NCBI RefSeq assembly: GCF_024585265.1
Contig: NZ_CP036533.1
Coordinates: forward strand, 3,667,001 to 3,731,000
From: Bradyrhizobium sp. WBAH42
GTDB taxonomy: Bacteria > Pseudomonadota > Alphaproteobacteria > Rhizobiales > Xanthobacteraceae
Reading direction: 5' to 3'
Length of the DNA: 64,000 bases
The position numbers were made by a program, and so were the translations under genes. Positions 1-64,000 of the stretch are shown here, piece after piece; the stretch's first letter is position 1, and the number at the start of each line of letters is the position of its first letter. The notes beneath the pieces were generated by a model. It was given only the letters and a program-made list of their open reading frames with translations. It was not told the DNA's origin and made no database searches.

Positions 1-2
1 AG

Positions 3-662
3 CCTGAGGCCGTCAGCCTGCGCCGCGCGCTGGCCGAGCGCGGCATGCCGCCGCGCCACGCGCTCGACGTGCTGATCGCGTTCCGCATGGACGTGACCAA
101 GCTGCGCTACGAGACCTGGGACGAGGTCATCCATTATTGCCGCTACTCGGCGATGCCGGTCGGCCGCTTCATGCTCGACGTCCATGGCGAGAGCACCTCG
201 ACCTGGGCCGCCTCGGACGCGCTCTGCGCAGGCTTGCAGATCAACAATCATTTGCAGGATTGCGGCAAGGATTTCCGCGAGCTCAACCGCGTCTATCTGC
301 CGCGCGATGCGCTGGCAGCACACGGCGCCTCGGTCGAGCAGCTCGGCCTTGCGCAATCGCCGCCAGCGATGCTGGCCTGCCTGCAATCGCTCGCCGCGCG
401 CAACGAGGCGCTGCTCGAGGAGGGCAGGTCGCTCGCTGCGGAAATCCGCGATTTCCGTCTCGGCGTCGACGTCTCCGTCATCCAGGCCTATGCCGACCGC
501 ATCGTGCGCCTGCTCAAGGTCCGCGATCCCCTGCGTGAGCGCGTGCATCTGAACAAGTTCGAGCTGCTCGCCTTCAGCCTCGCCGGGATGATCGGCGAAG
601 TCGGCCGCCGTGCGGTCGGCCGCAAGGCCATTTCCAGACCGGGGACTGCCCATGACGCTTGA
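3..662 (+). CDS. hpnC: HpnC, hydroxysqualene-forming synthase (5' truncated by window edge)
   Basis: This is the C-terminal part of a squalene/phytoene-synthase-fold enzyme. The frame is open from the first bases, so the start lies outside the window. HpnC converts presqualene diphosphate to hydroxysqualene, the second of the three HpnCDE steps from farnesyl-PP to squalene. The visible part carries the second Asp-rich motif of the fold (LQDCGKD, a DxxxD) followed by the conserved NRVYLP stretch. The stop overlaps the hpnD start by 11 bases, so the two are probably translationally coupled. Assignment as HpnC rather than HpnD rests on order: it is directly followed by a second family member with HpnD features, then by hpnE and shc. 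Confidence 0.9.
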   Translation, partial: PEAVSLRRALAERGMPPRHALDVLIAFRMDVTKLRYETWDEVIHYCRYSAMPVGRFMLDVHGESTSTWAASDALCAGLQINNHLQDCGKDFRELNRVYLPRDALAAHGASVEQLGLAQSPPAMLACLQSLAARNEALLEEGRSLAAEIRDFRLGVDVSVIQAYADRIVRLLKVRDPLRERVHLNKFELLAFSLAGMIGEVGRRAVGRKAISRPGTAHDA

Positions 663-1491
663 GGCGACCACGCCCGGCGCCAATTACGGCTCGACCGCAT
701 CCGGCAGCTCGTTCTATGCCGCGATGCGCATCCTGCCGCGTGACCAGCGCGACGCGATGTTCCAGATCTACAGCTTCTGCCGCCAGGTCGACGACATCGC
801 CGATTCCGACGGCCCGCGCGAGGAGCGGCTCGCAGCACTTCAGGAATGGCGCAACGACATCGACGCGCTCTATCAGGGCCATCCCCCGCCGAGGCTGAAG
901 GACTACGTCGCCTCGGTGAAGACGTTCGGGCTCAAGCGAGAGGATTTCCTCGCCATCGTCGACGGCATGGAGATGGACGTGCCGCAGGATATCCGCGCGC
1001 CCGACATGGCGACGCTGGATCTGTATTGCGACCGCGTCGCCAGCGCCGTGGGGCGGCTGTCGGTGCGGGTGTTCGGCATGCCCGAGGAAGACGGCATTCT
1101 GCTCGCGCACCATCTCGGCCGCGCGCTTCAGCTCACCAACATCCTGCGCGACATCGACGAGGACGCCGGCCTCGGCCGGCTCTATTTGCCGCGCGAGGCG
1201 CTGCTGCATGCCGGCATCACCTCCAACGATCCGAACCGCGTGATCGCCGAGCGCGCGCTGCCGAAAGTCTGCCTGCCGCTGGCGCAGCGCGCCAAGGTGC
1301 ATTTCGAGAAGTCGGACGAGATCATGAACCGCAACAGGCGCCGCGCCGTGCGCGCGCCGCGGATCATGTCGAAATACTATCATTCCATTCTGGACCTCCT
1401 GATCGCGCGTGGCTTCTCCGCGCCACGCGCGCCGGTACGTGTGTCGAAGATCACACGGATCCTGATACTGCTCCGTTACGCTTTCATCTGA
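652..1491 (+). CDS. hpnD: HpnD, presqualene diphosphate synthase
   Basis: A 279-residue trans-isoprenyl diphosphate synthase. Family knowledge: HpnD condenses two farnesyl-PP to presqualene diphosphate, the first committed step of the hopanoid squalene route. Both Asp-rich Mg-diphosphate-binding motifs are visible: QVDDIAD (D47, D48, D51) and RDIDED (D167-D171). I chose ATG 652 (MTLEATTPG) over the in-frame ATG at 610 because it gives normal family length and only an 11-base overlap with hpnC. The stop TGA shares its A with the hpnE ATG, a tight operon junction. Confidence 0.93.
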   Translation: MTLEATTPGANYGSTASGSSFYAAMRILPRDQRDAMFQIYSFCRQVDDIADSDGPREERLAALQEWRNDIDALYQGHPPPRLKDYVASVKTFGLKREDFLAIVDGMEMDVPQDIRAPDMATLDLYCDRVASAVGRLSVRVFGMPEEDGILLAHHLGRALQLTNILRDIDEDAGLGRLYLPREALLHAGITSNDPNRVIAERALPKVCLPLAQRAKVHFEKSDEIMNRNRRRAVRAPRIMSKYYHSILDLLIARGFSAPRAPVRVSKITRILILLRYAFI

Positions 1492-2747
1492 TGCAAAACA
1501 CAGCTCACATCATCGGTGCTGGAATTTCCGGCCTCTCCGCCGCCGTGCGGCTCGCCAATGCCGGCTTCAAGGTCGCCGTGCACGAGGCGACGCACCAGGC
1601 CGGCGGCCGCTGCCGGTCCTATTTCGACGGTGCGACCAATCTCACCATCGACAACGGCAATCATCTGCTGCTGTCGGGCAACAGCCATGCGCGTGCCTAT
1701 GCGCGCGCGATCGGCACCGAGGCGGGCCTCGTCGGCCCGGAGCGCGCGCAATTTCCCTTCGTCGACATCAAGACCGGGCAGCGCTGGCAGATCGATCTCG
1801 GCGACGGCCGCTGGCCGACCTGGGTGCTCGACGAAGGCCGCCGCGTGCCTGACACCGGCCTTTCCGATTATCTCAAGCTGGCGCCGCTGATCTGGGCGTC
1901 GGAGGAGACGCTGGTCGGCAAGTCGATTCCGACCGAGGGCATCCTTTATCAGCGCCTGGTGCAGCCGCTGCTGCTCGCCGCGCTCAACGTCGATCCGCCT
2001 GAAGGCTCGGCCGGGCTTGCCGGCGCGATCGTGCGCGAAACGCTGCTGGCGGGCGGGCAGGCCTGTCGTCCCCTGATCGCGCGCGATGGCCTCAGCGCCG
2101 TGCTGATCGAGCCCGCCGTGACGTTTCTGCAGGAACGTGGCCACACCGTTCAGCTCGGCCATGAGCTGCGCTCGTTCGTCAGCACTGACGGCAAGGTGAC
2201 CGCGCTGAATTTCGGCGGCGAGGATTTGATCCAGCTCGGCGCGGGCGATGTCGTCGTGATGGCGGTGCCGCCGCGCGCGGCCGCCGGCCTGTTGCCGGGG
2301 CTGAAGACGCCGACCGAATTCCGCGCCATCGTCAACGCGCATTTCCGCTTTGAGCCGCCGCCCGGCTCGGCGCCGATCCTCGGTGTGATCGGCGGCATTG
2401 TGGAATGGCTGTTCGCGTTCCCGAATCGGCTCTCGGTGACCATCAGCAACGGCGACCGGCTCGTCGACATGCCGCGCGAGGAACTCGCGCAGGCGATCTG
2501 GAACGACGTCTGCGAGGCAGGCGGTGTCTCGGGCGAGCTGCCTCCTTGGCAGATCGTGCGCGAGCGCCGCGCCACATTTGCGGCGACGCCGGCCCAGAAT
2601 GCCCTGCGTCCGGGGCCGGTCACTGCGCTGAAAAACCTGTTCCTCGCCGGCGACTGGACTGCTACGGGATTGCCAGCAACCATCGAGGGATCGGTCCGGT
2701 CGGGTGACCGCGCCGCCGATCTGGTTCTGGCCGCCAAAGGATCCTGA
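1491..2747 (+). CDS. hpnE: HpnE, hydroxysqualene dehydroxylase (FAD-dependent)
   Basis: A 418-residue flavoprotein of the amine oxidase/phytoene desaturase superfamily. HpnE reduces hydroxysqualene to squalene, completing the HpnCDE route. The N-terminus has the Rossmann dinucleotide signature IIGAGISGLSA (G9, G11, G14) followed by the typical GGRC flavin-contact motif. The C-terminus has the usual FAD-family closing block (LFLAGDWT, then GLPATIEG). The start at 1491 overlaps the hpnD stop; the frame is open much further upstream, but that part is antisense-like shadow of hpnD. A gap of about 64 bases separates it from shc. Confidence 0.92.
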   Translation: MQNTAHIIGAGISGLSAAVRLANAGFKVAVHEATHQAGGRCRSYFDGATNLTIDNGNHLLLSGNSHARAYARAIGTEAGLVGPERAQFPFVDIKTGQRWQIDLGDGRWPTWVLDEGRRVPDTGLSDYLKLAPLIWASEETLVGKSIPTEGILYQRLVQPLLLAALNVDPPEGSAGLAGAIVRETLLAGGQACRPLIARDGLSAVLIEPAVTFLQERGHTVQLGHELRSFVSTDGKVTALNFGGEDLIQLGAGDVVVMAVPPRAAAGLLPGLKTPTEFRAIVNAHFRFEPPPGSAPILGVIGGIVEWLFAFPNRLSVTISNGDRLVDMPREELAQAIWNDVCEAGGVSGELPPWQIVRERRATFAATPAQNALRPGPVTALKNLFLAGDWTATGLPATIEGSVRSGDRAADLVLAAKGS

Positions 2748-2811
2748 AAGGCGGCCTGACGGGCAAATGTCCCGGTCAACTTTCAATCGACTATCGGAGT
2801 AATCGAGCGAC

Positions 2812-4764
2812 ATGGATTCCGTGACCGCGACCAGCCGCGAAGCTTTGGAATCGAGCATTGCGTCGGCGACCCAGGGCGTCCTCGGCTTCCAGCAATCCGA
2901 CGGCCATTGGGTGTTCGAGCTCGAGGCCGACTGCACGATTCCGGCCGAGTACATCCTGCTGCGCCACTATCTCGCCGAGCCGGTCGACACCGTGCTCGAG
3001 GCCAAGATCGGCAACTACCTGCGCCGCGTTCAAGGCGCTCATGGCGGCTGGCCGCTCGTGCATGACGGCGAGTTCGACATGAGCGCCAGCGTGAAGGCGT
3101 ACTTCGCGCTGAAGATGATCGGCGACTCCATCGACGCGCCGCACATGGTGCGCGCGCGCGAGGCGATCCACGCCCGCGGCGGCGCGATCAACAGCAACGT
3201 CTTCACCCGCTTCCTGCTCGCAACCTTCGGCGTCGTGACCTGGCGCGCGGTGCCGGTGCTGCCGATCGAGATCGTGCTGCTACCGTTCTGGTCGCCGTTC
3301 CACCTCAACAAGATCTCCTACTGGGCGCGCACCACCATGGTGCCGCTGATGGTGATCGCCGCGCTGAAGCCGCGCGCGAGGAATCCGAAGGGCGTCGGCA
3401 TCGACGAATTGTTCCTGCAGGACCCGCGCTCGATCGGCATGACCGCCAAGGCGCCGCATCAGAGCATGGCCTGGTTCCTGCTGTTCCGCTCGCTGGATGC
3501 GATCCTGCGCGTGATCGAGCCGCTGTTTCCGAAGAGCCTGCGCAAGCGCGCGATCGACGCCGCGCTCGCCTTCACCGAGGAGCGGCTCAACGGCGAGGAC
3601 GGCATGGGCGCGATCTATCCGCCCATGGCCAACATCGTCATGATGTACGACGCGCTCGGCAAGGACGAGAACTTCCCGCCGCGCGCGATCACGCGCCGGG
3701 GCATCGACAAGCTGCTCGTGATCAAGGGCGACGAGGCCTATTGCCAGCCCTGCGTCTCGCCGGTGTGGGACACGACGCTGACCGCGCATGCGCTGCTGGA
3801 AGCCGGCGGCGACAAGGCGGTGCCGGCGGCGAAGCAGGGCCTCGACTGGCTGATCCCGAGGCAGGAGCTCGCGGTGAAGGGCGACTGGGCGGTGAAGCGG
3901 CCCGACGTCCGCCCGGGCGGCTGGGCCTTCCAGTACAACAATGCCCACTACCCCGATCTCGACGACACGGCCGTGGTCGTGATGTCGATGGACCGCATGC
4001 GCCGGGAGCACGGTGCGGCCGGCTATGACGAGGCGATCGCCCGCGGCCGGGAGTGGATCGAGGGCATGCAGAGCGACGACGGCGGCTGGGCCGCCTTCGA
4101 CGTCAACAACCTCGAATATTACCTGAACAACATCCCGTTCTCGGATCACGGCGCGCTGCTCGATCCGCCGACCGAGGACGTCACCGCGCGCTGCATCTCG
4201 ATGCTGGCCCAGCTCGGCGAGACCGAGAAGACCAGCAAACACGTCGCCGACGGCGTTGCGTACCTGCGCAAGACCCAGCACCCGGAGGGGTCCTGGTACG
4301 GCCGCTGGGGCATGAACTTCATCTATGGAACCTGGTCGGTGCTGTGCGCCCTCAACATGGCCGGCGTCGACCACAAGGACCCCATGATCCGCAAGGCGGC
4401 CGCCTGGCTGGCCTCGATCCAGAACGACGACGGCGGCTGGGGCGAGGACGCCGTCAGCTACCGACTCGACTACAAGGGCTGGGAGGCCGCCCCCTCGACC
4501 GCCTCGCAAACGGCATGGGCCTTGCTTGCCCTGATGGCGGCAGGCGAGGTTGATCACCCGGCCGTCGCCCGCGGGGTGGAGTACCTGATTGCAACACAGA
4601 ACGAAAAAGGGCTGTGGGACGAGCAGCGGTACACCGCCACAGGCTTCCCCCGCGTGTTCTATCTACGTTATCATGGTTACCCAAAGTTCTTTCCGCTGTG
4701 GGCATTGGCGCGGTATCGGAACTTGCGGAACACCAACAGCAGGGTGGTAGGGGTCGGAATGTGA
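2812..4764 (+). CDS. shc: Squalene-hopene cyclase
   Basis: A 650-residue terpenoid cyclase (HpnF) that cyclises squalene to hopene and diplopterol at the inner membrane. The catalytic DxDD motif reads DLDDTAV, with D384 as the expected protonating acid. QW-type repeats (Q-x-x-DGGW and relatives) recur through both alpha-barrel domains, for example QSDDGGW near residue 421 and QNDDGGW near residue 537. Length is normal for bacterial SHC. A GGAG-like ribosome site sits about ten bases before the ATG. The stop TGA overlaps the GTG start of hpnG. Confidence 0.97.
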   Translation: MDSVTATSREALESSIASATQGVLGFQQSDGHWVFELEADCTIPAEYILLRHYLAEPVDTVLEAKIGNYLRRVQGAHGGWPLVHDGEFDMSASVKAYFALKMIGDSIDAPHMVRAREAIHARGGAINSNVFTRFLLATFGVVTWRAVPVLPIEIVLLPFWSPFHLNKISYWARTTMVPLMVIAALKPRARNPKGVGIDELFLQDPRSIGMTAKAPHQSMAWFLLFRSLDAILRVIEPLFPKSLRKRAIDAALAFTEERLNGEDGMGAIYPPMANIVMMYDALGKDENFPPRAITRRGIDKLLVIKGDEAYCQPCVSPVWDTTLTAHALLEAGGDKAVPAAKQGLDWLIPRQELAVKGDWAVKRPDVRPGGWAFQYNNAHYPDLDDTAVVVMSMDRMRREHGAAGYDEAIARGREWIEGMQSDDGGWAAFDVNNLEYYLNNIPFSDHGALLDPPTEDVTARCISMLAQLGETEKTSKHVADGVAYLRKTQHPEGSWYGRWGMNFIYGTWSVLCALNMAGVDHKDPMIRKAAAWLASIQNDDGGWGEDAVSYRLDYKGWEAAPSTASQTAWALLALMAAGEVDHPAVARGVEYLIATQNEKGLWDEQRYTATGFPRVFYLRYHGYPKFFPLWALARYRNLRNTNSRVVGVGM

Positions 4765-5510
4765 CTTTGGGGACGGGGGACTTTGTTACCGCGGGTAATG
4801 CCATCGACCCGCGGCCGATACTGATCGTGACTGGACTGGTGCAGGAGGCCCGCATTGCGGCCGGGCCTGGCATGGCGGTCATTTGTTCATCCAGCAGCCC
4901 GACCCAGTTGCGGGCGCTTCTGACGGTGGTGGACCCAGAGACGATTCGCGGCGTGATCTCGTTCGGCGTGGCCGGCGGGCTCGATCCGAGCTTGCGCTCC
5001 GGCGACGTCGTGCTGGCGACCGAAGTGCTCTCCGGCGACGCCCGCTGGGCTGCCGGCTTGTCGCTCGGTGACGACCTGATCGAGCGCCTGACCTCCGGCC
5101 GCCGCCGCGTCGTGCGCGGCAGCCTCGCCGGGGCCGAGGAAGTGGTCACGAAGCGGTCCTGCAAGGCAGCGCTGCACTCCGAGACCGGGGCCGCCGCCGT
5201 CGACATGGAAAGCCACATCGCCGCCGCCTACGCCGCCGAGGCCGGGCTGCCTTTCGCCGCGGTCCGCGTCATCAGCGACCCCGCCCACCGCGCGCTGCCG
5301 GCGCTCGCCCGCGCCGCGATCAAGCCGAACGGCCAGATCGACCTCGCCGCCGTGCTGCGCGGCATCGTGCGCAATCCGGCGACGCTGCATGCCCTGGTCT
5401 CGACCGGCATCGACTTCAACCGCGCGCTGCGGTCTTTGCGTGGCTGCCGCGATTATCTGATCGGGACGGAGCTCGTCGAGAGCGAGGAGTTGGTGTCGAA
5501 GGCGGCGTGA
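4761..5510 (+). CDS. hpnG: HpnG, hopanoid-associated nucleoside phosphorylase
   Basis: A 249-residue protein of the purine/uridine phosphorylase fold. Family knowledge: HpnG acts after HpnH and removes adenine from adenosylhopane to give phosphoribohopane on the way to extended hopanoids. Family features include the glycine-rich FGVAGGLDP stretch and the VDMES segment that binds the sugar. I chose GTG 4761 because it overlaps the shc stop as GTGA, the usual coupled junction; upstream sequence in this frame is shadow of shc. It is the last gene of the hpnCDE-shc-hpnG run and a strong terminator follows. Confidence 0.9.
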   Translation: MTLGTGDFVTAGNAIDPRPILIVTGLVQEARIAAGPGMAVICSSSSPTQLRALLTVVDPETIRGVISFGVAGGLDPSLRSGDVVLATEVLSGDARWAAGLSLGDDLIERLTSGRRRVVRGSLAGAEEVVTKRSCKAALHSETGAAAVDMESHIAAAYAAEAGLPFAAVRVISDPAHRALPALARAAIKPNGQIDLAAVLRGIVRNPATLHALVSTGIDFNRALRSLRGCRDYLIGTELVESEELVSKAA

Positions 5511-5540
5511 GCGGGTTCTTCGAGTTGGCAAGACAAAACA

Positions 5541-5570
5541 GCCCGGTCGTCTGACCGGGCCTTTTGTTTT
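5541..5570 (+). terminator. Rho-independent terminator of the hopanoid operon
   Basis: Perfect 8-bp stem gcccggtc/gaccgggc (5541-5548 with 5553-5560) with a 4-base loop, then a T-rich run cttttgtttt. It starts 31 bases after the hpnG stop. Confidence 0.9.
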
Positions 5571-6358
5571 GAGCTGCCTGATCCCCGTCACGGGCGAGTG
5601 GCGTCCTTCCACTCAGCACGCAACGACAGCGATAGGCTCGCAGGAGCTCAACGCGGCTGGTCAAAATGCCCGTCGGGCAAAACAGCGCGGACCTCGTCAA
5701 TCCCTTACTGCAAAAATATTCCACTTTCCCGAATTTCGGATTTGTGGCATAGGACGCTCATCCCGGTCCTGCCAGAGGGGCGCTTCGCGATCGTCACGAG
5801 ATGCGGGTCGGGGTGCGGTGGACGCGGCAGCGCCGGCGCGAAAGGCGATGACAGGGCGGGCATCCGTGAGTCATGCGCGACGCGTACGACACGGCGCCGT
5901 CAAAGCGGCGAGGCTGGATCTCTGGGGCGAGCACACGCGAGCCCCCGATGCTTCCTGAAGGGCCGTCCGCGGACGGAGAAGTCGTGTGGTCCCGACGCCC
6001 GGGGTTCTGGCGTCAAGTCTTGCGGTGATGCGGCGGCCCGACCGGGTGTGCACATCGATCAGCCGCGACGACGACGGGGGCAATAGTGCAACGCTCCCCG
6101 AGGAGAGCACGAAGGACACCGTTAAAACCATCCGCGCAGGGAAGGCCGGGCGATCGGCATCACCTGTGATCCACCCCGTGTGCGTTTTCGATGCACGCGG
6201 ACCGCGGGTGCCGCCGGCGCCCGGCCTTCCCTGCGCCCTCTGGTCTTCAAAGGGGCGCGAACGAGACGCATAGCCCGGGCGAACGCACCGCGGGGATGCG
6301 AAGGTGTGTCTGCGATGGGCAGCGCGAATGGCAAGAGCAAGCTGCTGCCGCACTCTCC
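5571..6358. other. Intergenic stretch of probable decayed dispersed repeat, no convincing gene
   Basis: About 790 bases between the hpnG terminator and the first 78-bp palindrome. Frames of 129-162 codons exist on the plus strand and similar ones on the minus strand. None has domain-like composition: their products are rich in Arg, Ser and Gly, as expected of non-coding high-GC DNA. The wording of these frames and the terminal inverted repeat at 6134-6236 resemble, from memory, an abundant Bradyrhizobium intergenic repeat. I read this as repeat-derived spacer, not a gene. Confidence 0.55.
6134..6236. repeat. Inverted repeat with 19-bp perfect arms
   Basis: The left arm gcgcagggaaggccgggcg (6134-6152) is perfectly complementary to the right arm at 6218-6236, with a 65-base centre. 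I associate this arm sequence with a common Bradyrhizobium intergenic repeat (memory, not searched). Confidence 0.75.
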
Positions 6359-6436
6359 GTCATTGCGAGCGCAGCGAAGCAATCCAGACTGTCTCCGCAG
6401 AACGATTCTGGATTGCTTCGCTGCGCTCGCAATGAC
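6359..6436. repeat. 78-bp palindromic repeat, copy A
   Basis: Perfect 29-bp inverted arms (6359-6387 and 6408-6436; they begin gtcattgcgag and end ctcgcaatgac) around a 20-base loop. The same arms recur at 13885, 30403, 31477 and 62002. Confidence 0.93.
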
Positions 6437-6484
6437 GCTGGGGCTGATAGCGTGCTCCCAAGCCGCACGAATCCTGCCCAGAAG

Positions 6485-6514
6485 AAAAAAGCCCGGTCGC
6501 GCTGGCGGCCGGGC
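6485..6514 (-). terminator. Rho-independent terminator downstream of hpnH
   Basis: Read on the minus strand: a GC-rich hairpin closed by gcccgg/ccgggc (6509-6514 with 6491-6496), then six T (6485-6490). It lies 31 bases beyond the hpnH stop. Confidence 0.85.
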
Positions 6515-6544
6515 TTTCGTCGTGAGGTCTGATCGTGCGGCGTT

Positions 6545-7705
6545 TTACGCCGCCGTCGAAGCCTTCTGCGCGGCCTTCGCCTGCGCGGCGGCGGCTTCGT
6601 CCTTGCGGATCTCGGAGAGCTTCTTCTGGACCTGCTCGGAGAAGATGTACTGCGCCGGGCGCTGCTTGGAGAGGTCGATCTCCGGCGCCATCGGGCCACT
6701 GGTCCGCACGCCGCGCAGCGCCACCCACATCGCCTTCAGCGGGTTGTTGAGCGCTGCGGTCGCCGCGGTCGGCTCGTAGCCGCAATGGGCCATGCAGTCG
6801 GCACACTTCTCGTACTTGCCGGTGCCGTAGGAATCCCAGTCGGTGGTCTCCATCAGCTCCTTGAAGGTTTTGGCGTAGCCTTCACCGAGCAGATAGCAGG
6901 GCTTCTGCCAGCCGAAGATGTTGCGCGCGGGCATGCCCCACGGCGTGCACTCGTATTCCTGGTTGCCGGCGAGGAAGTCCAGGAACAGGCCGGAATGCAT
7001 GAAATTCCACTTCTTGCCCTTGCCCATCGCAAAGACGTCGCGGAACAGCTTCTTGGTCTTGGTGCGGTTGAGGAAGTGCTCCTGGTCCGGGGCGCGCTCA
7101 TAGGCGTAGCCCGGGGACATCGAGACGCCGACACCGAGCTCGGTGGTGAGGTCGAGGAATTTGGCGATCTCCTCGGCCGGGTGGCCGTCGAAGATGGTGG
7201 CGTTGACGTTGACGGTGAAGCCGCGCGCCTTGGCCGCCTTGATCGCCGACACCGCCCGGTCGAACACGCCCTTCTGCGAGACCGCCTTGTCGTGGTGGTC
7301 ACGCAGGCCGTCGAGATGTACCGAGAAGAACAGATAGGGCGAGGGCTCGAACAGATCGAGCTTCTTCTCCAGCAGCAGCGCGTTGGTGCAGAGCGAGACG
7401 AACTTCTTGCGCGCCACGAGGCCGCGCACGATCTCGCCGATCTCCTTGTGGATCAGCGGCTCGCCGCCGGGAATGGCGACCATCGGCGCGCCGCATTCAT
7501 CGGCCGCGTCCCAGCACTCCTGCGCGGTCATGCGGCGGTTGAGGATGGCATCGGGATAATCGATCTTGCCGCAGCCGACGCAGGCGAGGTTGCAGCGGAA
7601 CAGCGGCTCCAGCATCAGCACGAGCGGATAGCGCTTGCGGCCAAGCAGTTTCTGCTTGAGCAAATAGCCGCCGATACGCATTTCCTTGAAGAACGGGATA
7701 GCCAT
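6545..7705 (-). CDS. hpnH: HpnH, adenosylhopane synthase (radical SAM)
   Basis: A 386-residue radical SAM enzyme that joins the 5'-deoxyadenosyl group to hopene, the first step to C35 hopanoids. The 4Fe-4S motif CNLACVGC (C38, C42, C45) and the SAM-contact stretch IPGGEPLIH are intact. Further cysteines near the C-terminus (CADCMAHC) suggest an auxiliary site typical of the family. It lies 36 bases downstream of ispH on the same strand, so isoprenoid precursor supply and side-chain addition are probably co-transcribed. The Ala/Lys-rich C-terminal tail looks low-complexity. Confidence 0.95.
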   Translation of the reverse strand: MAIPFFKEMRIGGYLLKQKLLGRKRYPLVLMLEPLFRCNLACVGCGKIDYPDAILNRRMTAQECWDAADECGAPMVAIPGGEPLIHKEIGEIVRGLVARKKFVSLCTNALLLEKKLDLFEPSPYLFFSVHLDGLRDHHDKAVSQKGVFDRAVSAIKAAKARGFTVNVNATIFDGHPAEEIAKFLDLTTELGVGVSMSPGYAYERAPDQEHFLNRTKTKKLFRDVFAMGKGKKWNFMHSGLFLDFLAGNQEYECTPWGMPARNIFGWQKPCYLLGEGYAKTFKELMETTDWDSYGTGKYEKCADCMAHCGYEPTAATAALNNPLKAMWVALRGVRTSGPMAPEIDLSKQRPAQYIFSEQVQKKLSEIRKDEAAAAQAKAAQKASTAA

Positions 7706-7741
7706 TACAGGTTTCTTTCTGGGCTTTTCAATTCAGGTGGG

Positions 7742-8668
7742 TCAGCTCGCGGCCAGTTGGGCCGGAAGCCGGAATTCGATGTTTTCCTCGCGGCCCGGCA
7801 ACACCGAGACCTTCACCGGTCCGATCCGCCGCATCGCTTCAATCACGTCATCCACGAGTACCTCGGGCGCCGAAGCGCCGGCCGTGACGCCGACGGTTCT
7901 GGCATCCTTCAACCACTCCGGATTGAGCTCGCTGCCGTCGGCAATCAAATAACTCGCGACGCCGGCCTCAGTGCCGATTTCGCGGAGCCGGTTCGAGTTC
8001 GAGCTGTTGGCAGCGCCCACCACCAAGATCACGTCGACCAGCTTGCTCAAGTCCCTTACCGCAGATTGGCGGTTCTGTGTCGCATAGCAGATATCCCGGA
8101 TATCCGGACCTTGAATGTCTGTAAAGCGGGCTTGAAGGGCCGCGATGATGTCCTTGGTGTCGTCGACCGACAGGGTGGTCTGGGTGATGTAGGCCACTGG
8201 CGTATCCGCCGGCAGGGTCAGTGCCTTAACCTCTTCAACGCTTTGAACAAGCTGCACCGGCCCCGGGACCTGGCCCATCGTGCCCTCGACCTCGGGGTGG
8301 CCGGCATGGCCGATCAGGATCAGGGTGCGGCCCTTGCCGATGTAGCGCTTCCCCTGATTGTGAACTTTCGTGACCAGCGGGCAGGTGGCATTGAGCACCG
8401 GAAGGTCGCGTGCGGCGGCCTCTTCCTCGACGCTGCGGGCGACGCCATGGGCGCTGAACACGGTCACCGCCTTCGGTGGCACCTCGGAGAGTTCCTCGAC
8501 GAAGATGGCGCCTTTGTTCTTCAGGCTCTCGACGACGTATTTGTTGTGCACGATCTCATGGCGCACGTAGACGGGCGGGCCGTACTTCTCCAGCGCCCGT
8601 TCCACGATCTCGATTGCACGCACCACGCCCGCGCAGAAGCCGCGCGGTTGCGCCAGATAAAGTTCCAT
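7742..8668 (-). CDS. ispH: IspH, 4-hydroxy-3-methylbut-2-enyl diphosphate reductase
   Basis: A 308-residue iron-sulfur enzyme of the MEP pathway. It makes IPP and DMAPP, the building blocks for farnesyl-PP used by the hpn genes. Three cluster-binding cysteines are present: C12 (GFCAGV), C96 (ATCPLV) and C194 (ICYATQ). I chose ATG 8668 ([10 protein letters not shown]), which matches the usual IspH start. The frame is open for 55 codons upstream to 8833, but that part has no family counterpart. Many genomes place ispH elsewhere; here it sits inside the hopanoid block, upstream of hpnH. Confidence 0.95.
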
Positions 8669-9120
8669 GGGACGCCCATCACGCAAGTTGCACCCATCCG
8701 CTCTCGTAAGTCCCCAAGCGGCACTCCGATACTGACCAATGAGTTGCAATATCCGCACCATTGGTTCGCGCCTGCGGTAACTACCCACCCCTGTGGGGGC
8801 TCCGCCGCATGGAGGCGCAGTACTTTGTGTCAAAAAATCGGCAGAATGGAAAGCTGGAACCGCGGGCGGAGGCTTCTGAGGTATTTTGGTAGGGTATGCG
8901 ATGTGCTCGCTTGCGCGACATTCCTGCGTAGTCCTTCGTCACTTTCCCGCCTCAACTCCCCGGCTATACCGGCGGCCCGCATGATTTTGCACGGTCTCCC
9001 GCCGTTTACCCTCGAACCTTCTGGCGGCGAGAACCACCCAAAACAGCAATAGGTTTCGCCCGGGAACTCCGATAAACAGCGGGCGTTTCCGGCAAGCTGT
9101 TAACCGCAGAAAGAAAAGAA
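8669..9120. other. Divergent promoter region between ispH and hpnN
   Basis: 452 bases with no gene. It must hold the ispH-hpnH promoter (minus) and the hpnN promoter (plus). The only motif I can name is the EcfG-like promoter at 9063-9087. Confidence 0.6.
9063..9087 (+). promoter_or_regulatory. Candidate EcfG (general stress sigma) promoter for hpnN
   Basis: GGAAC at 9063-9067, a 16-base spacer, then CGTT at 9084-9087. This matches the alphaproteobacterial EcfG consensus GGAAC-N16/17-CGTT. The -10 element ends 33 bases before the hpnN GTG, a sensible distance. An A-rich AAAGAAAAGAA ribosome-site-like stretch follows. Confidence 0.65.
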
Positions 9121-11709
9121 GTGCTGCAAAGCGTCGTCGTTGCCATCGTCAGGGCCTGCACCCGGTTTGCCTCCCTCGTCGTCGTTCTCGGGCTCCTGCT
9201 GTCGGTGGGGGCGGGCTATTACGCTGCGCGCCACTTCGCCATCAACACCGACATCAACTCGCTGATTGCCCAGAATCTGGACTGGCGCCAGCGTGATCAG
9301 CAATTCGATCGCGCCTTCGACCGCGATGCGACGATCACGGCGGTGGTCGAGGCCAAGACCCCGGAAATGGCGAGCGCGGCGGCCGATGCGCTCTACGCCA
9401 AGCTGAAGGACGACAAGACCAACTTCCAGTCCATGCAGCAGCTCGGCAGCGGCGAATTCTTCGAGAAGAACGGCCTGTTGTTCCTGCCGACCGAGGAGGT
9501 CGGCAAGATCACCGGCCAGTTCGAATCCGCAGCGCCCCTGATCGAGATCATGGCCGGCGACCCCTCGATCCGCGGCCTCACCGGGGCGCTGGAGACGGGC
9601 CTTGCCGGCGTCAAGCGCGGCCAGGTCAAGCTCGACAACACCGAGCGGCCCTTCAACCTGATCGCGCAGACGGTCGAGACCGTGCTCAACAAGGGCAATG
9701 CCAGCTTCTCCTGGCGCGAGCTCGTCAGCGACGAGCCGCTCAAGGATTCGGACAAGCGTACCTTCATCGAGTTCAAGCCGATTCTCGACTACAACGCGCT
9801 GGAGCCGGGCAAGGATGCCACCGACGCGATCCGCAAGGCCGCTGCGGATCTGGATTTCACTGGCAAATACCAGGCGCGGGTGCGGCTGACCGGCCCCGTG
9901 CCGATCGCCAACGAGGAATACGCCACCGTTCAGGAGGGCGCGGTCGTCAACGGCGTCGGCACGATTCTCGTCGTGCTGGTCATCCTGTGGCTGGCGCTGC
10001 ATTCGTCGAAGATCATCTTCGCGGTGTTCGTCAATCTGTTCGTCGGCCTTGCGATCACGACCGCGGCCGGCCTGATGATGGTCGGATCGTTCAATCTGCT
10101 GTCGATCGCCTTCGCGGTGCTGTTCGTCGGCTTGGGGGTCGATTTCGGCATCCAGTACAGCGTCCGCTACCGCTCGGAGCGCTACAAGCACGACGATCTC
10201 GCCGGTGCGCTGGTGCTGGCGGCCAAGCGCTCGGCGGTGCCGCTGTCGCTGGCGGCGATGGCGACGGCTGCCGGTTTCCTCTGCTTCATGCCGACCGACT
10301 ACAAGGGCATCGCCGAGCTCGGCCAGATCGCCGGCGTCGGCATGCTGGTGGCGTTCATCTCGTCGATTACCGTTCTGCCAGCCATGCTGAAGCTGCTGAA
10401 CCCGCCGGGCGAGCCGGAGCCAGTCGGCTACGCCTTCCTCGCGCCGCTCGACCATTTCCTGGAGAAGCATCGGGTGCTGATCGTCGGCGGCACGCTGCTG
10501 CTCGCGCTCGGCGGCCTGCCGCTGCTCTACTTCATGAAGTTCGACTTCAACCCGATGAACCTGCGCAATCCGCACGCCGAGTCGATCGCCACCTTCCTCG
10601 ATTTGCGCAAGGATCCGAACACCGGCGCCAATGCCGTCAACGTGATGACGACGTCGGAAGAGCAGGCGAGCCAGGTCGAGGCGAAGCTGGAGAAGGTGCC
10701 CGAGGTGCTCAGGGTGATGTCGCTCGACAGCTTCGTGCCGCAGGACCAGCCGCCGAAGCTGAAGCTGCTCGCGCAGGGCGCCAAAGTGCTGAATCCCGCG
10801 CTCAACCCCGATCAGATCGACGCAGCGCCGACGGATCAGGAGAATGTCGAAGCGCTGAAATCCTCGGTCGACAATCTGCGCCGGACGGCGGGCGAGGCGA
10901 AGGGCCCGGGCGCTGTCGCCTCGCGCCGTCTTGCCAACGCGCTCGAAAAGCTCGCCAATGGCGACGAGGCCACGCGCAACAAGGCGCAGGACGTGTTCGT
11001 CGCGCCATTGAAGATCGTGTTCGACCAGCTCAGGAACGCGATGCAGGCAGGTCCCGTCACCCTGAGCTCGCTGCCGCCCGATCTCGTCAGCGCCTGGAAG
11101 AGCAAGGACGGCGTCATCCGCGTCGAGGCGCTGCCCAAGGGTGATCCCAACGACAACGATACGCTGCGCAAATTCGCAGCGGCGGTGCTCCAGGCCGAGC
11201 CGACTGCGATCGGCGGGCCGGTCTCGATCCTGAAATCCGGCGACACCGTGGTGAAGGCGTTCATCCACGCCGGCATCTATGCGCTGCTGGTGATCGGGCT
11301 TCTGCTGTGGATCACGCTCCGCCGCTTCGTCGACGTGCTGATGACGCTGGTGCCGCTTCTGGTTGCCGGCGCGGTGACGCTCGAGATCTGCGTGTTGATC
11401 GGCCTGCCGCTGAACTTCGCCAACATCGTCGCGTTTCCGCTGCTGCTCGGCGTCGGCGTCGCCTTCAAGATCTATTATGTCGTGGCCTGGCGCTCGGGCA
11501 GAACGAACCTGCTCCAGACCAGCCTGACGCGCGCGATCTTTTTCAGTGCGCTGACGACGGCGACCGCGTTCGGCAGCCTGTGGCTGTCGAGCCATCCCGG
11601 CACGTCCAGCATGGGCAAGCTGCTGGCCCTCTCGCTGGTGACGACGCTCGCCGCCGTGCTGCTGTTCCAGCCGGCCCTAATGGGCAAACCCCGCAATCTC
11701 AGGGAGTAG
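9121..11709 (+). CDS. hpnN: HpnN, RND-family hopanoid transporter
   Basis: An 862-residue membrane protein of the MMPL/RND superfamily, which carries hopanoids from inner to outer membrane in Rhodopseudomonas. It has an N-terminal transmembrane helix, a large periplasmic loop (roughly residues 40-270), a bundle of helices (about 280-460), a second loop and a final helix bundle, the usual two-fold RND layout. The start is GTG, as no ATG fits the N-terminal helix. The 3' end overlaps the convergent DUF2147 gene by 33 bases. An EcfG-like promoter lies just upstream, which would tie hopanoid transport to general stress. Confidence 0.93.
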   Translation: MLQSVVVAIVRACTRFASLVVVLGLLLSVGAGYYAARHFAINTDINSLIAQNLDWRQRDQQFDRAFDRDATITAVVEAKTPEMASAAADALYAKLKDDKTNFQSMQQLGSGEFFEKNGLLFLPTEEVGKITGQFESAAPLIEIMAGDPSIRGLTGALETGLAGVKRGQVKLDNTERPFNLIAQTVETVLNKGNASFSWRELVSDEPLKDSDKRTFIEFKPILDYNALEPGKDATDAIRKAAADLDFTGKYQARVRLTGPVPIANEEYATVQEGAVVNGVGTILVVLVILWLALHSSKIIFAVFVNLFVGLAITTAAGLMMVGSFNLLSIAFAVLFVGLGVDFGIQYSVRYRSERYKHDDLAGALVLAAKRSAVPLSLAAMATAAGFLCFMPTDYKGIAELGQIAGVGMLVAFISSITVLPAMLKLLNPPGEPEPVGYAFLAPLDHFLEKHRVLIVGGTLLLALGGLPLLYFMKFDFNPMNLRNPHAESIATFLDLRKDPNTGANAVNVMTTSEEQASQVEAKLEKVPEVLRVMSLDSFVPQDQPPKLKLLAQGAKVLNPALNPDQIDAAPTDQENVEALKSSVDNLRRTAGEAKGPGAVASRRLANALEKLANGDEATRNKAQDVFVAPLKIVFDQLRNAMQAGPVTLSSLPPDLVSAWKSKDGVIRVEALPKGDPNDNDTLRKFAAAVLQAEPTAIGGPVSILKSGDTVVKAFIHAGIYALLVIGLLLWITLRRFVDVLMTLVPLLVAGAVTLEICVLIGLPLNFANIVAFPLLLGVGVAFKIYYVVAWRSGRTNLLQTSLTRAIFFSALTTATAFGSLWLSSHPGTSSMGKLLALSLVTTLAAVLLFQPALMGKPRNLRE

Positions 11710-12330
11710 GCAGATGTCGCCGACGGGGTCGGCGGTGCCCTTCTGACCGGGCTTGGCTGCGCCGGCGGCCTTGGGAGCTGCGGGCGCAGGCGTGGTGGTG
11801 CCGCCCGTGGCTTGGGCTGCCTGGGCCCCTTGCCCCGCTTGCGGCTTCGGCGCAGTGCCGCTGGATTTCGCCGCGCCCTTGGCCATGGCGTTGGCAGGGC
11901 TGGAAGGGATCGGCGGGCCGACCCGGGTCCAGGTTTCGCCGCCGCAGAGGAAGCCCATGACGCAGCCCTTGATCTCGAGCTGGTCGGGGCCGGCCGGCGT
12001 GATCGTCGCGCTGTAGAGCTGACCGTCCTTGGCGTTGTAGACCTGCCCTTCCCACTGATCGACGCCGGGCTTCTTCTTCATGTCGATCAGGGTTGCCATG
12101 CCGAGCGTCGGCCTGTTCTTTTTCGAGGCATCCGGATTGTTCTCGTCGCGCCCGCCGGGCTGCTTTTCCCAGGAAACCGCGCCCCACATGCTGCCGTAGC
12201 ATTGGGCGACGCGAATGTTGGCAACGCCGTCGGCGACCCGCCAGTCGCCGGTCGGATCCGCGCCGAGCGCGGGCGTCAGGCCGGCGTAACCGCCAGCCAG
12301 TATTAGTCCGGTGTAAAGGGCCAAACGCAT
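11677..12330 (-). CDS. DUF2147 exported protein
   Basis: A 217-residue secreted protein with a signal peptide (MRLALYTGLILAGGYAG, cut near ALGADP). A DUF2147 domain follows: it starts at TGDWRVADG and continues with IRVAQCYGSMWGAVSWEK and an IKGCVMGFLCGGETWTRV block. The C-terminal 70 residues are Ala/Pro/Gly/Thr-rich linker. DUF2147 proteins are beta-rich periplasmic proteins of unknown function. I chose ATG 12330, as an upstream in-frame ATG would precede the signal peptide by eight residues. It sits between hpnN and hpnO, but nothing in the sequence shows a hopanoid role. It converges on hpnN with a 33-base overlap. Confidence 0.85.
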   Translation of the reverse strand: MRLALYTGLILAGGYAGLTPALGADPTGDWRVADGVANIRVAQCYGSMWGAVSWEKQPGGRDENNPDASKKNRPTLGMATLIDMKKKPGVDQWEGQVYNAKDGQLYSATITPAGPDQLEIKGCVMGFLCGGETWTRVGPPIPSSPANAMAKGAAKSSGTAPKPQAGQGAQAAQATGGTTTPAPAAPKAAGAAKPGQKGTADPVGDICLLPEIAGFAH

Positions 12331-12409
12331 GTGTGTTCCTTGGCAGTGCAACATGGTCTAAAGCTGTGCTTGCGAAGATGGTCCGAAAAAGGGCAAAAGG
12401 CCGCACAGA

Positions 12410-12437
12410 CCGTTTTCAGTAACGGTCCGTTTTCAGT
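12410..12437. promoter_or_regulatory. Tandem 11-bp direct repeat upstream of hpnO
   Basis: CCGTTTTCAGT occurs at 12410-12420 and again at 12427-12437, 17 bases apart, just upstream of the hpnO start. It could be an operator or chance; no known regulator motif is recognised. Confidence 0.35.
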
Positions 12438-12471
12438 TGACGAGACGGCCCTCAACCGAAGTATGTAGCGG

Positions 12472-13863
12472 ATGCACAGCCCAAATCCAGACATGTCTCA
12501 GCTATTCGCGGACCGTCAGGCCCAGCGCAGCACCCTGCATAACCGGTATCTGAACGAGCAGTTCGTTCGGGTGCTCAAGACCATCGGCTACGATGTCGGC
12601 TTCCAGAAGGGGCAGGGGCAGTACCTCTACGACCGCGACGGCGCGCGCTATCTCGACCTGTTGTCCGGCTTTGGCGTGTTTGCGATCGGGCGCAATCATC
12701 CCGTCATGCGCGAGGCGCTCAAGAGCGTGCTCGATGCCGACCTGCCCAACCTCGTCCAATTCGACGTTTCGACGCTCGCCGGTGTGCTGGCCGAGCGCCT
12801 CCTGAAATACGTTCCCTATCTCGACAAGGCGTTCTTCGCCAATTCCGGCGCGGAATGCGTCGAGGCTGCGATCAAGTTCGCGCGCGGCGCGACGGGGCGT
12901 CCCGGCATCGTCTATTGCGCGCACGGCTATCACGGGTTGACCTACGGCGCGCTGTCGCTGACCGGCGACGCCAATTTCCGCACCGGCTTCGAGCCGCTGC
13001 TGCCGGGCTGCACCCCGATCCCGTTCAACGACCTGGCCGCGCTGGAAAAGGCGCTGGCCTCGCGCGAGGTCGCCGCCTTCGTCGTCGAGCCGATCCAGGG
13101 CAAGGGCGTCAACATGCCCACCGACGAGTTCCTGCCCGGGGCGGCCGCGCTCTGCAAGAAATACGGCACGCTGTTCGTCGCCGACGAGATCCAGACCGGC
13201 ATGGGCCGTACCGGCCGCTTCCTCGCGGTCGAGCACTGGAACGTCGAGCCCGACATGGTGCTGCTGTCGAAGTCGCTGTCGGGCGGCCACGTGCCGGTCG
13301 GCGCCGTGCTGACGCGCAAGAGCATCTTCGACAAGATCTTCAACCAGATGGACCGCGCGGTGGTGCACGGCTCCACCTTCTCCAAGAACGACCTCGCGAT
13401 GGCCGCGGGCATCGCCACGCTCGACGTCATGGAATCGGAGAAGCTGATCGATGCGGCCGCCAAGCGCGGCGCCGAGCTGCGCCTCGCGCTGACGCGCATG
13501 GTGCCGGGCTACGAGCTGCTCAAGGAAGTCCGTGGCAAGGGCCTGATGATCGGCATCGAGTTCGGCCCGCCGAAATCGCTGCGCCTGCGGGCGTCCTGGA
13601 ACGTGCTCGAGACCGCCAACAAGGGCCTGTTCTGCCAGCTCATCACCGTGCCGCTGTTCAAGGATCACAAGATCCTGACGCAAGTCGCCGGCCACGGCAG
13701 CCACACCATCAAGCTGCTGCCGCCGCTCACCATCACCGAGGAAGACTGCAGCTGGATCGAGCGCGCCTTCGACGACGTCATCGCCGGCAGCCACAAGGTC
13801 CCCGGCGCGATCTGGTCGCTCGGCAAGACGCTGGTGGACAACGCGGTGCGAAGGTCGGCGTAA
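12472..13863 (+). CDS. hpnO: HpnO, aminobacteriohopanetriol synthase (PLP aminotransferase)
   Basis: A 463-residue class III aminotransferase. HpnO converts the ribosylhopane intermediate to aminobacteriohopanetriol. The PLP-binding signature is complete: NSGAECVEAAIK near residue 125, the DEIQTG segment holding the cofactor Asp near 240, and Schiff-base lysine K267 in LLSKSLSGG. Two starts are possible, ATG 12472 (kept, preceded by a GCGG stretch) and ATG 12493 (MSQLF). The protein ends before palindrome copy B. Context (hpnN and the rest of the cluster) separates it from acetylornithine-type aminotransferases. Confidence 0.9.
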   Translation: MHSPNPDMSQLFADRQAQRSTLHNRYLNEQFVRVLKTIGYDVGFQKGQGQYLYDRDGARYLDLLSGFGVFAIGRNHPVMREALKSVLDADLPNLVQFDVSTLAGVLAERLLKYVPYLDKAFFANSGAECVEAAIKFARGATGRPGIVYCAHGYHGLTYGALSLTGDANFRTGFEPLLPGCTPIPFNDLAALEKALASREVAAFVVEPIQGKGVNMPTDEFLPGAAALCKKYGTLFVADEIQTGMGRTGRFLAVEHWNVEPDMVLLSKSLSGGHVPVGAVLTRKSIFDKIFNQMDRAVVHGSTFSKNDLAMAAGIATLDVMESEKLIDAAAKRGAELRLALTRMVPGYELLKEVRGKGLMIGIEFGPPKSLRLRASWNVLETANKGLFCQLITVPLFKDHKILTQVAGHGSHTIKLLPPLTITEEDCSWIERAFDDVIAGSHKVPGAIWSLGKTLVDNAVRRSA

Positions 13864-13884
13864 GGCCGATCTATCTCAGCAATC

Positions 13885-13962
13885 GTCATTGCGAGCGTAG
13901 CGAAGCAATCCAGTATCCCTCCGCGGATGCGGTCTGGATTGCTTCGCTACGCTCGCAATGAC
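13885..13962. repeat. 78-bp palindromic repeat, copy B
   Basis: Perfect 29-bp arms at 13885-13913 and 13934-13962 with a 20-base loop, 22 bases after the hpnO stop. It lies between the convergent hpnO and anti-sigma genes, where its hairpin could act as a bidirectional stop. Confidence 0.93.
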
Positions 13963-13973
13963 GGCGGAGACCG

Positions 13974-14741
13974 TTACCCCTCCACGTTCGCCTTCATTGC
14001 CGCCTCGAACTTGTCGACGAATTCGGCAAGTTCGTCGGCGCCGAGATCGCTGACGGCCCAGAAGTTCAGGCCGCGGCCGCCCCAGCGGCGGCAGTTGAAG
14101 CCCTGCATGGTCTGGGTCTTCGGCGGCCGATGCTCGGTGCTCGAAGTTTGCGACACGAACAGATTGATCACGTGTTGCCGGCGCCGGTAGACCACGGCGC
14201 CGATGGCGCGGGCGTCGATATAGTCGAGCCGGCCGCCGACCAGCGTAAAACCTTGCGCGGTGAGGTCGATCACCGGTGGTGCGACGTCGAGCTTGCCGTT
14301 GAACCAGGGCTTGACGGTGTGCTGGTCGGTCGAGACCACGTCGGTGAGATGGCCGGCCTGGAGCGAGCGCAGATGCGCGGAGACGACCTCAGACAGAATC
14401 CGCTGCTGGTCATCCTGGCGCAGCACCACCGCGACGATTCCGGTGGCGGCGAGCGCGGAGACGGCCGAGCCCATCGCAAATCCGCGCAGCACGGCGCGGC
14501 GGCTCGGCTGCTGGCGCTGCGGCTCAGGCAACGAGGCTTCGATGCGAGCGCGCAGGCTTGCCGGCGCGGTGTAGCGCAAATTGGTACCTGCGAGCGCGCG
14601 CTGCATCTCGCGCTGCGCCGCGAACTCCGCGGCGCAGGCCGGGCAGCTCGCGATATGGGCCTCGACCTCGCGCGCGTGGCCGGCATCGAGCTCGCCATCG
14701 AGCAGCGCGTGAAGCAGGATCCTTGCTTCGTCGCAGGTCAT
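13974..14741 (-). CDS. Anti-sigma factor, zinc-binding (ZAS) type
   Basis: A 255-residue membrane-anchored anti-sigma factor. The N-terminus has the zinc-binding helix H29-x3-C33-x2-C36 (HIASCPAC), which binds and silences the partner ECF sigma. A single membrane helix follows near residues 90-110 (GFAMGSAVSALAATGIVAVVL), and a periplasmic sensor-like domain fills the rest. Its ATG overlaps the stop of the upstream sigma gene by 4 bases (ATGA), typical of a coupled pair. The C-terminal domain resembles other RsbW-unrelated, ZAS-linked domains seen with cupredoxin operons; the signal sensed cannot be read. Confidence 0.88.
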   Translation of the reverse strand: MTCDEARILLHALLDGELDAGHAREVEAHIASCPACAAEFAAQREMQRALAGTNLRYTAPASLRARIEASLPEPQRQQPSRRAVLRGFAMGSAVSALAATGIVAVVLRQDDQQRILSEVVSAHLRSLQAGHLTDVVSTDQHTVKPWFNGKLDVAPPVIDLTAQGFTLVGGRLDYIDARAIGAVVYRRRQHVINLFVSQTSSTEHRPPKTQTMQGFNCRRWGGRGLNFWAVSDLGADELAEFVDKFEAAMKANVEG

Positions 14742-15283
14742 TTCGCTTGCTCCTCTTCCGTCCAGGCCGCGCGCAGCATGGCGCGGGCGCGGGCGAGGCG
14801 GGACATCACGGTGCCGACGGGGACGCCGACGGCCTCGGCGATTTCAAGGTAGGACAGGTTGTTGATCTCGCGCAGCACGAATGTTTCCTTGAACGGCTCG
14901 GCGAGCGCGTCGATCAGCTTGCGGATGGCGCCGGCATCGCGGCTCCGCAGCACTTCAGTCTCGGGGCTCGCCTCGGTCTCCCGCCAGAGCGGCGTCTGCT
15001 CGGCGGCACCTAGCGTATCCTCGATCGCGCTGGGCCGGTTCGCGCGACGCACATATTCGGCGTTGCAGACGTTGCGCAGGATCGCGAACAGCCAGGGCTT
15101 CATCGCAGGCCCCCGGTAGCTGTCGAAATGCTTCAGCGCGCGCAGATAGCACTCCTGCACCGCGTCCTCGGCGTCAGAGGCATCGCGCAGCAGGTAGCGT
15201 GCGAGCGTGTAGACGTCGTCGAGATAGGGCAGCGCTGCCTCGCGGAAGCGCTGTGCCTTCTGCACATCGTCGGTGGCGGGCAT
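14738..15283 (-). CDS. ECF RNA polymerase sigma factor
   Basis: A 181-residue ECF sigma with region 2 (residues 15-85; DAEDAVQECYLRAL and PWLFAILRNVC) and region 4 (about 120-175; LSYLEIAEAVGVPVGTVMSRLARAR, helix-turn-helix). I chose ATG 15283 (MPATDDVQK), preceded by GAGGAG; the frame is open to 15400, but the extra 39 residues have no region counterpart. The stop overlaps the anti-sigma start. A gap of 109 bases separates it from the upstream cupredoxin, so the four genes (phosphoesterase, cupredoxin, sigma, anti-sigma) may be one unit. Confidence 0.9.
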   Translation of the reverse strand: MPATDDVQKAQRFREAALPYLDDVYTLARYLLRDASDAEDAVQECYLRALKHFDSYRGPAMKPWLFAILRNVCNAEYVRRANRPSAIEDTLGAAEQTPLWRETEASPETEVLRSRDAGAIRKLIDALAEPFKETFVLREINNLSYLEIAEAVGVPVGTVMSRLARARAMLRAAWTEEEQAK

Positions 15284-15392
15284 CGCTCCTCGCTTTGCCT
15301 CTGGTTCTTCTTTTGCCTTGACCGCGGGCGCATGCGCCCGGCCGGCGTGGGACCACCGGCCGGGCAGGACGTTGATGCCTTGGTTGAAGACG

Positions 15393-15728
15393 TTACTCAA
15401 CCTTGATCATCCCCGTCATGTGCGGGTGCAGCGAACAAAAATACTTGTAGTCGCCCGCATTGGTGAAGGTGAAGGAGAACTTGTCGTCGGTATCAAGAGT
15501 CTTGGACCTGAACTTGCCGGCAGAGACGATGGTGTGCGGGATATCGTCCCGGTTGGTCCAGGTCACGGTGGTGCCGACCTTGATCTTGAGCTCGGCCGGC
15601 TGGAACACGAAATTGTCGATGTGCACGTCCAGGTCGTCGGCGCGGGCTTTTGTTGCGGGCAACAGGATGGCCGCGGCCAAAGCGAGACCGAGGTCGAAAC
15701 CGAAGTCGCGGCGATTGAGAGTCTTCAT
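15393..15728 (-). CDS. Exported cupredoxin (plastocyanin/amicyanin-like)
   Basis: A 111-residue blue-copper-type protein. The N-terminus carries twin arginines (NRRDFG) and a hydrophobic stretch cut near KARADD, so it is probably exported, perhaps by Tat. Copper ligands of the type 1 site fit H65 (DIPHT), C98, H101 and M104 (the C-terminal CSLHPHM), the amicyanin spacing. It lies 19 bases after the phosphoesterase gene and 109 bases before an ECF sigma. A role as periplasmic electron carrier or copper chaperone in a stress response is an inference from context. Confidence 0.9.
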   Translation of the reverse strand: MKTLNRRDFGFDLGLALAAAILLPATKARADDLDVHIDNFVFQPAELKIKVGTTVTWTNRDDIPHTIVSAGKFRSKTLDTDDKFSFTFTNAGDYKYFCSLHPHMTGMIKVE

Positions 15729-15747
15729 TGTCAGCTTCCGTTCAGCC

Positions 15748-16692
15748 TTAGCCCTGGAGCGGCGTGTCGATGATCGCGAGCCGCTGCTCGTTCTGCTTGA
15801 AGTTGATGCTGGCTACCCCAAGCATGGAGCGCAGCCTTGCGTCCTCGACCTTCATCGGACCGGGCGAGGGCGCGGCCCCCGGCGCCGGCTGCGGGAAGGC
15901 GGTCGAGCGCGCGGTGTGGAAGGTGACGTTGCCCTCGACCTTCTGCATCACCTGATGGATGTGCCCGTTCAGCACGGTGACCGAGCCAAAGCCCTTGACG
16001 TATTCCAGCGCGCGGCCGCCGTCCTCGGTGCCCCAACCCCATTGCGGATAGACGGTCCAGAGCGGGATGTGCGCGAACAGCACGACCGGCGTCGATTTCG
16101 ACTTGCCGCGCAGATCGTCCTCGAGCCAGGCGAGCTGCTCGGCGCCGAGATTGCCCAGGCCCCCGGCCTTGAGGTCGACGACGTTGACGAGGCCGATGAA
16201 GTGCACGCCGCCGGCGTCGAACGAGTACCAGCCGTGACCTTTGGTGCCGCGGCCGTAGCGTTCGCGATAGAGCTTCACCTCCTCATCGATGAAATCATGC
16301 TCGCCGGGCACGTAATGCACGTCGAGCTTGGTCTGCGAGATGATGCGCTCGGCATTGTCGAACTCGGCGGCTTTCGACAGATGCGTGATGTCGCCGGTGT
16401 GGATCATGAACGACGGCTTTGCAGGCATCGCGTTGATCTTGTTCACGGCCTCTTCCAGCGTGCCGAGCGCGTTGGGATTGGCCGGCTTGTCGAAGCCGAC
16501 ATGGCTGTCGCTGATCTGGAGGAAGCTCATGCCGGGCGCGGCCGCCGTTGCGGCCTCAGCCGAATCGATGATGCCGATCGAGCGTGGCACGCCGCCCGTG
16601 GCGGTCCAGAGCACCCCGGTGCCGGCCCAGGTCATGCATTCCAGCACCTTGCGGCGGCTGACGCCGTCGTCCCCGTGATTGTCTCCGCTCAT
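15748..16692 (-). CDS. Tat-exported calcineurin-like metallophosphoesterase
   Basis: A 314-residue protein with a Tat signal (VSRRKVLE followed by a hydrophobic segment). The metallophosphoesterase fold follows: the metal-binding motifs DSH (ISDSHVG), HTGDITH, GEHD, a His in FAHIPLW and GHIH occur in the correct order. It is probably periplasmic; the substrate is unknown. It is the first gene of the run leading to the cupredoxin and ECF sigma/anti-sigma pair, so it is a likely member of that regulon. The upstream minus-strand region contains GGGAATAA, a possible -35 element, but I cannot assign it. Confidence 0.88.
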   Translation of the reverse strand: MSGDNHGDDGVSRRKVLECMTWAGTGVLWTATGGVPRSIGIIDSAEAATAAAPGMSFLQISDSHVGFDKPANPNALGTLEEAVNKINAMPAKPSFMIHTGDITHLSKAAEFDNAERIISQTKLDVHYVPGEHDFIDEEVKLYRERYGRGTKGHGWYSFDAGGVHFIGLVNVVDLKAGGLGNLGAEQLAWLEDDLRGKSKSTPVVLFAHIPLWTVYPQWGWGTEDGGRALEYVKGFGSVTVLNGHIHQVMQKVEGNVTFHTARSTAFPQPAPGAAPSPGPMKVEDARLRSMLGVASINFKQNEQRLAIIDTPLQG

Positions 16693-16790
16693 CGCGCCTC
16701 TCCACGTCGCCCGGAATTGGGCTTCGGGGAGGTGATCGGGGGAGGGAGGGACTTATTCCCGGATGGGATGACGATTTCGTGAGTGCAGTC

Positions 16791-16910
16791 TCGTGTCCCG
16801 GACAAGGCGCAGCGCCGCTTGGCGGTGCGCCGCAGAGCCGGGACCCAGGGCCGCAATGGGTCCCGGCTCCGCGTCGCACCGCTTCGCGCTGCGCCGCGTC
16901 CGGGACACGA
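16791..16910. repeat. Complex palindromic intergenic repeat
   Basis: Outer 12-bp inverted arms tcgtgtcccgga/tccgggacacga (16791-16802 with 16899-16910) enclose a second inverted pair (gagccgggaccca and its complement, about 16835-16869). I associate this type with Bradyrhizobium intergenic repeats (memory). It lies between the phosphoesterase start and the GMC gene stop. Confidence 0.8.
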
Positions 16911-16916
16911 TAGCGT

Positions 16917-18536
16917 CTACTTCGCATCCTCCAGGATCATGGTCGCACCCTTCTCCGCGATCATCGCGGTCGGCGTATTGGTGTTGCCCGACGTAATCGT
17001 CGGCATGATCGAGGCATCGACGATGCGCAAATTGCCAAGGCCATAGAAGCGCAGGCGCTCATCCACCACCGCCATCGGGTCGTTTGCCGTGCCCATCTTC
17101 GCGGTGCCGACAGGGTGGAAAATGGTGGTGCCGATGTCGCCGGCGGCCTTTGCCAGCGAGGCGTCGTCATCGCCGACCGTCGGCCCCGGCAGATATTCGC
17201 TGGGCCGGTATTTTGCCAGAGCCTTCTGCCGCATCAGGCGGCGCGTGGTGCGGATGGCGTCTGCGGCGACCTGGCGGTCGTCGTCCGTCGACAGGTAGTT
17301 CGGCGCGATGATCGGCTTCTCGTCCGGGCTCGCCGAACGCGGTCGCACCGTGCCGCGCGAGGTCGGCTGCAGATTGCAGGCACTGACGGTGATCGCAGGG
17401 AAGCGATGCAGGGGATCGCCGAACTTGTCGAGCGACAGCGGCTGCACGTGGAACTGGATGTTGGCGCGGGCGCGCGTCGCATCGGAGCGCGTGAAGATGC
17501 CGAGCTGCGAGGGTGCCATGGTCAGCGGACCGCGGCGGCGGAAGGCGTAGTCGAGCCCCATCAGGCCGCGGCGGAACAGATTGTAATAGGTCTCGTTCAG
17601 CGTGCGCACGCCCTCGACCTTGTAGATCGCGCGTTGCTGGAGATGGTCTTGGAGATTGCGCCCGACGCCGGGCTTGTCCATGACGATGTCGATGCCGAGC
17701 GGCGACAGCCAGTGGGCAGGGCCGATGCCGGAGCGATGCAGCACCTGCACCGAGCCGATGGAGCCTGCCGAGAGCACCACCTCGCGCTTCGCGCGCGCCT
17801 CGATGATCTCGCCGTTCTGGATGAAGCGCACGCCGACGGCGCGGCCCTGCTCGATGATGAGGCGGTCGACCAGCACGTGCTTCTCGAGCCGCAGGTTCGG
17901 ACGGTTGAGCGCGGGCTTTAGGAAGCCGCGCGCCGACGACCAGCGCCGGCCGCGCTTCTGGTTGACGTGGAAATAGCTGGTGCCTTCGTTGTCGCCGGTG
18001 TTGAAATCCGGGATGCGCTTGATGCCCATCTCCTCGGCCGCGTCACCGACGGCATCGAGAACTGCCCATGACAGCCGCGGCGCCTCGATGCGCCAACCGC
18101 CCCCGGCGCCGTGATGCTCGCTGGCGCCAAGGAAGTGGTCCTCGAGGCGCTTGAACAGCGGCAGCACGTCGTCATAGCCCCAGCCGGTCAGCCCAAGCTG
18201 GCGCCAGTGATCGTAGTCGGCAGCCTGGCCGCGCATCGAGATCATGGCGTTGATCGCCGAGCAGCCGCCGATCACCTTGCCGCGCGGATAGGCCAGCGAA
18301 CGGCCGTTCAGGCCCGGCTCGGCCTCGGTCTTGAACATCCAGTCCGAACGCGGATTGCCGATGGCGAAGAGATAGCCGACCGGAATGTGGAACCAGATCC
18401 AATTGTCGTCGCCGCCGGCTTCCAGGATGAGGACGCGGTTGTTGCGATCAGCTGACAGCCGGTTCGCGATGATACAGCCTGCCGTACCGGCTCCGACGAC
18501 AATGTAGTCAAACTCACCTTCAAGCCGCCTCGGCAT
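16917..18536 (-). CDS. GMC-family oxidoreductase (choline dehydrogenase-like)
   Basis: A 539-residue flavoprotein that oxidises an alcohol substrate. The N-terminal FAD-binding motif is VVGAGTAGC (G15, G17, G20). The GMC signature (YPRGKVIGGCSAINAM) lies near residue 80, and the active-site His is in FHPVGTAKMG near the C-terminus. The final GNTNTPTAMIAEKGA block is also typical. I chose ATG 18536 (MPRRLEGEF); the frame is open upstream to 19964, but that is antisense shadow of the neighbouring amidohydrolase. The alcohol substrate cannot be read. It is transcribed divergently from the M20 gene, with 171 bases between the starts. Confidence 0.9.
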   Translation of the reverse strand: MPRRLEGEFDYIVVGAGTAGCIIANRLSADRNNRVLILEAGGDDNWIWFHIPVGYLFAIGNPRSDWMFKTEAEPGLNGRSLAYPRGKVIGGCSAINAMISMRGQAADYDHWRQLGLTGWGYDDVLPLFKRLEDHFLGASEHHGAGGGWRIEAPRLSWAVLDAVGDAAEEMGIKRIPDFNTGDNEGTSYFHVNQKRGRRWSSARGFLKPALNRPNLRLEKHVLVDRLIIEQGRAVGVRFIQNGEIIEARAKREVVLSAGSIGSVQVLHRSGIGPAHWLSPLGIDIVMDKPGVGRNLQDHLQQRAIYKVEGVRTLNETYYNLFRRGLMGLDYAFRRRGPLTMAPSQLGIFTRSDATRARANIQFHVQPLSLDKFGDPLHRFPAITVSACNLQPTSRGTVRPRSASPDEKPIIAPNYLSTDDDRQVAADAIRTTRRLMRQKALAKYRPSEYLPGPTVGDDDASLAKAAGDIGTTIFHPVGTAKMGTANDPMAVVDERLRFYGLGNLRIVDASIMPTITSGNTNTPTAMIAEKGATMILEDAK

Positions 18537-18707
18537 TCTGCTTCCACCCGAATGGTCTCTTTGCGTTCGTCTAATAGGCTGACGCAGCCGATCGGGACAA
18601 GCCCGGCCATGCCGGGTGAACAGGGCTAGACCCCGATTGCCGGCGGTTGGGTGGACCGACGCTTGCATGGTAGACAGTCCTGTATTTCCACCAGCTCGAG
18701 ACCTTCC

Positions 18708-19880
18708 ATGCCCATTGTGAACCGCGTCGCCGACCTTCAACCCGATATCCAGGCCTGGCGGCGGGACATCCATCAGCATCCCGAGCTGCTGTACGATGTC
18801 CACCGCACCGCAGCATTCGTTGCGGACCGGCTGCGGGAGTTCGGCTGCGATGAGGTCGTGACCGGCCTCGGCCAGACCGGCGTTGTCGGCGTGATCAAGG
18901 GCAACAAGCCGGCCGGCGAGGGGCTCAAGGTGATCGGCATGCGTGCCGACATGGATGCGCTTCCGGTCGAGGAGCAGACCAATCTGCCTTACGCCTCCAA
19001 GACCCCCGGCAAGATGCACGCCTGCGGTCATGACGGCCACACCGCGATGCTGCTCGGGGCGGCCCGCTATCTCGCCGAGACGCGCAATTTTGCCGGCGAT
19101 GCCGTGGTGATCTTCCAGCCCGCCGAGGAGGGCGGCGCCGGCGGCGCGGCCATGGTCAAGGACGGCCTGATGGAGCGCTTCGGCATCGAGCAGGTCTACG
19201 GCATGCACAACGGCCCGGGCATCCCGGTCGGCTCGTTCGCGATCCGGCCAGGCCCCATCATGGCGGCGACCGACGAGGTCGACATCATGATCGAAGGCCT
19301 CGGCGGCCACGCCGCGCGTCCGCACAAATGCGTCGATTCCGTGCTGGTCGGCGCGCAGGTAATCACGGCCCTGCAGTCGATCGTCTCCCGCAGCGTCGAT
19401 CCCCTGGAATCGGCGGTGATCTCGATCTGCGAGTTCCACGCCGGCAACGCCCGCAACGTCATTCCGCAGACCGCGACGCTGAGAGGCACCATCCGCACGC
19501 TGACGCCGGAGGTGCGCAAGCTGGTCGAGAAGCGCGTGCATGAGGTCGTGGCGGGCGTGGCGCAGATCACCGGCGCCAAGATCGACCTGCACTACAAGCG
19601 CAACTATCCCGTCGTGAACAACCATGCCGCGGAAACCGAGGTGGCACGGCGCATCGCCACGCAGGTCGCGGGCGAGTCCCATGTCCACGAGATGGCGCCG
19701 CTGATGGGCGGCGAGGATTTCGCCTACATGCTGGAAGCGCGGCCCGGCGCCTTCATCTTCTGCGGCAACGGCGACAGCGCCGGCCTGCATCACCCCGCCT
19801 ACAATTTCAACGACGAGGCGATCGTCTACGGCACGTCCTATTGGGTGAAGCTGGTCGAGGAGCAGCTCGCGGCGTCGTAG
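18708..19880 (+). CDS. M20-family amidohydrolase (hippurate hydrolase/aminoacylase-like)
   Basis: A 390-residue zinc/manganese-dependent peptidase-fold hydrolase that cleaves N-acyl or amide bonds. Visible motifs: RADMDALP (metal Asp), ACGHDGHTAML (metal Cys/His), QPAEEGGAGG (catalytic and metal Glu), the dimerisation-domain GGHAARPH, and a C-terminal MGGEDFAYM with HHPAYNFND. All match the M20D branch. I chose ATG 18708 (MPIVNRVADL), since the 19 residues upstream are Arg/Ser-rich and family members start here. Specificity is unknown. Confidence 0.9.
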   Translation: MPIVNRVADLQPDIQAWRRDIHQHPELLYDVHRTAAFVADRLREFGCDEVVTGLGQTGVVGVIKGNKPAGEGLKVIGMRADMDALPVEEQTNLPYASKTPGKMHACGHDGHTAMLLGAARYLAETRNFAGDAVVIFQPAEEGGAGGAAMVKDGLMERFGIEQVYGMHNGPGIPVGSFAIRPGPIMAATDEVDIMIEGLGGHAARPHKCVDSVLVGAQVITALQSIVSRSVDPLESAVISICEFHAGNARNVIPQTATLRGTIRTLTPEVRKLVEKRVHEVVAGVAQITGAKIDLHYKRNYPVVNNHAAETEVARRIATQVAGESHVHEMAPLMGGEDFAYMLEARPGAFIFCGNGDSAGLHHPAYNFNDEAIVYGTSYWVKLVEEQLAAS

Positions 19881-19890
19881 CTTTTCGTCA

Positions 19891-20022
19891 CCTCGCCCCG
19901 CTTGCGGGGAGAGGTCGGCGCGAAGCGCCGGGTGAGGGGGACTCTCCGCGAGTCCATCTGTCACTATTTTCTCGGATGGAGCCCCCCACCCCAGCCCTCT
20001 CCCCGTAAGAACGGGGAGAGGG
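19891..20022. repeat. Paired hairpin repeat between convergent genes
   Basis: Two GC-rich hairpins: cctcgcccc/ggggagagg around 19891-19914, and a 12-bp perfect stem ccctctccccgt/acggggagaggg (19995-20006 with 20011-20022). They lie between the convergent amidohydrolase and pit genes and could end transcription from both sides. The type is common in rhizobial genomes (memory). Confidence 0.75.
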
Positions 20023-20030
20023 AGCGGCTC

Positions 20031-21659
20031 TCAGAACATCCGCGAGAAGATCACATAGAGCGTCGCCGACAGCATGATCGCGCAGGGCAGCGTCAGCACC
20101 CAGGCCATCAGCAGGTTGCGGATCGTCGACCATTGCAGGCCCGAACCGTTCGCCGCCATGGTGCCGGCGACGCCCGACGACAGCACATGCGTGGTGGAGA
20201 CCGGAAGGCCGAACACGTCGGCCGCGCCGATCGTGGCGGCGGCCACGAGCTCGGCGGACGCTCCTTGCGCGTAGGTGAGATGGCTCTTGCCGATCTTCTC
20301 GCCGACCGTGATGACGATGCGCTTCCATCCGATCATGGTGCCGAGGCCGAGCGCGATGGCGACCGCGATCTTCACCCAGTTCGGGATGAACTTCGTGGCG
20401 GCATCGAGCGATCCCTTGTAGGCGTTCAGCGCCGCGATCTCCTCCTTGGTGAGATCGTTCTCCTTGTCCTTCATCAGGAAGCGGATCGCTTCGGAGGTCA
20501 TGTACATGTCGTTGCGGGTGTTGCCGACGGCTTCCGCGGGCACCTTGTTCAGCGTGCCATATTTGGCGACCTGGTCGCCGACATCCTTCACCAGCACGGC
20601 AAGCGAGGGATAGGTGCCCTCGTTGATGTGGCGCAGCGTGATGTACTGCGTCACGGCGGGGCGGGGATCGCCGATGATGCTGTGGCCGGCGCCCTTCGCC
20701 GAGATCACCTTGGCGGCGGCATCGGAGGTCTTCTGGAACTGGACGACCTGCGATTCCGGCAGCGCGCGGTTGAGCGCGTAGGCCGTCGGCACGGTGCCGA
20801 TCAGGATCAGCATGATCAGGCCCATGCCCTTCTGGCCGTCGTTCGAGCCGTGCGCGAAGCTGACGCCGGTGCAGGTCGCGATCAAGAGGCCGCGGATCCA
20901 CAGCGGCGGCGCCTTGTTGCCCTCCGGCGCGGAATAGAGCGCCGGGTTGCGCACGATGAACTTGAGCAGGAGCAACAGCGTGGCGGCGCAGATGAAGCCG
21001 AACAGGGGCGACAGCAGCAGCGCGTAGCCGATCTCGGTCGCCTTGGTCCAGTCCACGCCCGAGGTGCCGTCGCGGCCGCGCATGACGGCGTTGGCGACGC
21101 CGACGCCGATGATCGAGCCGATCAGCGTATGCGAGGAGGAGGCGGGCAGGCCGAAAAACCAGGTGCCGAGATTCCACAGGATCGCGGCGATCAGCAGCGC
21201 GAACACCATGGCAAAACCGGCGCTGGAGCCGACCTGGAGGATCAGCTCGACGGGCAGCAGCGAGACGATGCCGAAGGCGACCGCGCCGGAGGACAGGAGC
21301 ACGCCGAGGAAGTTGAAGAAGCCCGACCACATCACCGCGACCTCGGCCGGCAGCGAATGGGTGTAGATCACGGTCGCCACCGCATTGGCGGTGTCGTGGA
21401 AGCCGTTGACGAATTCGAAGCCCAGCGCAATTAGGAGCGCGACGAACAGGAGGATGTAGGGCAGGTAGGTCGTGACCCGCGCGCCGGTGGCATTGACGTC
21501 GACATAGATGCTGTAGGCGACGAACAGCAGGCCCGCGGCGAGGATGCCGAAGAACAGGATCATCGTCAGCGGATTGAAGCCCTTGTCGAGATTTGGCCGC
21601 GAGGCCGGCTGGACGGGCGCGGGATCTGCTACCGCGCGGTCGAATGCAACATCGGTCAT
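20031..21659 (-). CDS. pit: PiT-family inorganic phosphate transporter
   Basis: A 542-residue polytopic membrane protein that takes up phosphate with a cation. Both PiT signature repeats are present: GFEFVNGFHDTANAVATV near residue 80 and VFGLPVSTTHVLSSGVAGTM near the C-terminus. A hydrophilic loop of about 150 residues (roughly 280-430) divides the two helix groups. I chose ATG 21659 (MTDVAFDRAV), preceded by AAGGGG at a proper distance; an upstream ATG at 21725 adds a poorly conserved tail. No phoU-like partner gene is adjacent. Confidence 0.92.
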   Translation of the reverse strand: MTDVAFDRAVADPAPVQPASRPNLDKGFNPLTMILFFGILAAGLLFVAYSIYVDVNATGARVTTYLPYILLFVALLIALGFEFVNGFHDTANAVATVIYTHSLPAEVAVMWSGFFNFLGVLLSSGAVAFGIVSLLPVELILQVGSSAGFAMVFALLIAAILWNLGTWFFGLPASSSHTLIGSIIGVGVANAVMRGRDGTSGVDWTKATEIGYALLLSPLFGFICAATLLLLLKFIVRNPALYSAPEGNKAPPLWIRGLLIATCTGVSFAHGSNDGQKGMGLIMLILIGTVPTAYALNRALPESQVVQFQKTSDAAAKVISAKGAGHSIIGDPRPAVTQYITLRHINEGTYPSLAVLVKDVGDQVAKYGTLNKVPAEAVGNTRNDMYMTSEAIRFLMKDKENDLTKEEIAALNAYKGSLDAATKFIPNWVKIAVAIALGLGTMIGWKRIVITVGEKIGKSHLTYAQGASAELVAAATIGAADVFGLPVSTTHVLSSGVAGTMAANGSGLQWSTIRNLLMAWVLTLPCAIMLSATLYVIFSRMF

Positions 21660-21776
21660 GTCTGGACGCCCCTTAACTTTCAGGTCAAGGCATTGTCCGC
21701 GATGGATTTGAAGCCTGGATGACAACCGAGGCGCGAAAGCTGTTTTCCTGCAAGTATGCCGTTGTCCTGCCAGTGC

Positions 21777-23219
21777 TTAGGCGGCGCGTGCGGCCTTTTT
21801 CTGCAAGCCGGCGGCGATCTTCAGATCCTCGACAAAGCGTCGATACTCCAGCACCTTGGCTTCGGGATCGGGCAGCCGCAGCAGATAGGACGGATGCACC
21901 GTCACGAGCGCCTTGCGCCCGTCGGGAAGATCGATCAACCGGCCGCGGTTCTTGCCGATCGGAGTGATCTTGCCGAACACGCTTTGAGCGGCGGTGGCGC
22001 CCATCGCCACGATGAGATCGGGCTGGATTGCCGAAACTTCCCGCTCATACCATTGCCGGCACGCCCGGATCTCCGGGGTGTTCGGCTTCTGGTGCAGACG
22101 GATCTTTCCGCGCGGCACGAATTTGAAGTGCTTCACCGCGTTGGTGACATAGACCTTCTTGCGGTCGACGCCGGCCTCCTCCAGCGCGCGGTCGAGCATC
22201 TGCCCGGCCGGGCCGACGAAGGGGTGACCGGCGAGGTCTTCCTTGTCGCCGGGCTGCTCGCCGACCAGCATGATGTTGGCATTCTTCGGGCCTTCGCCGA
22301 ACACGGTCTGCGTCGCGTCCTTGTACAGATGGCAGGCGCGGCAATGCGCGGCCTCCTCGCGGAGCGTTTCGAGATCGTCGGCAGCTGGCTTGCGTTTCAT
22401 CGGAGCCTCCGGCCGCTTCTGAGGCTTATGCGGATCGGTTGCGGCATTGGCGATCATGGCACCGGTCATGCGTTCGGCGTCCTCGATCAAGGGCTTAATG
22501 ATCGAAGCCTCGGGCAGGTTCCTCCAATATTTCTTCGGCATCTCGGCCTGCATCGCCTTCACCTTGAGCCGGGCCGGATTGAAGATGCTGGCGTAGTAAC
22601 GCCGCCAGGTTTCCTCGAGACGGTCTTCGCCCGGCGCCTCGCTCTTGCTGACGCCCGGCGTGAACGAGAGCGCATGGCCGTCCCAATGCGCGCAGAGGTC
22701 CGGGGTCAGGATCGACCAGGGCATGTCGGCAAAGCGCTTGGCGAAGAACGGCGCGGCGAGCTCGACGATATGATGCTCCGGCTCGAACCAGGCGACGTAA
22801 TGCGCCTGGCGTTCCCGGCCGATCTCGCGGAAGCGGACGAAGGCATGCATCTTGTGCTCGTCGCGATAGACCGCTTTCGCCATGGAAGTGACGCGCGCGA
22901 CATCAGGATCGGTCGCGACCTCGATGAGATCGTGGTTGTCCTTCAGCCGGAACAGCAGGCGATAGAGGATCGCAAAGCGCTCGCCGTCGCGGTGCAGGAT
23001 CGCCGCCTTGGCGAGCTCGACGAATTTGCCTGATACGTTGAAGGTGCCGTCGTTCACCTCGAGGATCGGAGACGGCGCGGGGGACGCGAACAACTCGGCT
23101 TCGCCGCCTTGCACGGTCCAGGTGACGTCGCTGGGCGGCACGTGGTGAAGCACGAGGCTGCGCGCGGCATTGCGCCAGCCGTCGAAATCGGTTTCGGTGT
23201 CGAGGGTGATGTACTGCAT
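21777..23219 (-). CDS. DUF4130-UdgX uracil-DNA glycosylase fusion
   Basis: A 480-residue two-part protein. Residues 1-250 match the DUF4130 type (DNA-metabolism protein paired with a radical SAM partner). Residues about 280-475 form a uracil-DNA glycosylase of the UdgX branch, which in family members binds uracil-DNA covalently through a histidine in a special loop. Visible hallmarks are GEQPGD (UdgX form of motif A), the loop GKIRLHQKP carrying the candidate His, and VHPSYLLR (motif B). The start overlaps the stop of the upstream radical SAM gene by one base, so they form one operon, divergent from imuABC. Confidence 0.9.
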   Translation of the reverse strand: MQYITLDTETDFDGWRNAARSLVLHHVPPSDVTWTVQGGEAELFASPAPSPILEVNDGTFNVSGKFVELAKAAILHRDGERFAILYRLLFRLKDNHDLIEVATDPDVARVTSMAKAVYRDEHKMHAFVRFREIGRERQAHYVAWFEPEHHIVELAAPFFAKRFADMPWSILTPDLCAHWDGHALSFTPGVSKSEAPGEDRLEETWRRYYASIFNPARLKVKAMQAEMPKKYWRNLPEASIIKPLIEDAERMTGAMIANAATDPHKPQKRPEAPMKRKPAADDLETLREEAAHCRACHLYKDATQTVFGEGPKNANIMLVGEQPGDKEDLAGHPFVGPAGQMLDRALEEAGVDRKKVYVTNAVKHFKFVPRGKIRLHQKPNTPEIRACRQWYEREVSAIQPDLIVAMGATAAQSVFGKITPIGKNRGRLIDLPDGRKALVTVHPSYLLRLPDPEAKVLEYRRFVEDLKIAAGLQKKAARAA

Positions 23220-24454
23220 CAGAAGCCAAATCCCAGTTGCGTTGCCTTCGGCTTGAACCGTTCGATCAGCCCGGCGGAATCGAGACGATGCGATGAGGGG
23301 CGGTGATCGCTGAGGACGATGAACGGCAGCGCCTTGTTGCGTGGCACATGCAGCTGCGCGAGATCGGCGAGGCGGATCGTGGTGGTGCGCCTTGTTGCGA
23401 TGATGCGGTCGACCGTCCTGGTGCCGAAGCCCGGAACGCGCAGCAGTTCCTCACGGCTGGCGCGGTTGACGTCGAGCGGGAAGCGGTCGCGGTGGCGCAG
23501 CGCCCAGGCGAGCTTGGGATCGATGTCGAGCGGCAGCATCGCGCTGTCGTCGACGATCTCGCCGACATCGAAGCCGTAGAACCGCATCAGCCAGTCGGCC
23601 TGGTAGAGCCGGTGCTCGCGCAGCAGCGGCGGCGCGCGCAGGGGCAGTGCGCGGCTGGCATCGGGGATCGGGCTGAAGGCGGAGTAATAGACGCGCCGCA
23701 GCCGGTAGGCGCCGTAAAGGTTGGCGCTGGTGTGGAGAATGGTGTGATCGGAGGCGCTGTCTGCGCCGACGATCATCTGGGTGCTCTGTCCGGCCGGCGC
23801 AAAGCGCTGCGGCTTGGCCTTTGTCTTCGTTGCGCGGTTCTCCTCGGCCTCATCCAGCTTCAACCGCAGCCGGCCCATGGTGCGGCGGATCGCGCGCACG
23901 TCCTTCTCAGGCGCGAATTGCTGCAGGCTGGTCTCCTCAGGCATCTCGATGTTGATCGAAAGGCGGTCGGCATATTTGCCGGCCTCGGCGATCAGCGCAT
24001 CGTCGGCCTCGGGAATGGTCTTCAGGTGGATGTAGCCGCGGAAGTGATGCTCCTCGCGCAGTTTGCGCGCGACGCTCACCACTTGCTCCATCGTGTAGTC
24101 GGGGCTGCGGATGATGCCGGAGGAGAGAAACAGGCCCTCGATGTAGTTGCGCCGGTAGAAGTCGAGCGTGAGCTTGACCAATTCGTCGATGGTGAAGCGG
24201 GCGCGTGCTACGTTCGAGGACGCGCGGTTGACGCAATAGAGGCAATCGTAATTGCAGGCGTTGGTCAGCAGCACCTTGAGCAGCGAGATGCAGCGTCCGT
24301 CCGGCGCGTAGGAATGGCAGATTCCCATGCCTGGCGCGGTCGAGCCCATGCCCTTGCCGTCGCTGGAATCCCGCTTCTCGGTGCCGCTGGAGGCGCAGGA
24401 TGCGTCGTATTTGGCGGCGTCCGCCAGAATCTCCAGTTTGCGTTGCACGTCCAT
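23219..24454 (-). CDS. Putative DNA modification/repair radical SAM protein
   Basis: A 411-residue radical SAM protein of the type found with DUF4130-UdgX genes (I recall TIGR03916). The cluster motif CNYDCLYC is near residue 70. The C-terminus holds a helix-hairpin-helix DNA-binding element (RVPGFGTRTVDRIIATRR), which supports action on DNA. Its reaction is unknown. I chose ATG 24454 (MDVQRKLEIL), with AAAGGGA upstream; the longer open frame runs into antisense of imuA. Its start lies 82 bases from the LexA box shared with imuA, so it may also be SOS-controlled. Confidence 0.85.
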   Translation of the reverse strand: MDVQRKLEILADAAKYDASCASSGTEKRDSSDGKGMGSTAPGMGICHSYAPDGRCISLLKVLLTNACNYDCLYCVNRASSNVARARFTIDELVKLTLDFYRRNYIEGLFLSSGIIRSPDYTMEQVVSVARKLREEHHFRGYIHLKTIPEADDALIAEAGKYADRLSINIEMPEETSLQQFAPEKDVRAIRRTMGRLRLKLDEAEENRATKTKAKPQRFAPAGQSTQMIVGADSASDHTILHTSANLYGAYRLRRVYYSAFSPIPDASRALPLRAPPLLREHRLYQADWLMRFYGFDVGEIVDDSAMLPLDIDPKLAWALRHRDRFPLDVNRASREELLRVPGFGTRTVDRIIATRRTTTIRLADLAQLHVPRNKALPFIVLSDHRPSSHRLDSAGLIERFKPKATQLGFGF

Positions 24455-24536
24455 TTTGGAATCCCTTTGATTCAACTCATGAATCCGACAGCGCGCCAAT
24501 TCGATTGACTCTTCGAGCACCGTTAGCTTTATATTA

Positions 24537-24551
24537 GAACATATCATGAAC
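24537..24551 (+). promoter_or_regulatory. LexA (SOS) box in front of imuABC
   Basis: GAAC-N7-GAAC (gaac at 24537-24540 and 24548-24551), the alphaproteobacterial LexA direct-repeat operator. It sits in the 162-base space between the imuA start and the divergent radical SAM gene. Confidence 0.85.
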
Positions 24552-24616
24552 AAATGAGCCAGCCGTTGGTTCTTCTTTTGAAGACCACGGCACCAATTCC
24601 TGAAGGAGCGGCGAGC

Positions 24617-25405
24617 ATGAGCGGCGCACGCATCAGCGCGCTTGCGACCTTGCGCAGCCAGATCGAGCGCATCGAGACGGCGGAGGTCGTGCATCAACAC
24701 GATCGCGTCGCGCTCGGCCACAGCGAGGCCGACAGCGCGCTGAAGGGCGGGCTCGCGCGCGCGGCGATCCACGAGGTGTTTTGCGAGGGGCGCCAGGGCG
24801 CGGCCGCGACGGGCTTTGTCATGGGGCTTGCGGGACGCGTGAGCGCGCGTCGGCCGCTGCTGTGGGTGCGACAGGATTTTTCGGAGCTCGAAGCCGGTGC
24901 GCTGTCGATGAGCGGGCTTGCCGAACTCGGCCTCGATCCGCGCCGTGTCGTGATGGTGCGCGCGGCCGATGTCGAGAGCGCGTTGCGCACCTCGGCCGAT
25001 GCGCTCGCCTGCGATGCGCTGGGCGCCGTCGTGCTCGAGTTGTGGGGCGAGACCAGACAGTTCGATCTCGTGGCAAGCCGCAAGTTGACGCTCGCCGCGC
25101 AAGGCTCGGGCGTTACCGGCCTCTTGCTGCGGATGGCGGCGCAGCCGCTGCCTTCGACCGCGGAAACACGATGGATGCTGCGGGCGGCGCATTCGCCGCC
25201 GGGCTCGGTGTGGAGAGCCTGGGGCGCGCCGGTGTTCGATGCCGAACTCTTGCGCAATCGTCATGGCCCGTGCGGCCGGTGGATCATGGAATGGAATTGT
25301 GATGAGTGCCAGTTCAGTGAACCGTCGACGTATCCTCAGCCTGTGGCTGCCGCGCCTGCCCATCGACAGGATCCAGCGGTTCTTCAGCAGCGCCGGGCTG
25401 GGTAA
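24617..25405 (+). CDS. imuA: ImuA, SOS mutagenesis accessory protein
   Basis: A 262-residue RecA/SulA-like protein of the ImuA family. With ImuB and ImuC it forms the damage-induced mutasome that copies past DNA lesions. The N-terminal helix LATLRSQIERIE and the HEVFCEG motif are typical. I chose ATG 24617 because AAGGAG stands eight bases before it; an earlier in-frame ATG at 24554 lies two bases after the LexA box and would add 21 unconserved residues. The Walker-like region is degenerate (RPLLWVRQD), as usual in this family. The 3' end overlaps imuB by 104 bases in another frame. Confidence 0.9.
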   Translation: MSGARISALATLRSQIERIETAEVVHQHDRVALGHSEADSALKGGLARAAIHEVFCEGRQGAAATGFVMGLAGRVSARRPLLWVRQDFSELEAGALSMSGLAELGLDPRRVVMVRAADVESALRTSADALACDALGAVVLELWGETRQFDLVASRKLTLAAQGSGVTGLLLRMAAQPLPSTAETRWMLRAAHSPPGSVWRAWGAPVFDAELLRNRHGPCGRWIMEWNCDECQFSEPSTYPQPVAAAPAHRQDPAVLQQRRAG

Positions 25406-26897
25406 GGCCAATCATGAGCCTGATATCGTCGTCATCAAGGACAACAATGCGCTGGTGATCCATGCGCTGGACGAGGCCGCCGAGCGCCTCGGCCTGTATA
25501 TCGGCCAGCCGCTCGCCAATGCGCGGGCGATGTGTCCGGACCTGCGTGTGTTCGACGCCGACCCTGTCGCCGATGCCAAGACGCTCAGCGATATCGCCGA
25601 TTGGTGCGACCGTTTCACGCCGCTGGTGGCGCTCGATGCGCCGCACGGGCTGTTTCTTGACATCACCGGCTGCGCGCATCTGTTCGGCGGCGAGGCGGCG
25701 CTGTTGCGGACATTAGTCCGCGCGCTCTGCCGGCAAGGCTTTGCCGTCAGCGCGGCGATCGCCGGCACCTCGATCTGCGCCCGCACGCTGACGCGGCAGG
25801 CATCCGGCACCATCGTTGCCGATGGCGGCGAGGCGGAGGCGATCAGGTCGTTTCCAGTCTCCGCGCTCGGTGCAGGTGAAGCCATCACCACCGGCCTGCG
25901 CCGCGCCGGGCTGAAGACCATCGGCGATGTCGCATCGCGCAGCGCCTCCGAAATCACGGCGCGGTTCGGCGCGCGCTTCTCCACGCTGCTCGCCCATGCG
26001 CTGGGGCAGGGCGATGCGCCGATCAGCCCGCGAAAACCGCTGCCCGATTACATCGTGGAAAAACGCTTTGCCGAGCCGATCGCGACCGACACCATGATCG
26101 CGATGACGCTGTCGCGGCTGGCCGACACGCTTGTTACGTCCATGGAGAAGCAGGGCAAAGGCGCACGGCGACTTGAAGCGGCATTCTTCCGCACCGATGG
26201 CGTGGTGCGCACGATCACGGTCGAAACCGGACGTCCCGTGACGCGAAGCGCCGTGATCGACCGCCTGTTCCGCGAGCGGCTCGATGCAATCGCAGATCCC
26301 CTCGATCCCGGCTTCGGCTTCGACATGGTGCGGTTGTCGGCGAGCCGCACCGAGACCGTGGTGCAGGAGCAGCGCGATCTCGATGCCCATGTCCACGACA
26401 ATGACGAACTCGCCGCGCTGATCGACCGCATCGCCGCGCGCATCGGGGGAAAACGCGTCGTCGTGCACCTGCCGCAGGATACCCACATCCCCGAAAGCGC
26501 GGTGCTGGCCGCATCGGCGCAGCATCATCTCGCGGCTGCCATGCAGGCGGAATGGCCTGTTCGTACCGAGAGCGAGCCGCCGCTGCGTCCCTTGCGGCTG
26601 TTCGACAAGCCGGAGCCGATCAAGGTGCCGTTCGCGACCGTGCCCGATGGCCCGCCGCATCAATTCACCTGGCGCCGCGCGCTGCATGCGGTGGTGCGGG
26701 TGGAGGGCCCCGAGCGCATCGCGATGGAATGGTGGCGGCAGGACGGCAAGCAGCTGACGCGGGATTATTTCCGCATCGAGGATGCCGAGGGCCTGCGCTT
26801 CTGGATCTTTCGCGACGGTCTCTATGAAGGCGAGGTGTTCGACGGTGACGGCAAGCCTGCGTCTCCCGGCTGGTATGTGCACGGTCTCTTCGCATGA
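25302..26897 (+). CDS. imuB: ImuB, Y-family polymerase homologue (catalytically dead hub)
   Basis: A 531-residue Y-family DNA polymerase homologue. In the family it binds the beta clamp and recruits ImuA and ImuC but does not polymerise. The N-terminal strand reads LSLWLPRLPIDR where active Pol IV has acidic metal-binding residues, so the first catalytic Asp is missing here, as expected. Family blocks DITGCAHLFGGE and AGTSICARTLTRQ are present. I chose ATG 25302 (MSASSVNRRR). It overlaps the imuA end by 104 bases and the imuC start by four (ATGA), so the three genes form a coupled operon behind the LexA box. Confidence 0.9.
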   Translation: MSASSVNRRRILSLWLPRLPIDRIQRFFSSAGLGKANHEPDIVVIKDNNALVIHALDEAAERLGLYIGQPLANARAMCPDLRVFDADPVADAKTLSDIADWCDRFTPLVALDAPHGLFLDITGCAHLFGGEAALLRTLVRALCRQGFAVSAAIAGTSICARTLTRQASGTIVADGGEAEAIRSFPVSALGAGEAITTGLRRAGLKTIGDVASRSASEITARFGARFSTLLAHALGQGDAPISPRKPLPDYIVEKRFAEPIATDTMIAMTLSRLADTLVTSMEKQGKGARRLEAAFFRTDGVVRTITVETGRPVTRSAVIDRLFRERLDAIADPLDPGFGFDMVRLSASRTETVVQEQRDLDAHVHDNDELAALIDRIAARIGGKRVVVHLPQDTHIPESAVLAASAQHHLAAAMQAEWPVRTESEPPLRPLRLFDKPEPIKVPFATVPDGPPHQFTWRRALHAVVRVEGPERIAMEWWRQDGKQLTRDYFRIEDAEGLRFWIFRDGLYEGEVFDGDGKPASPGWYVHGLFA

Positions 26898-29800
26898 ATA
26901 CGCTCAGCTATGCCGAGATTGGCATCACCACCAACTTCTCCTTCCTGCGCGGCGGCTCGGATCCGCGTGCCTATGTGCATCAGGCCAGCGCTCTGGGAAT
27001 TCCGGTGATCGGCATCGCCGACCACAACACGCTCGCCGGCGTGGTGCGTGCCTGGAACGAGCTCGACAATGACGAGGTGCTGCACAAGCCGAAACTGTTG
27101 ATCGGCGCCCGCATCGTCTTCATGGATGGCACGCCCGACATCCTGGTCTATCCACGCGATCGCGCCGCCTATGGCCGGCTGTGTCAGCTCCTCACGAGGG
27201 GCAAGCGCGGCGACGACATCACGCGGATCGAGAAAGGCGAGTGCCGTCTCACCTTCGCCGATCTCCTGGAATTCTCGCAAGGCCAGCTCCTGATCCTGAC
27301 GCTGCCGCATCGTTTCGAGCCGGCGCAGGCGCTGGATGTTCTCGCAAAGCTTAGGGATAGCCGTGCCGAGGGCGTGTGGCTGGCGGCGAGCCTGCTCTAT
27401 CGCGGCGACGACAGGCGGCGCCTCTCGCGGCTCGATGATCTCGCCGCAAAGGCCAAGGTGCCGCTGCTCGCGACCAACGAGGTGCTGTATCACGATCCTC
27501 GCCGCCGTCCGCTTCAGGACGTGCTGACCTGCATCCGGGAAAAGACCACGATCGAGGCGATTGGACGGAAGCTCGAAGCCAATGCCGAGCGCTTCCTGAA
27601 GACGCCGCGCGAAATGGCGCGGCTGTTCCGCGATTTTCCCGAGGCGATCGCAGAGACCATGCGCTTTGCGGACGCAATCGAGTTCTCGCTAGATCAGCTC
27701 AAGTACCAATATCCCGACGAGCCGGTGCCGCCGGGCAAGACCGCGCAGGGGCATCTGGAGGACCTGACCTGGGCGGGCGTCGACAAATATTTCGGCGGCA
27801 AGATCGACGACAAGCTGCGCGCGACCTTGAACAAAGAGCTCGCGCTGATCGCCGAGCTGAAATACGCGCATTACTTCCTCACCGTGCACGACATCGTCCA
27901 CTACGCGCGCAGCCAGAACATTTTGTGCCAGGGCCGCGGTTCGGCAGCGAACTCGGCCGTGTGTTACGTGCTCGGCGTCACCTCGGTCGACCCGACCAAG
28001 GTCGATCTGTTGTTCGAACGCTTCATCTCCAAGGAGCGGCTGGAGCCGCCCGATATCGACGTCGATTTCGAGCATTCGCGCCGCGAGGAGGTGATGCAAT
28101 ATGTCTATCGGCGCTACGGCCGCCACCGCGCCGCGATCATCGCCACCGTCATTCATTATCGCCCGCGCAGCGCCATCCGCGACGTCGGCAAGGCGCTGGG
28201 CCTGACCGAGGACGTCACCGCCGCGCTCGCCGACACCGTCTGGGGCAGCTGGGGCAAAGGCCTCAATGACATGCAGGTCCGCCAGGCCGGGCTCGATCCC
28301 GACAATCCCATGATCAACCTCGCGGTCGAGCTTGCGACCGAGCTGATCGAATTCCCGCGTCACCTGTCCCAGCATGTCGGTGGCTATGTGCTGACCCAGG
28401 ACCGGCTCGACACCTATGTGCCGATCGGCAATGCCGCGATGGACGACCGCACCTTCATCGAATGGGACAAGGACGACGTTGACGCGCTTCATATGATGAA
28501 GGTCGACGTGCTCGCGCTGGGCATGCTGACCTGCATCAGGAAATGTTTCGATCTCATCGACCAGCACAAGGGCGAGCGTTTTGTGCTTGCGAGCGTTCCC
28601 CAAGACGATCCCAACGTCTACGACATGCTGTGCCGCGGGGAATCGCTTGGCGTGTTCCAGGTCGAGAGCCGCGCGCAGATGAACATGCTGCCGCGGCTGA
28701 AGCCGCGCACCTTCTACGATCTCGTCATCGAGGTCGCGATCGTTCGCCCCGGGCCGATCCAGGGCGACATGGTGCATCCCTACTTAAGGCGGCGGAACGG
28801 GCTGGAAAAGGTGAGCTATCCGTCTCCGTCGCCGGACCATGGTGACAAGGACGAGCTTTACAAGGTGCTGCACAAGACGCTCGGTGTTCCGCTGTTCCAG
28901 GAGCAGGCGATGCGCATTGCGATCGAGGCCGCGCACTTCACCTCCGAGGAAGCCAACGGCCTGCGCCGCTCGATGGCGACCTTCCGCAACGTCGGCACCA
29001 TCGGCCAGTACGAGGAGAAGCTGATCGGCAACATGGTCGCCCGCGGCTACGATCCCAATTTCGCCAAAAGCTGTTTTGACCAGATCAAGGGATTTGGCTC
29101 CTACGGCTTTCCGGAGAGCCATGCCGCGAGCTTTGCACAGCTGGTCTACATTTCGTCGTGGCTGAAGCACTATCATCCCGACGCCTTCTGCTGCGGTCTG
29201 TTGAACTCGCAGCCGATGGGCTTTTATGCGCCGGCGCAGATCGTCGGCGATGCCCGCAAGAACGGCGTCGAGGTGCGCGACATCGACGTGTCCTACAGCT
29301 TTGCGCAGAACACGCTGGAAAATACGGATGGCAAATACTGTGCCGTGCGCCTCGGCTTCCGCCAGATCGATGGATTCCACTGGCTGGACGAGGACGAGGA
29401 GAGGCTGAAGCGCTCCCAGCGGTCATTCCGGGGCGACGCGTCAGCATCGAGCCCGGAATCCATAACCACGATCGGGAGTATGGATTCTAAGGTGCGCAAT
29501 TGCGCACCAGAGCTCGCGCCAAGAGGCGCGCCCCGGAATGACGACGTGGAGAGAGTGCCCGATTGGGCCAATCGCATCGTCGCCGCGCGCAACCGCCGTC
29601 CCTTCACCTCGCTGGAAGATTTCGCCCGCGACACCGGGCTGCCCAAGCGCGCGCTGATCCTCTTGGCGGATGCCGATGCGTTCCGCTCGCTCGGGCTCGA
29701 TCGCCGCGAAGCGCTGTGGCAGGTGCGGCGGCTGCCCGACGACGTGCCGCTGCCGCTGTTCGAGGCGGCGACCGCGCGCGAGCAGCCGGACGAAGGCGCA

Positions 29801-30373
29801 AAACCGCTGCCGGTGATGCCGCGCGCCGAGCAGGTGGTCGCGGACTATCAGACCATCAGGCTGTCGCTGAAGGGCCACCCGATGGAATTCTTGCGCGAGA
29901 TGTTGACGCGCGAGCGTATCGTCGCCTGCAAGGAGATCAGCCATGAGAACGAGCGGCGCCGTGTCCGCTGCGCCGGCGTGGTGCTGGTCCGGCAACGCCC
30001 GGGCAGCGCCAGCGGCGTCGTGTTCATGACGCTGGAGGACGAAACCGGCATCGCCAATGTCGTGGTGTGGCCCAAGGTCATGGAGCAGTACCGCAAAGAA
30101 GTGATGGGCGCGAGGCTCATCCTGGTCGAGGGCTACATCCAGAGCAGCCCGGAGAAGGTGACGCATCTGATCGCCCAGCGCATGGTCGACCGCTCGCACG
30201 ATCTGGTCGGATTGTCCAACGATGCGCTAAGCCGCAAGCATCCGGTGCCGGCAGGGGCCACCGTCGTCGAGCCGCTCAACGAAGACCCCCGCGCCCTCGC
30301 GGATAGCCCAGCGCAAAAAATCCGCCACCCCCGCAACGTCCGCATCCTGCCGCCGTCGCGGGATTTTCATTGA
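26894..30373 (+). CDS. dnaE2: ImuC (DnaE2), error-prone DNA polymerase with repeat-encoded insert
   Basis: A 1159-residue C-family polymerase that performs error-prone synthesis in the ImuABC mutasome. The PHP domain is N-terminal (ITTNFSFLRGGSDP, then GIADHNTLAG). The polymerase palm aspartates lie in the PDIDVDF block near residue 390. A helix-hairpin-helix region and an OB fold (GVVFMTLEDETGIANVVVWP) are C-terminal. Residues about 843-883 are odd: they are encoded by a 121-bp palindromic repeat at 29422-29542 that keeps the frame open and falls between two conserved segments (before it GFHWLDEDEE, after it RIVAARNRRPF). This makes the protein some 40 residues longer than expected. Confidence 0.93.
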   Translation: MNTLSYAEIGITTNFSFLRGGSDPRAYVHQASALGIPVIGIADHNTLAGVVRAWNELDNDEVLHKPKLLIGARIVFMDGTPDILVYPRDRAAYGRLCQLLTRGKRGDDITRIEKGECRLTFADLLEFSQGQLLILTLPHRFEPAQALDVLAKLRDSRAEGVWLAASLLYRGDDRRRLSRLDDLAAKAKVPLLATNEVLYHDPRRRPLQDVLTCIREKTTIEAIGRKLEANAERFLKTPREMARLFRDFPEAIAETMRFADAIEFSLDQLKYQYPDEPVPPGKTAQGHLEDLTWAGVDKYFGGKIDDKLRATLNKELALIAELKYAHYFLTVHDIVHYARSQNILCQGRGSAANSAVCYVLGVTSVDPTKVDLLFERFISKERLEPPDIDVDFEHSRREEVMQYVYRRYGRHRAAIIATVIHYRPRSAIRDVGKALGLTEDVTAALADTVWGSWGKGLNDMQVRQAGLDPDNPMINLAVELATELIEFPRHLSQHVGGYVLTQDRLDTYVPIGNAAMDDRTFIEWDKDDVDALHMMKVDVLALGMLTCIRKCFDLIDQHKGERFVLASVPQDDPNVYDMLCRGESLGVFQVESRAQMNMLPRLKPRTFYDLVIEVAIVRPGPIQGDMVHPYLRRRNGLEKVSYPSPSPDHGDKDELYKVLHKTLGVPLFQEQAMRIAIEAAHFTSEEANGLRRSMATFRNVGTIGQYEEKLIGNMVARGYDPNFAKSCFDQIKGFGSYGFPESHAASFAQLVYISSWLKHYHPDAFCCGLLNSQPMGFYAPAQIVGDARKNGVEVRDIDVSYSFAQNTLENTDGKYCAVRLGFRQIDGFHWLDEDEERLKRSQRSFRGDASASSPESITTIGSMDSKVRNCAPELAPRGAPRNDDVERVPDWANRIVAARNRRPFTSLEDFARDTGLPKRALILLADADAFRSLGLDRREALWQVRRLPDDVPLPLFEAATAREQPDEGAKPLPVMPRAEQVVADYQTIRLSLKGHPMEFLREMLTRERIVACKEISHENERRRVRCAGVVLVRQRPGSASGVVFMTLEDETGIANVVVWPKVMEQYRKEVMGARLILVEGYIQSSPEKVTHLIAQRMVDRSHDLVGLSNDALSRKHPVPAGATVVEPLNEDPRALADSPAQKIRHPRNVRILPPSRDFH
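29422..29542 (+). repeat. Palindromic repeat element inserted in-frame in dnaE2
   Basis: 14-bp perfect inverted ends gtcattccggggcg/cgccccggaatgac (29422-29435 with 29529-29542). Inside are a 9-bp inverted pair gaatccata/tatggattc and an 18-bp perfect palindrome ggtgcgcaattgcgcacc (29491-29508). The ends match a dispersed Bradyrhizobium repeat I know from intergenic DNA (memory). It encodes about 40 residues of the polymerase without a stop. Confidence 0.85.
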
Positions 30374-30402
30374 GCGTCGTAAGGCGGGCTGCCCACCACG
30401 CC

Positions 30403-30480
30403 GTCATTGCGAGCGCAGCGAAGCAATCCAGACTGTCCCCGCGGAAAGATGCTGGATTGCTTCGCTACGCTCGCAATGAC
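30403..30480. repeat. 78-bp palindromic repeat, copy C
   Basis: Arms at 30403-30431 and 30452-30480 with one mismatch, 30 bases after the dnaE2 stop. Confidence 0.92.
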
Positions 30481-30521
30481 GAGTTTGCTGACGGCGATCG
30501 CGCGCCACACTCTCAGCTGCC

Positions 30522-30611
30522 GTAGGGTGGGCAAAGGCGCGTAAGCGCCGTGCCCACCTTCTGGGATCTCGTCGCGAAAGCGGTGGGCACGCTTCGCTTT
30601 GCCCACCCTCC
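30522..30611. repeat. GTGGGCAAAG-type inverted repeat, copy 1
   Basis: Outer arms gtagggtgggcaaag (30522-30536) and its near-complement at 30597-30611 (one mismatch), with an inner gcgccgtgcccacc/ggtgggcac pair. A second copy is at 57429-57518. Confidence 0.9.
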
Positions 30612-30637
30612 AAGTTCGTCGATGATGATGCCGCCCC

Positions 30638-31408
30638 TCAAAAATTCACCCGGTTCGAGATCGCACCATCCACGACGAGATTCGAACCCGTGGTGAATCC
30701 CGACACCGGGCTTGCCAGAAACACCGCCGCGTTCGCGATCTCCTGCGGCGTCGCCATGCGGCCGGTCGGATTGCGCTTCATCGCGTCCTGGTACCGCTCC
30801 GGCATGTTCTTCTCGATCGTCTCCCAGACGCCGCCCTTGAAATAGACGGTGCCGGGCGACACGACATTCACGCGGATCTTCTTCTTCGCGTATTGCCGCG
30901 CCAGTCCCTTGGCCATGTGGATCAGCGCGGCCTTGATCGGGCCGTAGGAGCCGGCCGCGTCCGCCTGCGCCGCGGCGATCGACGAGACGATCACGAAGGC
31001 CGCATCGCCGCCTTCGGCGCCGCTTGCCTCGAGGAACGTCCGGGCGGCATCGAAGGCGTGCACGGCGCCGAGCACGTCGAGCCGGAAATTCTGCTCCCAG
31101 GATGCGGGATCGTGCCCTTGCGCCATTGCGCCGGCATTGGAAAACAGCAAGTCGATGCCGCCGAGCGCTTTTCCAGCCGTCTCGATCCAGCTTTTCAGCG
31201 CCGCGCCGTCGGTGACGTCGACCGTGCCGCCGGTGGCGTTGATGCCGCTCGCCTTCAACTCCGCGACGGTTGCCGCAACTTGATCGGCGTTGCGCGCGCA
31301 CACCGCGACATTGGCACCTTCACCGGCCAGCGTCGCCGCAATCGCCCGCCCGATGCCGCGCGTGCCGCCGAGCACGACGGCGTTCTTGCCCTTGAGACCG
31401 AGATCCAT
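30638..31408 (-). CDS. SDR-family oxidoreductase
   Basis: A 256-residue short-chain dehydrogenase/reductase. The NAD(P)-binding motif is GGTRGIG near residues 14-20. NNAG is replaced by the variant SNAG near 90. Catalytic Ser (VSSIA) and the Y-x3-K pair (YGPIK) are in place, and a C-terminal GSNLVVDGAISNR block is usual for classical SDRs. The substrate cannot be told. It sits alone between two palindromic repeats. Confidence 0.88.
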   Translation of the reverse strand: MDLGLKGKNAVVLGGTRGIGRAIAATLAGEGANVAVCARNADQVAATVAELKASGINATGGTVDVTDGAALKSWIETAGKALGGIDLLFSNAGAMAQGHDPASWEQNFRLDVLGAVHAFDAARTFLEASGAEGGDAAFVIVSSIAAAQADAAGSYGPIKAALIHMAKGLARQYAKKKIRVNVVSPGTVYFKGGVWETIEKNMPERYQDAMKRNPTGRMATPQEIANAAVFLASPVSGFTTGSNLVVDGAISNRVNF

Positions 31409-31476
31409 TGTTGGCTCCTTTTTGGTGGTCGCAGGGACTGTAGCTGTTTCGAGAGACGCCCAGAAGCCCCCACGTC

Positions 31477-31561
31477 GTCATTGCGAGCGCAGCGAAGCAA
31501 TCCAGATTGCATCCGCAGAAACAGTCTGGATTGCTTCGTCGCAAGGGCTCCTCGCAATGAC
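31477..31561. repeat. 78-bp-type palindromic repeat, copy D (degenerate)
   Basis: The left arm is intact at 31477-31505. The right arm at 31526-31561 is lengthened by seven bases (gtcgcaagggctcct replaces the usual centre), so this copy has diverged. Confidence 0.88.
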
Positions 31562-31581
31562 GCGGAGAGACGCGGGACTCC

Positions 31582-31869
31582 TCACTCCGGCGCAGCCCCC
31601 ACCGGCGGGCCACCGGGCGGGCGGTGCAGGAAGGTCAGCGAGGCATAGGCGCCGGCCCAGGAGCCGATCGCGGCGAAGGCGACATAGAAGGCGTTCTCGG
31701 TGTAGCTGATCACGGCGTAGGAGGAGAGCAGGTACCAGACCGCGCTCCAGTTCGCGGCGGGGATGCGCTTGCGCGCGATCACGGCCGAGGTGAACATGAC
31801 ATAGACGGCATCGGTGGCCGCTGTCGCGATGAACACGGCACCTGCGATGAGGGGATCGATGGCGGCCAT
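31582..31869 (-). CDS. Small integral membrane protein, function unknown
   Basis: A 95-residue protein with three likely membrane segments: residues 7-28 (IAGAVFIATAATDAVYVMF), about 40-62 (ANWSAVWYLLSSYAVISY) and about 62-80 (AFYVAFAAIGSWAGAYASL). The C-terminus is Pro/Gly-rich. I do not recognise a named family, though the composition and hydrophobic pattern are those of a real protein. It lies between palindrome copy D and an AGCATGATCC repeat, divergent from the CoA-transferase gene. Confidence 0.7.
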   Translation of the reverse strand: MAAIDPLIAGAVFIATAATDAVYVMFTSAVIARKRIPAANWSAVWYLLSSYAVISYTENAFYVAFAAIGSWAGAYASLTFLHRPPGGPPVGAAPE

Positions 31870-31908
31870 TGCATTCCCTTATGTGCTGATGGATGGTCGC
31901 GAAACTAC

Positions 31909-31982
31909 AGCATGATCCGGAAGAATGTGCAGCGGTTTTCCGACGCGACAAACGCGGAACGCGCTTGCGCGGAGATCATGCT
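31909..31982. repeat. AGCATGATCC-type repeat, copy 1
   Basis: agcatgatc at 31909-31917 and its exact complement gatcatgct at 31974-31982, with an inner agcggttttccg segment shared with the copy at 63792. It lies in the 5' region of the CoA-transferase gene, ending 25 bases before its ATG. Confidence 0.8.
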
Positions 31983-32006
31983 CAACTGCAAGGGAGAGAA
32001 GTGGCC

Positions 32007-33407
32007 ATGCAAAGCCCCGCCGATATTCTCAAGGATATCTGGACCTCCGCAGGTGGCGATCAGGCCGCGCTCGGCCGCGTGCGGCTGACCGGCGAGGAGC
32101 CGCAAATCCCGTCCTCGTTTCGCGTTGCCGTCGCCGGCCAGACCACGATCGCGGCGGCCGGCCTTGCCGCCGCCGAGATATGGAAGCTGCGCAGCGGCGA
32201 GGCGCAGGACGTCTCCGTCGACATGCGCCATGCCGTCGCCGAATGCCGTTCCGAGCGTTATCTGCGCCGCGACGACAAGCCACCGCCACCGGCCTGGGAC
32301 GCCATCGCCGGCGTCTACAGAACCGGCGATGGCCGTTTCGTTCGCTGCCACACCAACTTTCCGCATCACCGCGACGCCGTCTGCAAGGTGCTCGACTGCG
32401 AGCCCGAGCGCGAGAAAGTACAGGCCGCATTGATGCAGTGGAAGGGCGAGGATTTCGAAAGCGCGGCCTATGCCGCGGGCGGCGTCGTCGCCTTGATGCG
32501 GTCCTACGACGAATGGTCCGCGCACCCGCAGGCGCGCGCGCTCGCCGAGTTGCCGCTGCTCTCGATCGAGAAGATCGGCGAGGCGCCGCCAAAGCCGTGG
32601 CCAAAAGGCGATCGTCCGCTCTCAGGTCTTCGCGTGCTCGATCTCTCCCGCGTCATCGCAGGTCCCGTCGCCGGCCGCACGCTCGCTGCGCACGGTGCGG
32701 ACGTGCTGCTGGTATCAGGACCGGATCTGCCCGCGATCGACTGGCTCACCATCGACACCGGCCGCGGCAAGCTCACCACCTTCATCGAACTGAAGAGCGA
32801 GGCCGGCAGGGCGCAGCTGCGCGGGCTGTTGAAGGACGCCGACATCTTCTCGCAAGGCTATCGTCCGCGCGCGCTCGCCGCGCTCGGCTTTGCGCCGGAG
32901 CACGCAGCGCAGATCAATCCCGGCATCGTCTATGTCACGCTGTCGGCCTATGGCCACGCCGGCCCCTGGGCCGAGCGGCGCGGCTTCGACTCCCTGGTGC
33001 AGACCACGACGGGCTTCAACCATGCCGAAGGCCAGGCCGCCGGCATCGATGGCCCCAAGGAATTGCCGGCACAGATGCTCGACCACGCCACCGGCTATCT
33101 GATGGCGTTCGGCGCGATGATGGCCAAGGCACGCCAGGTGCGCGAAGGCGGCAGCTGGCACGTGCGCGTATCGCTGGCGCAGACGGGGCGCTGGCTGTGG
33201 AATCTCGGCCGGCTCGAGGGCGGATTGAATACCCCGGATACTACGGGAGAGGCCGTACATGCTGCGTTCATAGAACGCATGCAATCTGGCTTCGGCACCT
33301 TGAAGGCGGTGCAGCATTCCGCACTGCTGTCGAAGACGCCGGCGCAATGGAGCCGTCCGGCGATGCCGCTCGGCAGTCATCCGGCGCACTGGCCGGCGCG
33401 AAGCTGA
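32007..33407 (+). CDS. CaiB/BaiF (family III) CoA-transferase
   Basis: A 466-residue protein of the CaiB/BaiF group, which moves CoA between carboxylic acids. The conserved LSGLRVLDLSRVIAGPVAGRTLA block lies near residue 200 and GYRPRALAALGF near 285. The stretch VYVTLSAYGHAGPWAERRGFD near 310 matches the family core. An N-terminal part of about 190 residues precedes this and looks like a second, diverged CaiB half. I chose ATG 32007, with AAGGGAGAG before it; the open frame starts at 31893 inside the repeat. The acyl substrate is unknown. Confidence 0.85.
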   Translation: MQSPADILKDIWTSAGGDQAALGRVRLTGEEPQIPSSFRVAVAGQTTIAAAGLAAAEIWKLRSGEAQDVSVDMRHAVAECRSERYLRRDDKPPPPAWDAIAGVYRTGDGRFVRCHTNFPHHRDAVCKVLDCEPEREKVQAALMQWKGEDFESAAYAAGGVVALMRSYDEWSAHPQARALAELPLLSIEKIGEAPPKPWPKGDRPLSGLRVLDLSRVIAGPVAGRTLAAHGADVLLVSGPDLPAIDWLTIDTGRGKLTTFIELKSEAGRAQLRGLLKDADIFSQGYRPRALAALGFAPEHAAQINPGIVYVTLSAYGHAGPWAERRGFDSLVQTTTGFNHAEGQAAGIDGPKELPAQMLDHATGYLMAFGAMMAKARQVREGGSWHVRVSLAQTGRWLWNLGRLEGGLNTPDTTGEAVHAAFIERMQSGFGTLKAVQHSALLSKTPAQWSRPAMPLGSHPAHWPARS

Positions 33408-33552
33408 CATGAAGCTGACGTGTCGCAAAATTTTAACGCAAACGGATAGGGGCGAGGCGTTTTTTAGGTTGTTTGAACTCCCAATTCGGCACTATTAGCG
33501 CGACCGATCAGGCCGTCATTTGCCGAGATCGTCGCAGACACGACCGGGCCCC

Positions 33553-34803
33553 ATGGTAGTTGAGAATACCAAGCGATTGCAGGTGCTTACAAAACAACGG
33601 GTGATCGCATCCGTAGTTTTACTAGCTCTCGCCGGCGCCGGTGCCGGAGCGTACGGCTTCTTCTCTTCGGGGGCGAAGGAAAAGAAGCACTCCGAAATCT
33701 CCAGCCAGTCGCGCAGGAATGCGCAGACCTTCACGCCGACGCCGTCCGAATGGGCGACGCTGACGATCGAGCCGGTCGCCGCCAGGAGCTTCCGCGCCGA
33801 GTATGTCACCGAGGGCAAGGTCGCAGTCGACGAGGACCGCTCGACCCCGGTGTTCTCGCCCTATGCAGGCCGTGTCACCAAGCTGCTCGCAAAGCCGGGC
33901 GAGACGCTGAAGCAAGGTCAACCGCTGTTTACGATCGAGGCCGCCGAGACCGTGCAGGCCCAGAACGATTTCATCGCGGCGATGACTTCGCAGAACAAGG
34001 CGAAGTCGGCGCTCGAGCTTTCCGACATCCAGTTCAAGCGCGCCAAGGACCTCTACGAGGGCCATGCCATTCCGCTGAAGGATTACCAGCAGGCGGAAGC
34101 GGCCCAGGTGCAGGCGCGCAACGACATGCGCTCTTCTGTGACGGCGCTGGAAGCCGCGCGCAACAAGCTGCGCATCCTCGGCTTCACCGACGAGGCGATC
34201 AGGACGTTCCAGGAAAAAGGCGTCATTGACCGGGAGATCACGATCTATTCGCCGATCTCCGGCACGGTCGTGCAGCGCAAGATCGGCCCGGGCCAATACG
34301 TCAATTCCGGTGCGAGCGATCCGGTCTTCGTGGTCGGCGACCTTTCCACGGTCTGGCTCACCGCCTTCGTGCGCGAGAGCGATGCGGCCGCGGTGTGCAT
34401 CGGGCAGGACATCACCGTCAACGTGATGGCGCTGCCGGGCCGTCCGTTCAGCGCCAAGATCAATTACGTTGCCGCCGCGATCGACCCCGCCACCCGCCGC
34501 CTGTTGGTCCGCGCCACGATCGACAACAAGGACGGGCTGCTCAAGCCGGAAATGTTCGCGAACGTCACGATCTATTCGGCCGGCGACCGCGCCGCGCCGG
34601 CGGTGCCGAAGCAGGCGCTGATCTACGAGGCCGACAAGGTCCGCCTCTGGGTCGCGCGTGAGGACAAGTCGGTCGAGCTGCGCCAGATCAAGACCGGTCT
34701 CATCAACGGCAATCTCGTCGAGGTCACCAGTAATCTGAAGCCCGGCGAGCAGATCGTCACCAAAGGCAGTCTGTTCATCGACCGCGCGGCGTCCGGCAGC
34801 TGA
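33553..34803 (+). CDS. RND efflux periplasmic adaptor (CzcB/CusB-like)
   Basis: A 416-residue membrane-fusion protein. It has an N-terminal membrane anchor (residues about 15-35), a lipoyl/barrel-sandwich part split around an alpha-helical hairpin (SPYAGRVTKLLAKPGETLKQGQ near 100; SPISGTVVQRKIGPGQYV near 235), and beta-barrel and membrane-proximal parts after that. It would link the following RND pump to an outer-membrane channel. Two starts are possible, ATG 33520 and 33553; I favour 33553, as the added 11 residues are not signal-like. The pump gene starts 29 bases later. Confidence 0.88.
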   Translation: MVVENTKRLQVLTKQRVIASVVLLALAGAGAGAYGFFSSGAKEKKHSEISSQSRRNAQTFTPTPSEWATLTIEPVAARSFRAEYVTEGKVAVDEDRSTPVFSPYAGRVTKLLAKPGETLKQGQPLFTIEAAETVQAQNDFIAAMTSQNKAKSALELSDIQFKRAKDLYEGHAIPLKDYQQAEAAQVQARNDMRSSVTALEAARNKLRILGFTDEAIRTFQEKGVIDREITIYSPISGTVVQRKIGPGQYVNSGASDPVFVVGDLSTVWLTAFVRESDAAAVCIGQDITVNVMALPGRPFSAKINYVAAAIDPATRRLLVRATIDNKDGLLKPEMFANVTIYSAGDRAAPAVPKQALIYEADKVRLWVAREDKSVELRQIKTGLINGNLVEVTSNLKPGEQIVTKGSLFIDRAASGS

Positions 34804-34832
34804 TCGACGACCCAAGAAAATTGAAGACCTGA

Positions 34833-37949
<3,117 letters not shown>

Positions 37950-37952
37950 TCG

Positions 37953-38001
37953 TCAGAACCCGTAGAGCCGCGCCGGATTGTCGACCAGGATCTTCTTGCG
38001 C
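37953..38001. repeat. Left 49-bp direct repeat flanking the island
   Basis: It is identical over 49 bases to 42511-42559. Read on the minus strand it encodes the last residues of the amidohydrolase (KKILVDNPARLYGF and stop). It starts 3 bases after the RND stop. Confidence 0.95.
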
Positions 38002-38093
38002 TTTCCGGCCGGCGATCTGGCAGAGAGGGTAAGATCGACGGGGTCGAGGCCGAGGAGAGGCACAATTTTTGATTGCTGCTCTACTATTTGACT

Positions 38094-38116
38094 TTACCAG
38101 TCCAGAAAACTGGTAA
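38094..38116. promoter_or_regulatory. 8-bp inverted repeat upstream of the island operon
   Basis: ttaccagt (38094-38101) and actggtaa (38109-38116) with a 7-base loop, 72 bases before the first island ATG, in AT-rich DNA. It is not followed by T on the plus strand, so an operator fits better than a terminator. Confidence 0.4.
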
Positions 38117-38188
38117 AAAACTACAACGGTTGGTTGAGCCGTGGTGGTCGGCGTCGATTGCGTCTCTCTTTATTGGTAGGGCTAATTC

Positions 38189-38545
38189 ATGAAGACCATT
38201 GTCCCGCTGAGCGCCTCGAATGGGGCGCAGTTTTACGTCGAAGTGGAAGATTCCGAGGCGGACAACTGGGTGGCGAGATCCGAGCCGCGTTCGCCGCTAT
38301 CTGATCAACCTGAGGGATCGGAGCTAACCTCGGCAGCGGGAGATGCGTTTGAGGCCATGAGTTCTCTGCAGGAGGGGCTGCGCGACGTGATCGCGAAGAT
38401 CCATTCTGCCTTAACGGACTCGGCTCCGAGTAGTTGGAAATTGGAACTCAATGTCGGCTTTAAAGGCAAGACCTCCCCTATTCCGGTCCTGCTGTCAGGC
38501 GAGGCTAACGCGACTTTGAAGCTTCAACTGGAATGGAAGCGCTGA
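38189..38545 (+). CDS. Trypco1-like (trypsin-co-occurring domain 1) small protein
   Basis: A 118-residue soluble protein. Its layout fits the Trypco1/TCD1 family known to occur next to trypsin-NTPase proteins: an N-terminal beta strand region (KTIVPLSASNGAQFYVEV), a central helix (AFEAMSSLQEGLRDVIAKIHSAL, about 55-75) and a C-terminal beta sheet ending in LKLQLEWKR. The LELNVGFKG stretch matches the family's conserved vefG-type core. Function is unknown; a partner, adaptor or target of the protease is an inference. Its stop overlaps the next gene by 13 bases, so the two are co-translated. Low GC agrees with transfer. Confidence 0.72.
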   Translation: MKTIVPLSASNGAQFYVEVEDSEADNWVARSEPRSPLSDQPEGSELTSAAGDAFEAMSSLQEGLRDVIAKIHSALTDSAPSSWKLELNVGFKGKTSPIPVLLSGEANATLKLQLEWKR

Positions 38546-41500
38546 GAAACCTAGATGGCGGCTGGCGAGCCGCAGTGGTTCGGCTGTTCGCTGCGGACCA
38601 CAACGATTCAAGTAGGTTTGGTACTTACCTCGGGTCGGCGTTTCTCGTCAGCGAGACGCAATTGTTGACATGTCGACACGTCGTTGAGGGCCAAAGCGGC
38701 GAGTTGTACGCTTCCGGTCCAGCTTGGACAGGCCGGCAAAAAATAGTTAACATCTTAAGAAGTGCAGATAGGGATGTCGCTCTCTTAGAAGTGGCCGACG
38801 ATCTTGATCGATTGGTTGCGCCACTGTTCTGTCGATCAAATCGAGATGTAATCGACAATAGGGTGGAAGTGACAATCGCTGGATATCCAAGCGCCGTCGG
38901 TCCACTTGAATTTCCGAGAATGAAGCTGCGTTCATACGAAGGCATGCTGAATACCTGGGTTCTGCATACTCATATTAGCAAAGGGTTGAGTGGTGGACCC
39001 GCGATAGTTGATGGTGAAGTTGTCGGGATTGCTCAAGCCCGAGAGACGGACGGTGGTAAGAGTTACGTCATCCCCCTCAATGCCGTGTCTGACCTTCTGT
39101 CTCAAAGACTCAAATCAGGTGAGAGAGGAAAATTTAGCGGCACAAATCAAGCTCCTTCAGCTCCGGCTGAATTCATAGGGCGTACTGAGATACAGAGGGA
39201 ATTGAGACAATCGCTCTTCGAGGAAGCCAACCGCGTTGTGTGTCTGAAGGGGCTTGGCGGAGTAGGCAAGACTTCGTTGGCCCAAACGCTAGCGTGGGAC
39301 TCAGAGGTAAGATCGCGGTTTCCGGATGGAGTGTTGTGGACGACGCTTGGTCAATCGCCAGATGTCTTGTCGTGCCTCCACGAAATCCTGATGCCGTTGG
39401 AGAGAACAACGTCTCAATATGCATCGATTGCGCTGGCTTCCGCGCAGCTGCGCATTTTATTGAGCAAGGCGCGCTTTCTTCTCGTTCTAGACGACGTCTG
39501 GGCGTTCGAAGACGTGAGACCTTTTCTCGTGGCAGGGCTCAATTGTCGGATAGTCATAACTACTCGCGACAAATACGTAGGAGTCGCGGCCTCGGCGAGA
39601 ATTTTTGACGTAGGGGTGCTCTCTCTGGATGAAGCGCAAGCGCTTCTGCGCGCGAGGCTTTCGTCCGATGCGGCAGCAGCGATGAATGGTGAGCAAACCG
39701 AGACATTGGCACAATTGGTTGAAGGCCTTCCGCTCGCGCTGGAGATAATCTCCGTACATCTGACCGACGGAATCTCCGCCCATCTTCTAATCAATGAGTT
39801 GAGGACCGAGATTGGCAGGCTGAGGGCGTTGACGATCGATGCGGCCTATGATGGAAATCGAAAGCTTAGCCTAGAGGCGACGCTTACGCTGAGTTTCGCT
39901 GCCCTGCAGCCTCAAAGTCGTCGGGCGCTGTTGCTGCTGGGATTATTGCGTTCGCAAGGCCTGATTACGCCGGGTGTAACTTCTATTTTGACGGGCGACA
40001 CGCTCTTCGACGCAACCAAACTTCTTTCTTTTCTTGCGGCGAAATCGCTCTTAATGGCCGCCCAGACTGAAGCGGGTGAGCGTGTCTATCGGATGCACGA
40101 TCTGATAAGAGATAAATGTCGGCTAGAGCTGCTTGACGGGGCCAGCAGGGGCGACCAGCAGAACCCCTTCCGTGGTAACGCGCAAACCTTTGTTGCAAGC
40201 CAAATTAAGCAACGTAAAGGGCAGGAGCCGTGGTCAAGGTTAGGCAAAGATAGTTACCTTTCAAGGCATCTGGTCTTTCACTTGATTGAATCGGGAGATC
40301 TTCCCTCTGTATTCGATCTTCTCGAAGAAGATGAATTTTCGTCTGATGCGGTCACCGTGAAAAACGGATGGCTCGTCAGCCAGGAGCGTTGCGGGTGGCC
40401 GCACCAATTCTTGTCCGACGTTGATCTTGCGTGGTCTCTGGCTGAGTCGACTTTTGCAAAAGTCATGACCGATCGGAGCGCGACGTTAACGCAAGAGGCG
40501 GTCAGTAGCTTGGGTTATATTATTCGAGCCGCGTTCGTGACAGCGTCCGTCATAAATCAAAACGCAAGAATATCTAAGCGACTGGTTCGCCTTCTCCTTC
40601 GACATGGCGTGTGGTCCCCGGGGCAGGCGGTTTATGCGGTCGGTCGATCTTTGGATCCTTACGAGTTGGTAGACTTTGCCAATGAGTTGCCGGAGCCTTA
40701 CAATTCTCAGGCGCTTGCACTAGCTCTCGCTCGTCTGTCTCAGCTTTTTCATAGAGCTGATGCATCTAACGTCCTATCGGCGCTTGCTGCAGCTCTTTTT
40801 CTGTTTGACGGGCAGAAAAAGGAAACGACCAGGAGGGTAATCGGCGAGTTGTGCGGCCCGACAAGCCAATTGCCCTTGAGGTCCCTCGACGATAGGGAGC
40901 TGGTCGACTACGCCGTAGAAGCGCTCGTGTATGATATAAATGTGCGACCGGTCGTGTTTGATCGTGTGGTGGAGTTCTTGCTATCCCGGTTGGTAGCTGA
41001 GTTGGAGGCAGGCGAAACGAGCCGAGTGTATATTTTCGCCGAGCGATACGTGCGGCTTCTTTCTGAGTTGCTTTTCAACTACCTTTGGAAGAGCCAAACA
41101 GTTTCCGGCATTCATCGTGCTGTGACATCTCTAGGCAAGTTTCGATCAAATATTTCTACGGTTCTGGAGCGGTTAGCAGACGAGGGTGTGGCATCTTTAG
41201 TTAGCCTCTTGCCTCGCGAGCGGATCACCGCTCTCTTTGATCAGACGTTCGCTAAATTCCAAGCGGCTTCGGCTCGATTGGACACATTGGAGGTTGGGCA
41301 AATTGGAGAGTTGCGCTCCTCGCTTAGCGAGCTCGCGCGAGTGATGATTCTCTGCGTAGCAAATTGTGACGACGGTAGACTTGATGATCTGGTCGGCCAA
41401 TTTGCGCGGAGGTACGAAAGGTTTAGATCAGACATATACGTATTTTTGGCTCTGCTTGGCAAGGACCAGGTCGTTCGTTCGATTCGTCAATTGGGGCCGT

Positions 41501-42441
41501 TCGCTCCGATGGCAGACCAGTTGCAATGGGTATCGTCGTTTGGGCACGAACAGCTCCGTCGAGATATCTTTTCAAGTTCAATCGTTGAATTGGAAAAGGG
41601 GGCGGTGAGAGCGAATTCTGGCGCGATTCTAGAAATTTGCGAGCGACATTTTTCTAGGATGAATTATGAAGAGCAGCGTCGTTTGGCTAAGCTGCTGATA
41701 AGGTTGCCCTACAGTACGGCAGTGACGGCTGTTGTGGTCCGCATCTTTGATGAGCTTGAGGATGTTGAAGCAGAATCCACCTATCTCGCGGCGAGAGAAG
41801 TCGGCGATCCAATCGGTCTCTTCGTCCTTGGCTGTGCTCGTACTTGTCGGGGCGGCGCTTGGGACGAGGCCGCGGTTGATAATTTGACTGGCGTTCTTCG
41901 GTCAATCTTGCAGAAGGCAGAGACGGTCAGGGCAGTTGTTGACGTGGTTACATTCGTGAAATTGCCATCCAGTGTGTCGGCACGCTTCTTGGAGATTGCT
42001 ATCGAGTCTGCTCGAAGTATAACCGACGATGAGCCGGTCTTTCAGGCATTCGTACGTGTAGCCAGCTTGGCGCCCAATGGCGCAAGCTTGGTCGCGGTCG
42101 CACCTATTCTCAGCGGCGTTCCTGGTATTGTGCTGTCGGACGAACAAATTAGAGCGTGCACGAAGATCAAGCTCCGCTCGCTGGACGCGAGTGAGCCCTT
42201 TAGACGTGCAACCACGAAGATCGAAAATGCGCCCGACGAGTATTTCGGAAGTATGCTCAGCGATACAGAACTCGCTGCCGAGCTGTCGAAGAAACTCAAG
42301 CAATTAATTACCACCGATTCAAGATCTGCCCTGTATAGCGATGTGGTTCCCTATGTCCGAGAGCTTGCATTGCGGGGCTATGAGGATGTGGCGCTAGAGA
42401 CTTCGTACGCCATCCACGATTGTTATAGGTGGTGGCGGTAG
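38533..42441 (+). CDS. Trypsin-like protease/NB-ARC STAND NTPase with long helical C-terminus
   Basis: A 1302-residue multidomain protein. Residues 1-200 form a trypsin-fold protease with an intact triad: H49 (TCRHV), D81 (DRDVAL) and S153 (GLSGGP). Residues 212-530 form an NB-ARC STAND NTPase: Walker A GLGGVGKTS (240-248), Walker B LLVLDDVW (316-323), sensor ITTRD (342-346), GLPLALE (398-404) and MHD (521-523). Residues 531-1302 are mostly helical with no repeat family I can name; they are the likely ligand sensor. The layout equals that of NLR-type immune proteins with a protease effector. Oligomer-driven protease activation is an inference. Codon use and GC differ from neighbouring genes. 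Confidence 0.88.
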   Translation: MEALRNLDGGWRAAVVRLFAADHNDSSRFGTYLGSAFLVSETQLLTCRHVVEGQSGELYASGPAWTGRQKIVNILRSADRDVALLEVADDLDRLVAPLFCRSNRDVIDNRVEVTIAGYPSAVGPLEFPRMKLRSYEGMLNTWVLHTHISKGLSGGPAIVDGEVVGIAQARETDGGKSYVIPLNAVSDLLSQRLKSGERGKFSGTNQAPSAPAEFIGRTEIQRELRQSLFEEANRVVCLKGLGGVGKTSLAQTLAWDSEVRSRFPDGVLWTTLGQSPDVLSCLHEILMPLERTTSQYASIALASAQLRILLSKARFLLVLDDVWAFEDVRPFLVAGLNCRIVITTRDKYVGVAASARIFDVGVLSLDEAQALLRARLSSDAAAAMNGEQTETLAQLVEGLPLALEIISVHLTDGISAHLLINELRTEIGRLRALTIDAAYDGNRKLSLEATLTLSFAALQPQSRRALLLLGLLRSQGLITPGVTSILTGDTLFDATKLLSFLAAKSLLMAAQTEAGERVYRMHDLIRDKCRLELLDGASRGDQQNPFRGNAQTFVASQIKQRKGQEPWSRLGKDSYLSRHLVFHLIESGDLPSVFDLLEEDEFSSDAVTVKNGWLVSQERCGWPHQFLSDVDLAWSLAESTFAKVMTDRSATLTQEAVSSLGYIIRAAFVTASVINQNARISKRLVRLLLRHGVWSPGQAVYAVGRSLDPYELVDFANELPEPYNSQALALALARLSQLFHRADASNVLSALAAALFLFDGQKKETTRRVIGELCGPTSQLPLRSLDDRELVDYAVEALVYDINVRPVVFDRVVEFLLSRLVAELEAGETSRVYIFAERYVRLLSELLFNYLWKSQTVSGIHRAVTSLGKFRSNISTVLERLADEGVASLVSLLPRERITALFDQTFAKFQAASARLDTLEVGQIGELRSSLSELARVMILCVANCDDGRLDDLVGQFARRYERFRSDIYVFLALLGKDQVVRSIRQLGPFAPMADQLQWVSSFGHEQLRRDIFSSSIVELEKGAVRANSGAILEICERHFSRMNYEEQRRLAKLLIRLPYSTAVTAVVVRIFDELEDVEAESTYLAAREVGDPIGLFVLGCARTCRGGAWDEAAVDNLTGVLRSILQKAETVRAVVDVVTFVKLPSSVSARFLEIAIESARSITDDEPVFQAFVRVASLAPNGASLVAVAPILSGVPGIVLSDEQIRACTKIKLRSLDASEPFRRATTKIENAPDEYFGSMLSDTELAAELSKKLKQLITTDSRSALYSDVVPYVRELALRGYEDVALETSYAIHDCYRWWR

Positions 42442-42510
42442 TTGCGGGGCTGTCTAGCTTCTCCCGTCATCCAGAATAGCCGAGATTCCAGGCTTCTGGG
42501 CTAGCAGGGA

Positions 42511-42559
42511 TCAGAACCCGTAGAGCCGCGCCGGATTGTCGACCAGGATCTTCTTGCGC
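42511..42559. repeat. Right 49-bp direct repeat, within the amidohydrolase 3' end
   Basis: An exact copy of 37953-38001. It contains the stop codon (42511-42513, complement) and last 14 residues of the amidohydrolase. It is 70 bases past the NB-ARC gene. Confidence 0.95.
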
Positions 42560-43473
42560 ACCTCGGCATCCGGCGCCCACACCGGAAGCTGGTTGAGCAG
42601 GCGGCCGTCGTCGATCTGATAGAGCGGCGCGATGTCGGTGGGCTTGCGTCCCTCGACGCGGCTCGAATCCGGATGCGGCCAGTCGGTGCCCCAAACGATG
42701 CGGTCGGCATTGGCTGCGATCAGCGCGCGGGCATAGGGCACCATGTCCTGATAGTCGGGCGCGAGCTTCGACGAGCGATAGGCACCGGAGATCTTCACAT
42801 GGGCCTTGCCGGACTTCACCAGCGCGACGAGATCGGAGAAGCCCGGCTGCTCCAGCCCGAGCGAAGCCTCGAGGCCGCCGAAATGGTCGAATACGACCGG
42901 CACCGGCGCCGTCTCGACGAGGTCCTTGATCGCCGAGATCATGGCCAGCGTGGTGTAGAGCTGCACGTGCCAGCCGCGCGCCTTCATGCGCTCGACGGCG
43001 GCGGTGAAGCGCGGCCGGCCGACATTGGGATCGTTGACGCCGCCGGTCGCCAGATTGAGGCGGATGCCGCGGAAGCCGTCCTGGTGCATCGTATCGAGCG
43101 CGCTCTCCGGCGTCTTGTCGTCGATCACGGCGACGCCGCGCGCGGTCGCGCCGCGCGCCTTCATGCCGAACAGCGTGGAGGAATTGTCGGTGCCGTAGAC
43201 GCTCGGCGTCACGATCACCACGCGCTCGATATGCAGCGCCTTGTGCAGTGCGGCCATTTCTTCCGGCGAAGCCGGCTCCGGCGTATAGACGCGTCCGGCG
43301 AAGAACGGAAACTTTTCGACATCGCCATGAATGTGGGTATGGCAGTCGCAGGCATGCGCCGGGACGTCGAAATTGATCGGCGTCGCGGGCTGCGCCGCGC
43401 GGGCATGGGCTTTGCTGGTCATGGCTACTCCGGCCGCAAGGGAGGCAAGCAGGACGCTGCGTCGGCTGAGCAT
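42511..43473 (-). CDS. Tat-exported amidohydrolase (metal-dependent, amidohydrolase_2)
   Basis: A 320-residue TIM-barrel hydrolase. The N-terminus is a Tat signal (LSRRSVLLAS, then a hydrophobic run and an Ala-x-Ala site near AHARAAQ). Metal ligands are visible as DCHTHIHG near residue 44, a His in FDHFGG, and the WGTDWPHPD block near residue 265. The group holds lactonases and decarboxylases of aromatic or dicarboxylic substrates; the substrate cannot be read. Its last 14 codons and stop coincide with the right 49-bp repeat, so the 3' end was rebuilt when the island entered. The neighbouring RND gene would once have been tail-to-tail. Confidence 0.88.
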   Translation of the reverse strand: MLSRRSVLLASLAAGVAMTSKAHARAAQPATPINFDVPAHACDCHTHIHGDVEKFPFFAGRVYTPEPASPEEMAALHKALHIERVVIVTPSVYGTDNSSTLFGMKARGATARGVAVIDDKTPESALDTMHQDGFRGIRLNLATGGVNDPNVGRPRFTAAVERMKARGWHVQLYTTLAMISAIKDLVETAPVPVVFDHFGGLEASLGLEQPGFSDLVALVKSGKAHVKISGAYRSSKLAPDYQDMVPYARALIAANADRIVWGTDWPHPDSSRVEGRKPTDIAPLYQIDDGRLLNQLPVWAPDAEVRKKILVDNPARLYGF

Positions 43474-43524
43474 GGTTTCTCTCCCGGTTATTTTTTTGTA
43501 GGCGGGTGGAAGGAGAATATCACA

Positions 43525-44088
43525 TCAGCCGGGCAACCGCTCCGCTTCGCTGCATAGCTGCTCGACGAGACCAGCAAGCGGACGTGAGCCGTCCACGCGC
43601 ACGACCGGGCAGGGCAGGCCCGAGAGCCACGCTTCATGCTTGGCGAGACTGCGGCCTTCGCGATCGCCGGCTTCGTAATGGGAGGCCCATTCGACGAAGT
43701 CTTCGGTTTCGCCATGGCGCCAGCCGCCTGGCGCGACGGCATCAGCGCCGAAATGGGCGGCCTCGCGGGCGCGCAACCGCTTCATCCGGATCTCGCGCGG
43801 CGCGGTCACGAAGACGACCAGGTCGAAGTACGAAACGAGCTCCTCACCCCAGCCGGTGACGGATCCGCTCAGCGCCCAGTCGAGGCGCGGCAAGAACATC
43901 TCGCGCATCAGGCGCAGGCGGTCGGCGGCCGGGCGGGTCGTCTGATAGGGCGGCACGGTCGGCAGCCAGAAATAATCGTCGCTGTCGTGATGCGGCAGCG
44001 CCAGCTGGTCCGCGAGCGCGCGACCGATCGTGGTCACGCCGGAGCCCGAGGCTCCCATCAGATGGATGCGGCGGCTTTTCATCGGCAT
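43525..44088 (-). CDS. P-loop nucleotide kinase-like protein with altered Walker A
   Basis: A 187-residue protein of the shikimate/adenylate-kinase-like P-loop fold. The Walker A sequence is GASGSGVTT (residues 12-20), with Val at position 18 where nearly all P-loops have Lys. I recall related bacterial proteins with GSGTTT, so this is probably a natural subfamily. An acidic DSDDYFW near residue 35 resembles a substrate-binding loop, and RMKRLRAREAAHFG near residue 105 resembles a lid with arginines. Function is unknown. It lies 20 bases downstream of the TolC-like gene, probably in one operon. Confidence 0.75.
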   Translation of the reverse strand: MPMKSRRIHLMGASGSGVTTIGRALADQLALPHHDSDDYFWLPTVPPYQTTRPAADRLRLMREMFLPRLDWALSGSVTGWGEELVSYFDLVVFVTAPREIRMKRLRAREAAHFGADAVAPGGWRHGETEDFVEWASHYEAGDREGRSLAKHEAWLSGLPCPVVRVDGSRPLAGLVEQLCSEAERLPG

Positions 44089-44108
44089 CCACCAGAGAGA
44101 TTTGAAAG

Positions 44109-45539
44109 CTACTGCCCCGACGGCGTGCGCAGGCCGTGCCAGGCGTCGCGGACCTGGTGGTAGTGCACCTCGGGCAGGTAATCCGGCGTGTTCAGGTTCA
44201 GCGTCTTGACGTCGAGATGGCCGATGGCGCTGAGCAGCGTGTAGGAGGCGATCACGCGGTCGCGTTGCGCGCCGATCAGGCGGGCCTTGGCCTGGATCAG
44301 ATCGGCCTGCGAGTTCAGAACGTCCACCGTCGTGCGCTGGCCGCCTGCGGCCTCGCGCTGCACGCCCTGCAGCGCGACGGTCGCCGCCTTCACCTCGGAT
44401 TCGGAGGCCGAGACCGTGATCTTGGCGCCTTCATTGGCGACCCAGGCGCTGACCGCCGCCGTGCGCGCCTGGTTGCGCACCTGGTCGAGCACGAGGCGGC
44501 TCTGCGCCGTGATCTCCTTGGCCTGCCGGGTCTGCGCCGCGGCCTGGCCGCCGTCGTAGATCGGCGCGGTGACGTTGGCGACGATCGAGGCCTGGTCCTC
44601 GGCGAAGGTGCCGAGCGTCGGGTCGTTGTTGCGGCTCTTGCTGGCGCTGCCCTGGATGGTCGCGCTCGGCAGCAGCGTGCCTTCGGCGATGCGGATGTTG
44701 GTGGAGGCGACATCGACGTCGAAACTGGCGGCCATCACCGCCGGATGCTGGCGGATCGCCATCGTCATGGCGTCCTCGCGACTCTTCGGCAGATAACGAT
44801 CGACGGCCTCGGCAGGCCTGAGCTGCGAGGGCGCATTGCCGATCACTTGCGCATAGGTGGCCTGGCTGACCGCAAGCGCGACCTCGGCCGCGTTGAGATC
44901 GGCAAGGCCACGATTGAGGCGGGCTTCGGCCTGCGCGGTGTCGGTCGGCGTGACGTCGCCGGCATTGAGGCGGCGCTGGGTGACGGCGAGCGTCTCGCGC
45001 AGGAAGGCGACGTTGGAGCGCTGCGCCTCGACCAGCGACTGGTTGGCGAGAACGTTGGTGTAGGCCGTGACCGCATCGAGCAGCACGCCCTGGCCGACAT
45101 TGCGCAGCGCTTCGCGGCCCGACTGCACCTGGAGCTCGGCGGCCCGCACGCCGTTGGCGGTGCGGAAGCCGTTGAACAGGCTCTGCGTCACGGTGACGCC
45201 GATGATCCAGGGCTTCAGATTGCCGGTCTGGATGGTGTTGTCGGGCAACAGATTGCGGACCGATTGCAGCCCGGCGCTGAGGCTCGCCACGATCTGCGGC
45301 CGGTAGCCGGCGAGCGCCTGCGGCACGTTCTCGTCGGTGGCGCGCTGGCGCGCGCGCTCGGCATTGAGCTGCGGATTGGTCTGGTAGGCTTTTGCCAATG
45401 CTTCCGGGAGGGCTTCGGCCGATGCCGTCGCGGGCAGGGCGCAAGAGAGCGCCAGCGTGGTCCATGTCGCAAGCACAGGACCCGCGCCCGATCGACGTCG
45501 CGTCCCTCCGCGACCAGCTCTGGCGGTACGCCCAATCAT
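44109..45539 (-). CDS. TolC-family outer-membrane channel protein
   Basis: A 476-residue outer-membrane efflux protein. A signal peptide (residues about 20-45, ending ATASAEAL) precedes the OEP fold, a twofold repeat of long helices and beta strands. Typical TolC blocks are visible: LFNGFRTANGVRAAE near residue 118, the long coiled VEAQRSNVAFLRETLAVTQRRL, and its mirror in the second half (IYDGGQAAAQTRQAKE). It could serve the RND pump at 33.5-38 kb or type I secretion. I chose ATG 45539 (MIGRTARAG) since the 27 residues upstream are Arg/Gly-rich and would block a signal peptide. Confidence 0.9.
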   Translation of the reverse strand: MIGRTARAGRGGTRRRSGAGPVLATWTTLALSCALPATASAEALPEALAKAYQTNPQLNAERARQRATDENVPQALAGYRPQIVASLSAGLQSVRNLLPDNTIQTGNLKPWIIGVTVTQSLFNGFRTANGVRAAELQVQSGREALRNVGQGVLLDAVTAYTNVLANQSLVEAQRSNVAFLRETLAVTQRRLNAGDVTPTDTAQAEARLNRGLADLNAAEVALAVSQATYAQVIGNAPSQLRPAEAVDRYLPKSREDAMTMAIRQHPAVMAASFDVDVASTNIRIAEGTLLPSATIQGSASKSRNNDPTLGTFAEDQASIVANVTAPIYDGGQAAAQTRQAKEITAQSRLVLDQVRNQARTAAVSAWVANEGAKITVSASESEVKAATVALQGVQREAAGGQRTTVDVLNSQADLIQAKARLIGAQRDRVIASYTLLSAIGHLDVKTLNLNTPDYLPEVHYHQVRDAWHGLRTPSGQ

Positions 45540-45726
45540 GTATTCCTGCTTAACCCCGGCTGTCCGCCCCCGCCGACGATGGCCTCTTAACTGTTTAGCC
45601 AGCCGAGGTCCCGCAGGCAAACTGCCGCGGGGGAAACCCCCATGTATTCCGTGCTTGTTGCAGGCGCGTCACAGGATGCATGCGGCAAAGCGCCAGTGCC
45701 TTACACCAGCCTGACCGGTTTGTGCG

Positions 45727-46506
45727 CTACCGGTTCTTGTTCATCGGCTTGCGCTTCTCGATGAATGCCGCCATGCCCTCCGAGCGGTCCTCGAGCGCGA
45801 AGGTCGAATGGAACAGGTTGCGCTCGACGCTCATGCCTTCGGAGAGCGTGGTCTCGAAGGCGCGGTTCACCGCTTCCTTGGCCATCGCGGCCGCGGGGCG
45901 CGACATCGCGGCGATCTTCTCGGCGGCCGCCATGACCTCGTCCATCAGCTTGTCGGCGGGTACGATGCGGCTGACGAGGCCGGAGCGCTCGGCTTCCGCC
46001 GCGTCCATCATCCGGCCGGTGAGGCAGAGGTCCATGGCCTTGGACTTGCCGATCGCGCGTGTCAGCCGCTGGGTACCGCCGATACCTGGAATGGTGCCGA
46101 GCGTGATCTCGGGCTGGCCGAACTTCGCGGTGTCGGCGGCGATGATGAAATCGCACATCATGGCGAGCTCGCAGCCGCCGCCGAGCGCGTAGCCCGCGAC
46201 CGCGGCGATGGTCGGCTTGCGGCAGCGCGCGATGCGGTCGCCGCCGATCGCGGCGAAATCCTCGGAGAACATGTCGATGAAGCCCTTGGGCTGCATCTCC
46301 TTGATGTCGGCGCCGGCGGCAAAGGCCTTCTCGTTGCCGGTCACGACGATGCAGCCGATGGCGTCATCGGCCTCGAGATCGTCGACCGCCGCGGCGATCT
46401 CGCGGAAGACGCCGAACGAGAGCGCGTTGAGCATCTTTGGCCGGTTCAGCTTGACGATGCCGACCGCACCGATGCTCTCGACGATGATGTGTTCGAACGT
46501 GCTCAT
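45727..46506 (-). CDS. Enoyl-CoA hydratase/isomerase family protein
   Basis: A 259-residue crotonase-fold enzyme that hydrates 2-enoyl-CoA in beta-oxidation. The oxyanion-hole signature AGADIKEM lies near residue 68. The catalytic Glu positions fit in the [14 protein letters not shown] and [11 protein letters not shown] blocks near residues 110 and 135. The length is normal for FadB1-type single-domain hydratases. It is a lone gene between a TolC gene and a hypothetical gene, with about 190 bases of unremarkable spacer before the TolC start. Confidence 0.92.
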
Positions 46507-46611
46507 GCTCCACCCACGCTTTTGATTGAGTGGGCAATGTGCCCGCTGGCGCGGATGCCTTCAAGGGGGCCGGACGCGGGACGCGCGGCGTGCGTCCCGC
46601 GGAACAGCCAA

Positions 46612-47268
46612 TCAGGCCATGAACATGCGCGCGGCGGAGGCCAGGGTCAGCAATGTGCCGACGCCGATGAAGATCTTGCCGATCAGGGAGCTCTGGTCCC
46701 AGGCCGAGCTCTGCTGGGCGCTGGCCATCACCGGCGCCGGCCGTGGCTGCGCCTCGGTCGCCGCGATCACCGTCTTCTGCGGCGGCGGGTTCTCCTGCAG
46801 GGCGCGATCGATGTCGTTGAGCTGATCGGGCGCGACGACCTGGTTTTCCGGGTTCTCAGCGTTGGTATTATCGGCGGCTGCCTGGACGTTGTCGTTGGCG
46901 CGGTTCGTCATCGCGGAGACGGCTGCGGCAGCCGGCGTCTCAGCGGCGAGCTGCGCATTGGCGTTGGCGACCCCCGGGGGCATCTGGCTCGCGGCCGGCA
47001 CCTGACTGTCGGTCTTGTCGTTCCTGGCCTCGTCGGCCTTGGCCGCCGCGTCCTTCTTGTCGGCCTTGTCCTCGGATTTCTGCACCGTCTTCTTGCTGTC
47101 GGTGCGGCGCGAGTCATGGCGCCGGGGCTTGGGCGTATCGGCCCCTTTGTCCACACTCTCCGATTTGTTGCCGGCGGCCGAGTTCGGCGCCGCCTGTGCG
47201 ACGCCTCCGGACAGCAAGACAAGCCCGGCCAAACCGATCAGGGCCGCGCGCGCGCTGGTTTTCATCAT
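46612..47268 (-). CDS. Hypothetical exported protein with C-terminal anchor
   Basis: A 218-residue protein of no family I recognise. It begins with a signal peptide (MMKTSARAALIGLAGLVLLS, cut near AQAAPN). It then has a highly charged Lys/Asp/Ser-rich low-complexity stretch (about 35-85) and an Ala/Asn/Pro-rich middle. A single membrane helix closes it (SLIGKIFIGVGTLLTLASAA, last 25 residues). It is probably a periplasmic protein held by the inner membrane, or a structural spacer. Either of two adjacent ATGs (47268, 47265) may be used. It is divergent from the sigF-like gene. Confidence 0.72.
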   Translation of the reverse strand: MMKTSARAALIGLAGLVLLSGGVAQAAPNSAAGNKSESVDKGADTPKPRRHDSRRTDSKKTVQKSEDKADKKDAAAKADEARNDKTDSQVPAASQMPPGVANANAQLAAETPAAAAVSAMTNRANDNVQAAADNTNAENPENQVVAPDQLNDIDRALQENPPPQKTVIAATEAQPRPAPVMASAQQSSAWDQSSLIGKIFIGVGTLLTLASAARMFMA

Positions 47269-47483
47269 GTCGACGATCTCCCCAATTCCGCCCGTCCCGG
47301 TAGCGAACAGAGACCCCGGGGCGTGACGACAGCGCGGCAAAAAATGGGAATCTTCGGGCTACACCCGCCAAAAACGCGGCAAACCCCCTCCCGCAGCCAC
47401 CCGCCCGATGCGGGACGCAGCGATCGGTGTTATGAGCCGTCGCAGATGTTTGCGGCCGCATCGGTCGCGCGCCCCGGATCTTG

Positions 47484-47499
47484 ATCACGAATTCGTGAT
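47484..47499. promoter_or_regulatory. 16-bp perfect palindrome upstream of the sigF-like gene
   Basis: atcacgaattcgtgat reads the same on both strands. It lies 16 bases before the candidate -35 element at 47515 and could be an operator; no regulator is identified. Confidence 0.4.
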
Positions 47500-47514
47500 A
47501 TGTTCGGTGCCCGC

Positions 47515-47539
47515 GTAACAAATTGAAAGAGCGGCCGAA
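47515..47539 (+). promoter_or_regulatory. Candidate SigF-type ECF promoter
   Basis: GTAAC at 47515-47519, 16 bases, then CGAA at 47536-47539. This resembles the Caulobacter SigF consensus GTAACC-N16-CGAA as I remember it. It lies 20 bases before the GTG start, so the sigma gene may drive itself. Confidence 0.5.
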
Positions 47540-47559
47540 TTGCATGGTGAGGGGCGCGG

Positions 47560-48105
47560 GTGCGCGGACGTGAGGACGAATGGACCGGCCTGATGCGGTC
47601 GGCCATGGCCGGCGATGATGCCGCGTATCATCGCCTGTTGAAGGCAGTCACGCCGGTGCTGCGGGCCGCCGCGAGGCGTGGCCTGGCGCGGGCAGGTCAG
47701 CCCCCCGACCAGGCCGAGGATATCGTGCAGGAGATTCTGTTGGCGGTGCATCTGAAGCGGCATACCTGGGACAGCGAAGCGCCTTTCGCACCCTGGCTGT
47801 TTGCGATCGGCCGCAACAAGCTGATCGATGCGCTCCGCCGGCGCGGCAGGCGCGTGTTCGTCAACATCGACGATTTCGCCGAGACGCTGCCGGGCGAAGC
47901 GCCGCAGGAGACCGCTTCGGCCGGCGAGGTCGCCGCCCAGCTCGGAACCCTGCCGCAGCGTCAGCGCGACGTGCTGCAGTCGATCGCGGTCGAGGCCGCC
48001 TCGATCAAGGATACGGCGACAAAGTTGTCGATGAGCGAGGGCGCCGTCCGGGTCGCGCTGCATCGCGGACTTGCGGCGCTGACGGCCAAACTGCGGGACC
48101 ATTGA
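47560..48105 (+). CDS. sigF: ECF sigma factor, SigF type
   Basis: A 181-residue ECF sigma whose anti-sigma is the following NrsF-like gene. Region 2 holds AEDIVQEILLAVHLKRHTW and PWLFAIGRNKLIDALRRR; region 4 holds LPQRQRDVLQSIAVEAASIKDTATKLSMSEGAVRVALHR. GTG 47560 is the only start that keeps all of region 2. The gap to nrsF is three bases. In Caulobacter the homologue responds to heavy-metal or oxidative stress; that role is assumed from family, not shown here. Confidence 0.88.
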   Translation: MRGREDEWTGLMRSAMAGDDAAYHRLLKAVTPVLRAAARRGLARAGQPPDQAEDIVQEILLAVHLKRHTWDSEAPFAPWLFAIGRNKLIDALRRRGRRVFVNIDDFAETLPGEAPQETASAGEVAAQLGTLPQRQRDVLQSIAVEAASIKDTATKLSMSEGAVRVALHRGLAALTAKLRDH

Positions 48106-48108
48106 TCC

Positions 48109-48747
48109 ATGGACACCGATCAACTCATTCGCTCGCTTGCGGTCGACAACGCGCACCGCGCCCCACGGGTCGGCGCCGTGCTGACCATGGCGCTGCTGGT
48201 GGCCGCGCCCTTGTCGATCCTGATCTTCGCGACGTTCCTCGGTATGCGCGCCGACGTGATGAGCGCCATGCGCAATCCGTTCTTCGACATGAAGTTCGCG
48301 GTGACCCTGTCGCTCGCAATCCCCGCCATCATCGTCAGCCTGCATTTGTCGCGTCCCGAAGCCCTGCTGCGCGGCTGGGGCTGGCTGCTGCTGCTTCCCG
48401 TCGGGCTGCTTGCGGTGGCGATCGGCAGTGAGGCGATGATGGCGCCAGCCATGCCGATGACGATGCGCCTGATGGGCAAGAACTCCAGGGTGTGCCTGGT
48501 CGCGATCCCCGCGATGTCGCTGCCGCTGCTTGCGGGGGCGCTGTTCGGCCTGCGCCACGGCGCGCCGTCCCGCCCCGCGCTCGCCGGAGCGCTCGCCGGG
48601 CTGGTGTCGGCCGGACTTGCGGCGACCCTCTATGCCTCGCACTGCACCGACGATTCCCCGCTGTTCGTCGCGACCTGGTACACGCTCGCGACCGCGCTGG
48701 TGACGGCGATCGGCGCGGCGGTGGGATCGAGGGTGTTGCGGTACTAG
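48109..48747 (+). CDS. nrsF: NrsF (DUF1109) membrane anti-sigma factor
   Basis: A 212-residue protein with six likely membrane helices (first about residues 22-45, last about 190-210). It matches NrsF/DUF1109, which holds SigF at the membrane. The N-terminal stretch MDTDQLIRSLAVDN is the expected cytosolic sigma contact. Family members sense metals through paired cysteines; here C163-like and C202-like positions (RVCLV and SHCTDD) are candidates. The start is three bases after the sigF stop. Confidence 0.88.
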   Translation: MDTDQLIRSLAVDNAHRAPRVGAVLTMALLVAAPLSILIFATFLGMRADVMSAMRNPFFDMKFAVTLSLAIPAIIVSLHLSRPEALLRGWGWLLLLPVGLLAVAIGSEAMMAPAMPMTMRLMGKNSRVCLVAIPAMSLPLLAGALFGLRHGAPSRPALAGALAGLVSAGLAATLYASHCTDDSPLFVATWYTLATALVTAIGAAVGSRVLRY

Positions 48748-48758
48748 CCGCGCCTGCT

Positions 48759-49859
48759 TCAGGCCACCGTCGTCGCATTCTGCATGCGGTGGAAGCGCAG
48801 GACCTGTTGTGCGGTCGATGCGCGCAGGCTCTCGTAGGTGTCGCGCAGCTTCAGCATGTCGGTCTGCGACCCGCCGGAGAGCTTCTCGCGCATGGCGATG
48901 ATCGCGCGCACGCTCGGCCATTGCATGCCCGCGACCTTGGCGAGGATCATCACGCCCTCGGTACGGCTTTCGATCATCATGGTCTCGGCGGTCTCGACCG
49001 CAACGCCCGCGAGCGCCGCGAGCCCGGCATTGGTCTCGTCGAACTTGCCTTGTTCGGCGAAAGTCGTGATCTGGAGCTCGGTGAGACGGCCGTCCTCGTG
49101 CAGCGACTTCACCAGCGCGCGAGCCATGTCTGTCTGCTTCGTCCTGGCAACGGCGCGAACCCGTTGGGCCGCTTCCTCGACGGCTCTCGACACCTCGTCC
49201 GCGAGCTCAGGATGTGCGGCCGCGAGCTTCCTGTGCACACTCGAGGATGCCTTGGCGACCAGCCTCAGATAGTGATGGCGCGGCAGGTCAGGCCGCAGGC
49301 CGATGCAGCCGGCGAGGTCGTCGTCGCGCTCGGCGCGGACGACGAGGTCGGCGAGACTCTCCTCGGATAATTGCGCGCCCGGATTGCCGACGGTCGACTG
49401 CACCACGTCCTCGTCGCCCCGCGCCACCAGCACGTCGGTCAGGGCCTCCGACAGCGTTCGCCGCAGCGAGATCGCCTTGAGATGCGCCTGGCCCCTGGTG
49501 CGCGCGATCTCGATCAGTGTCGCCTCGTCCAGTCGTTCCGACTTCGACAGCACGGGGCCGGAGACCTCGATGATCTCGTCGAGCGCGAGCGTGCGGATGA
49601 TCTGCGGGGGCGCAGCCGCGATCGGTGCGAGCCGTTCGGCGAGCAGCGCCCTGGCCGACGTCTCGATCTGCTCGACCAGGCACTGGAACACGTCGTCGAA
49701 CACGCGGATGTGGTCGTCGGAATAGTCGACCGCGTTGCCCACGAAGAGGTCGGTGACGCGGCGCAGCGTCTCCACCCGGCGCGCGACGGTGCCGTGCGAG
49801 AGGGCAGCCTGCAATTCCTCGATCAGGTTTTCGGATGGTCTTGCGGAATTGGATCTCAT
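48759..49859 (-). CDS. DUF2336 domain-containing protein
   Basis: A 366-residue, mostly helical, soluble protein with the DUF2336 pattern (helical repeats such as LVVRAERDDDLAGCIGLRPDLPRHHYLRLV near residue 170). DUF2336 proteins are common in alphaproteobacteria, sometimes fused to signalling domains, and have no proven activity. It lies 63 bases downstream of a diguanylate cyclase on the same strand, so a link to c-di-GMP is possible by context only. I chose ATG 49859 (MRSNSARPSE); the upstream ATG at 49904 adds 15 unlikely residues. Confidence 0.82.
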   Translation of the reverse strand: MRSNSARPSENLIEELQAALSHGTVARRVETLRRVTDLFVGNAVDYSDDHIRVFDDVFQCLVEQIETSARALLAERLAPIAAAPPQIIRTLALDEIIEVSGPVLSKSERLDEATLIEIARTRGQAHLKAISLRRTLSEALTDVLVARGDEDVVQSTVGNPGAQLSEESLADLVVRAERDDDLAGCIGLRPDLPRHHYLRLVAKASSSVHRKLAAAHPELADEVSRAVEEAAQRVRAVARTKQTDMARALVKSLHEDGRLTELQITTFAEQGKFDETNAGLAALAGVAVETAETMMIESRTEGVMILAKVAGMQWPSVRAIIAMREKLSGGSQTDMLKLRDTYESLRASTAQQVLRFHRMQNATTVA

Positions 49860-49922
49860 TGCCCTGTCCTGGAGCGTTCGGGCCGGCGGCGGCTTCTGTC
49901 GCACCGGAGGAAAATGGGTCGG

Positions 49923-51080
49923 TCAGCTCGTTGCAATGCAGTTGCGCCCTTGCGCCTTGGCGGAATAGAGCGCGCTGTCGGCGCGCGCGAGAAACGTGTC
50001 GGCAGTATCGGCGTCGCGCAGCGTCACGACGCCCGCGGAAATGGTCACCCGCATGCCCGGAGAGAATGCGCTCCAGTCCAGATCGGCGACGATGCCGCGC
50101 AGGCGCTCGAGCACGCGGCGCGCGACGTCGCCCGACGTGTCCGGCAGCAGCAGCAGAAATTCCTCGCCGCCGTAGCGGCCGAAACTGTCGGTCGGCCGGG
50201 TGTTGGCGAAAATGGTGATCGCGAAGGTGCGCAGCACCTCGTCGCCAATGGGGTGGCCGTAAGCGTCGTTGATGCGCTTGAACCAGTCGAGATCGATCAG
50301 GGCGATCGCGCAAGGCGTGGATGCCTGCCGCGAGTTTTCGATCTCGGCGTCGAGAAGCCGCATGATGCAGCGGCGGTTGTACGAGCCGGTGAGCTCGTCG
50401 AGCTCGGCCAGTTCCTCGATGCGGCGATAGGCGGCCTTCAATTCGATGCTGCGCCGGTACAGGATCTTGCGCAGCGTGGCGCCGAACAGGCCGAGGAAGG
50501 CGCACTGGCCGATCACCAGCACGAAGCAGAGCATCGAGGCGGTTCGCTGCAGCCGGGTCGCGACCGGCAGTCCGATCGGCAGATCCGATCCGAGGAAAAC
50601 CAAGGTGAGCCCGCAGGTGGCAAGGCCCCAGGTGACCATTGCCTGGCTCGACGTCATGCGCAGCGTGCCGAACGCGAAGATCAGAAACAACACGGCGAGG
50701 AACGCGACCCCGACCGTCGGCACCGCGAGCAGGAACACCAGTTGCAGCGCCATATGCGCCGAGATCTGATAGACGGTGAGGTAATGATCCTCGAAGCGGT
50801 TGCCGAAACCGGCTTCCGACAGCACCGTGAACGTCCCGATGATCAGGAGGCCGCCGAGCCAGAACAGCGACGGAACGCCGATGGAGATCGTCCCGTCATA
50901 GGCGTAGAGCAGCAGGACCGAGGCGCCCAGCGAGTAGCTTGCGACCTGGCCGATATACATCTGGCGGCGCTGCCGGGCCCGGCGTGCCCTGACCTCGGGA
51001 GCTGTCGTCTCGGACGCGAGGACGAGATCCGCGACCTCTGCGGCATTCCTCTCCGGAAAGGACGTCGCGGCCGTGCTCAT
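49923..51080 (-). CDS. Membrane diguanylate cyclase (GGDEF)
   Basis: A 385-residue inner-membrane enzyme that makes c-di-GMP from two GTP. The N-terminal half has about six membrane helices (residues 45-215). The C-terminal half is a complete GGDEF domain (LAELDELTGSYNRR, DLDWFKRINDAYGHPIGD) with active-site signature RYGGEEF. The product-inhibition I-site RxxD is present as RPTD, exactly five residues ahead of GGEEF, so feedback control is expected. The downstream DUF2336 gene is probably co-transcribed. Confidence 0.93.
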   Translation of the reverse strand: MSTAATSFPERNAAEVADLVLASETTAPEVRARRARQRRQMYIGQVASYSLGASVLLLYAYDGTISIGVPSLFWLGGLLIIGTFTVLSEAGFGNRFEDHYLTVYQISAHMALQLVFLLAVPTVGVAFLAVLFLIFAFGTLRMTSSQAMVTWGLATCGLTLVFLGSDLPIGLPVATRLQRTASMLCFVLVIGQCAFLGLFGATLRKILYRRSIELKAAYRRIEELAELDELTGSYNRRCIMRLLDAEIENSRQASTPCAIALIDLDWFKRINDAYGHPIGDEVLRTFAITIFANTRPTDSFGRYGGEEFLLLLPDTSGDVARRVLERLRGIVADLDWSAFSPGMRVTISAGVVTLRDADTADTFLARADSALYSAKAQGRNCIATS

Positions 51081-51518
51081 GGTCCCGCCAATGGTGGATG
51101 TCAGCGTAAAAACCTACGTGGCAAGCCTTTAGGTTTGGTATCCTTTGAAATCGAATCCGAACCGTGCAGCGCGGAACAAGGCGATAAGCCAGTGTGAGAT
51201 TTTTACCGGCGATCAGGTATCGTGTGCGCTGCGGTCGAGCCGAAGCAGGGCTTGGCGCGACAAAGGTGGTGCAGGGCTGCTATGGAACCGGTGAGGCCGG
51301 GCCGCCTGTACCCCGGACAGGGCATTCCGCAGGGAAATTCGCAGTATTATGGTACCGATTCGGACTTGCGACGCTGACCACCGCGGGTGGGACGAGAAAA
51401 AAGCCTGTATGTGGGGTAGCTCACACAGGCCCCCGTATGAGTGCGGTAGGTTGAACAATTTTGCCCCCCACGTCGAACCGTCCGCCGCATCGACTCGACC
51501 AACTTTGCGAGACGGCCA
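51081..51518. other. Intergenic region before the third ECF sigma gene
   Basis: 438 bases between the divergent cyclase and sigma genes. I see no convincing gene: the frame at 51194-51454 and the minus-strand frame over it lack any domain-like pattern. A weak inverted pair (gcctgt/acaggc near 51405-51430) is present. No sigma motif could be named with confidence. Confidence 0.6.
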
Positions 51519-52088
51519 TTGAGCGCGACACAGGCGGCTTCGGACGAGATCCTGATCGCCAGGATCGCTCAAGGTGACCGGCTTGCCATGCAGGTGCTGT
51601 ACGGGCGGCACCATGTCAGGGTTTACAGGTTCGGACTGAGGCTCGTGCGGGACGAGCAGGCGGCGGAAGACCTCATCAGCGAGGTGTTTCTCGACGTCTG
51701 GCGTCAAGCCGGCAAGTTCGAGGGCCGATCCGCCGTTTCCACCTGGCTGCTGGCAATCACCCGATTCAAGGCCCTGTCTGCGCTCCGGCGCAGGAAGGAT
51801 TTCGAGCTGGACGAAGACGCCGCCAACGCGATCGAGGATACGTCCGACGATCCGGAAACGGTGGTGCAGAAGAAGGATACCAGTGAGGCGTTGCGGGAGT
51901 GTCTGACGGGCCTTTCGCCGGATCACCGGGAAATCGTCGATCTCGTCTACTACCACGAGAAGTCCGTGGAAGAGGTGGCCGAAATCGTCGGGATACCGGA
52001 GAACACTGTGAAGACGCGCTTGTTCTATGCGCGCAAGAAACTGGCCGAACTGCTGAAGGCAGCCGGCGTTGAGCGAGGCTGGCCATGA
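51519..52088 (+). CDS. ECF sigma factor (third pair)
   Basis: A 189-residue ECF sigma. Region 2 has QAAEDLISEVFLDVWRQAGKFEG and STWLLAITRFKALSALRRRK; region 4 has LSPDHREIVDLVYYHEKSVEEVAEIVGIPENTVKTRLFYARKKL. TTG 51519 is taken as the start because the first ATG (51588) would delete the opening helix of region 2 (SDEILIARIAQGD). The stop overlaps the next gene's ATG by four bases. The downstream anti-sigma and subtilase suggest control by an exported-protein signal. Confidence 0.87.
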   Translation: MSATQAASDEILIARIAQGDRLAMQVLYGRHHVRVYRFGLRLVRDEQAAEDLISEVFLDVWRQAGKFEGRSAVSTWLLAITRFKALSALRRRKDFELDEDAANAIEDTSDDPETVVQKKDTSEALRECLTGLSPDHREIVDLVYYHEKSVEEVAEIVGIPENTVKTRLFYARKKLAELLKAAGVERGWP

Positions 52089-52780
52089 TGGCTTTGAGCA
52101 AGAAGATGCTGGAGCAAGAGCCCAGTGAAATTGAACTGCTGCTGCCCTGGCACGCTGCCGGCACGCTGAACGCGCGCGATGCGCGCCGTGTCGAGGAAGC
52201 GCTGGGGCGCGATCCCGAGCTCGCCAGGCAATATGCAGCGATCCGCGCCGAGTACGAAGAGACCATCCACCTGAACGAGAGCTTGGGGGCGCCGTCGGCG
52301 CGCGCGATGCAGAAGCTGTTCGCTGCGATCGACGCCGAGCCGGCCCGGGCGAGCGGCTCGCTGCCGCTGTCGGCGCGCATCTCGACCTTCTTCGCGAGCC
52401 TGTCGCCGCGCACGCTGGCCTGGTCGGCGAGCCTCGGCGCCGTCGCGCTCGTGCTGCAGGCCGGCATCATCGGCGCCGTGCTGATGAAGAAGCAGCCGGC
52501 GACCTTCCAGACCGCCTCGCTCTCGACCAGTGCGCCGATCACACGCGAGCTTGGCAGCGCGGCCGCACCGGCGCGTGCGCTGGTGCGCTTCACGCCCGAG
52601 GCGCGCGTCGCCGACATCACCGCGCTGCTCGACAGCTACCAGGCTTCGATCATCGGCGATGCCAAGGGCGGCATGTTCCGCCTCCAGTTCGACAAGGCGA
52701 TGAGCCAGGACGAGCTCGCTTCGCTGCTCGGCAGGATGCAGCGCGAGAAGTTCGTCAACCTCGCCGTCGCGGCGCCGTAG
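52085..52780 (+). CDS. Membrane anti-sigma factor lacking the zinc motif
   Basis: A 231-residue protein with an anti-sigma-like N-terminus (ELLLPWHAAGTLNARDARRVEEALGRDPEL), one membrane helix near residues 118-138 (TLAWSASLGAVALVLQAGIIGAVLM) and a periplasmic domain of about 90 residues. The HxxxCxxC zinc motif of ZAS proteins is absent, as in many family members that use the same helices without metal. It overlaps the sigma gene by four bases. The subtilase starts 17 bases after its stop. Confidence 0.83.
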   Translation: MMALSKKMLEQEPSEIELLLPWHAAGTLNARDARRVEEALGRDPELARQYAAIRAEYEETIHLNESLGAPSARAMQKLFAAIDAEPARASGSLPLSARISTFFASLSPRTLAWSASLGAVALVLQAGIIGAVLMKKQPATFQTASLSTSAPITRELGSAAAPARALVRFTPEARVADITALLDSYQASIIGDAKGGMFRLQFDKAMSQDELASLLGRMQREKFVNLAVAAP

Positions 52781-52796
52781 TCGCGCCGCTAAACCG

Positions 52797-54512
52797 ATGA
52801 CGGGCAAATCCGAGAGCTGGGTGCGCACCGGGATCCGCGCTTCATCCGTCGGCGTTGCCTTTTTGGTCGCCTCCTGTCTCGGCGTCGAGGTTGCGCAGGC
52901 GCAGGCGATCATGCGCACCCCCACGATCAGTGTGCCCTCGCGCACGCCGACCATCTCTCCCAACATCACCCCGCGGGTCAGCCCGAACATCGCTGCGCGC
53001 GCGGTAAGCGTCGACCGCGGCCCGCGGACGATGGCGACCATTCCGCGTACCACGACGTCGCGCATCCGCCCGACGACGCCGGTGCTGCCCTACGCGCGTT
53101 ACTCGCCGAACCTCTATCCGGCCTGCACCGCGCCCTACCGTGCTGCCGACGGCGAATGCCTGGCGCAGCCGAACGCGGGCGGCGAGGGCACCGGAAAATC
53201 TGGCAAGAAGAGCGCCGGCAAGGGGCGCGGCAACGATACGCCGGTCGCGCTGACCTCGCGCAGCTTCGCAGGCGAATTCGTCGCCGAGATCGACGGCGTG
53301 CTGTCGACCGCCGAGGCCGACGAGCTGGCGCGTCGCCACGGCCTGACCCGCCTCGCTTCCGAGAATTTCCCGCTGATCGGAGCCACGTTCGGCCTGTTCC
53401 GCATTGCCGATGGCCGGCCATACGAAACCGTGCGGCGCGAGTTCGCGGCCGACGGCAGCGTGCGCTCGCTGCAGCCGAACTTCCGCTACGTGCTCCAGGA
53501 CCAGAAATCGGCTGCCACGACCGAGGGCGATCCTGCGCAATATGCGCTGGCAAAGCTCCGCCTGCCGCAGGCGCATACGCTGGCGCACGGGGCCAACGTC
53601 ACGATCGCCGTGATCGATTCCGGCGTCGACGCCCGGCATCCCGAGCTCGCCAATTCCATCGCCGACAATTTCGACGCCCTCGGCAGTGCCGAAGGACCGC
53701 ACGTCCATGGTACCGGCATCGCCGGGGCGATCGCGGCCCATGCCCGTCTGATGGGCAGCGCGCCCGAGGCCCGCATCATCGCCATCCGGGCCTTCGGCGG
53801 TGCCAATGGCGGCGCCGAGAGCTCGTCCTACATCATCCTGCGTTCCCTGAATTACGCCGCCGAGCACGGCGCGCAGATCGTCAATATGAGCTTTGCCGGT
53901 CCGAAGGACGCGGTGATCGAGCGCGCGATCGCGGCGACGGCCGCGCGAGGTCTCGTGCTGATCGCGGCCGCCGGCAATGCCGGCGCGAAATCGCCGCCGC
54001 TCTATCCGGCCGCCAACCCCAACGTGATTGCAGTCAGCGCGACGGATCAGCAGGACAGGCTGTTCGCCGCCTCCAACCGCGGCAACTACATCGCCGTCGC
54101 GGCCCCCGGCGTCGACATCTTCCTGCCGGCACCCGACGGCAAGTACCAGATGACGTCGGGAACCTCGTTCTCCGCCGCCTATGTCTCCGGCGTCGCGGCG
54201 CTGCTGCTCGAGCGCAATTACGCACTCAAGCCGGAAGCGCTGCGCATGACACTGGTGAAGACCGCGCGCGACCTCGGCTCCCCCGGGCGTGACGACCTCT
54301 TCGGCGACGGTCAGGCCGACGCGTTTGCCGCCGTCATGGCTATTCCCGTCGACAGCGCGACGCCGGTCGCTGCTGCCTCGGGTACAACAAAACGTGAAGA
54401 TGCCGACAAGCGTCGCGACGAGCCCGGCATTCGCGCGATCGAACAGCCCTCGCTGTCGAGCACAGCCGATAAAGCCGCGATTTCTCAGGCAGATAGGCCG
54501 GCGACGCGATAG
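52797..54512 (+). CDS. Exported subtilisin-like serine protease (S8)
   Basis: A 571-residue protein. The N-terminal 40 residues contain a hydrophobic export signal (IRASSVGVAFLVASCLG), and a proline-rich, partly repeated segment follows (MRTPTISVPSRTPTISPN). The S8 catalytic domain spans about 250-500 with triad D274 (VIDSGVD), H304 (HGTG) and S457 (GTSFSA). The C-terminal 70 residues are low-complexity. It is third in an operon with an ECF sigma and its anti-sigma; whether it cuts the anti-sigma or a different target is not visible. A strong terminator stands about 160 bases after its stop. Confidence 0.9.
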   Translation: MTGKSESWVRTGIRASSVGVAFLVASCLGVEVAQAQAIMRTPTISVPSRTPTISPNITPRVSPNIAARAVSVDRGPRTMATIPRTTTSRIRPTTPVLPYARYSPNLYPACTAPYRAADGECLAQPNAGGEGTGKSGKKSAGKGRGNDTPVALTSRSFAGEFVAEIDGVLSTAEADELARRHGLTRLASENFPLIGATFGLFRIADGRPYETVRREFAADGSVRSLQPNFRYVLQDQKSAATTEGDPAQYALAKLRLPQAHTLAHGANVTIAVIDSGVDARHPELANSIADNFDALGSAEGPHVHGTGIAGAIAAHARLMGSAPEARIIAIRAFGGANGGAESSSYIILRSLNYAAEHGAQIVNMSFAGPKDAVIERAIAATAARGLVLIAAAGNAGAKSPPLYPAANPNVIAVSATDQQDRLFAASNRGNYIAVAAPGVDIFLPAPDGKYQMTSGTSFSAAYVSGVAALLLERNYALKPEALRMTLVKTARDLGSPGRDDLFGDGQADAFAAVMAIPVDSATPVAAASGTTKREDADKRRDEPGIRAIEQPSLSSTADKAAISQADRPATR

Positions 54513-54672
54513 TCGCTGCGACAACTTTGCGCGCGCGCCGAAGGTCAAAAAATCAGACCCCGCATTGAACGTTGAGCCCGCTGCCACGACCAACTGATGT
54601 GGGAGCGGTCATCCCTCCCCATCAGTCATATCAGGCGCGAGCGCCCATCCACCCCAAGCGCCCATATGGCTC

Positions 54673-54710
54673 GACCCGTCCGGTTGTCCCCCCGGACGGG
54701 TCTTTTCTTT
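54673..54710 (+). terminator. Rho-independent terminator after the subtilase operon
   Basis: 11-bp perfect stem gacccgtccgg/ccggacgggtc (54673-54683 with 54692-54702), 8-base loop, then ttttcttt. Confidence 0.9.
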
Positions 54711-54713
54711 TCA

Positions 54714-54769
54714 GAGCGTTTTTGACCGAAGTGGATGCCGGTTCGCGTGAGGAAAAACGCGTCAAAACA
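54714..54769. repeat. GCGTTTTT...AAAAACGC-type dispersed repeat
   Basis: gcgttttt at 54716-54723 pairs with aaaaacgc at 54753-54760, with gtggatgccggttcgcg in between. I recall it as a common Bradyrhizobium intergenic repeat. The remaining bases to 55058 contain no gene. Confidence 0.6.
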
Positions 54770-55058
54770 GGAATCTGGCGTCCGATCTTTTGAAGCTTCG
54801 CTTCCGTTCAGCTTGCGGTTGAAGGTCGCCGCGGCGTCGGTCGCCGCCGCGCGCGGAGCGCGCCGCAACTCCGTTATGCTTGTGCGAAGCTTGACTCGAA
54901 AACACGGAAAATCACCGCACGACTACGGTGTTTGACGACCAATGCCGCGTCGTTGCTGGACAAGTCAAAACTTTTCCACAAAATATTCATGTCGCGTCTA
55001 AATTGATTCGTGTGCGTTGCGTCCCCCGCGTCCGTGTTTTCTCCTGACGGGCTGGTTC

Positions 55059-55817
55059 ATGACACATCGCCAAGAGTTCGTTCGCGACGCGGCTGGCAGC
55101 CGCCAAATCGCGGCGCGTTGGTGCGCTCTCGCCGAACAGCGCCTGCAACATCTCTCCGAGATGTTCGAGACCGGCCGCTGGCGCCGCTATCATTCCGAGA
55201 TCGCGTTCCTCGAAAACATCCAGGAAGCCAAGCGCGCCGTCCAGACCTGGCGCGCGCTTGCGACCGGCGGGGACGTCGCCGAGGCGGCCGCGAGCGTGAC
55301 GCCGGCATTCGGTTGGTCGCCGGCGACGATGCCCCGCAGGGCGCCGCGCGAGCAGGCGCAGACCGTGCAGCCCAAGACCTTGCAGCCCAAGGCCGTTCAT
55401 ATCGCTCCCGCGACCGCCACGCCGGTCAGGCTCGATCCGAAGCCCGACGTGCTCGCGGAGATCACCGAAGCCCCGATCGCGCCGCTTGCCATGCCGGTGG
55501 CTTGGCCGTCGTTCACCGCGCCTGCCGAGATGCCGCCGCTCAAGGCTCCCGCTGCGAAGGCACCGTTCACCGCACCTGCCGTGAGATCGCCGCGCGCGGA
55601 GCCGGCCGCAACCGCGCCATTCACCGCGCCGGAAGTGAGGCCGCCGGTGCCTGCCGCGCAGCCGCCGAGGACGGCGCCTGCAGCGATGGCGGCGCTCCTG
55701 CCGCAGTTCGCTCCGCCCGCCGAGGAAATCGTCGCCGCCCCCGAGCGCGTCGTCGAATTCACCTTCAGCCTCGACGGCCTGGAAGCGAAATACCCGCTGC
55801 TGCGGAACGCGTTCTAA
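55059..55817 (+). CDS. TIGR03809-family-like protein with Pro/Ala-rich tail
   Basis: A 252-residue protein. The N-terminal 70 residues (ARWCALAEQRLQHLSEMFETGRWRRYHSEIAFLENIQEAK) look like TIGR03809, a small family I recall from Bradyrhizobium and Rhodopseudomonas. The C-terminal part (about 90-225) is Ala/Pro-rich with degenerate repeats of the form PFTAPAVR, PFTAPEVR. Function is unknown. I chose ATG 55059 (MTHRQEFVRD), since the 14 residues ahead of it (Pro/Cys-rich) do not fit. Its likely partner family, TIGR03808, lies next door on the opposite strand. Confidence 0.75.
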   Translation: MTHRQEFVRDAAGSRQIAARWCALAEQRLQHLSEMFETGRWRRYHSEIAFLENIQEAKRAVQTWRALATGGDVAEAAASVTPAFGWSPATMPRRAPREQAQTVQPKTLQPKAVHIAPATATPVRLDPKPDVLAEITEAPIAPLAMPVAWPSFTAPAEMPPLKAPAAKAPFTAPAVRSPRAEPAATAPFTAPEVRPPVPAAQPPRTAPAAMAALLPQFAPPAEEIVAAPERVVEFTFSLDGLEAKYPLLRNAF

Positions 55818-55864
55818 CGCTCCGTCGCGAGGGCAAAACGGGAGGCAGCCGCACCTGTCGCTCC

Positions 55865-55922
55865 GTCATCCTGAGGTGCGAGGCATGGGACGCAGTGCGT
55901 CCCATGAGGAGCCTCGAAGGAT
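55865..55922. repeat. CATCCTGAGG-type palindromic repeat
   Basis: gtcatcctgaggtgcgagg opens and cctcgaaggatg closes the element, with a central 23-bp palindrome (55884-55906, 11-bp perfect arms, one-base centre). I recall it as a dispersed Bradyrhizobium type. Confidence 0.75.
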
Positions 55923-55946
55923 GCAGGGCCCGGCCGTCAACCACGC

Positions 55947-57317
55947 CTACCTTCGCACCGCATTGCCGCCGACCAGCAGCTGCGCGAAGCGTTGTGCGCC
56001 GTCGGCCGACAGGTCCGACGTCACCGCACGGGCGTGATCGAGGCCGACCACGGCACCGCGCGGCGTCTCGGAGATCATGTTGTTGTTGACGAGCGCGGTG
56101 CCGGCGCCCGGCACCACGGAGACGCCGACGCCGGCCAGCGCCTTGCGGATCACGTTGCCCGTGATCGCGACATCGCGCAGATATCTGCCCCAGCCGGCGA
56201 CGATGCCGTAGGACGGCGCGTTCTCGATGACGTTGCCGGTCACCGAGGAGTCCGCCTCGATGTAGATGCCGACGCCGGCATCGTCGTCAGGCGCGGTGCC
56301 GATCGGCCGCTTCGGGACCAGGTTGCGGATGATGTTGCCCTGGACCACCGCGATGCGGCCGCCCTCGTTGAAATTGCAGACGGAGACGCCGACGGCCGCG
56401 CCGTCGACAATGTTGTTGGCGATCACGGCGGCTTCGAACGCGAATTCGGAATAGAGCGCGACCTCGCGCACGTCGCTGACGCTGTTGCCCGTGATATGGA
56501 TGTTCGAGGCCGAGTTGCCGCGCACAGCCGAATAGTCGCAATTCCTGATGCGGTTGCCGCGCACGATCACATTGCCGGCGCGAAAGGCGTTGATGGCATT
56601 GCCGTATTGGCCCGAGCCGCCGGGGCCGGCCTTGATGTTCTCGATGCGGTTGTCGACGACCAGCGTGCCGTCATCGCCGATCGCATTGCGCAAGATCTCG
56701 ATTCCGTTGTCGTTGGTGCCGAGAATCGTGTTGCGGGAGACACAGAGGCCCCTGGCGTCGAACGACACAACCGCCGTCACCGCGATGCCGGTGAAGATAT
56801 TGCCGGAGATGTCGCCCGCGACCTGCTCGAGCCAGATGCCGCTGCCGCCCGAGCTCGTGATCTCGCAATCGGTGATGCGCACATCGCGCCCGCCGAGGAC
56901 GTGGATCAGGCCGCGCCGTGTCGGCAGCGCAATGCCGCCGCCGTCGAAGGTGATGCCGGTGATGCCGATCGCATCGGAGCCGTCGCTCTGGATCGCCGCG
57001 GCCCCGCCGGTGAAGACGAGCTTGGTCGCGCCGCGCACGCCGATCAGCTGCGCGCCGTTCGGCAGCCGCAACAGGCCGGTCCGGTACACGCCGGGTGGCA
57101 AGGCGAGCGGCATTTGCGCGCGCGCGGCCTCGTCGATGGCGCGCTGCAGTGCGCGCGTCTGGTCCTCGCTGCTGCCGGGCCGCACGCCGTATTGCGTGGC
57201 ATCGCGGCCGAGCATCGACGTCAGCGGCGCGGCGCGCGCGGCGTCAACAGGCATGGCGAGGGCACCGGCAATGCCGGCGGTCGAAGCCCCGATGAGATGA
57301 CGGCGATTGAGGTCCAT
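55947..57317 (-). CDS. TIGR03808-family-like Tat-exported beta-helix protein
   Basis: A 456-residue protein with a Tat signal (LNRRHLIGAS, then an Ala-rich hydrophobic stretch). The rest is a right-handed beta-helix of about 20-residue turns rich in Asn/Gly/Ile (repeating forms such as VRGNRIRNC, ITGNSVSDV, VQGNIIRNL, ITGNVIRKA). It looks like TIGR03808, twin-arg-translocated uncharacterised repeat protein. Such folds often bind or cut polysaccharide, but no catalytic set is clear. It converges on the TIGR03809-like gene. Confidence 0.82.
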   Translation of the reverse strand: MDLNRRHLIGASTAGIAGALAMPVDAARAAPLTSMLGRDATQYGVRPGSSEDQTRALQRAIDEAARAQMPLALPPGVYRTGLLRLPNGAQLIGVRGATKLVFTGGAAAIQSDGSDAIGITGITFDGGGIALPTRRGLIHVLGGRDVRITDCEITSSGGSGIWLEQVAGDISGNIFTGIAVTAVVSFDARGLCVSRNTILGTNDNGIEILRNAIGDDGTLVVDNRIENIKAGPGGSGQYGNAINAFRAGNVIVRGNRIRNCDYSAVRGNSASNIHITGNSVSDVREVALYSEFAFEAAVIANNIVDGAAVGVSVCNFNEGGRIAVVQGNIIRNLVPKRPIGTAPDDDAGVGIYIEADSSVTGNVIENAPSYGIVAGWGRYLRDVAITGNVIRKALAGVGVSVVPGAGTALVNNNMISETPRGAVVGLDHARAVTSDLSADGAQRFAQLLVGGNAVRR

Positions 57318-57428
57318 GACGCGTCCTCCGGCGGACGCGGGGGTCCGCAGCGGTTTCGTAGCTCAGCAGGGCGAGGACCGTGAGGATTGTTGGCGGTAGG
57401 GTTAAATGTTTACGCAAGAGACGGTGCC

Positions 57429-57518
57429 GTAGGGTGGGCAAAGCGTAGCGTGCCCACCATTGTCCGCGCCCAAGCGATGCATGGTGGGCACGGCGCTGCG
57501 CGCCTTTGCCCACCCTAC
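57429..57518. repeat. GTGGGCAAAG-type inverted repeat, copy 2
   Basis: Perfect 15-bp arms gtagggtgggcaaag/ctttgcccaccctac (57429-57443 with 57504-57518). The right end supplies the stop codon of pcp (cta, 57515-57517). Confidence 0.92.
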
Positions 57519-58171
57519 GAGACCGGTATGTTCCGCGCCTTCCGTGCCAACTGCACCATCTCCATCAGCATCGCTTCCCCCGCATCCACCAGCTCCTCCA
57601 GCGTGATGCGGGCTGCGCCCTTGCGGCTAACGGCGCCGCTGCGCGCAAGCAAGGGAATGTGGATGAACGCCGCAAGCCGCGGCCCGCCCGCCTTCACGTG
57701 CTCGATCGCGCGCCAGCTCAGATAGTTGCAGAGATAGGCGCCGGCATCGCGCGAGGGGCGCGCGTCGATGCCGGTGAGGCGCGCGGCGCGCAGCAGCCTT
57801 GCCGTGTGCGGGCCGAACATCATCGCGTCCGCATGGCCGGCGATGCCGCGCTTTGCCGAGCGGGTGTTGGCGGCATCGGGCCAGAGCATGGTGACCGCGT
57901 TGCGCGCCCGCGTCTCGATGCGCAGGTAAGGCGTGCGTGCGGCGAGGCCGAACATCAGGAGCGCGTCGGGCTTTTGCGCAGCGAGCATTTCAGGCAATTG
58001 GCGGTCGACCGCGGCATAGGTGACCGGGAAGATGTGGCTCGATAGCGCGACATCGTCGAGCGCGGGCCGGCGCAATTGCGCCAGCCGCGCCACCAGCGGC
58101 TGGGTCGGATTATAGGGCGCGCCGGGAAACGGACCGAAGCCGGTGAGGAGAATGCGGAGCTTGTCGCTCAT
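57515..58171 (-). CDS. pcp: Pyroglutamyl peptidase-like protein (C15)
   Basis: A 218-residue cysteine peptidase that removes N-terminal pyroglutamate. LLTGFGPFPGAPYNPTQ opens the protein as in the family. The candidate catalytic residues are E near the RIETRARN segment, the Cys in DAGAYLCNYLSWRA (about residue 155) and His in FIHIPLL. I chose ATG 58171 (MSDKLRILLT); the extra upstream frame is shadow of meaB. The ATG overlaps the meaB stop by four bases. The last codon and stop lie in a dispersed repeat, so the C-terminus was fixed by that insertion. Confidence 0.85.
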   Translation of the reverse strand: MSDKLRILLTGFGPFPGAPYNPTQPLVARLAQLRRPALDDVALSSHIFPVTYAAVDRQLPEMLAAQKPDALLMFGLAARTPYLRIETRARNAVTMLWPDAANTRSAKRGIAGHADAMMFGPHTARLLRAARLTGIDARPSRDAGAYLCNYLSWRAIEHVKAGGPRLAAFIHIPLLARSGAVSRKGAARITLEELVDAGEAMLMEMVQLARKARNIPVS

Positions 58172-59154
58172 TGCAGCAACTCCAGGATCTGCTCGGCGGC
58201 GAGTGCCGGCGTGAGATGGCCATCGGCGACCTCGGCCTCGATCTTGCGGACTTTCGTCCGCACCGATGCCTCGCTGCGGAGCCTCGCCAGCATGCGCTGC
58301 TCCAGCATCGACCACATCCACTTCACCTGCTGCTCGCGCCGCCGCGCGGCGAAATCGCCGGACGCGCTCATCGCCTTGCGGTGATCCAGAACCTTCTGCC
58401 AGATCCTTGCGATGCCGTCGCCGGTCAGCGCCGAATAGGTCTCGACCGGCGGATGCCAATGCTCCGATCGCGGCGCCAAGATATGCAGCGCGCCGCGATA
58501 GTCGGCAGCGGTGATCTTGGCGCGCTTGAGATTGTCGCCGTCGGCCTTGTTGATCGCGATCATGTCGGCGAGCTCGACCAGGCCCTTCTTGATGCCCTGC
58601 AGCTCGTCGCCGCCGCCCGGCAGCATGAGGGCAAGGAAGAAGTCGGTCATGTCGCAGACGGCGGTCTCGGACTGGCCGATGCCGACGGTCTCGACCAGCA
58701 CGACGCCGAAGCCGGCGGCCTCGCACAGCAGCATCGCCTCCCGCGTCTTCGCCGCAACGCCGCCGAGCGTGCCGGAGGAGGGCGAGGGGCGGATGAAGGC
58801 GTCGTTCGCGGCCGACAGCCGCGCCATCCGGGTCTTGTCGCCGAGGATCGAGCCGCCGCTGCGCGCCGAGGACGGATCGACCGCGAGCACCGCGACCTTG
58901 TGGCCCTGTTCAATCAAATACGTACCCAGCGCATCGATCGTGGTGGATTTCCCGACGCCGGGCGAGCCCGTGATGCCGACGCGGAACGCCTTGCCGGTGT
59001 CGGGCAGCAGCATCTGCACCAGCTCCCGCGCCAGCGCTTGGTGGTCGCCGCGCCGGCTCTCCACCAGCGTGATCGCCCGCGCAAGCGCCGCGCGGCTGCC
59101 GGTGCGGAGGTCGCGGGCGAGGGATTTGATGTCGATGGATTTGGGAGTGGTCAT
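58168..59154 (-). CDS. meaB: MeaB, methylmalonyl-CoA mutase-associated GTPase
   Basis: A 328-residue G3E GTPase that protects and reloads cobalamin-dependent methylmalonyl-CoA mutase. Walker A is GSPGVGKST near residue 63, Walker B-like VLVETVGIGQSE near 150, and the base-recognition motif INKADGDN near 200 (NKAD, a NKxD). DPSSARSGGSILGDKTRM is a family hallmark. The C-terminal dimerisation arm (VADGHLTPALAAEQIL) is intact. The mutase genes are not in the window. The stop overlaps pcp. Confidence 0.94.
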   Translation of the reverse strand: MTTPKSIDIKSLARDLRTGSRAALARAITLVESRRGDHQALARELVQMLLPDTGKAFRVGITGSPGVGKSTTIDALGTYLIEQGHKVAVLAVDPSSARSGGSILGDKTRMARLSAANDAFIRPSPSSGTLGGVAAKTREAMLLCEAAGFGVVLVETVGIGQSETAVCDMTDFFLALMLPGGGDELQGIKKGLVELADMIAINKADGDNLKRAKITAADYRGALHILAPRSEHWHPPVETYSALTGDGIARIWQKVLDHRKAMSASGDFAARRREQQVKWMWSMLEQRMLARLRSEASVRTKVRKIEAEVADGHLTPALAAEQILELLQ

Positions 59155-59175
59155 CGTTGCTTTCGCGTCCAGCCG

Positions 59176-59520
59176 CTAGCGGCCTGACATGCGAACGTGT
59201 CTCTCAGCGCAGGATTTCAACGGTGGAAGGTGTGTTTGAATGATATCCCAAACGATCTCGGCCTTCGTCATATGATAGGCATGACGCAGAAGATTTCCAA
59301 AGTCGATCATCTTGCGCCAGTCGATTCCAGGCTCCGTTCGCTTGACCTCATCCGGGATGAATCTCGATGCCTCGCAGATGATCTCGAGAAGCCGTTCGAT
59401 TGCGAGGCGGGAGGTCTTTTCGGAGACAAATTGATCGAATGTGAGGCCCTTCGTGACGCTTTCGATGTCCGATATGGCTTCCAGAATGTCGAGTAGCCGG
59501 TCTTCGACGGTCGGCGGCAT
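59176..59520 (-). CDS. hepT: HepT-like toxin (DUF86)
   Basis: A 114-residue helical protein of the HepT family, the toxin of HepT/MntA pairs. The characteristic R-x4-6-H-x-Y motif appears here as GNLLRHAY: H80 and Y82 are kept, but Gly75 stands where many members have Arg. A closely placed R79 may serve instead, and the GNxLRHxY form is known to me from other family members. It starts one base after the end of the mntA stop. AT-rich codon use relative to the neighbours suggests transfer. No toxicity can be claimed from sequence. Confidence 0.82.
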   Translation of the reverse strand: MPPTVEDRLLDILEAISDIESVTKGLTFDQFVSEKTSRLAIERLLEIICEASRFIPDEVKRTEPGIDWRKMIDFGNLLRHAYHMTKAEIVWDIIQTHLPPLKSCAERHVRMSGR

Positions 59521-59835
59521 TCAGAAGACCTCGATCAGATCGTCCGCGATCCGCTCGGCCATGCGCGGCTTCAGCAAGTCGCGCATCGATACCTGCACTC
59601 GAACGCCGACATGATCCTCGATCAGGTGTAGGACCTCAAAATAGTCGAACCGCGGCGCTTCCTCGCGCGAGGTCGTTTCGACCAACACGTCGAGGTCACT
59701 GTCCGGCCGCGCGTCACCGCGGGCACGCGATCCGAAGATGTGCAGCCGTTTCACGCCCGCAGCCCTCAAGGCGGGAGCAAGCTCTCGGAGCTTCCCGATG
59801 AGAGTTTGGAGTGGAATGTCTGCGACATCGGTCAT
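59521..59835 (-). CDS. mntA: MntA-like nucleotidyltransferase antitoxin
   Basis: A 104-residue minimal nucleotidyltransferase. The active-site signature GS-x10-DxD is exact: G35, S36, D47 and D49 (IFGSRARG, then DSDLDVL). In studied pairs MntA inactivates HepT by adding AMP to a tyrosine. The gene precedes hepT with no gap, as is normal for such pairs. The region between its start and tctA (about 100 bases) has nothing else I can name. Confidence 0.88.
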   Translation of the reverse strand: MTDVADIPLQTLIGKLRELAPALRAAGVKRLHIFGSRARGDARPDSDLDVLVETTSREEAPRFDYFEVLHLIEDHVGVRVQVSMRDLLKPRMAERIADDLIEVF

Positions 59836-59932
59836 GGCCGGATATTAGCACAGCGCAGCCGCCCGGCCCAGCGATACGGAGACAGTTCTGCTGACCCGGC
59901 CGGGGGCAGGCGAGGCCCGCGCCCGGGCGATA

Positions 59933-61444
59933 TCACCGGGTCGTTGCGGCGACCGTCTGCGCTGGTTTCACCTTGCGCCAGACCCACACCATCACCGGCC
60001 ACAGCAGCGCGCCGATCGCCATGGCAGCGAGGATGGCCGCGACCGGGCGCTCGAAGAACGGCAAAATGCTGCCGTCCGACTTGATCAGCGAGGTGACGAA
60101 GGCCTGCTCGACCATGGTGCCCATGACGATGCCGAGCACCATCGCGGCGACCGGATAACCGTTCGCCTCCATGACATAGCCGATCACGCCGAAGGCGGCG
60201 ACGGTGACGACGCCGAACATGTTGTTGCCGATCGCAAACGAGCCGACCGCGCAGCACAGCATGATGATCGGCATGATGGCCGAGCGCGGCGCCAGCAGGA
60301 TATAGGCGGCGACCCGGATCATGGCGATGCCAAGCGGGATCATCAGGATGTTTGCGATGATGAACATCAGATAGATCGCGTACATGCTCGACGCCTTCTC
60401 GGTGAACAGCGTCGGGCCGGGATTGAGCCCCTTCATGTAGAGCACGCCGATCGCGATCGCGGCGATGGTGTCGCCGGGAATGCCGAACAGCAGCGAAGGC
60501 ACCCAGCCCGAGGCGATGCTGGCATTGTTGCTGGCGCCGGCCTCGACCAGGCCCTCCACGTGGCCGGTGCCGAACTTTTCCGGCTCCTTGGAGAAGCGCT
60601 TGGACATCGCGTAGGAGACCCAGGCGGCCATGTCGGCGCCGGCGCCGGGCAGTACGCCGATGATGATGCCGACGATGTTCCCGCGCGTCATCTGCCAGTG
60701 ATAGAGCTTGGTCAGCCTCCATTGGCCGGCCATGATGCTCCCGAATTTTCGTCGCGGCAGGGGTGGTGGTTCTGGCGTCAGCATCGCGCGCATCACCTGC
60801 GCCACCGCGAACACGCCGACGAGGGCCGGGATCGGCTCGATGCCGCCGAACAGATCGGTGAGGCCGAAGGTGAAGCGCGGGATGCCGCCGGGATTCTCGA
60901 TGCCGATGCAGGAGACGAGCAGGCCGATGAACATGCCGGCGATCGCCTTCACCGGCGAGGAACGCGCCACCAGGGTCGCGCACATCAGGCCGAGCAGCGC
61001 CAGCCAGAAATATTCGAAGGTCGAGAACGACAATGCGATCTCGGCGAGCGGCGGCGCCAGGATCATCAGCGACAGCACGCCGGCGATGCCGCCGACGGCG
61101 GAGAACCAGACGCCGGCCCCTAGCGCCAGCTCGGCCTGGCCTTTGCGCGTCATGGCGTAGGCTTCATCCGCATAGGCGGCGGAGGCGGGCGTGCCCGGGA
61201 TGCGCAGCAGCGCGCCGGGAATGTCGCCGGAGAAGATCGCCATCGAGGAGGCCGCGACGATGGTCGCGATCGCCGCGATCGGCGACAGATAGAAGGTGAC
61301 GGGGACGAGCAGGGCGGTCGCCATCGTCGCCGACAGGCCCGGCAGCGAGCCGATCACGAGGCCGTACACGGAGGCCGCGATCATCGCGATGATGACCTCC
61401 CAGGTGGAGATCAGCGCGAAGGCATCAATCAGGGTCTTCAGCAT
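59933..61444 (-). CDS. tctA: TctA, large membrane subunit of tripartite tricarboxylate transporter
   Basis: A 503-residue polytopic protein with about twelve membrane helices. Family blocks GSLPGLSATMATALLVP (residues about 32-48) and its repeat GVLPGAGADMAAWVSYAMSKRFS (about 262-285) mark the TctA fold. It imports organic acids with the binding protein and TctB. The gap to tctB is four bases. The true substrate may not be citrate, since TctC-type proteins are very diverse in these bacteria. Confidence 0.93.
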   Translation of the reverse strand: MLKTLIDAFALISTWEVIIAMIAASVYGLVIGSLPGLSATMATALLVPVTFYLSPIAAIATIVAASSMAIFSGDIPGALLRIPGTPASAAYADEAYAMTRKGQAELALGAGVWFSAVGGIAGVLSLMILAPPLAEIALSFSTFEYFWLALLGLMCATLVARSSPVKAIAGMFIGLLVSCIGIENPGGIPRFTFGLTDLFGGIEPIPALVGVFAVAQVMRAMLTPEPPPLPRRKFGSIMAGQWRLTKLYHWQMTRGNIVGIIIGVLPGAGADMAAWVSYAMSKRFSKEPEKFGTGHVEGLVEAGASNNASIASGWVPSLLFGIPGDTIAAIAIGVLYMKGLNPGPTLFTEKASSMYAIYLMFIIANILMIPLGIAMIRVAAYILLAPRSAIMPIIMLCCAVGSFAIGNNMFGVVTVAAFGVIGYVMEANGYPVAAMVLGIVMGTMVEQAFVTSLIKSDGSILPFFERPVAAILAAMAIGALLWPVMVWVWRKVKPAQTVAATTR

Positions 61445-61448
61445 GGGA

Positions 61449-61940
61449 TTACCAGGGCGTCGGCAACAGGCCGGCGGGAAGCGGCACGCGGAGCAGCTTG
61501 CCGAAGATGAGGTGAATGGCGAACGGCGAGAGCATCGCGAGCGGCAGCGCCAGCTTCCACTTGGCTCCGAGCGCGGTCGAGGTCACGTAGACCATGATCG
61601 CCGCGGTGATGATGAATCCGAGCCTGTCGGCGGCAAATACATAGAACAGCAGCAGCGCCGGTGGCAGCAGCGCGCGTAGGCCGTAGAGCTTGCTCTGCGG
61701 CGGCGGGGCTGCCGCCTGGCCGTCCTCGAACGGCACCAGCTCTTCCTCCTCCTCGAACGAATGGCCGATGCCGAACACGATCGCGAGCCCGCACAGCGCA
61801 AGGCCGCAGCCGATCACCAGCGGAAATACGTTGGGGCCGACCGGCTGCCCAGGCACCGGCGGCAGAATGTAGCCGCCATAGGCGGCAGCCGCGCCGAGCA
61901 CGACGAGAAACGATCCCGTGACGGAGTCGGGAAGACGCAT
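61449..61940 (-). CDS. tctB: TctB, small membrane subunit of tripartite tricarboxylate transporter
   Basis: A 163-residue protein with four likely membrane helices (about 7-29, 40-60, 90-120 in two parts, and 125-150), matching TctB. An acidic loop (EEEEELVPFEDG) lies between helices 2 and 3. I chose ATG 61940 (MRLPDSVTGS) with AGGG upstream; the open frame extends into palindrome copy E but gives repeat-encoded junk there. It lies between tctC and tctA in the standard C-B-A order. Confidence 0.88.
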   Translation of the reverse strand: MRLPDSVTGSFLVVLGAAAAYGGYILPPVPGQPVGPNVFPLVIGCGLALCGLAIVFGIGHSFEEEEELVPFEDGQAAAPPPQSKLYGLRALLPPALLLFYVFAADRLGFIITAAIMVYVTSTALGAKWKLALPLAMLSPFAIHLIFGKLLRVPLPAGLLPTPW

Positions 61941-62001
61941 GGGAGGGCCCTGTGAGAGATGTTCTGCCTCGCGCGCGGCGGGGCTATCGAATATGCACTC
62001 C

Positions 62002-62079
62002 GTCATTGCGAGCGTAGCGAAGCAATCCAGAGTCGTTCTGCGGAGGGATTCTGGATTGCTTCGCTGCGCTCGCAATGAC
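62002..62079. repeat. 78-bp palindromic repeat, copy E
   Basis: Arms at 62002-62030 and 62051-62079, one mismatch. It lies between tctC and tctB, where a hairpin could reduce read-through from the binding-protein gene. Confidence 0.92.
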
Positions 62080-62101
62080 GATGTGGCAAGAGCTCAGTCC
62101 T

Positions 62102-63094
62102 TCACGCCTTGCTCAGGCCCGCGGCCTTCATCGCCTCGCCCATCTGGGCATCGCCCTTGTCCATGAAGTCCGCGAAGTGGGCCGCATCGCCCCACACGGT
62201 GCCGAAGCCGCGATTGCTCATGAAATCCTTGAACTCGGCCGAGTCGTAGACCTTCTTCAGCGCCGCCGTGAGCTTCGTTGCGATCTCCGGCGGCAGATTT
62301 TTCGGCCCGGCAATGCCGCGCCAGGCGCCGGTTGCGTAGTCGATGCCCATGGCCTCCTTCAGCGTCGGCACGTCCTTGAACACCGGGTTGCGCGCGGGCG
62401 CCATGATGGCGAGGCTCCTGGCCTTGCCGGCCTCGATGATCGCGCGCGCCTCCGGCACCGAGCAGGTGGTGAGGTCGAGACCGCCGGCGGCAAGATCCTG
62501 CATCGCGGGTGCTGCGCCATTCGACGGCACCCAGGCGACCTGGTTGGCAGGCAGGCCCATCGCCTGCATCCAGCCGACCAGCGCCAGATGCCAGATGCCG
62601 CCCTGGCCGGTGCCGGAGGCCTTGAACTTGCCGGGAGGCGCCGCCTTGATCGCATCGGCGAGCTCCTTGACCGTCTTGTAGGGCGAGGAGGAGGAGACCT
62701 GGATGCCGGGCGGATCCTCGTTCATCAGTGCCAGCGGCGTGTAGCTCTTCGGCGTCAGGTCGGTGAGGCCCTGCCAGTGCATCATCGAGATTTCGACCGT
62801 GAGCATGCCGATGGTGTAGCCGTCGGGCTGCGCGGTCGCGATCGCGCTGTGGCCGACCACGCCGGAGCCGCCGGTGCGGTTGACCACGTTGAACGGCTGG
62901 CCGAGGTCCTTCTCCAGCAGCGCCGCGACGATGCGCGCGGTGGCATCGGTGCCGCCGCCGGCGCCCCAGGGCACGATCACGGTGACCGGACGGGCCGGAT
63001 AGGCTTGCGCAAGTGCGGGCTTGAAGCCGAAAGCGGCGGATGCCGCGACTGTGGCGGTGGAAGCCGCAAAGTTGCGGCGCGAAATCTTGGACAT
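62102..63094 (-). CDS. tctC: TctC-family periplasmic substrate-binding protein
   Basis: A 330-residue exported binding protein (Bug/TctC). The signal has twin arginines (SRRNFAAS) and is cut near ALAQAYP. Family blocks VTVIVPWGAGGGTDATARIVA (residues about 37-58), VVNRTGGSGVVGH and the C-terminal WRGIAGPKNLP are present. It captures a carboxylate for TctAB. I chose ATG 63094 (MSKISRRNF), preceded by GGGAGG at a proper distance. The upstream open frame to 63304 has no counterpart. Confidence 0.92.
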   Translation of the reverse strand: MSKISRRNFAASTATVAASAAFGFKPALAQAYPARPVTVIVPWGAGGGTDATARIVAALLEKDLGQPFNVVNRTGGSGVVGHSAIATAQPDGYTIGMLTVEISMMHWQGLTDLTPKSYTPLALMNEDPPGIQVSSSSPYKTVKELADAIKAAPPGKFKASGTGQGGIWHLALVGWMQAMGLPANQVAWVPSNGAAPAMQDLAAGGLDLTTCSVPEARAIIEAGKARSLAIMAPARNPVFKDVPTLKEAMGIDYATGAWRGIAGPKNLPPEIATKLTAALKKVYDSAEFKDFMSNRGFGTVWGDAAHFADFMDKGDAQMGEAMKAAGLSKA

Positions 63095-63311
63095 TGAATG
63101 CCTCCCAGCGGCGCCCGTGATGTCGGACGCTCTTGTCAACGCCGGCATTCTAGTCGGCTTTGCGTCGCCGCTGCAAGGTAGCGCTACCAACTGGAAGCGC
63201 CATGTTGTGTGAAAGCAGACGGCCCGCGAATGGGGGTCGGAAATCGGGTGGGTTTTGTCCGCGCGCGAAGCCAACTTCAGCGCGTAACGAAGAACCAAAG
63301 GCAAGCCATCG

Positions 63312-63791
63312 ATGACCCAAGCCTATTACAGCGCCGTGCTGGACCATCCGCTGAACGACGTCTGGTCGCTGATCCGCGATTTCAACAACTACCCCGCTTA
63401 CATCGACGGGGTGAGCGAAAGCGAGATCGAAGATGACAAGCGCGGCGATGAAGTCGGCGCCATCAGGCGCTTCTGCTATCTCGGAAACCTGATCCGCCAG
63501 CGTCTGGTCGATCACTCGGACCGGCAGCACACTCTCACTTATGCCGGTCTCGAGGCGATACCCTACCCGCAAGACGACGGCGGACCGAGTCCGGCGCCGG
63601 CGCGCTACCAAGGCACCATGCATCTGCGTCCGATCGTCGAAGGCGACCGCACCCTCATCGAATGGTCGGTCGCGCTCGAAACCGAAGCTGCGGACGCCGA
63701 GCGCTGGAAAGCCCTGTTTGCCGCCTGGATTCCCGATTGGACGGATTCACTGGCACGGACCCTGGCCCGGACCCGTCCGCGATCTGGTTAG
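63312..63791 (+). CDS. SRPBCC-family (START/polyketide cyclase-like) protein
   Basis: A 159-residue soluble protein. The helix-grip fold begins with the usual YYSAVLDHPLNDVWSLIRDFNNYPAYIDGV block. A repeating strand pattern follows and it ends with a long helix (FAAWIPDWTDSLARTLARTR). Such proteins bind hydrophobic ligands; the ligand here is unknown. It is a single gene with 217 bases of featureless spacer before it. The stop codon is directly followed by an AGCATGATCC repeat. Confidence 0.85.
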   Translation: MTQAYYSAVLDHPLNDVWSLIRDFNNYPAYIDGVSESEIEDDKRGDEVGAIRRFCYLGNLIRQRLVDHSDRQHTLTYAGLEAIPYPQDDGGPSPAPARYQGTMHLRPIVEGDRTLIEWSVALETEAADAERWKALFAAWIPDWTDSLARTLARTRPRSG

Positions 63792-63891
63792 AGCATGATC
63801 CGGAAAAGTGTGACGCGGTTTTCCGAGCGGATCATCCTCAAACAAGGATCTAAGGCGCGATGACGATTCGTCCAAATCTCATCGCGCTTTA
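63792..63891. repeat. AGCATGATCC-type repeat, copy 2
   Basis: It opens with agcatgatccgga directly after the SRPBCC stop. gatcatcct closes the first half at about 63830-63838. A second inverted pair (gcgcgatga/tcatcgcgc) fills 63856-63886. The first half matches copy 1 at 31909. Confidence 0.8.
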
Positions 63892-63910
63892 GAAGATCTC
63901 GAGGGAGAGG

Positions 63911-64000
63911 CTACTCCGCCGCCTCGCTATGCCCCAGCCGGGCGTTCAGCTTGCGGATCAGCTCCTCGGCCGCATCCGCAATCACCGTGCCGGGCGGGAA
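63911..64000 (-). CDS. Unidentified gene, 3' end only
   Basis: The last 29 codons and TAG stop of a minus-strand gene that continues past the window. The residues (ending AEELIRKLNARLGHSEAAE) form a plausible charged C-terminal helix. This is too little to name a family. Confidence 0.6.
   Translation of the reverse strand, partial: FPPGTVIADAAEELIRKLNARLGHSEAAE

Follow-up and report, generated by a model that had tools for sequence, protein, structure and literature searches.

Switches of the NB-ARC type govern cell death in animals and the resistance of plants to disease. Cis-mobilizable elements (CIMEs), in turn, are insertions at the 3' end of a gene that are bounded by direct repeats and carry no recombinase. 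Among the bacterial systems closest to the gene pair described here, the MoxR-vWA (VMAP) ternary systems, which have been proposed to act in biological conflicts, contain Trypco1 next to a trypsin-like peptidase (Kaur et al. 2020, PMC7159879). Certain receptors of the STAND-FGS type combine a trypsin head with a STAND switch and a C-terminal sensor (Kaur et al. 2021, PMC8195603), and in Avs1 and Hachiman a trypsin head on the sensor cuts a partner encoded upstream (Tuck et al. 2025, PMC12799240). The name Trypco1 dates from 2020, and no experiment on Trypco1 is known from the literature consulted. A stand-alone two-gene unit offers a simple setting to learn its role.

Such a unit is present in the window (the whole stretch of 64,000 nt that was analysed). 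We put the probability at roughly 55% that it is a non-autonomous mobile immune cassette of two genes, in which gene 2 is an NLR/apoptosome-like receptor with proteolytic output and Trypco1 is the partner of the protease.

The insertion and its empty sites

Both open reading frames lie where the sequence-only reading had placed them: gene 1 (Trypco1, 118 aa) at 38189..38545 and gene 2 (a trypsin-NB-ARC receptor of 1302 aa, from ORF and Pfam) at 38533..42441, both on the plus strand. Since they overlap by 13 nt, they are probably made together. They are the only two genes of a 4509-bp insert (38002..42510) that is bracketed by a 49-bp direct repeat, the left copy (37953..38001) and the right copy (42511..42559) being identical at 49 of 49 positions. 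The right copy is the 3' end of an amidohydrolase gene (42511..43473, minus strand; Pfam PF04909), which is the insertion target and stays intact. Judged by these sequences, the pair was inserted precisely, with a copy of the 49-bp gene end on either side. The earlier reading makes no mention of this repeat.

The low GC content reported before is confirmed (0.531 for the insert against 0.656 for the remainder of the window). Besides genes 1 and 2 the insert holds no ORF longer than 133 aa, nor was a recombinase gene found inside it. What is new here is that the pair is the entire cargo of a recombinase-less 4.5-kb insertion bounded by identical 49-bp repeats. Upstream (5') of gene 1 lies a perfect 9-7-9 inverted repeat (38093..38117), which resembles an operator or recombination site; it has a single match in the window and none in 100 shuffles. 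A sigma-70-like promoter was not found between 37950 and 38540.

Flank spacing was measured in 32 of the 59 other congeneric genomes listed. The site is empty, with abutting flanks, in at least 22 of the 59, and we therefore reject the pair as an old part of the chromosome here; in 10 of the 32 measured genomes the flanks are 117-2424 bp apart. Relatives lacking the insert retain one copy of the repeat. The insertion is full-length in 1 of 265 congeneric genomes, and a profile of gene 2 and its ortholog P0003 matches 20 of 275 genomes of the class, full-length only in its own genome. Scans of genome contigs found no relative (using weak seed patterns), viral contigs gave no match (query A1), phage records gave none for gene 2 and plasmids none for Trypco1; gene 2 matches 37 plasmid records, none of them across more than 80% of the query.

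Neighbours of an exclusively housekeeping kind in other genomes had been named as an argument against an immune system. Within the window the neighbours, an efflux pump and the amidohydrolase, are ordinary, but the pair has been inserted between these two. It is not embedded in a neighbourhood of known defence genes, which counts against the immune reading.

Architecture of gene 2 and its neighbour Trypco1

Gene 2 starts with a trypsin-like protease (residues 10-190; 38560..39102, plus strand), matching Trypsin_2 PF13365 above the cut-off (E 2.3e-12). The triad H49, D81 and S153 claimed earlier is present and invariant in an alignment of 10 proteases, and its His, Asp and Ser stand in the conserved motifs that mark a trypsin-like serine protease. 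In the predicted model the trypsin part is mostly below pLDDT 50; with so poor a model of this part, the absence of a trypsin fold from the 50 rows listed in the VIA-align fold comparison carries little weight. The protease head matches the defence model RT-Protease_XI and, more weakly, LmuA and HamA.

The NB-ARC switch and winged helix follow (residues 206-535; 39148..40137, plus strand), as indicated by PF00931 (E 8.4e-25, above the cut-off), invariant residues and the model. Walker A, Walker B, R345, GLPL and MHD, which characterize an NB-ARC (AP-ATPase) STAND protein, are all found. The NB-ARC motifs listed by the sequence-only reading are confirmed. Across an alignment of 22 NB-ARC proteins, G243, G245, K246, D320, R345 and P400 do not vary and D321, H522 and L524 are nearly invariant; M521-H522-D523 is identical in P0003.

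The remainder had been regarded as a 770-residue tail of no recognised family. This has to be rejected for residues 536-740 (40138..40752, plus strand; matched part ~554-733), which form an APAF-1-like helical arm recognisable by profile and fold, and it stands for ~741-1302, where no relative other than P0003 was found. Apaf-1 is the first match by fold and a strong one by profile, the bacterial regulator AfsR scoring above it in the profile search; searched alone against solved structures (E 0.01), gene 2 finds plant NLRs and not APAF-1, and both results count against the proposed reading. By profile comparison the arm is common to 8 of 12 relatives tested and not detectable in P0021, P0025, P0031 and the L057 protein. 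Relatives bearing the arm carry other heads, namely caspase (PF00656), PF13271 (which we take to be DUF4062), PF14130 (presumably a nuclease-type domain) or EAD4; the comparison shows the NB-ARC-to-arm chassis joined to different heads.

The variable residues 741-1240 (40753..42252, plus strand) are the putative sensor; they share 25.7% identity with P0003 and have no relative by profile comparison. The C-terminal cap (residues 1241-1302; 42253..42438, plus strand) shares 42.6% identity with P0003 and ends in RWWR, the terminal WW being present in four relatives. Divergence from P0003 is concentrated in 741-1240, a variability that could simply reflect weak constraint. The tail profile has no match among solved structures, and the protein searches with the tail, which yielded a single further protein apiece, missed P0003, so they are not exhaustive. 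Overall, sequence or model shows a trypsin-type head with its triad, a complete NB-ARC switch, an APAF-1-like arm, a private variable C-terminal region and a steadier cap.

Gene 1 belongs to Trypco1 (PF19493, 49.3 bits, E 7.8e-13, cut-off 24.6; NCBIfam NF041216, 35.7 bits, cut-off 23) and has, through the overlap with gene 2, the trypsin-like neighbour expected of this family. Conservation among 13 Trypco1 proteins is confined to M1 and a near-invariant glycine, with no enzyme-like conserved residues. Solved structures give weak matches only, the best being a designed helical repeat protein (E 0.016). One further Trypco1 match, in G843, is sub-threshold.

A lack of conserved pairing in other genomes had been named as a point against the proposal. 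In a broad sense pairing does recur: of the 13 other loci read, 8 have a protease gene next to Trypco1, which shows that Trypco1 is often encoded beside a protease. Three of the eight encode trypsin-NACHT fusions, one of them (L057) with a NACHT match below the cut-off (25.0 against 26.7 bits). In L050 and L052 Trypco1 lies upstream of a trypsin head, STAND switch and C-terminal sensor of the STAND-FGS type; L029 has a subtilisin as neighbour, and the L033 protease is located upstream, has no Pfam match and was called a trypsin from aligned motifs. MoxR-like genes (labelled by eye) occur in L051, L053 and L054. All seven measured junctions between Trypco1 and protease are close. The five loci without an adjacent protease count against the proposal, and among the loci read Trypco1 with a trypsin-NB-ARC gene was found at this one only. 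A second Trypco1-trypsin pair, in L030, lies at a tRNA-Leu gene and is likewise repeat-bounded (60 nt, 80%); its partner of Trypco1 matches LmuA and Avs1b. No bracketing repeat was found within the stretches searched at L029, L032, L033, L050, L052 and L057.

Proposed function and competing explanations

Of the NLR-like protease immune system proposed earlier, one part has good support, namely an architecture like that of NLRs but headed by a protease. It rests on the motifs, the APAF-1-like core, the exchange of heads, the mobile insertion and the pairing of Trypco1 with proteases. The pair is a good candidate for a defence device that senses infection, although its sensing, assembly and activity against phages, and the role of Trypco1, are what we infer. 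The resting receptor would be closed and ADP-bound until a molecule of an invader, most likely a phage protein, binds region 741-1240. Nucleotide exchange would then let several receptor copies assemble into a wheel, in which crowding of the protease heads switches the proteases on; Trypco1 and/or other proteins would be cut, and the cell arrested or killed before the invader can replicate. Trypco1 would be synthesised immediately ahead of the receptor; its most likely role is to bind the protease and, as inhibitor or escort, to set the threshold of the latter.

It is possible, though we do not favour it, that Trypco1 is instead the effector: the activated head would cut it and a fragment would act on the cell, like the pro-nuclease of Avs1 and Hachiman. 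The layout is the same as that described in PMC12799240, where the partner is encoded directly upstream of an oligomerising sensor with a trypsin head, but the lack of enzyme-like conserved residues, the subtilisin neighbour in L029 and the five loci without protease argue against it. The pair might also have no immune role and serve everyday physiology or signalling, as a protease under the control of an AfsR-like switch. The best profile match is to AfsR, and many NB-ARC relatives (8000 candidates scored) are SARP/AfsR-type or TPR regulators of transcription; against this stand the recent insertion with its rare full-length occurrence, the sharing of the arm with caspase-headed proteins and the failure to find a DNA-binding domain in gene 2 (Pfam), which make this explanation unlikely.

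The tight gene overlap and the mobility of a two-gene unit without recombinase would suit an addiction module, in which Trypco1 neutralises the protease and the main effect of the pair is to retain the element that carries it; such a module, however, is generally known to need far less than a receptor of 1302 residues with a switch and a variable region, and we consider this explanation quite improbable. As to the repeat, it need not be an att site: the pair may have arrived by homologous recombination or be the remnant of a larger element. The insert has no recombinase and, among the matches listed, its own genome alone has two nearby copies of the 49-bp site, which leaves an active integrase without support from a further occupied site. 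The perfect identity at both ends, the position at the 3' end of a gene that remains intact and the matching arrangement at the tRNA-Leu gene in L030 speak against this origin, which seems doubtful.

Returning to the immune cassette, we tentatively propose, as a possibility rather than an expectation, that pairs of Trypco1 and trypsin-STAND genes are a class by themselves, namely minimal mobile immune cassettes that lack a recombinase. Each would be a bacterial apoptosome complete in itself and gated by Trypco1, with the protease built into the wheel and not recruited to it; different switches (NB-ARC or NACHT) and different sensors (variable helical or FGE) would be interchangeable, and the pairs would spread as att-flanked two-gene units.

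Comparison with known systems

The VMAP systems share Trypco1 beside a trypsin-like peptidase, whereas this insert carries no MoxR, vWA or VMAP gene and has the trypsin fused to an NB-ARC receptor; with MoxR and vWA genes absent and two genes in all, membership was rejected. The trypsin fusions of Avs1 and Hachiman share the N-terminal trypsin head on a sensing ATPase and the partner gene immediately upstream. Their partner is an MBL-fold pro-nuclease whereas here it is Trypco1, for which reason Avs1 (AVAST type 1) was rejected, and the switch here is an NB-ARC with APAF-1-like arm. STAND-FGS receptors agree with gene 2 in trypsin head, STAND switch and C-terminal sensor, but have NACHT and FGE where gene 2 has NB-ARC and a variable, helical-looking sensor.

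The insertion is CIME-like in its direct repeats at a gene end, absence of a recombinase and empty site in relatives; it differs in being only 4.5 kb with two genes, and mobilisation is putative. Its repeat-bounded form suggests how such receptors can pass from one genome to another without encoding a recombinase themselves.

Gene 2 is not an NLR in the strict sense (no LRR match in Pfam up to E 0.1), and neither a CARD head nor a WD40 tail was found in it (same limit), the head being a trypsin. In the predicted model, the NB-ARC, the winged helix and the helical arm can be laid over their counterparts in the APAF-1 apoptosome, which recruits its protease whereas gene 2 has it built in. Should a trigger make the receptor assemble and should the protease heads that it carries then become active, it would correspond to apoptosome and caspase in a single piece.

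The gene pair and its site of insertion

Gene 1, encoding the Trypco1 protein, lies at 38189-38545 and gene 2, encoding a trypsin-NB-ARC protein of 1302 residues, at 38533-42441. The sequence-only reading is confirmed on their 13-nt overlap and on the trypsin triad: H49, D81 and S153 are invariant across ten aligned proteases (those of the window, its ortholog P0003, the related P0025 and seven Trypco1 neighbours). The full NB-ARC switch it claimed holds as well, with complete motifs. Among curated defence models, RT-Protease_XI fits the protease head best (E 2.4e-14), with weaker matches to LmuA (1.4e-5) and HamA (0.0015). By the usual numbering rule, classical trypsin has an aspartate six residues before the catalytic serine; since H147 takes its place here, the gene 2 protease, judged by sequence, need not cleave after Lys/Arg.

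An identical 49-bp repeat (37953-38001 and 42511-42559) bounds the pair. An amidohydrolase gene has this repeat as its 3' end and stays whole. The insert (38002-42510, 4509 bp) has 53% GC against 66%, as its early description as GC-poor implied, and contains no ORF above 133 aa beyond genes 1 and 2. In at least 22 of 59 other genomes the flanks abut over 45-59 bp, corresponding to one repeat copy with the insert absent; in six empty-site genomes (L068-L073) the single copy matches 44-49 of the 49 bases. Among 265 congeneric genomes the gene 2 protein is full-length in its own genome alone (the other 17 congeneric matches span at most 364 residues), and its protein cluster is recorded on 11 contigs. 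Upstream of gene 1, a perfect inverted repeat at 38093-38117 (TTTACCAGT-N7-ACTGGTAAA) is a candidate operator or recombination site.

A second Trypco1 and trypsin pair (L030:9553-12181; 50% GC against 65%) has a tRNA-Leu gene on one side and, on the other, a 60-nt copy of that gene's 3' part at 80%, with no recombinase seen. Its flanks abut over 61-66 bp in at least five congeners of a 60-genome search (G205, G008, G016, G214, G245), giving an empty site, and it is a case independent of the window insertion. A bracketing repeat was not found at the other Trypco1 loci tested. The literature covered (passages of mostly open-access main text) already describes trypsin-STAND fusions and Trypco1, and among the papers searched from 2020 onward the term 'Trypco' appears in two. 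A stand-alone pair of Trypco1 with trypsin-NB-ARC was not found in these passages, and neither was the insertion of such a pair at an att-like repeat.

Neighbours of Trypco1

Trypco1 occurs in 3/265 congeneric genomes, 4/397 of the order and 9/398 of the phylum, where 8 exceed the cut-off; each count includes the own genome. Flanks were read for all but one of the 14 other matches, giving 13 loci (L029-L033, L050-L057), a small sample from one phylum. The recurrence of the pair across genomes, a point raised by the sequence-only reading, is partly borne out: a protease gene adjoins Trypco1 in eight of the 13 loci and is absent from this position in five (L031, L051, L053, L055, L056). The adjacent protease is a trypsin in L030, L032, L050, L052, L054 and L057, a trypsin by motif, upstream of Trypco1, in L033, and a subtilisin in L029. 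L050 and L052 encode trypsin-NACHT-FGE proteins and L057 a trypsin-NACHT protein (NACHT sub-threshold) with a different tail; the order Trypco1, then trypsin-STAND receptor, is seen in four cases including the window, with three architectures (small sample, one phylum). Near Trypco1 at L051, L053 and L054 an FGE gene is found along with CHAT, TIR or trypsin. Seven downstream junctions, measured from manually chosen start codons, range from a 4-nt overlap (L050, L057, L032) to a 14-nt gap (L054).

At L029:8552-10304 Trypco1 is followed, after a 4-nt gap, by the subtilisin (PF00082), so Trypco1 is not bound to trypsin alone; a gene for a serine recombinase is found about 0.6 kb away from this pair. 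The L057 pair (L057:5193-16821) stands between a helicase gene (PF04851, PF00270) and a gene for a 1546-aa protein with weak AAA matches and a start that is nuclease-like by eye, possibly a defence island.

Heads on a common chassis

Several proteins share the APAF-1-like helical arm of the gene 2 product (residues 536-740). P0002 and P0122 carry a caspase domain (PF00656), P0005 a PF13271 head, which we take to be DUF4062, P0006 a PF14130 head, and L037 and L038 EAD4 heads; P0004 has NB-ARC as its sole listed domain, its first 250 residues being caspase-like by eye. A Calothrix plasmid protein, as annotated, begins immediately before NB-ARC. A preprint (PMC13174449) describes DUF4062 as a TIR-like NADase of an anti-phage system. 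Among gene 2 relatives, heads change on a common chassis. NB-ARC proteins with the same arm are encoded on the cyanobacterial plasmids L037, L038 and L039, where the tails resemble long runs of nearly identical units, each about 33 residues in length; repeat shuffling could possibly allow fast sensor evolution. Three more NB-ARC matches in the own genome exceed the cut-off (L002-L004; G000:C1 7802906, 1593164, 6899743).

Proposed working and known systems

STAND receptor logic, as outlined in PMC7159879 and PMC12169576, comprises a closed ADP form, a ligand bound by the C-terminal part, nucleotide exchange and a wheel. Carried over to gene 2, entirely by inference, the resting receptor would most likely be closed in its ADP form, a ligand would meet its C-terminal part, nucleotide exchange would let the receptors form a wheel, and this would bring the protease heads together. 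Trypco1 could then be a regulator of the protease or an effector cleaved by it. Because enzyme-like conservation is absent from the 13 Trypco1 proteins compared, we favour the regulator (probability about 0.45); the same absence speaks against a cleaved effector, which we consider rather unlikely.

For Hachiman and Avs1, PMC12799240 shows that the trypsin head of an oligomerising sensor cleaves a partner encoded just upstream. The proteases partnering Trypco1 are related to these heads, because the L030 partner protease matches the defence models LmuA (E 8.6e-17) and Avs1b (2.1e-11). In the window, however, the upstream partner of the trypsin head is Trypco1, unlike the partner cleaved in Hachiman and Avs1.
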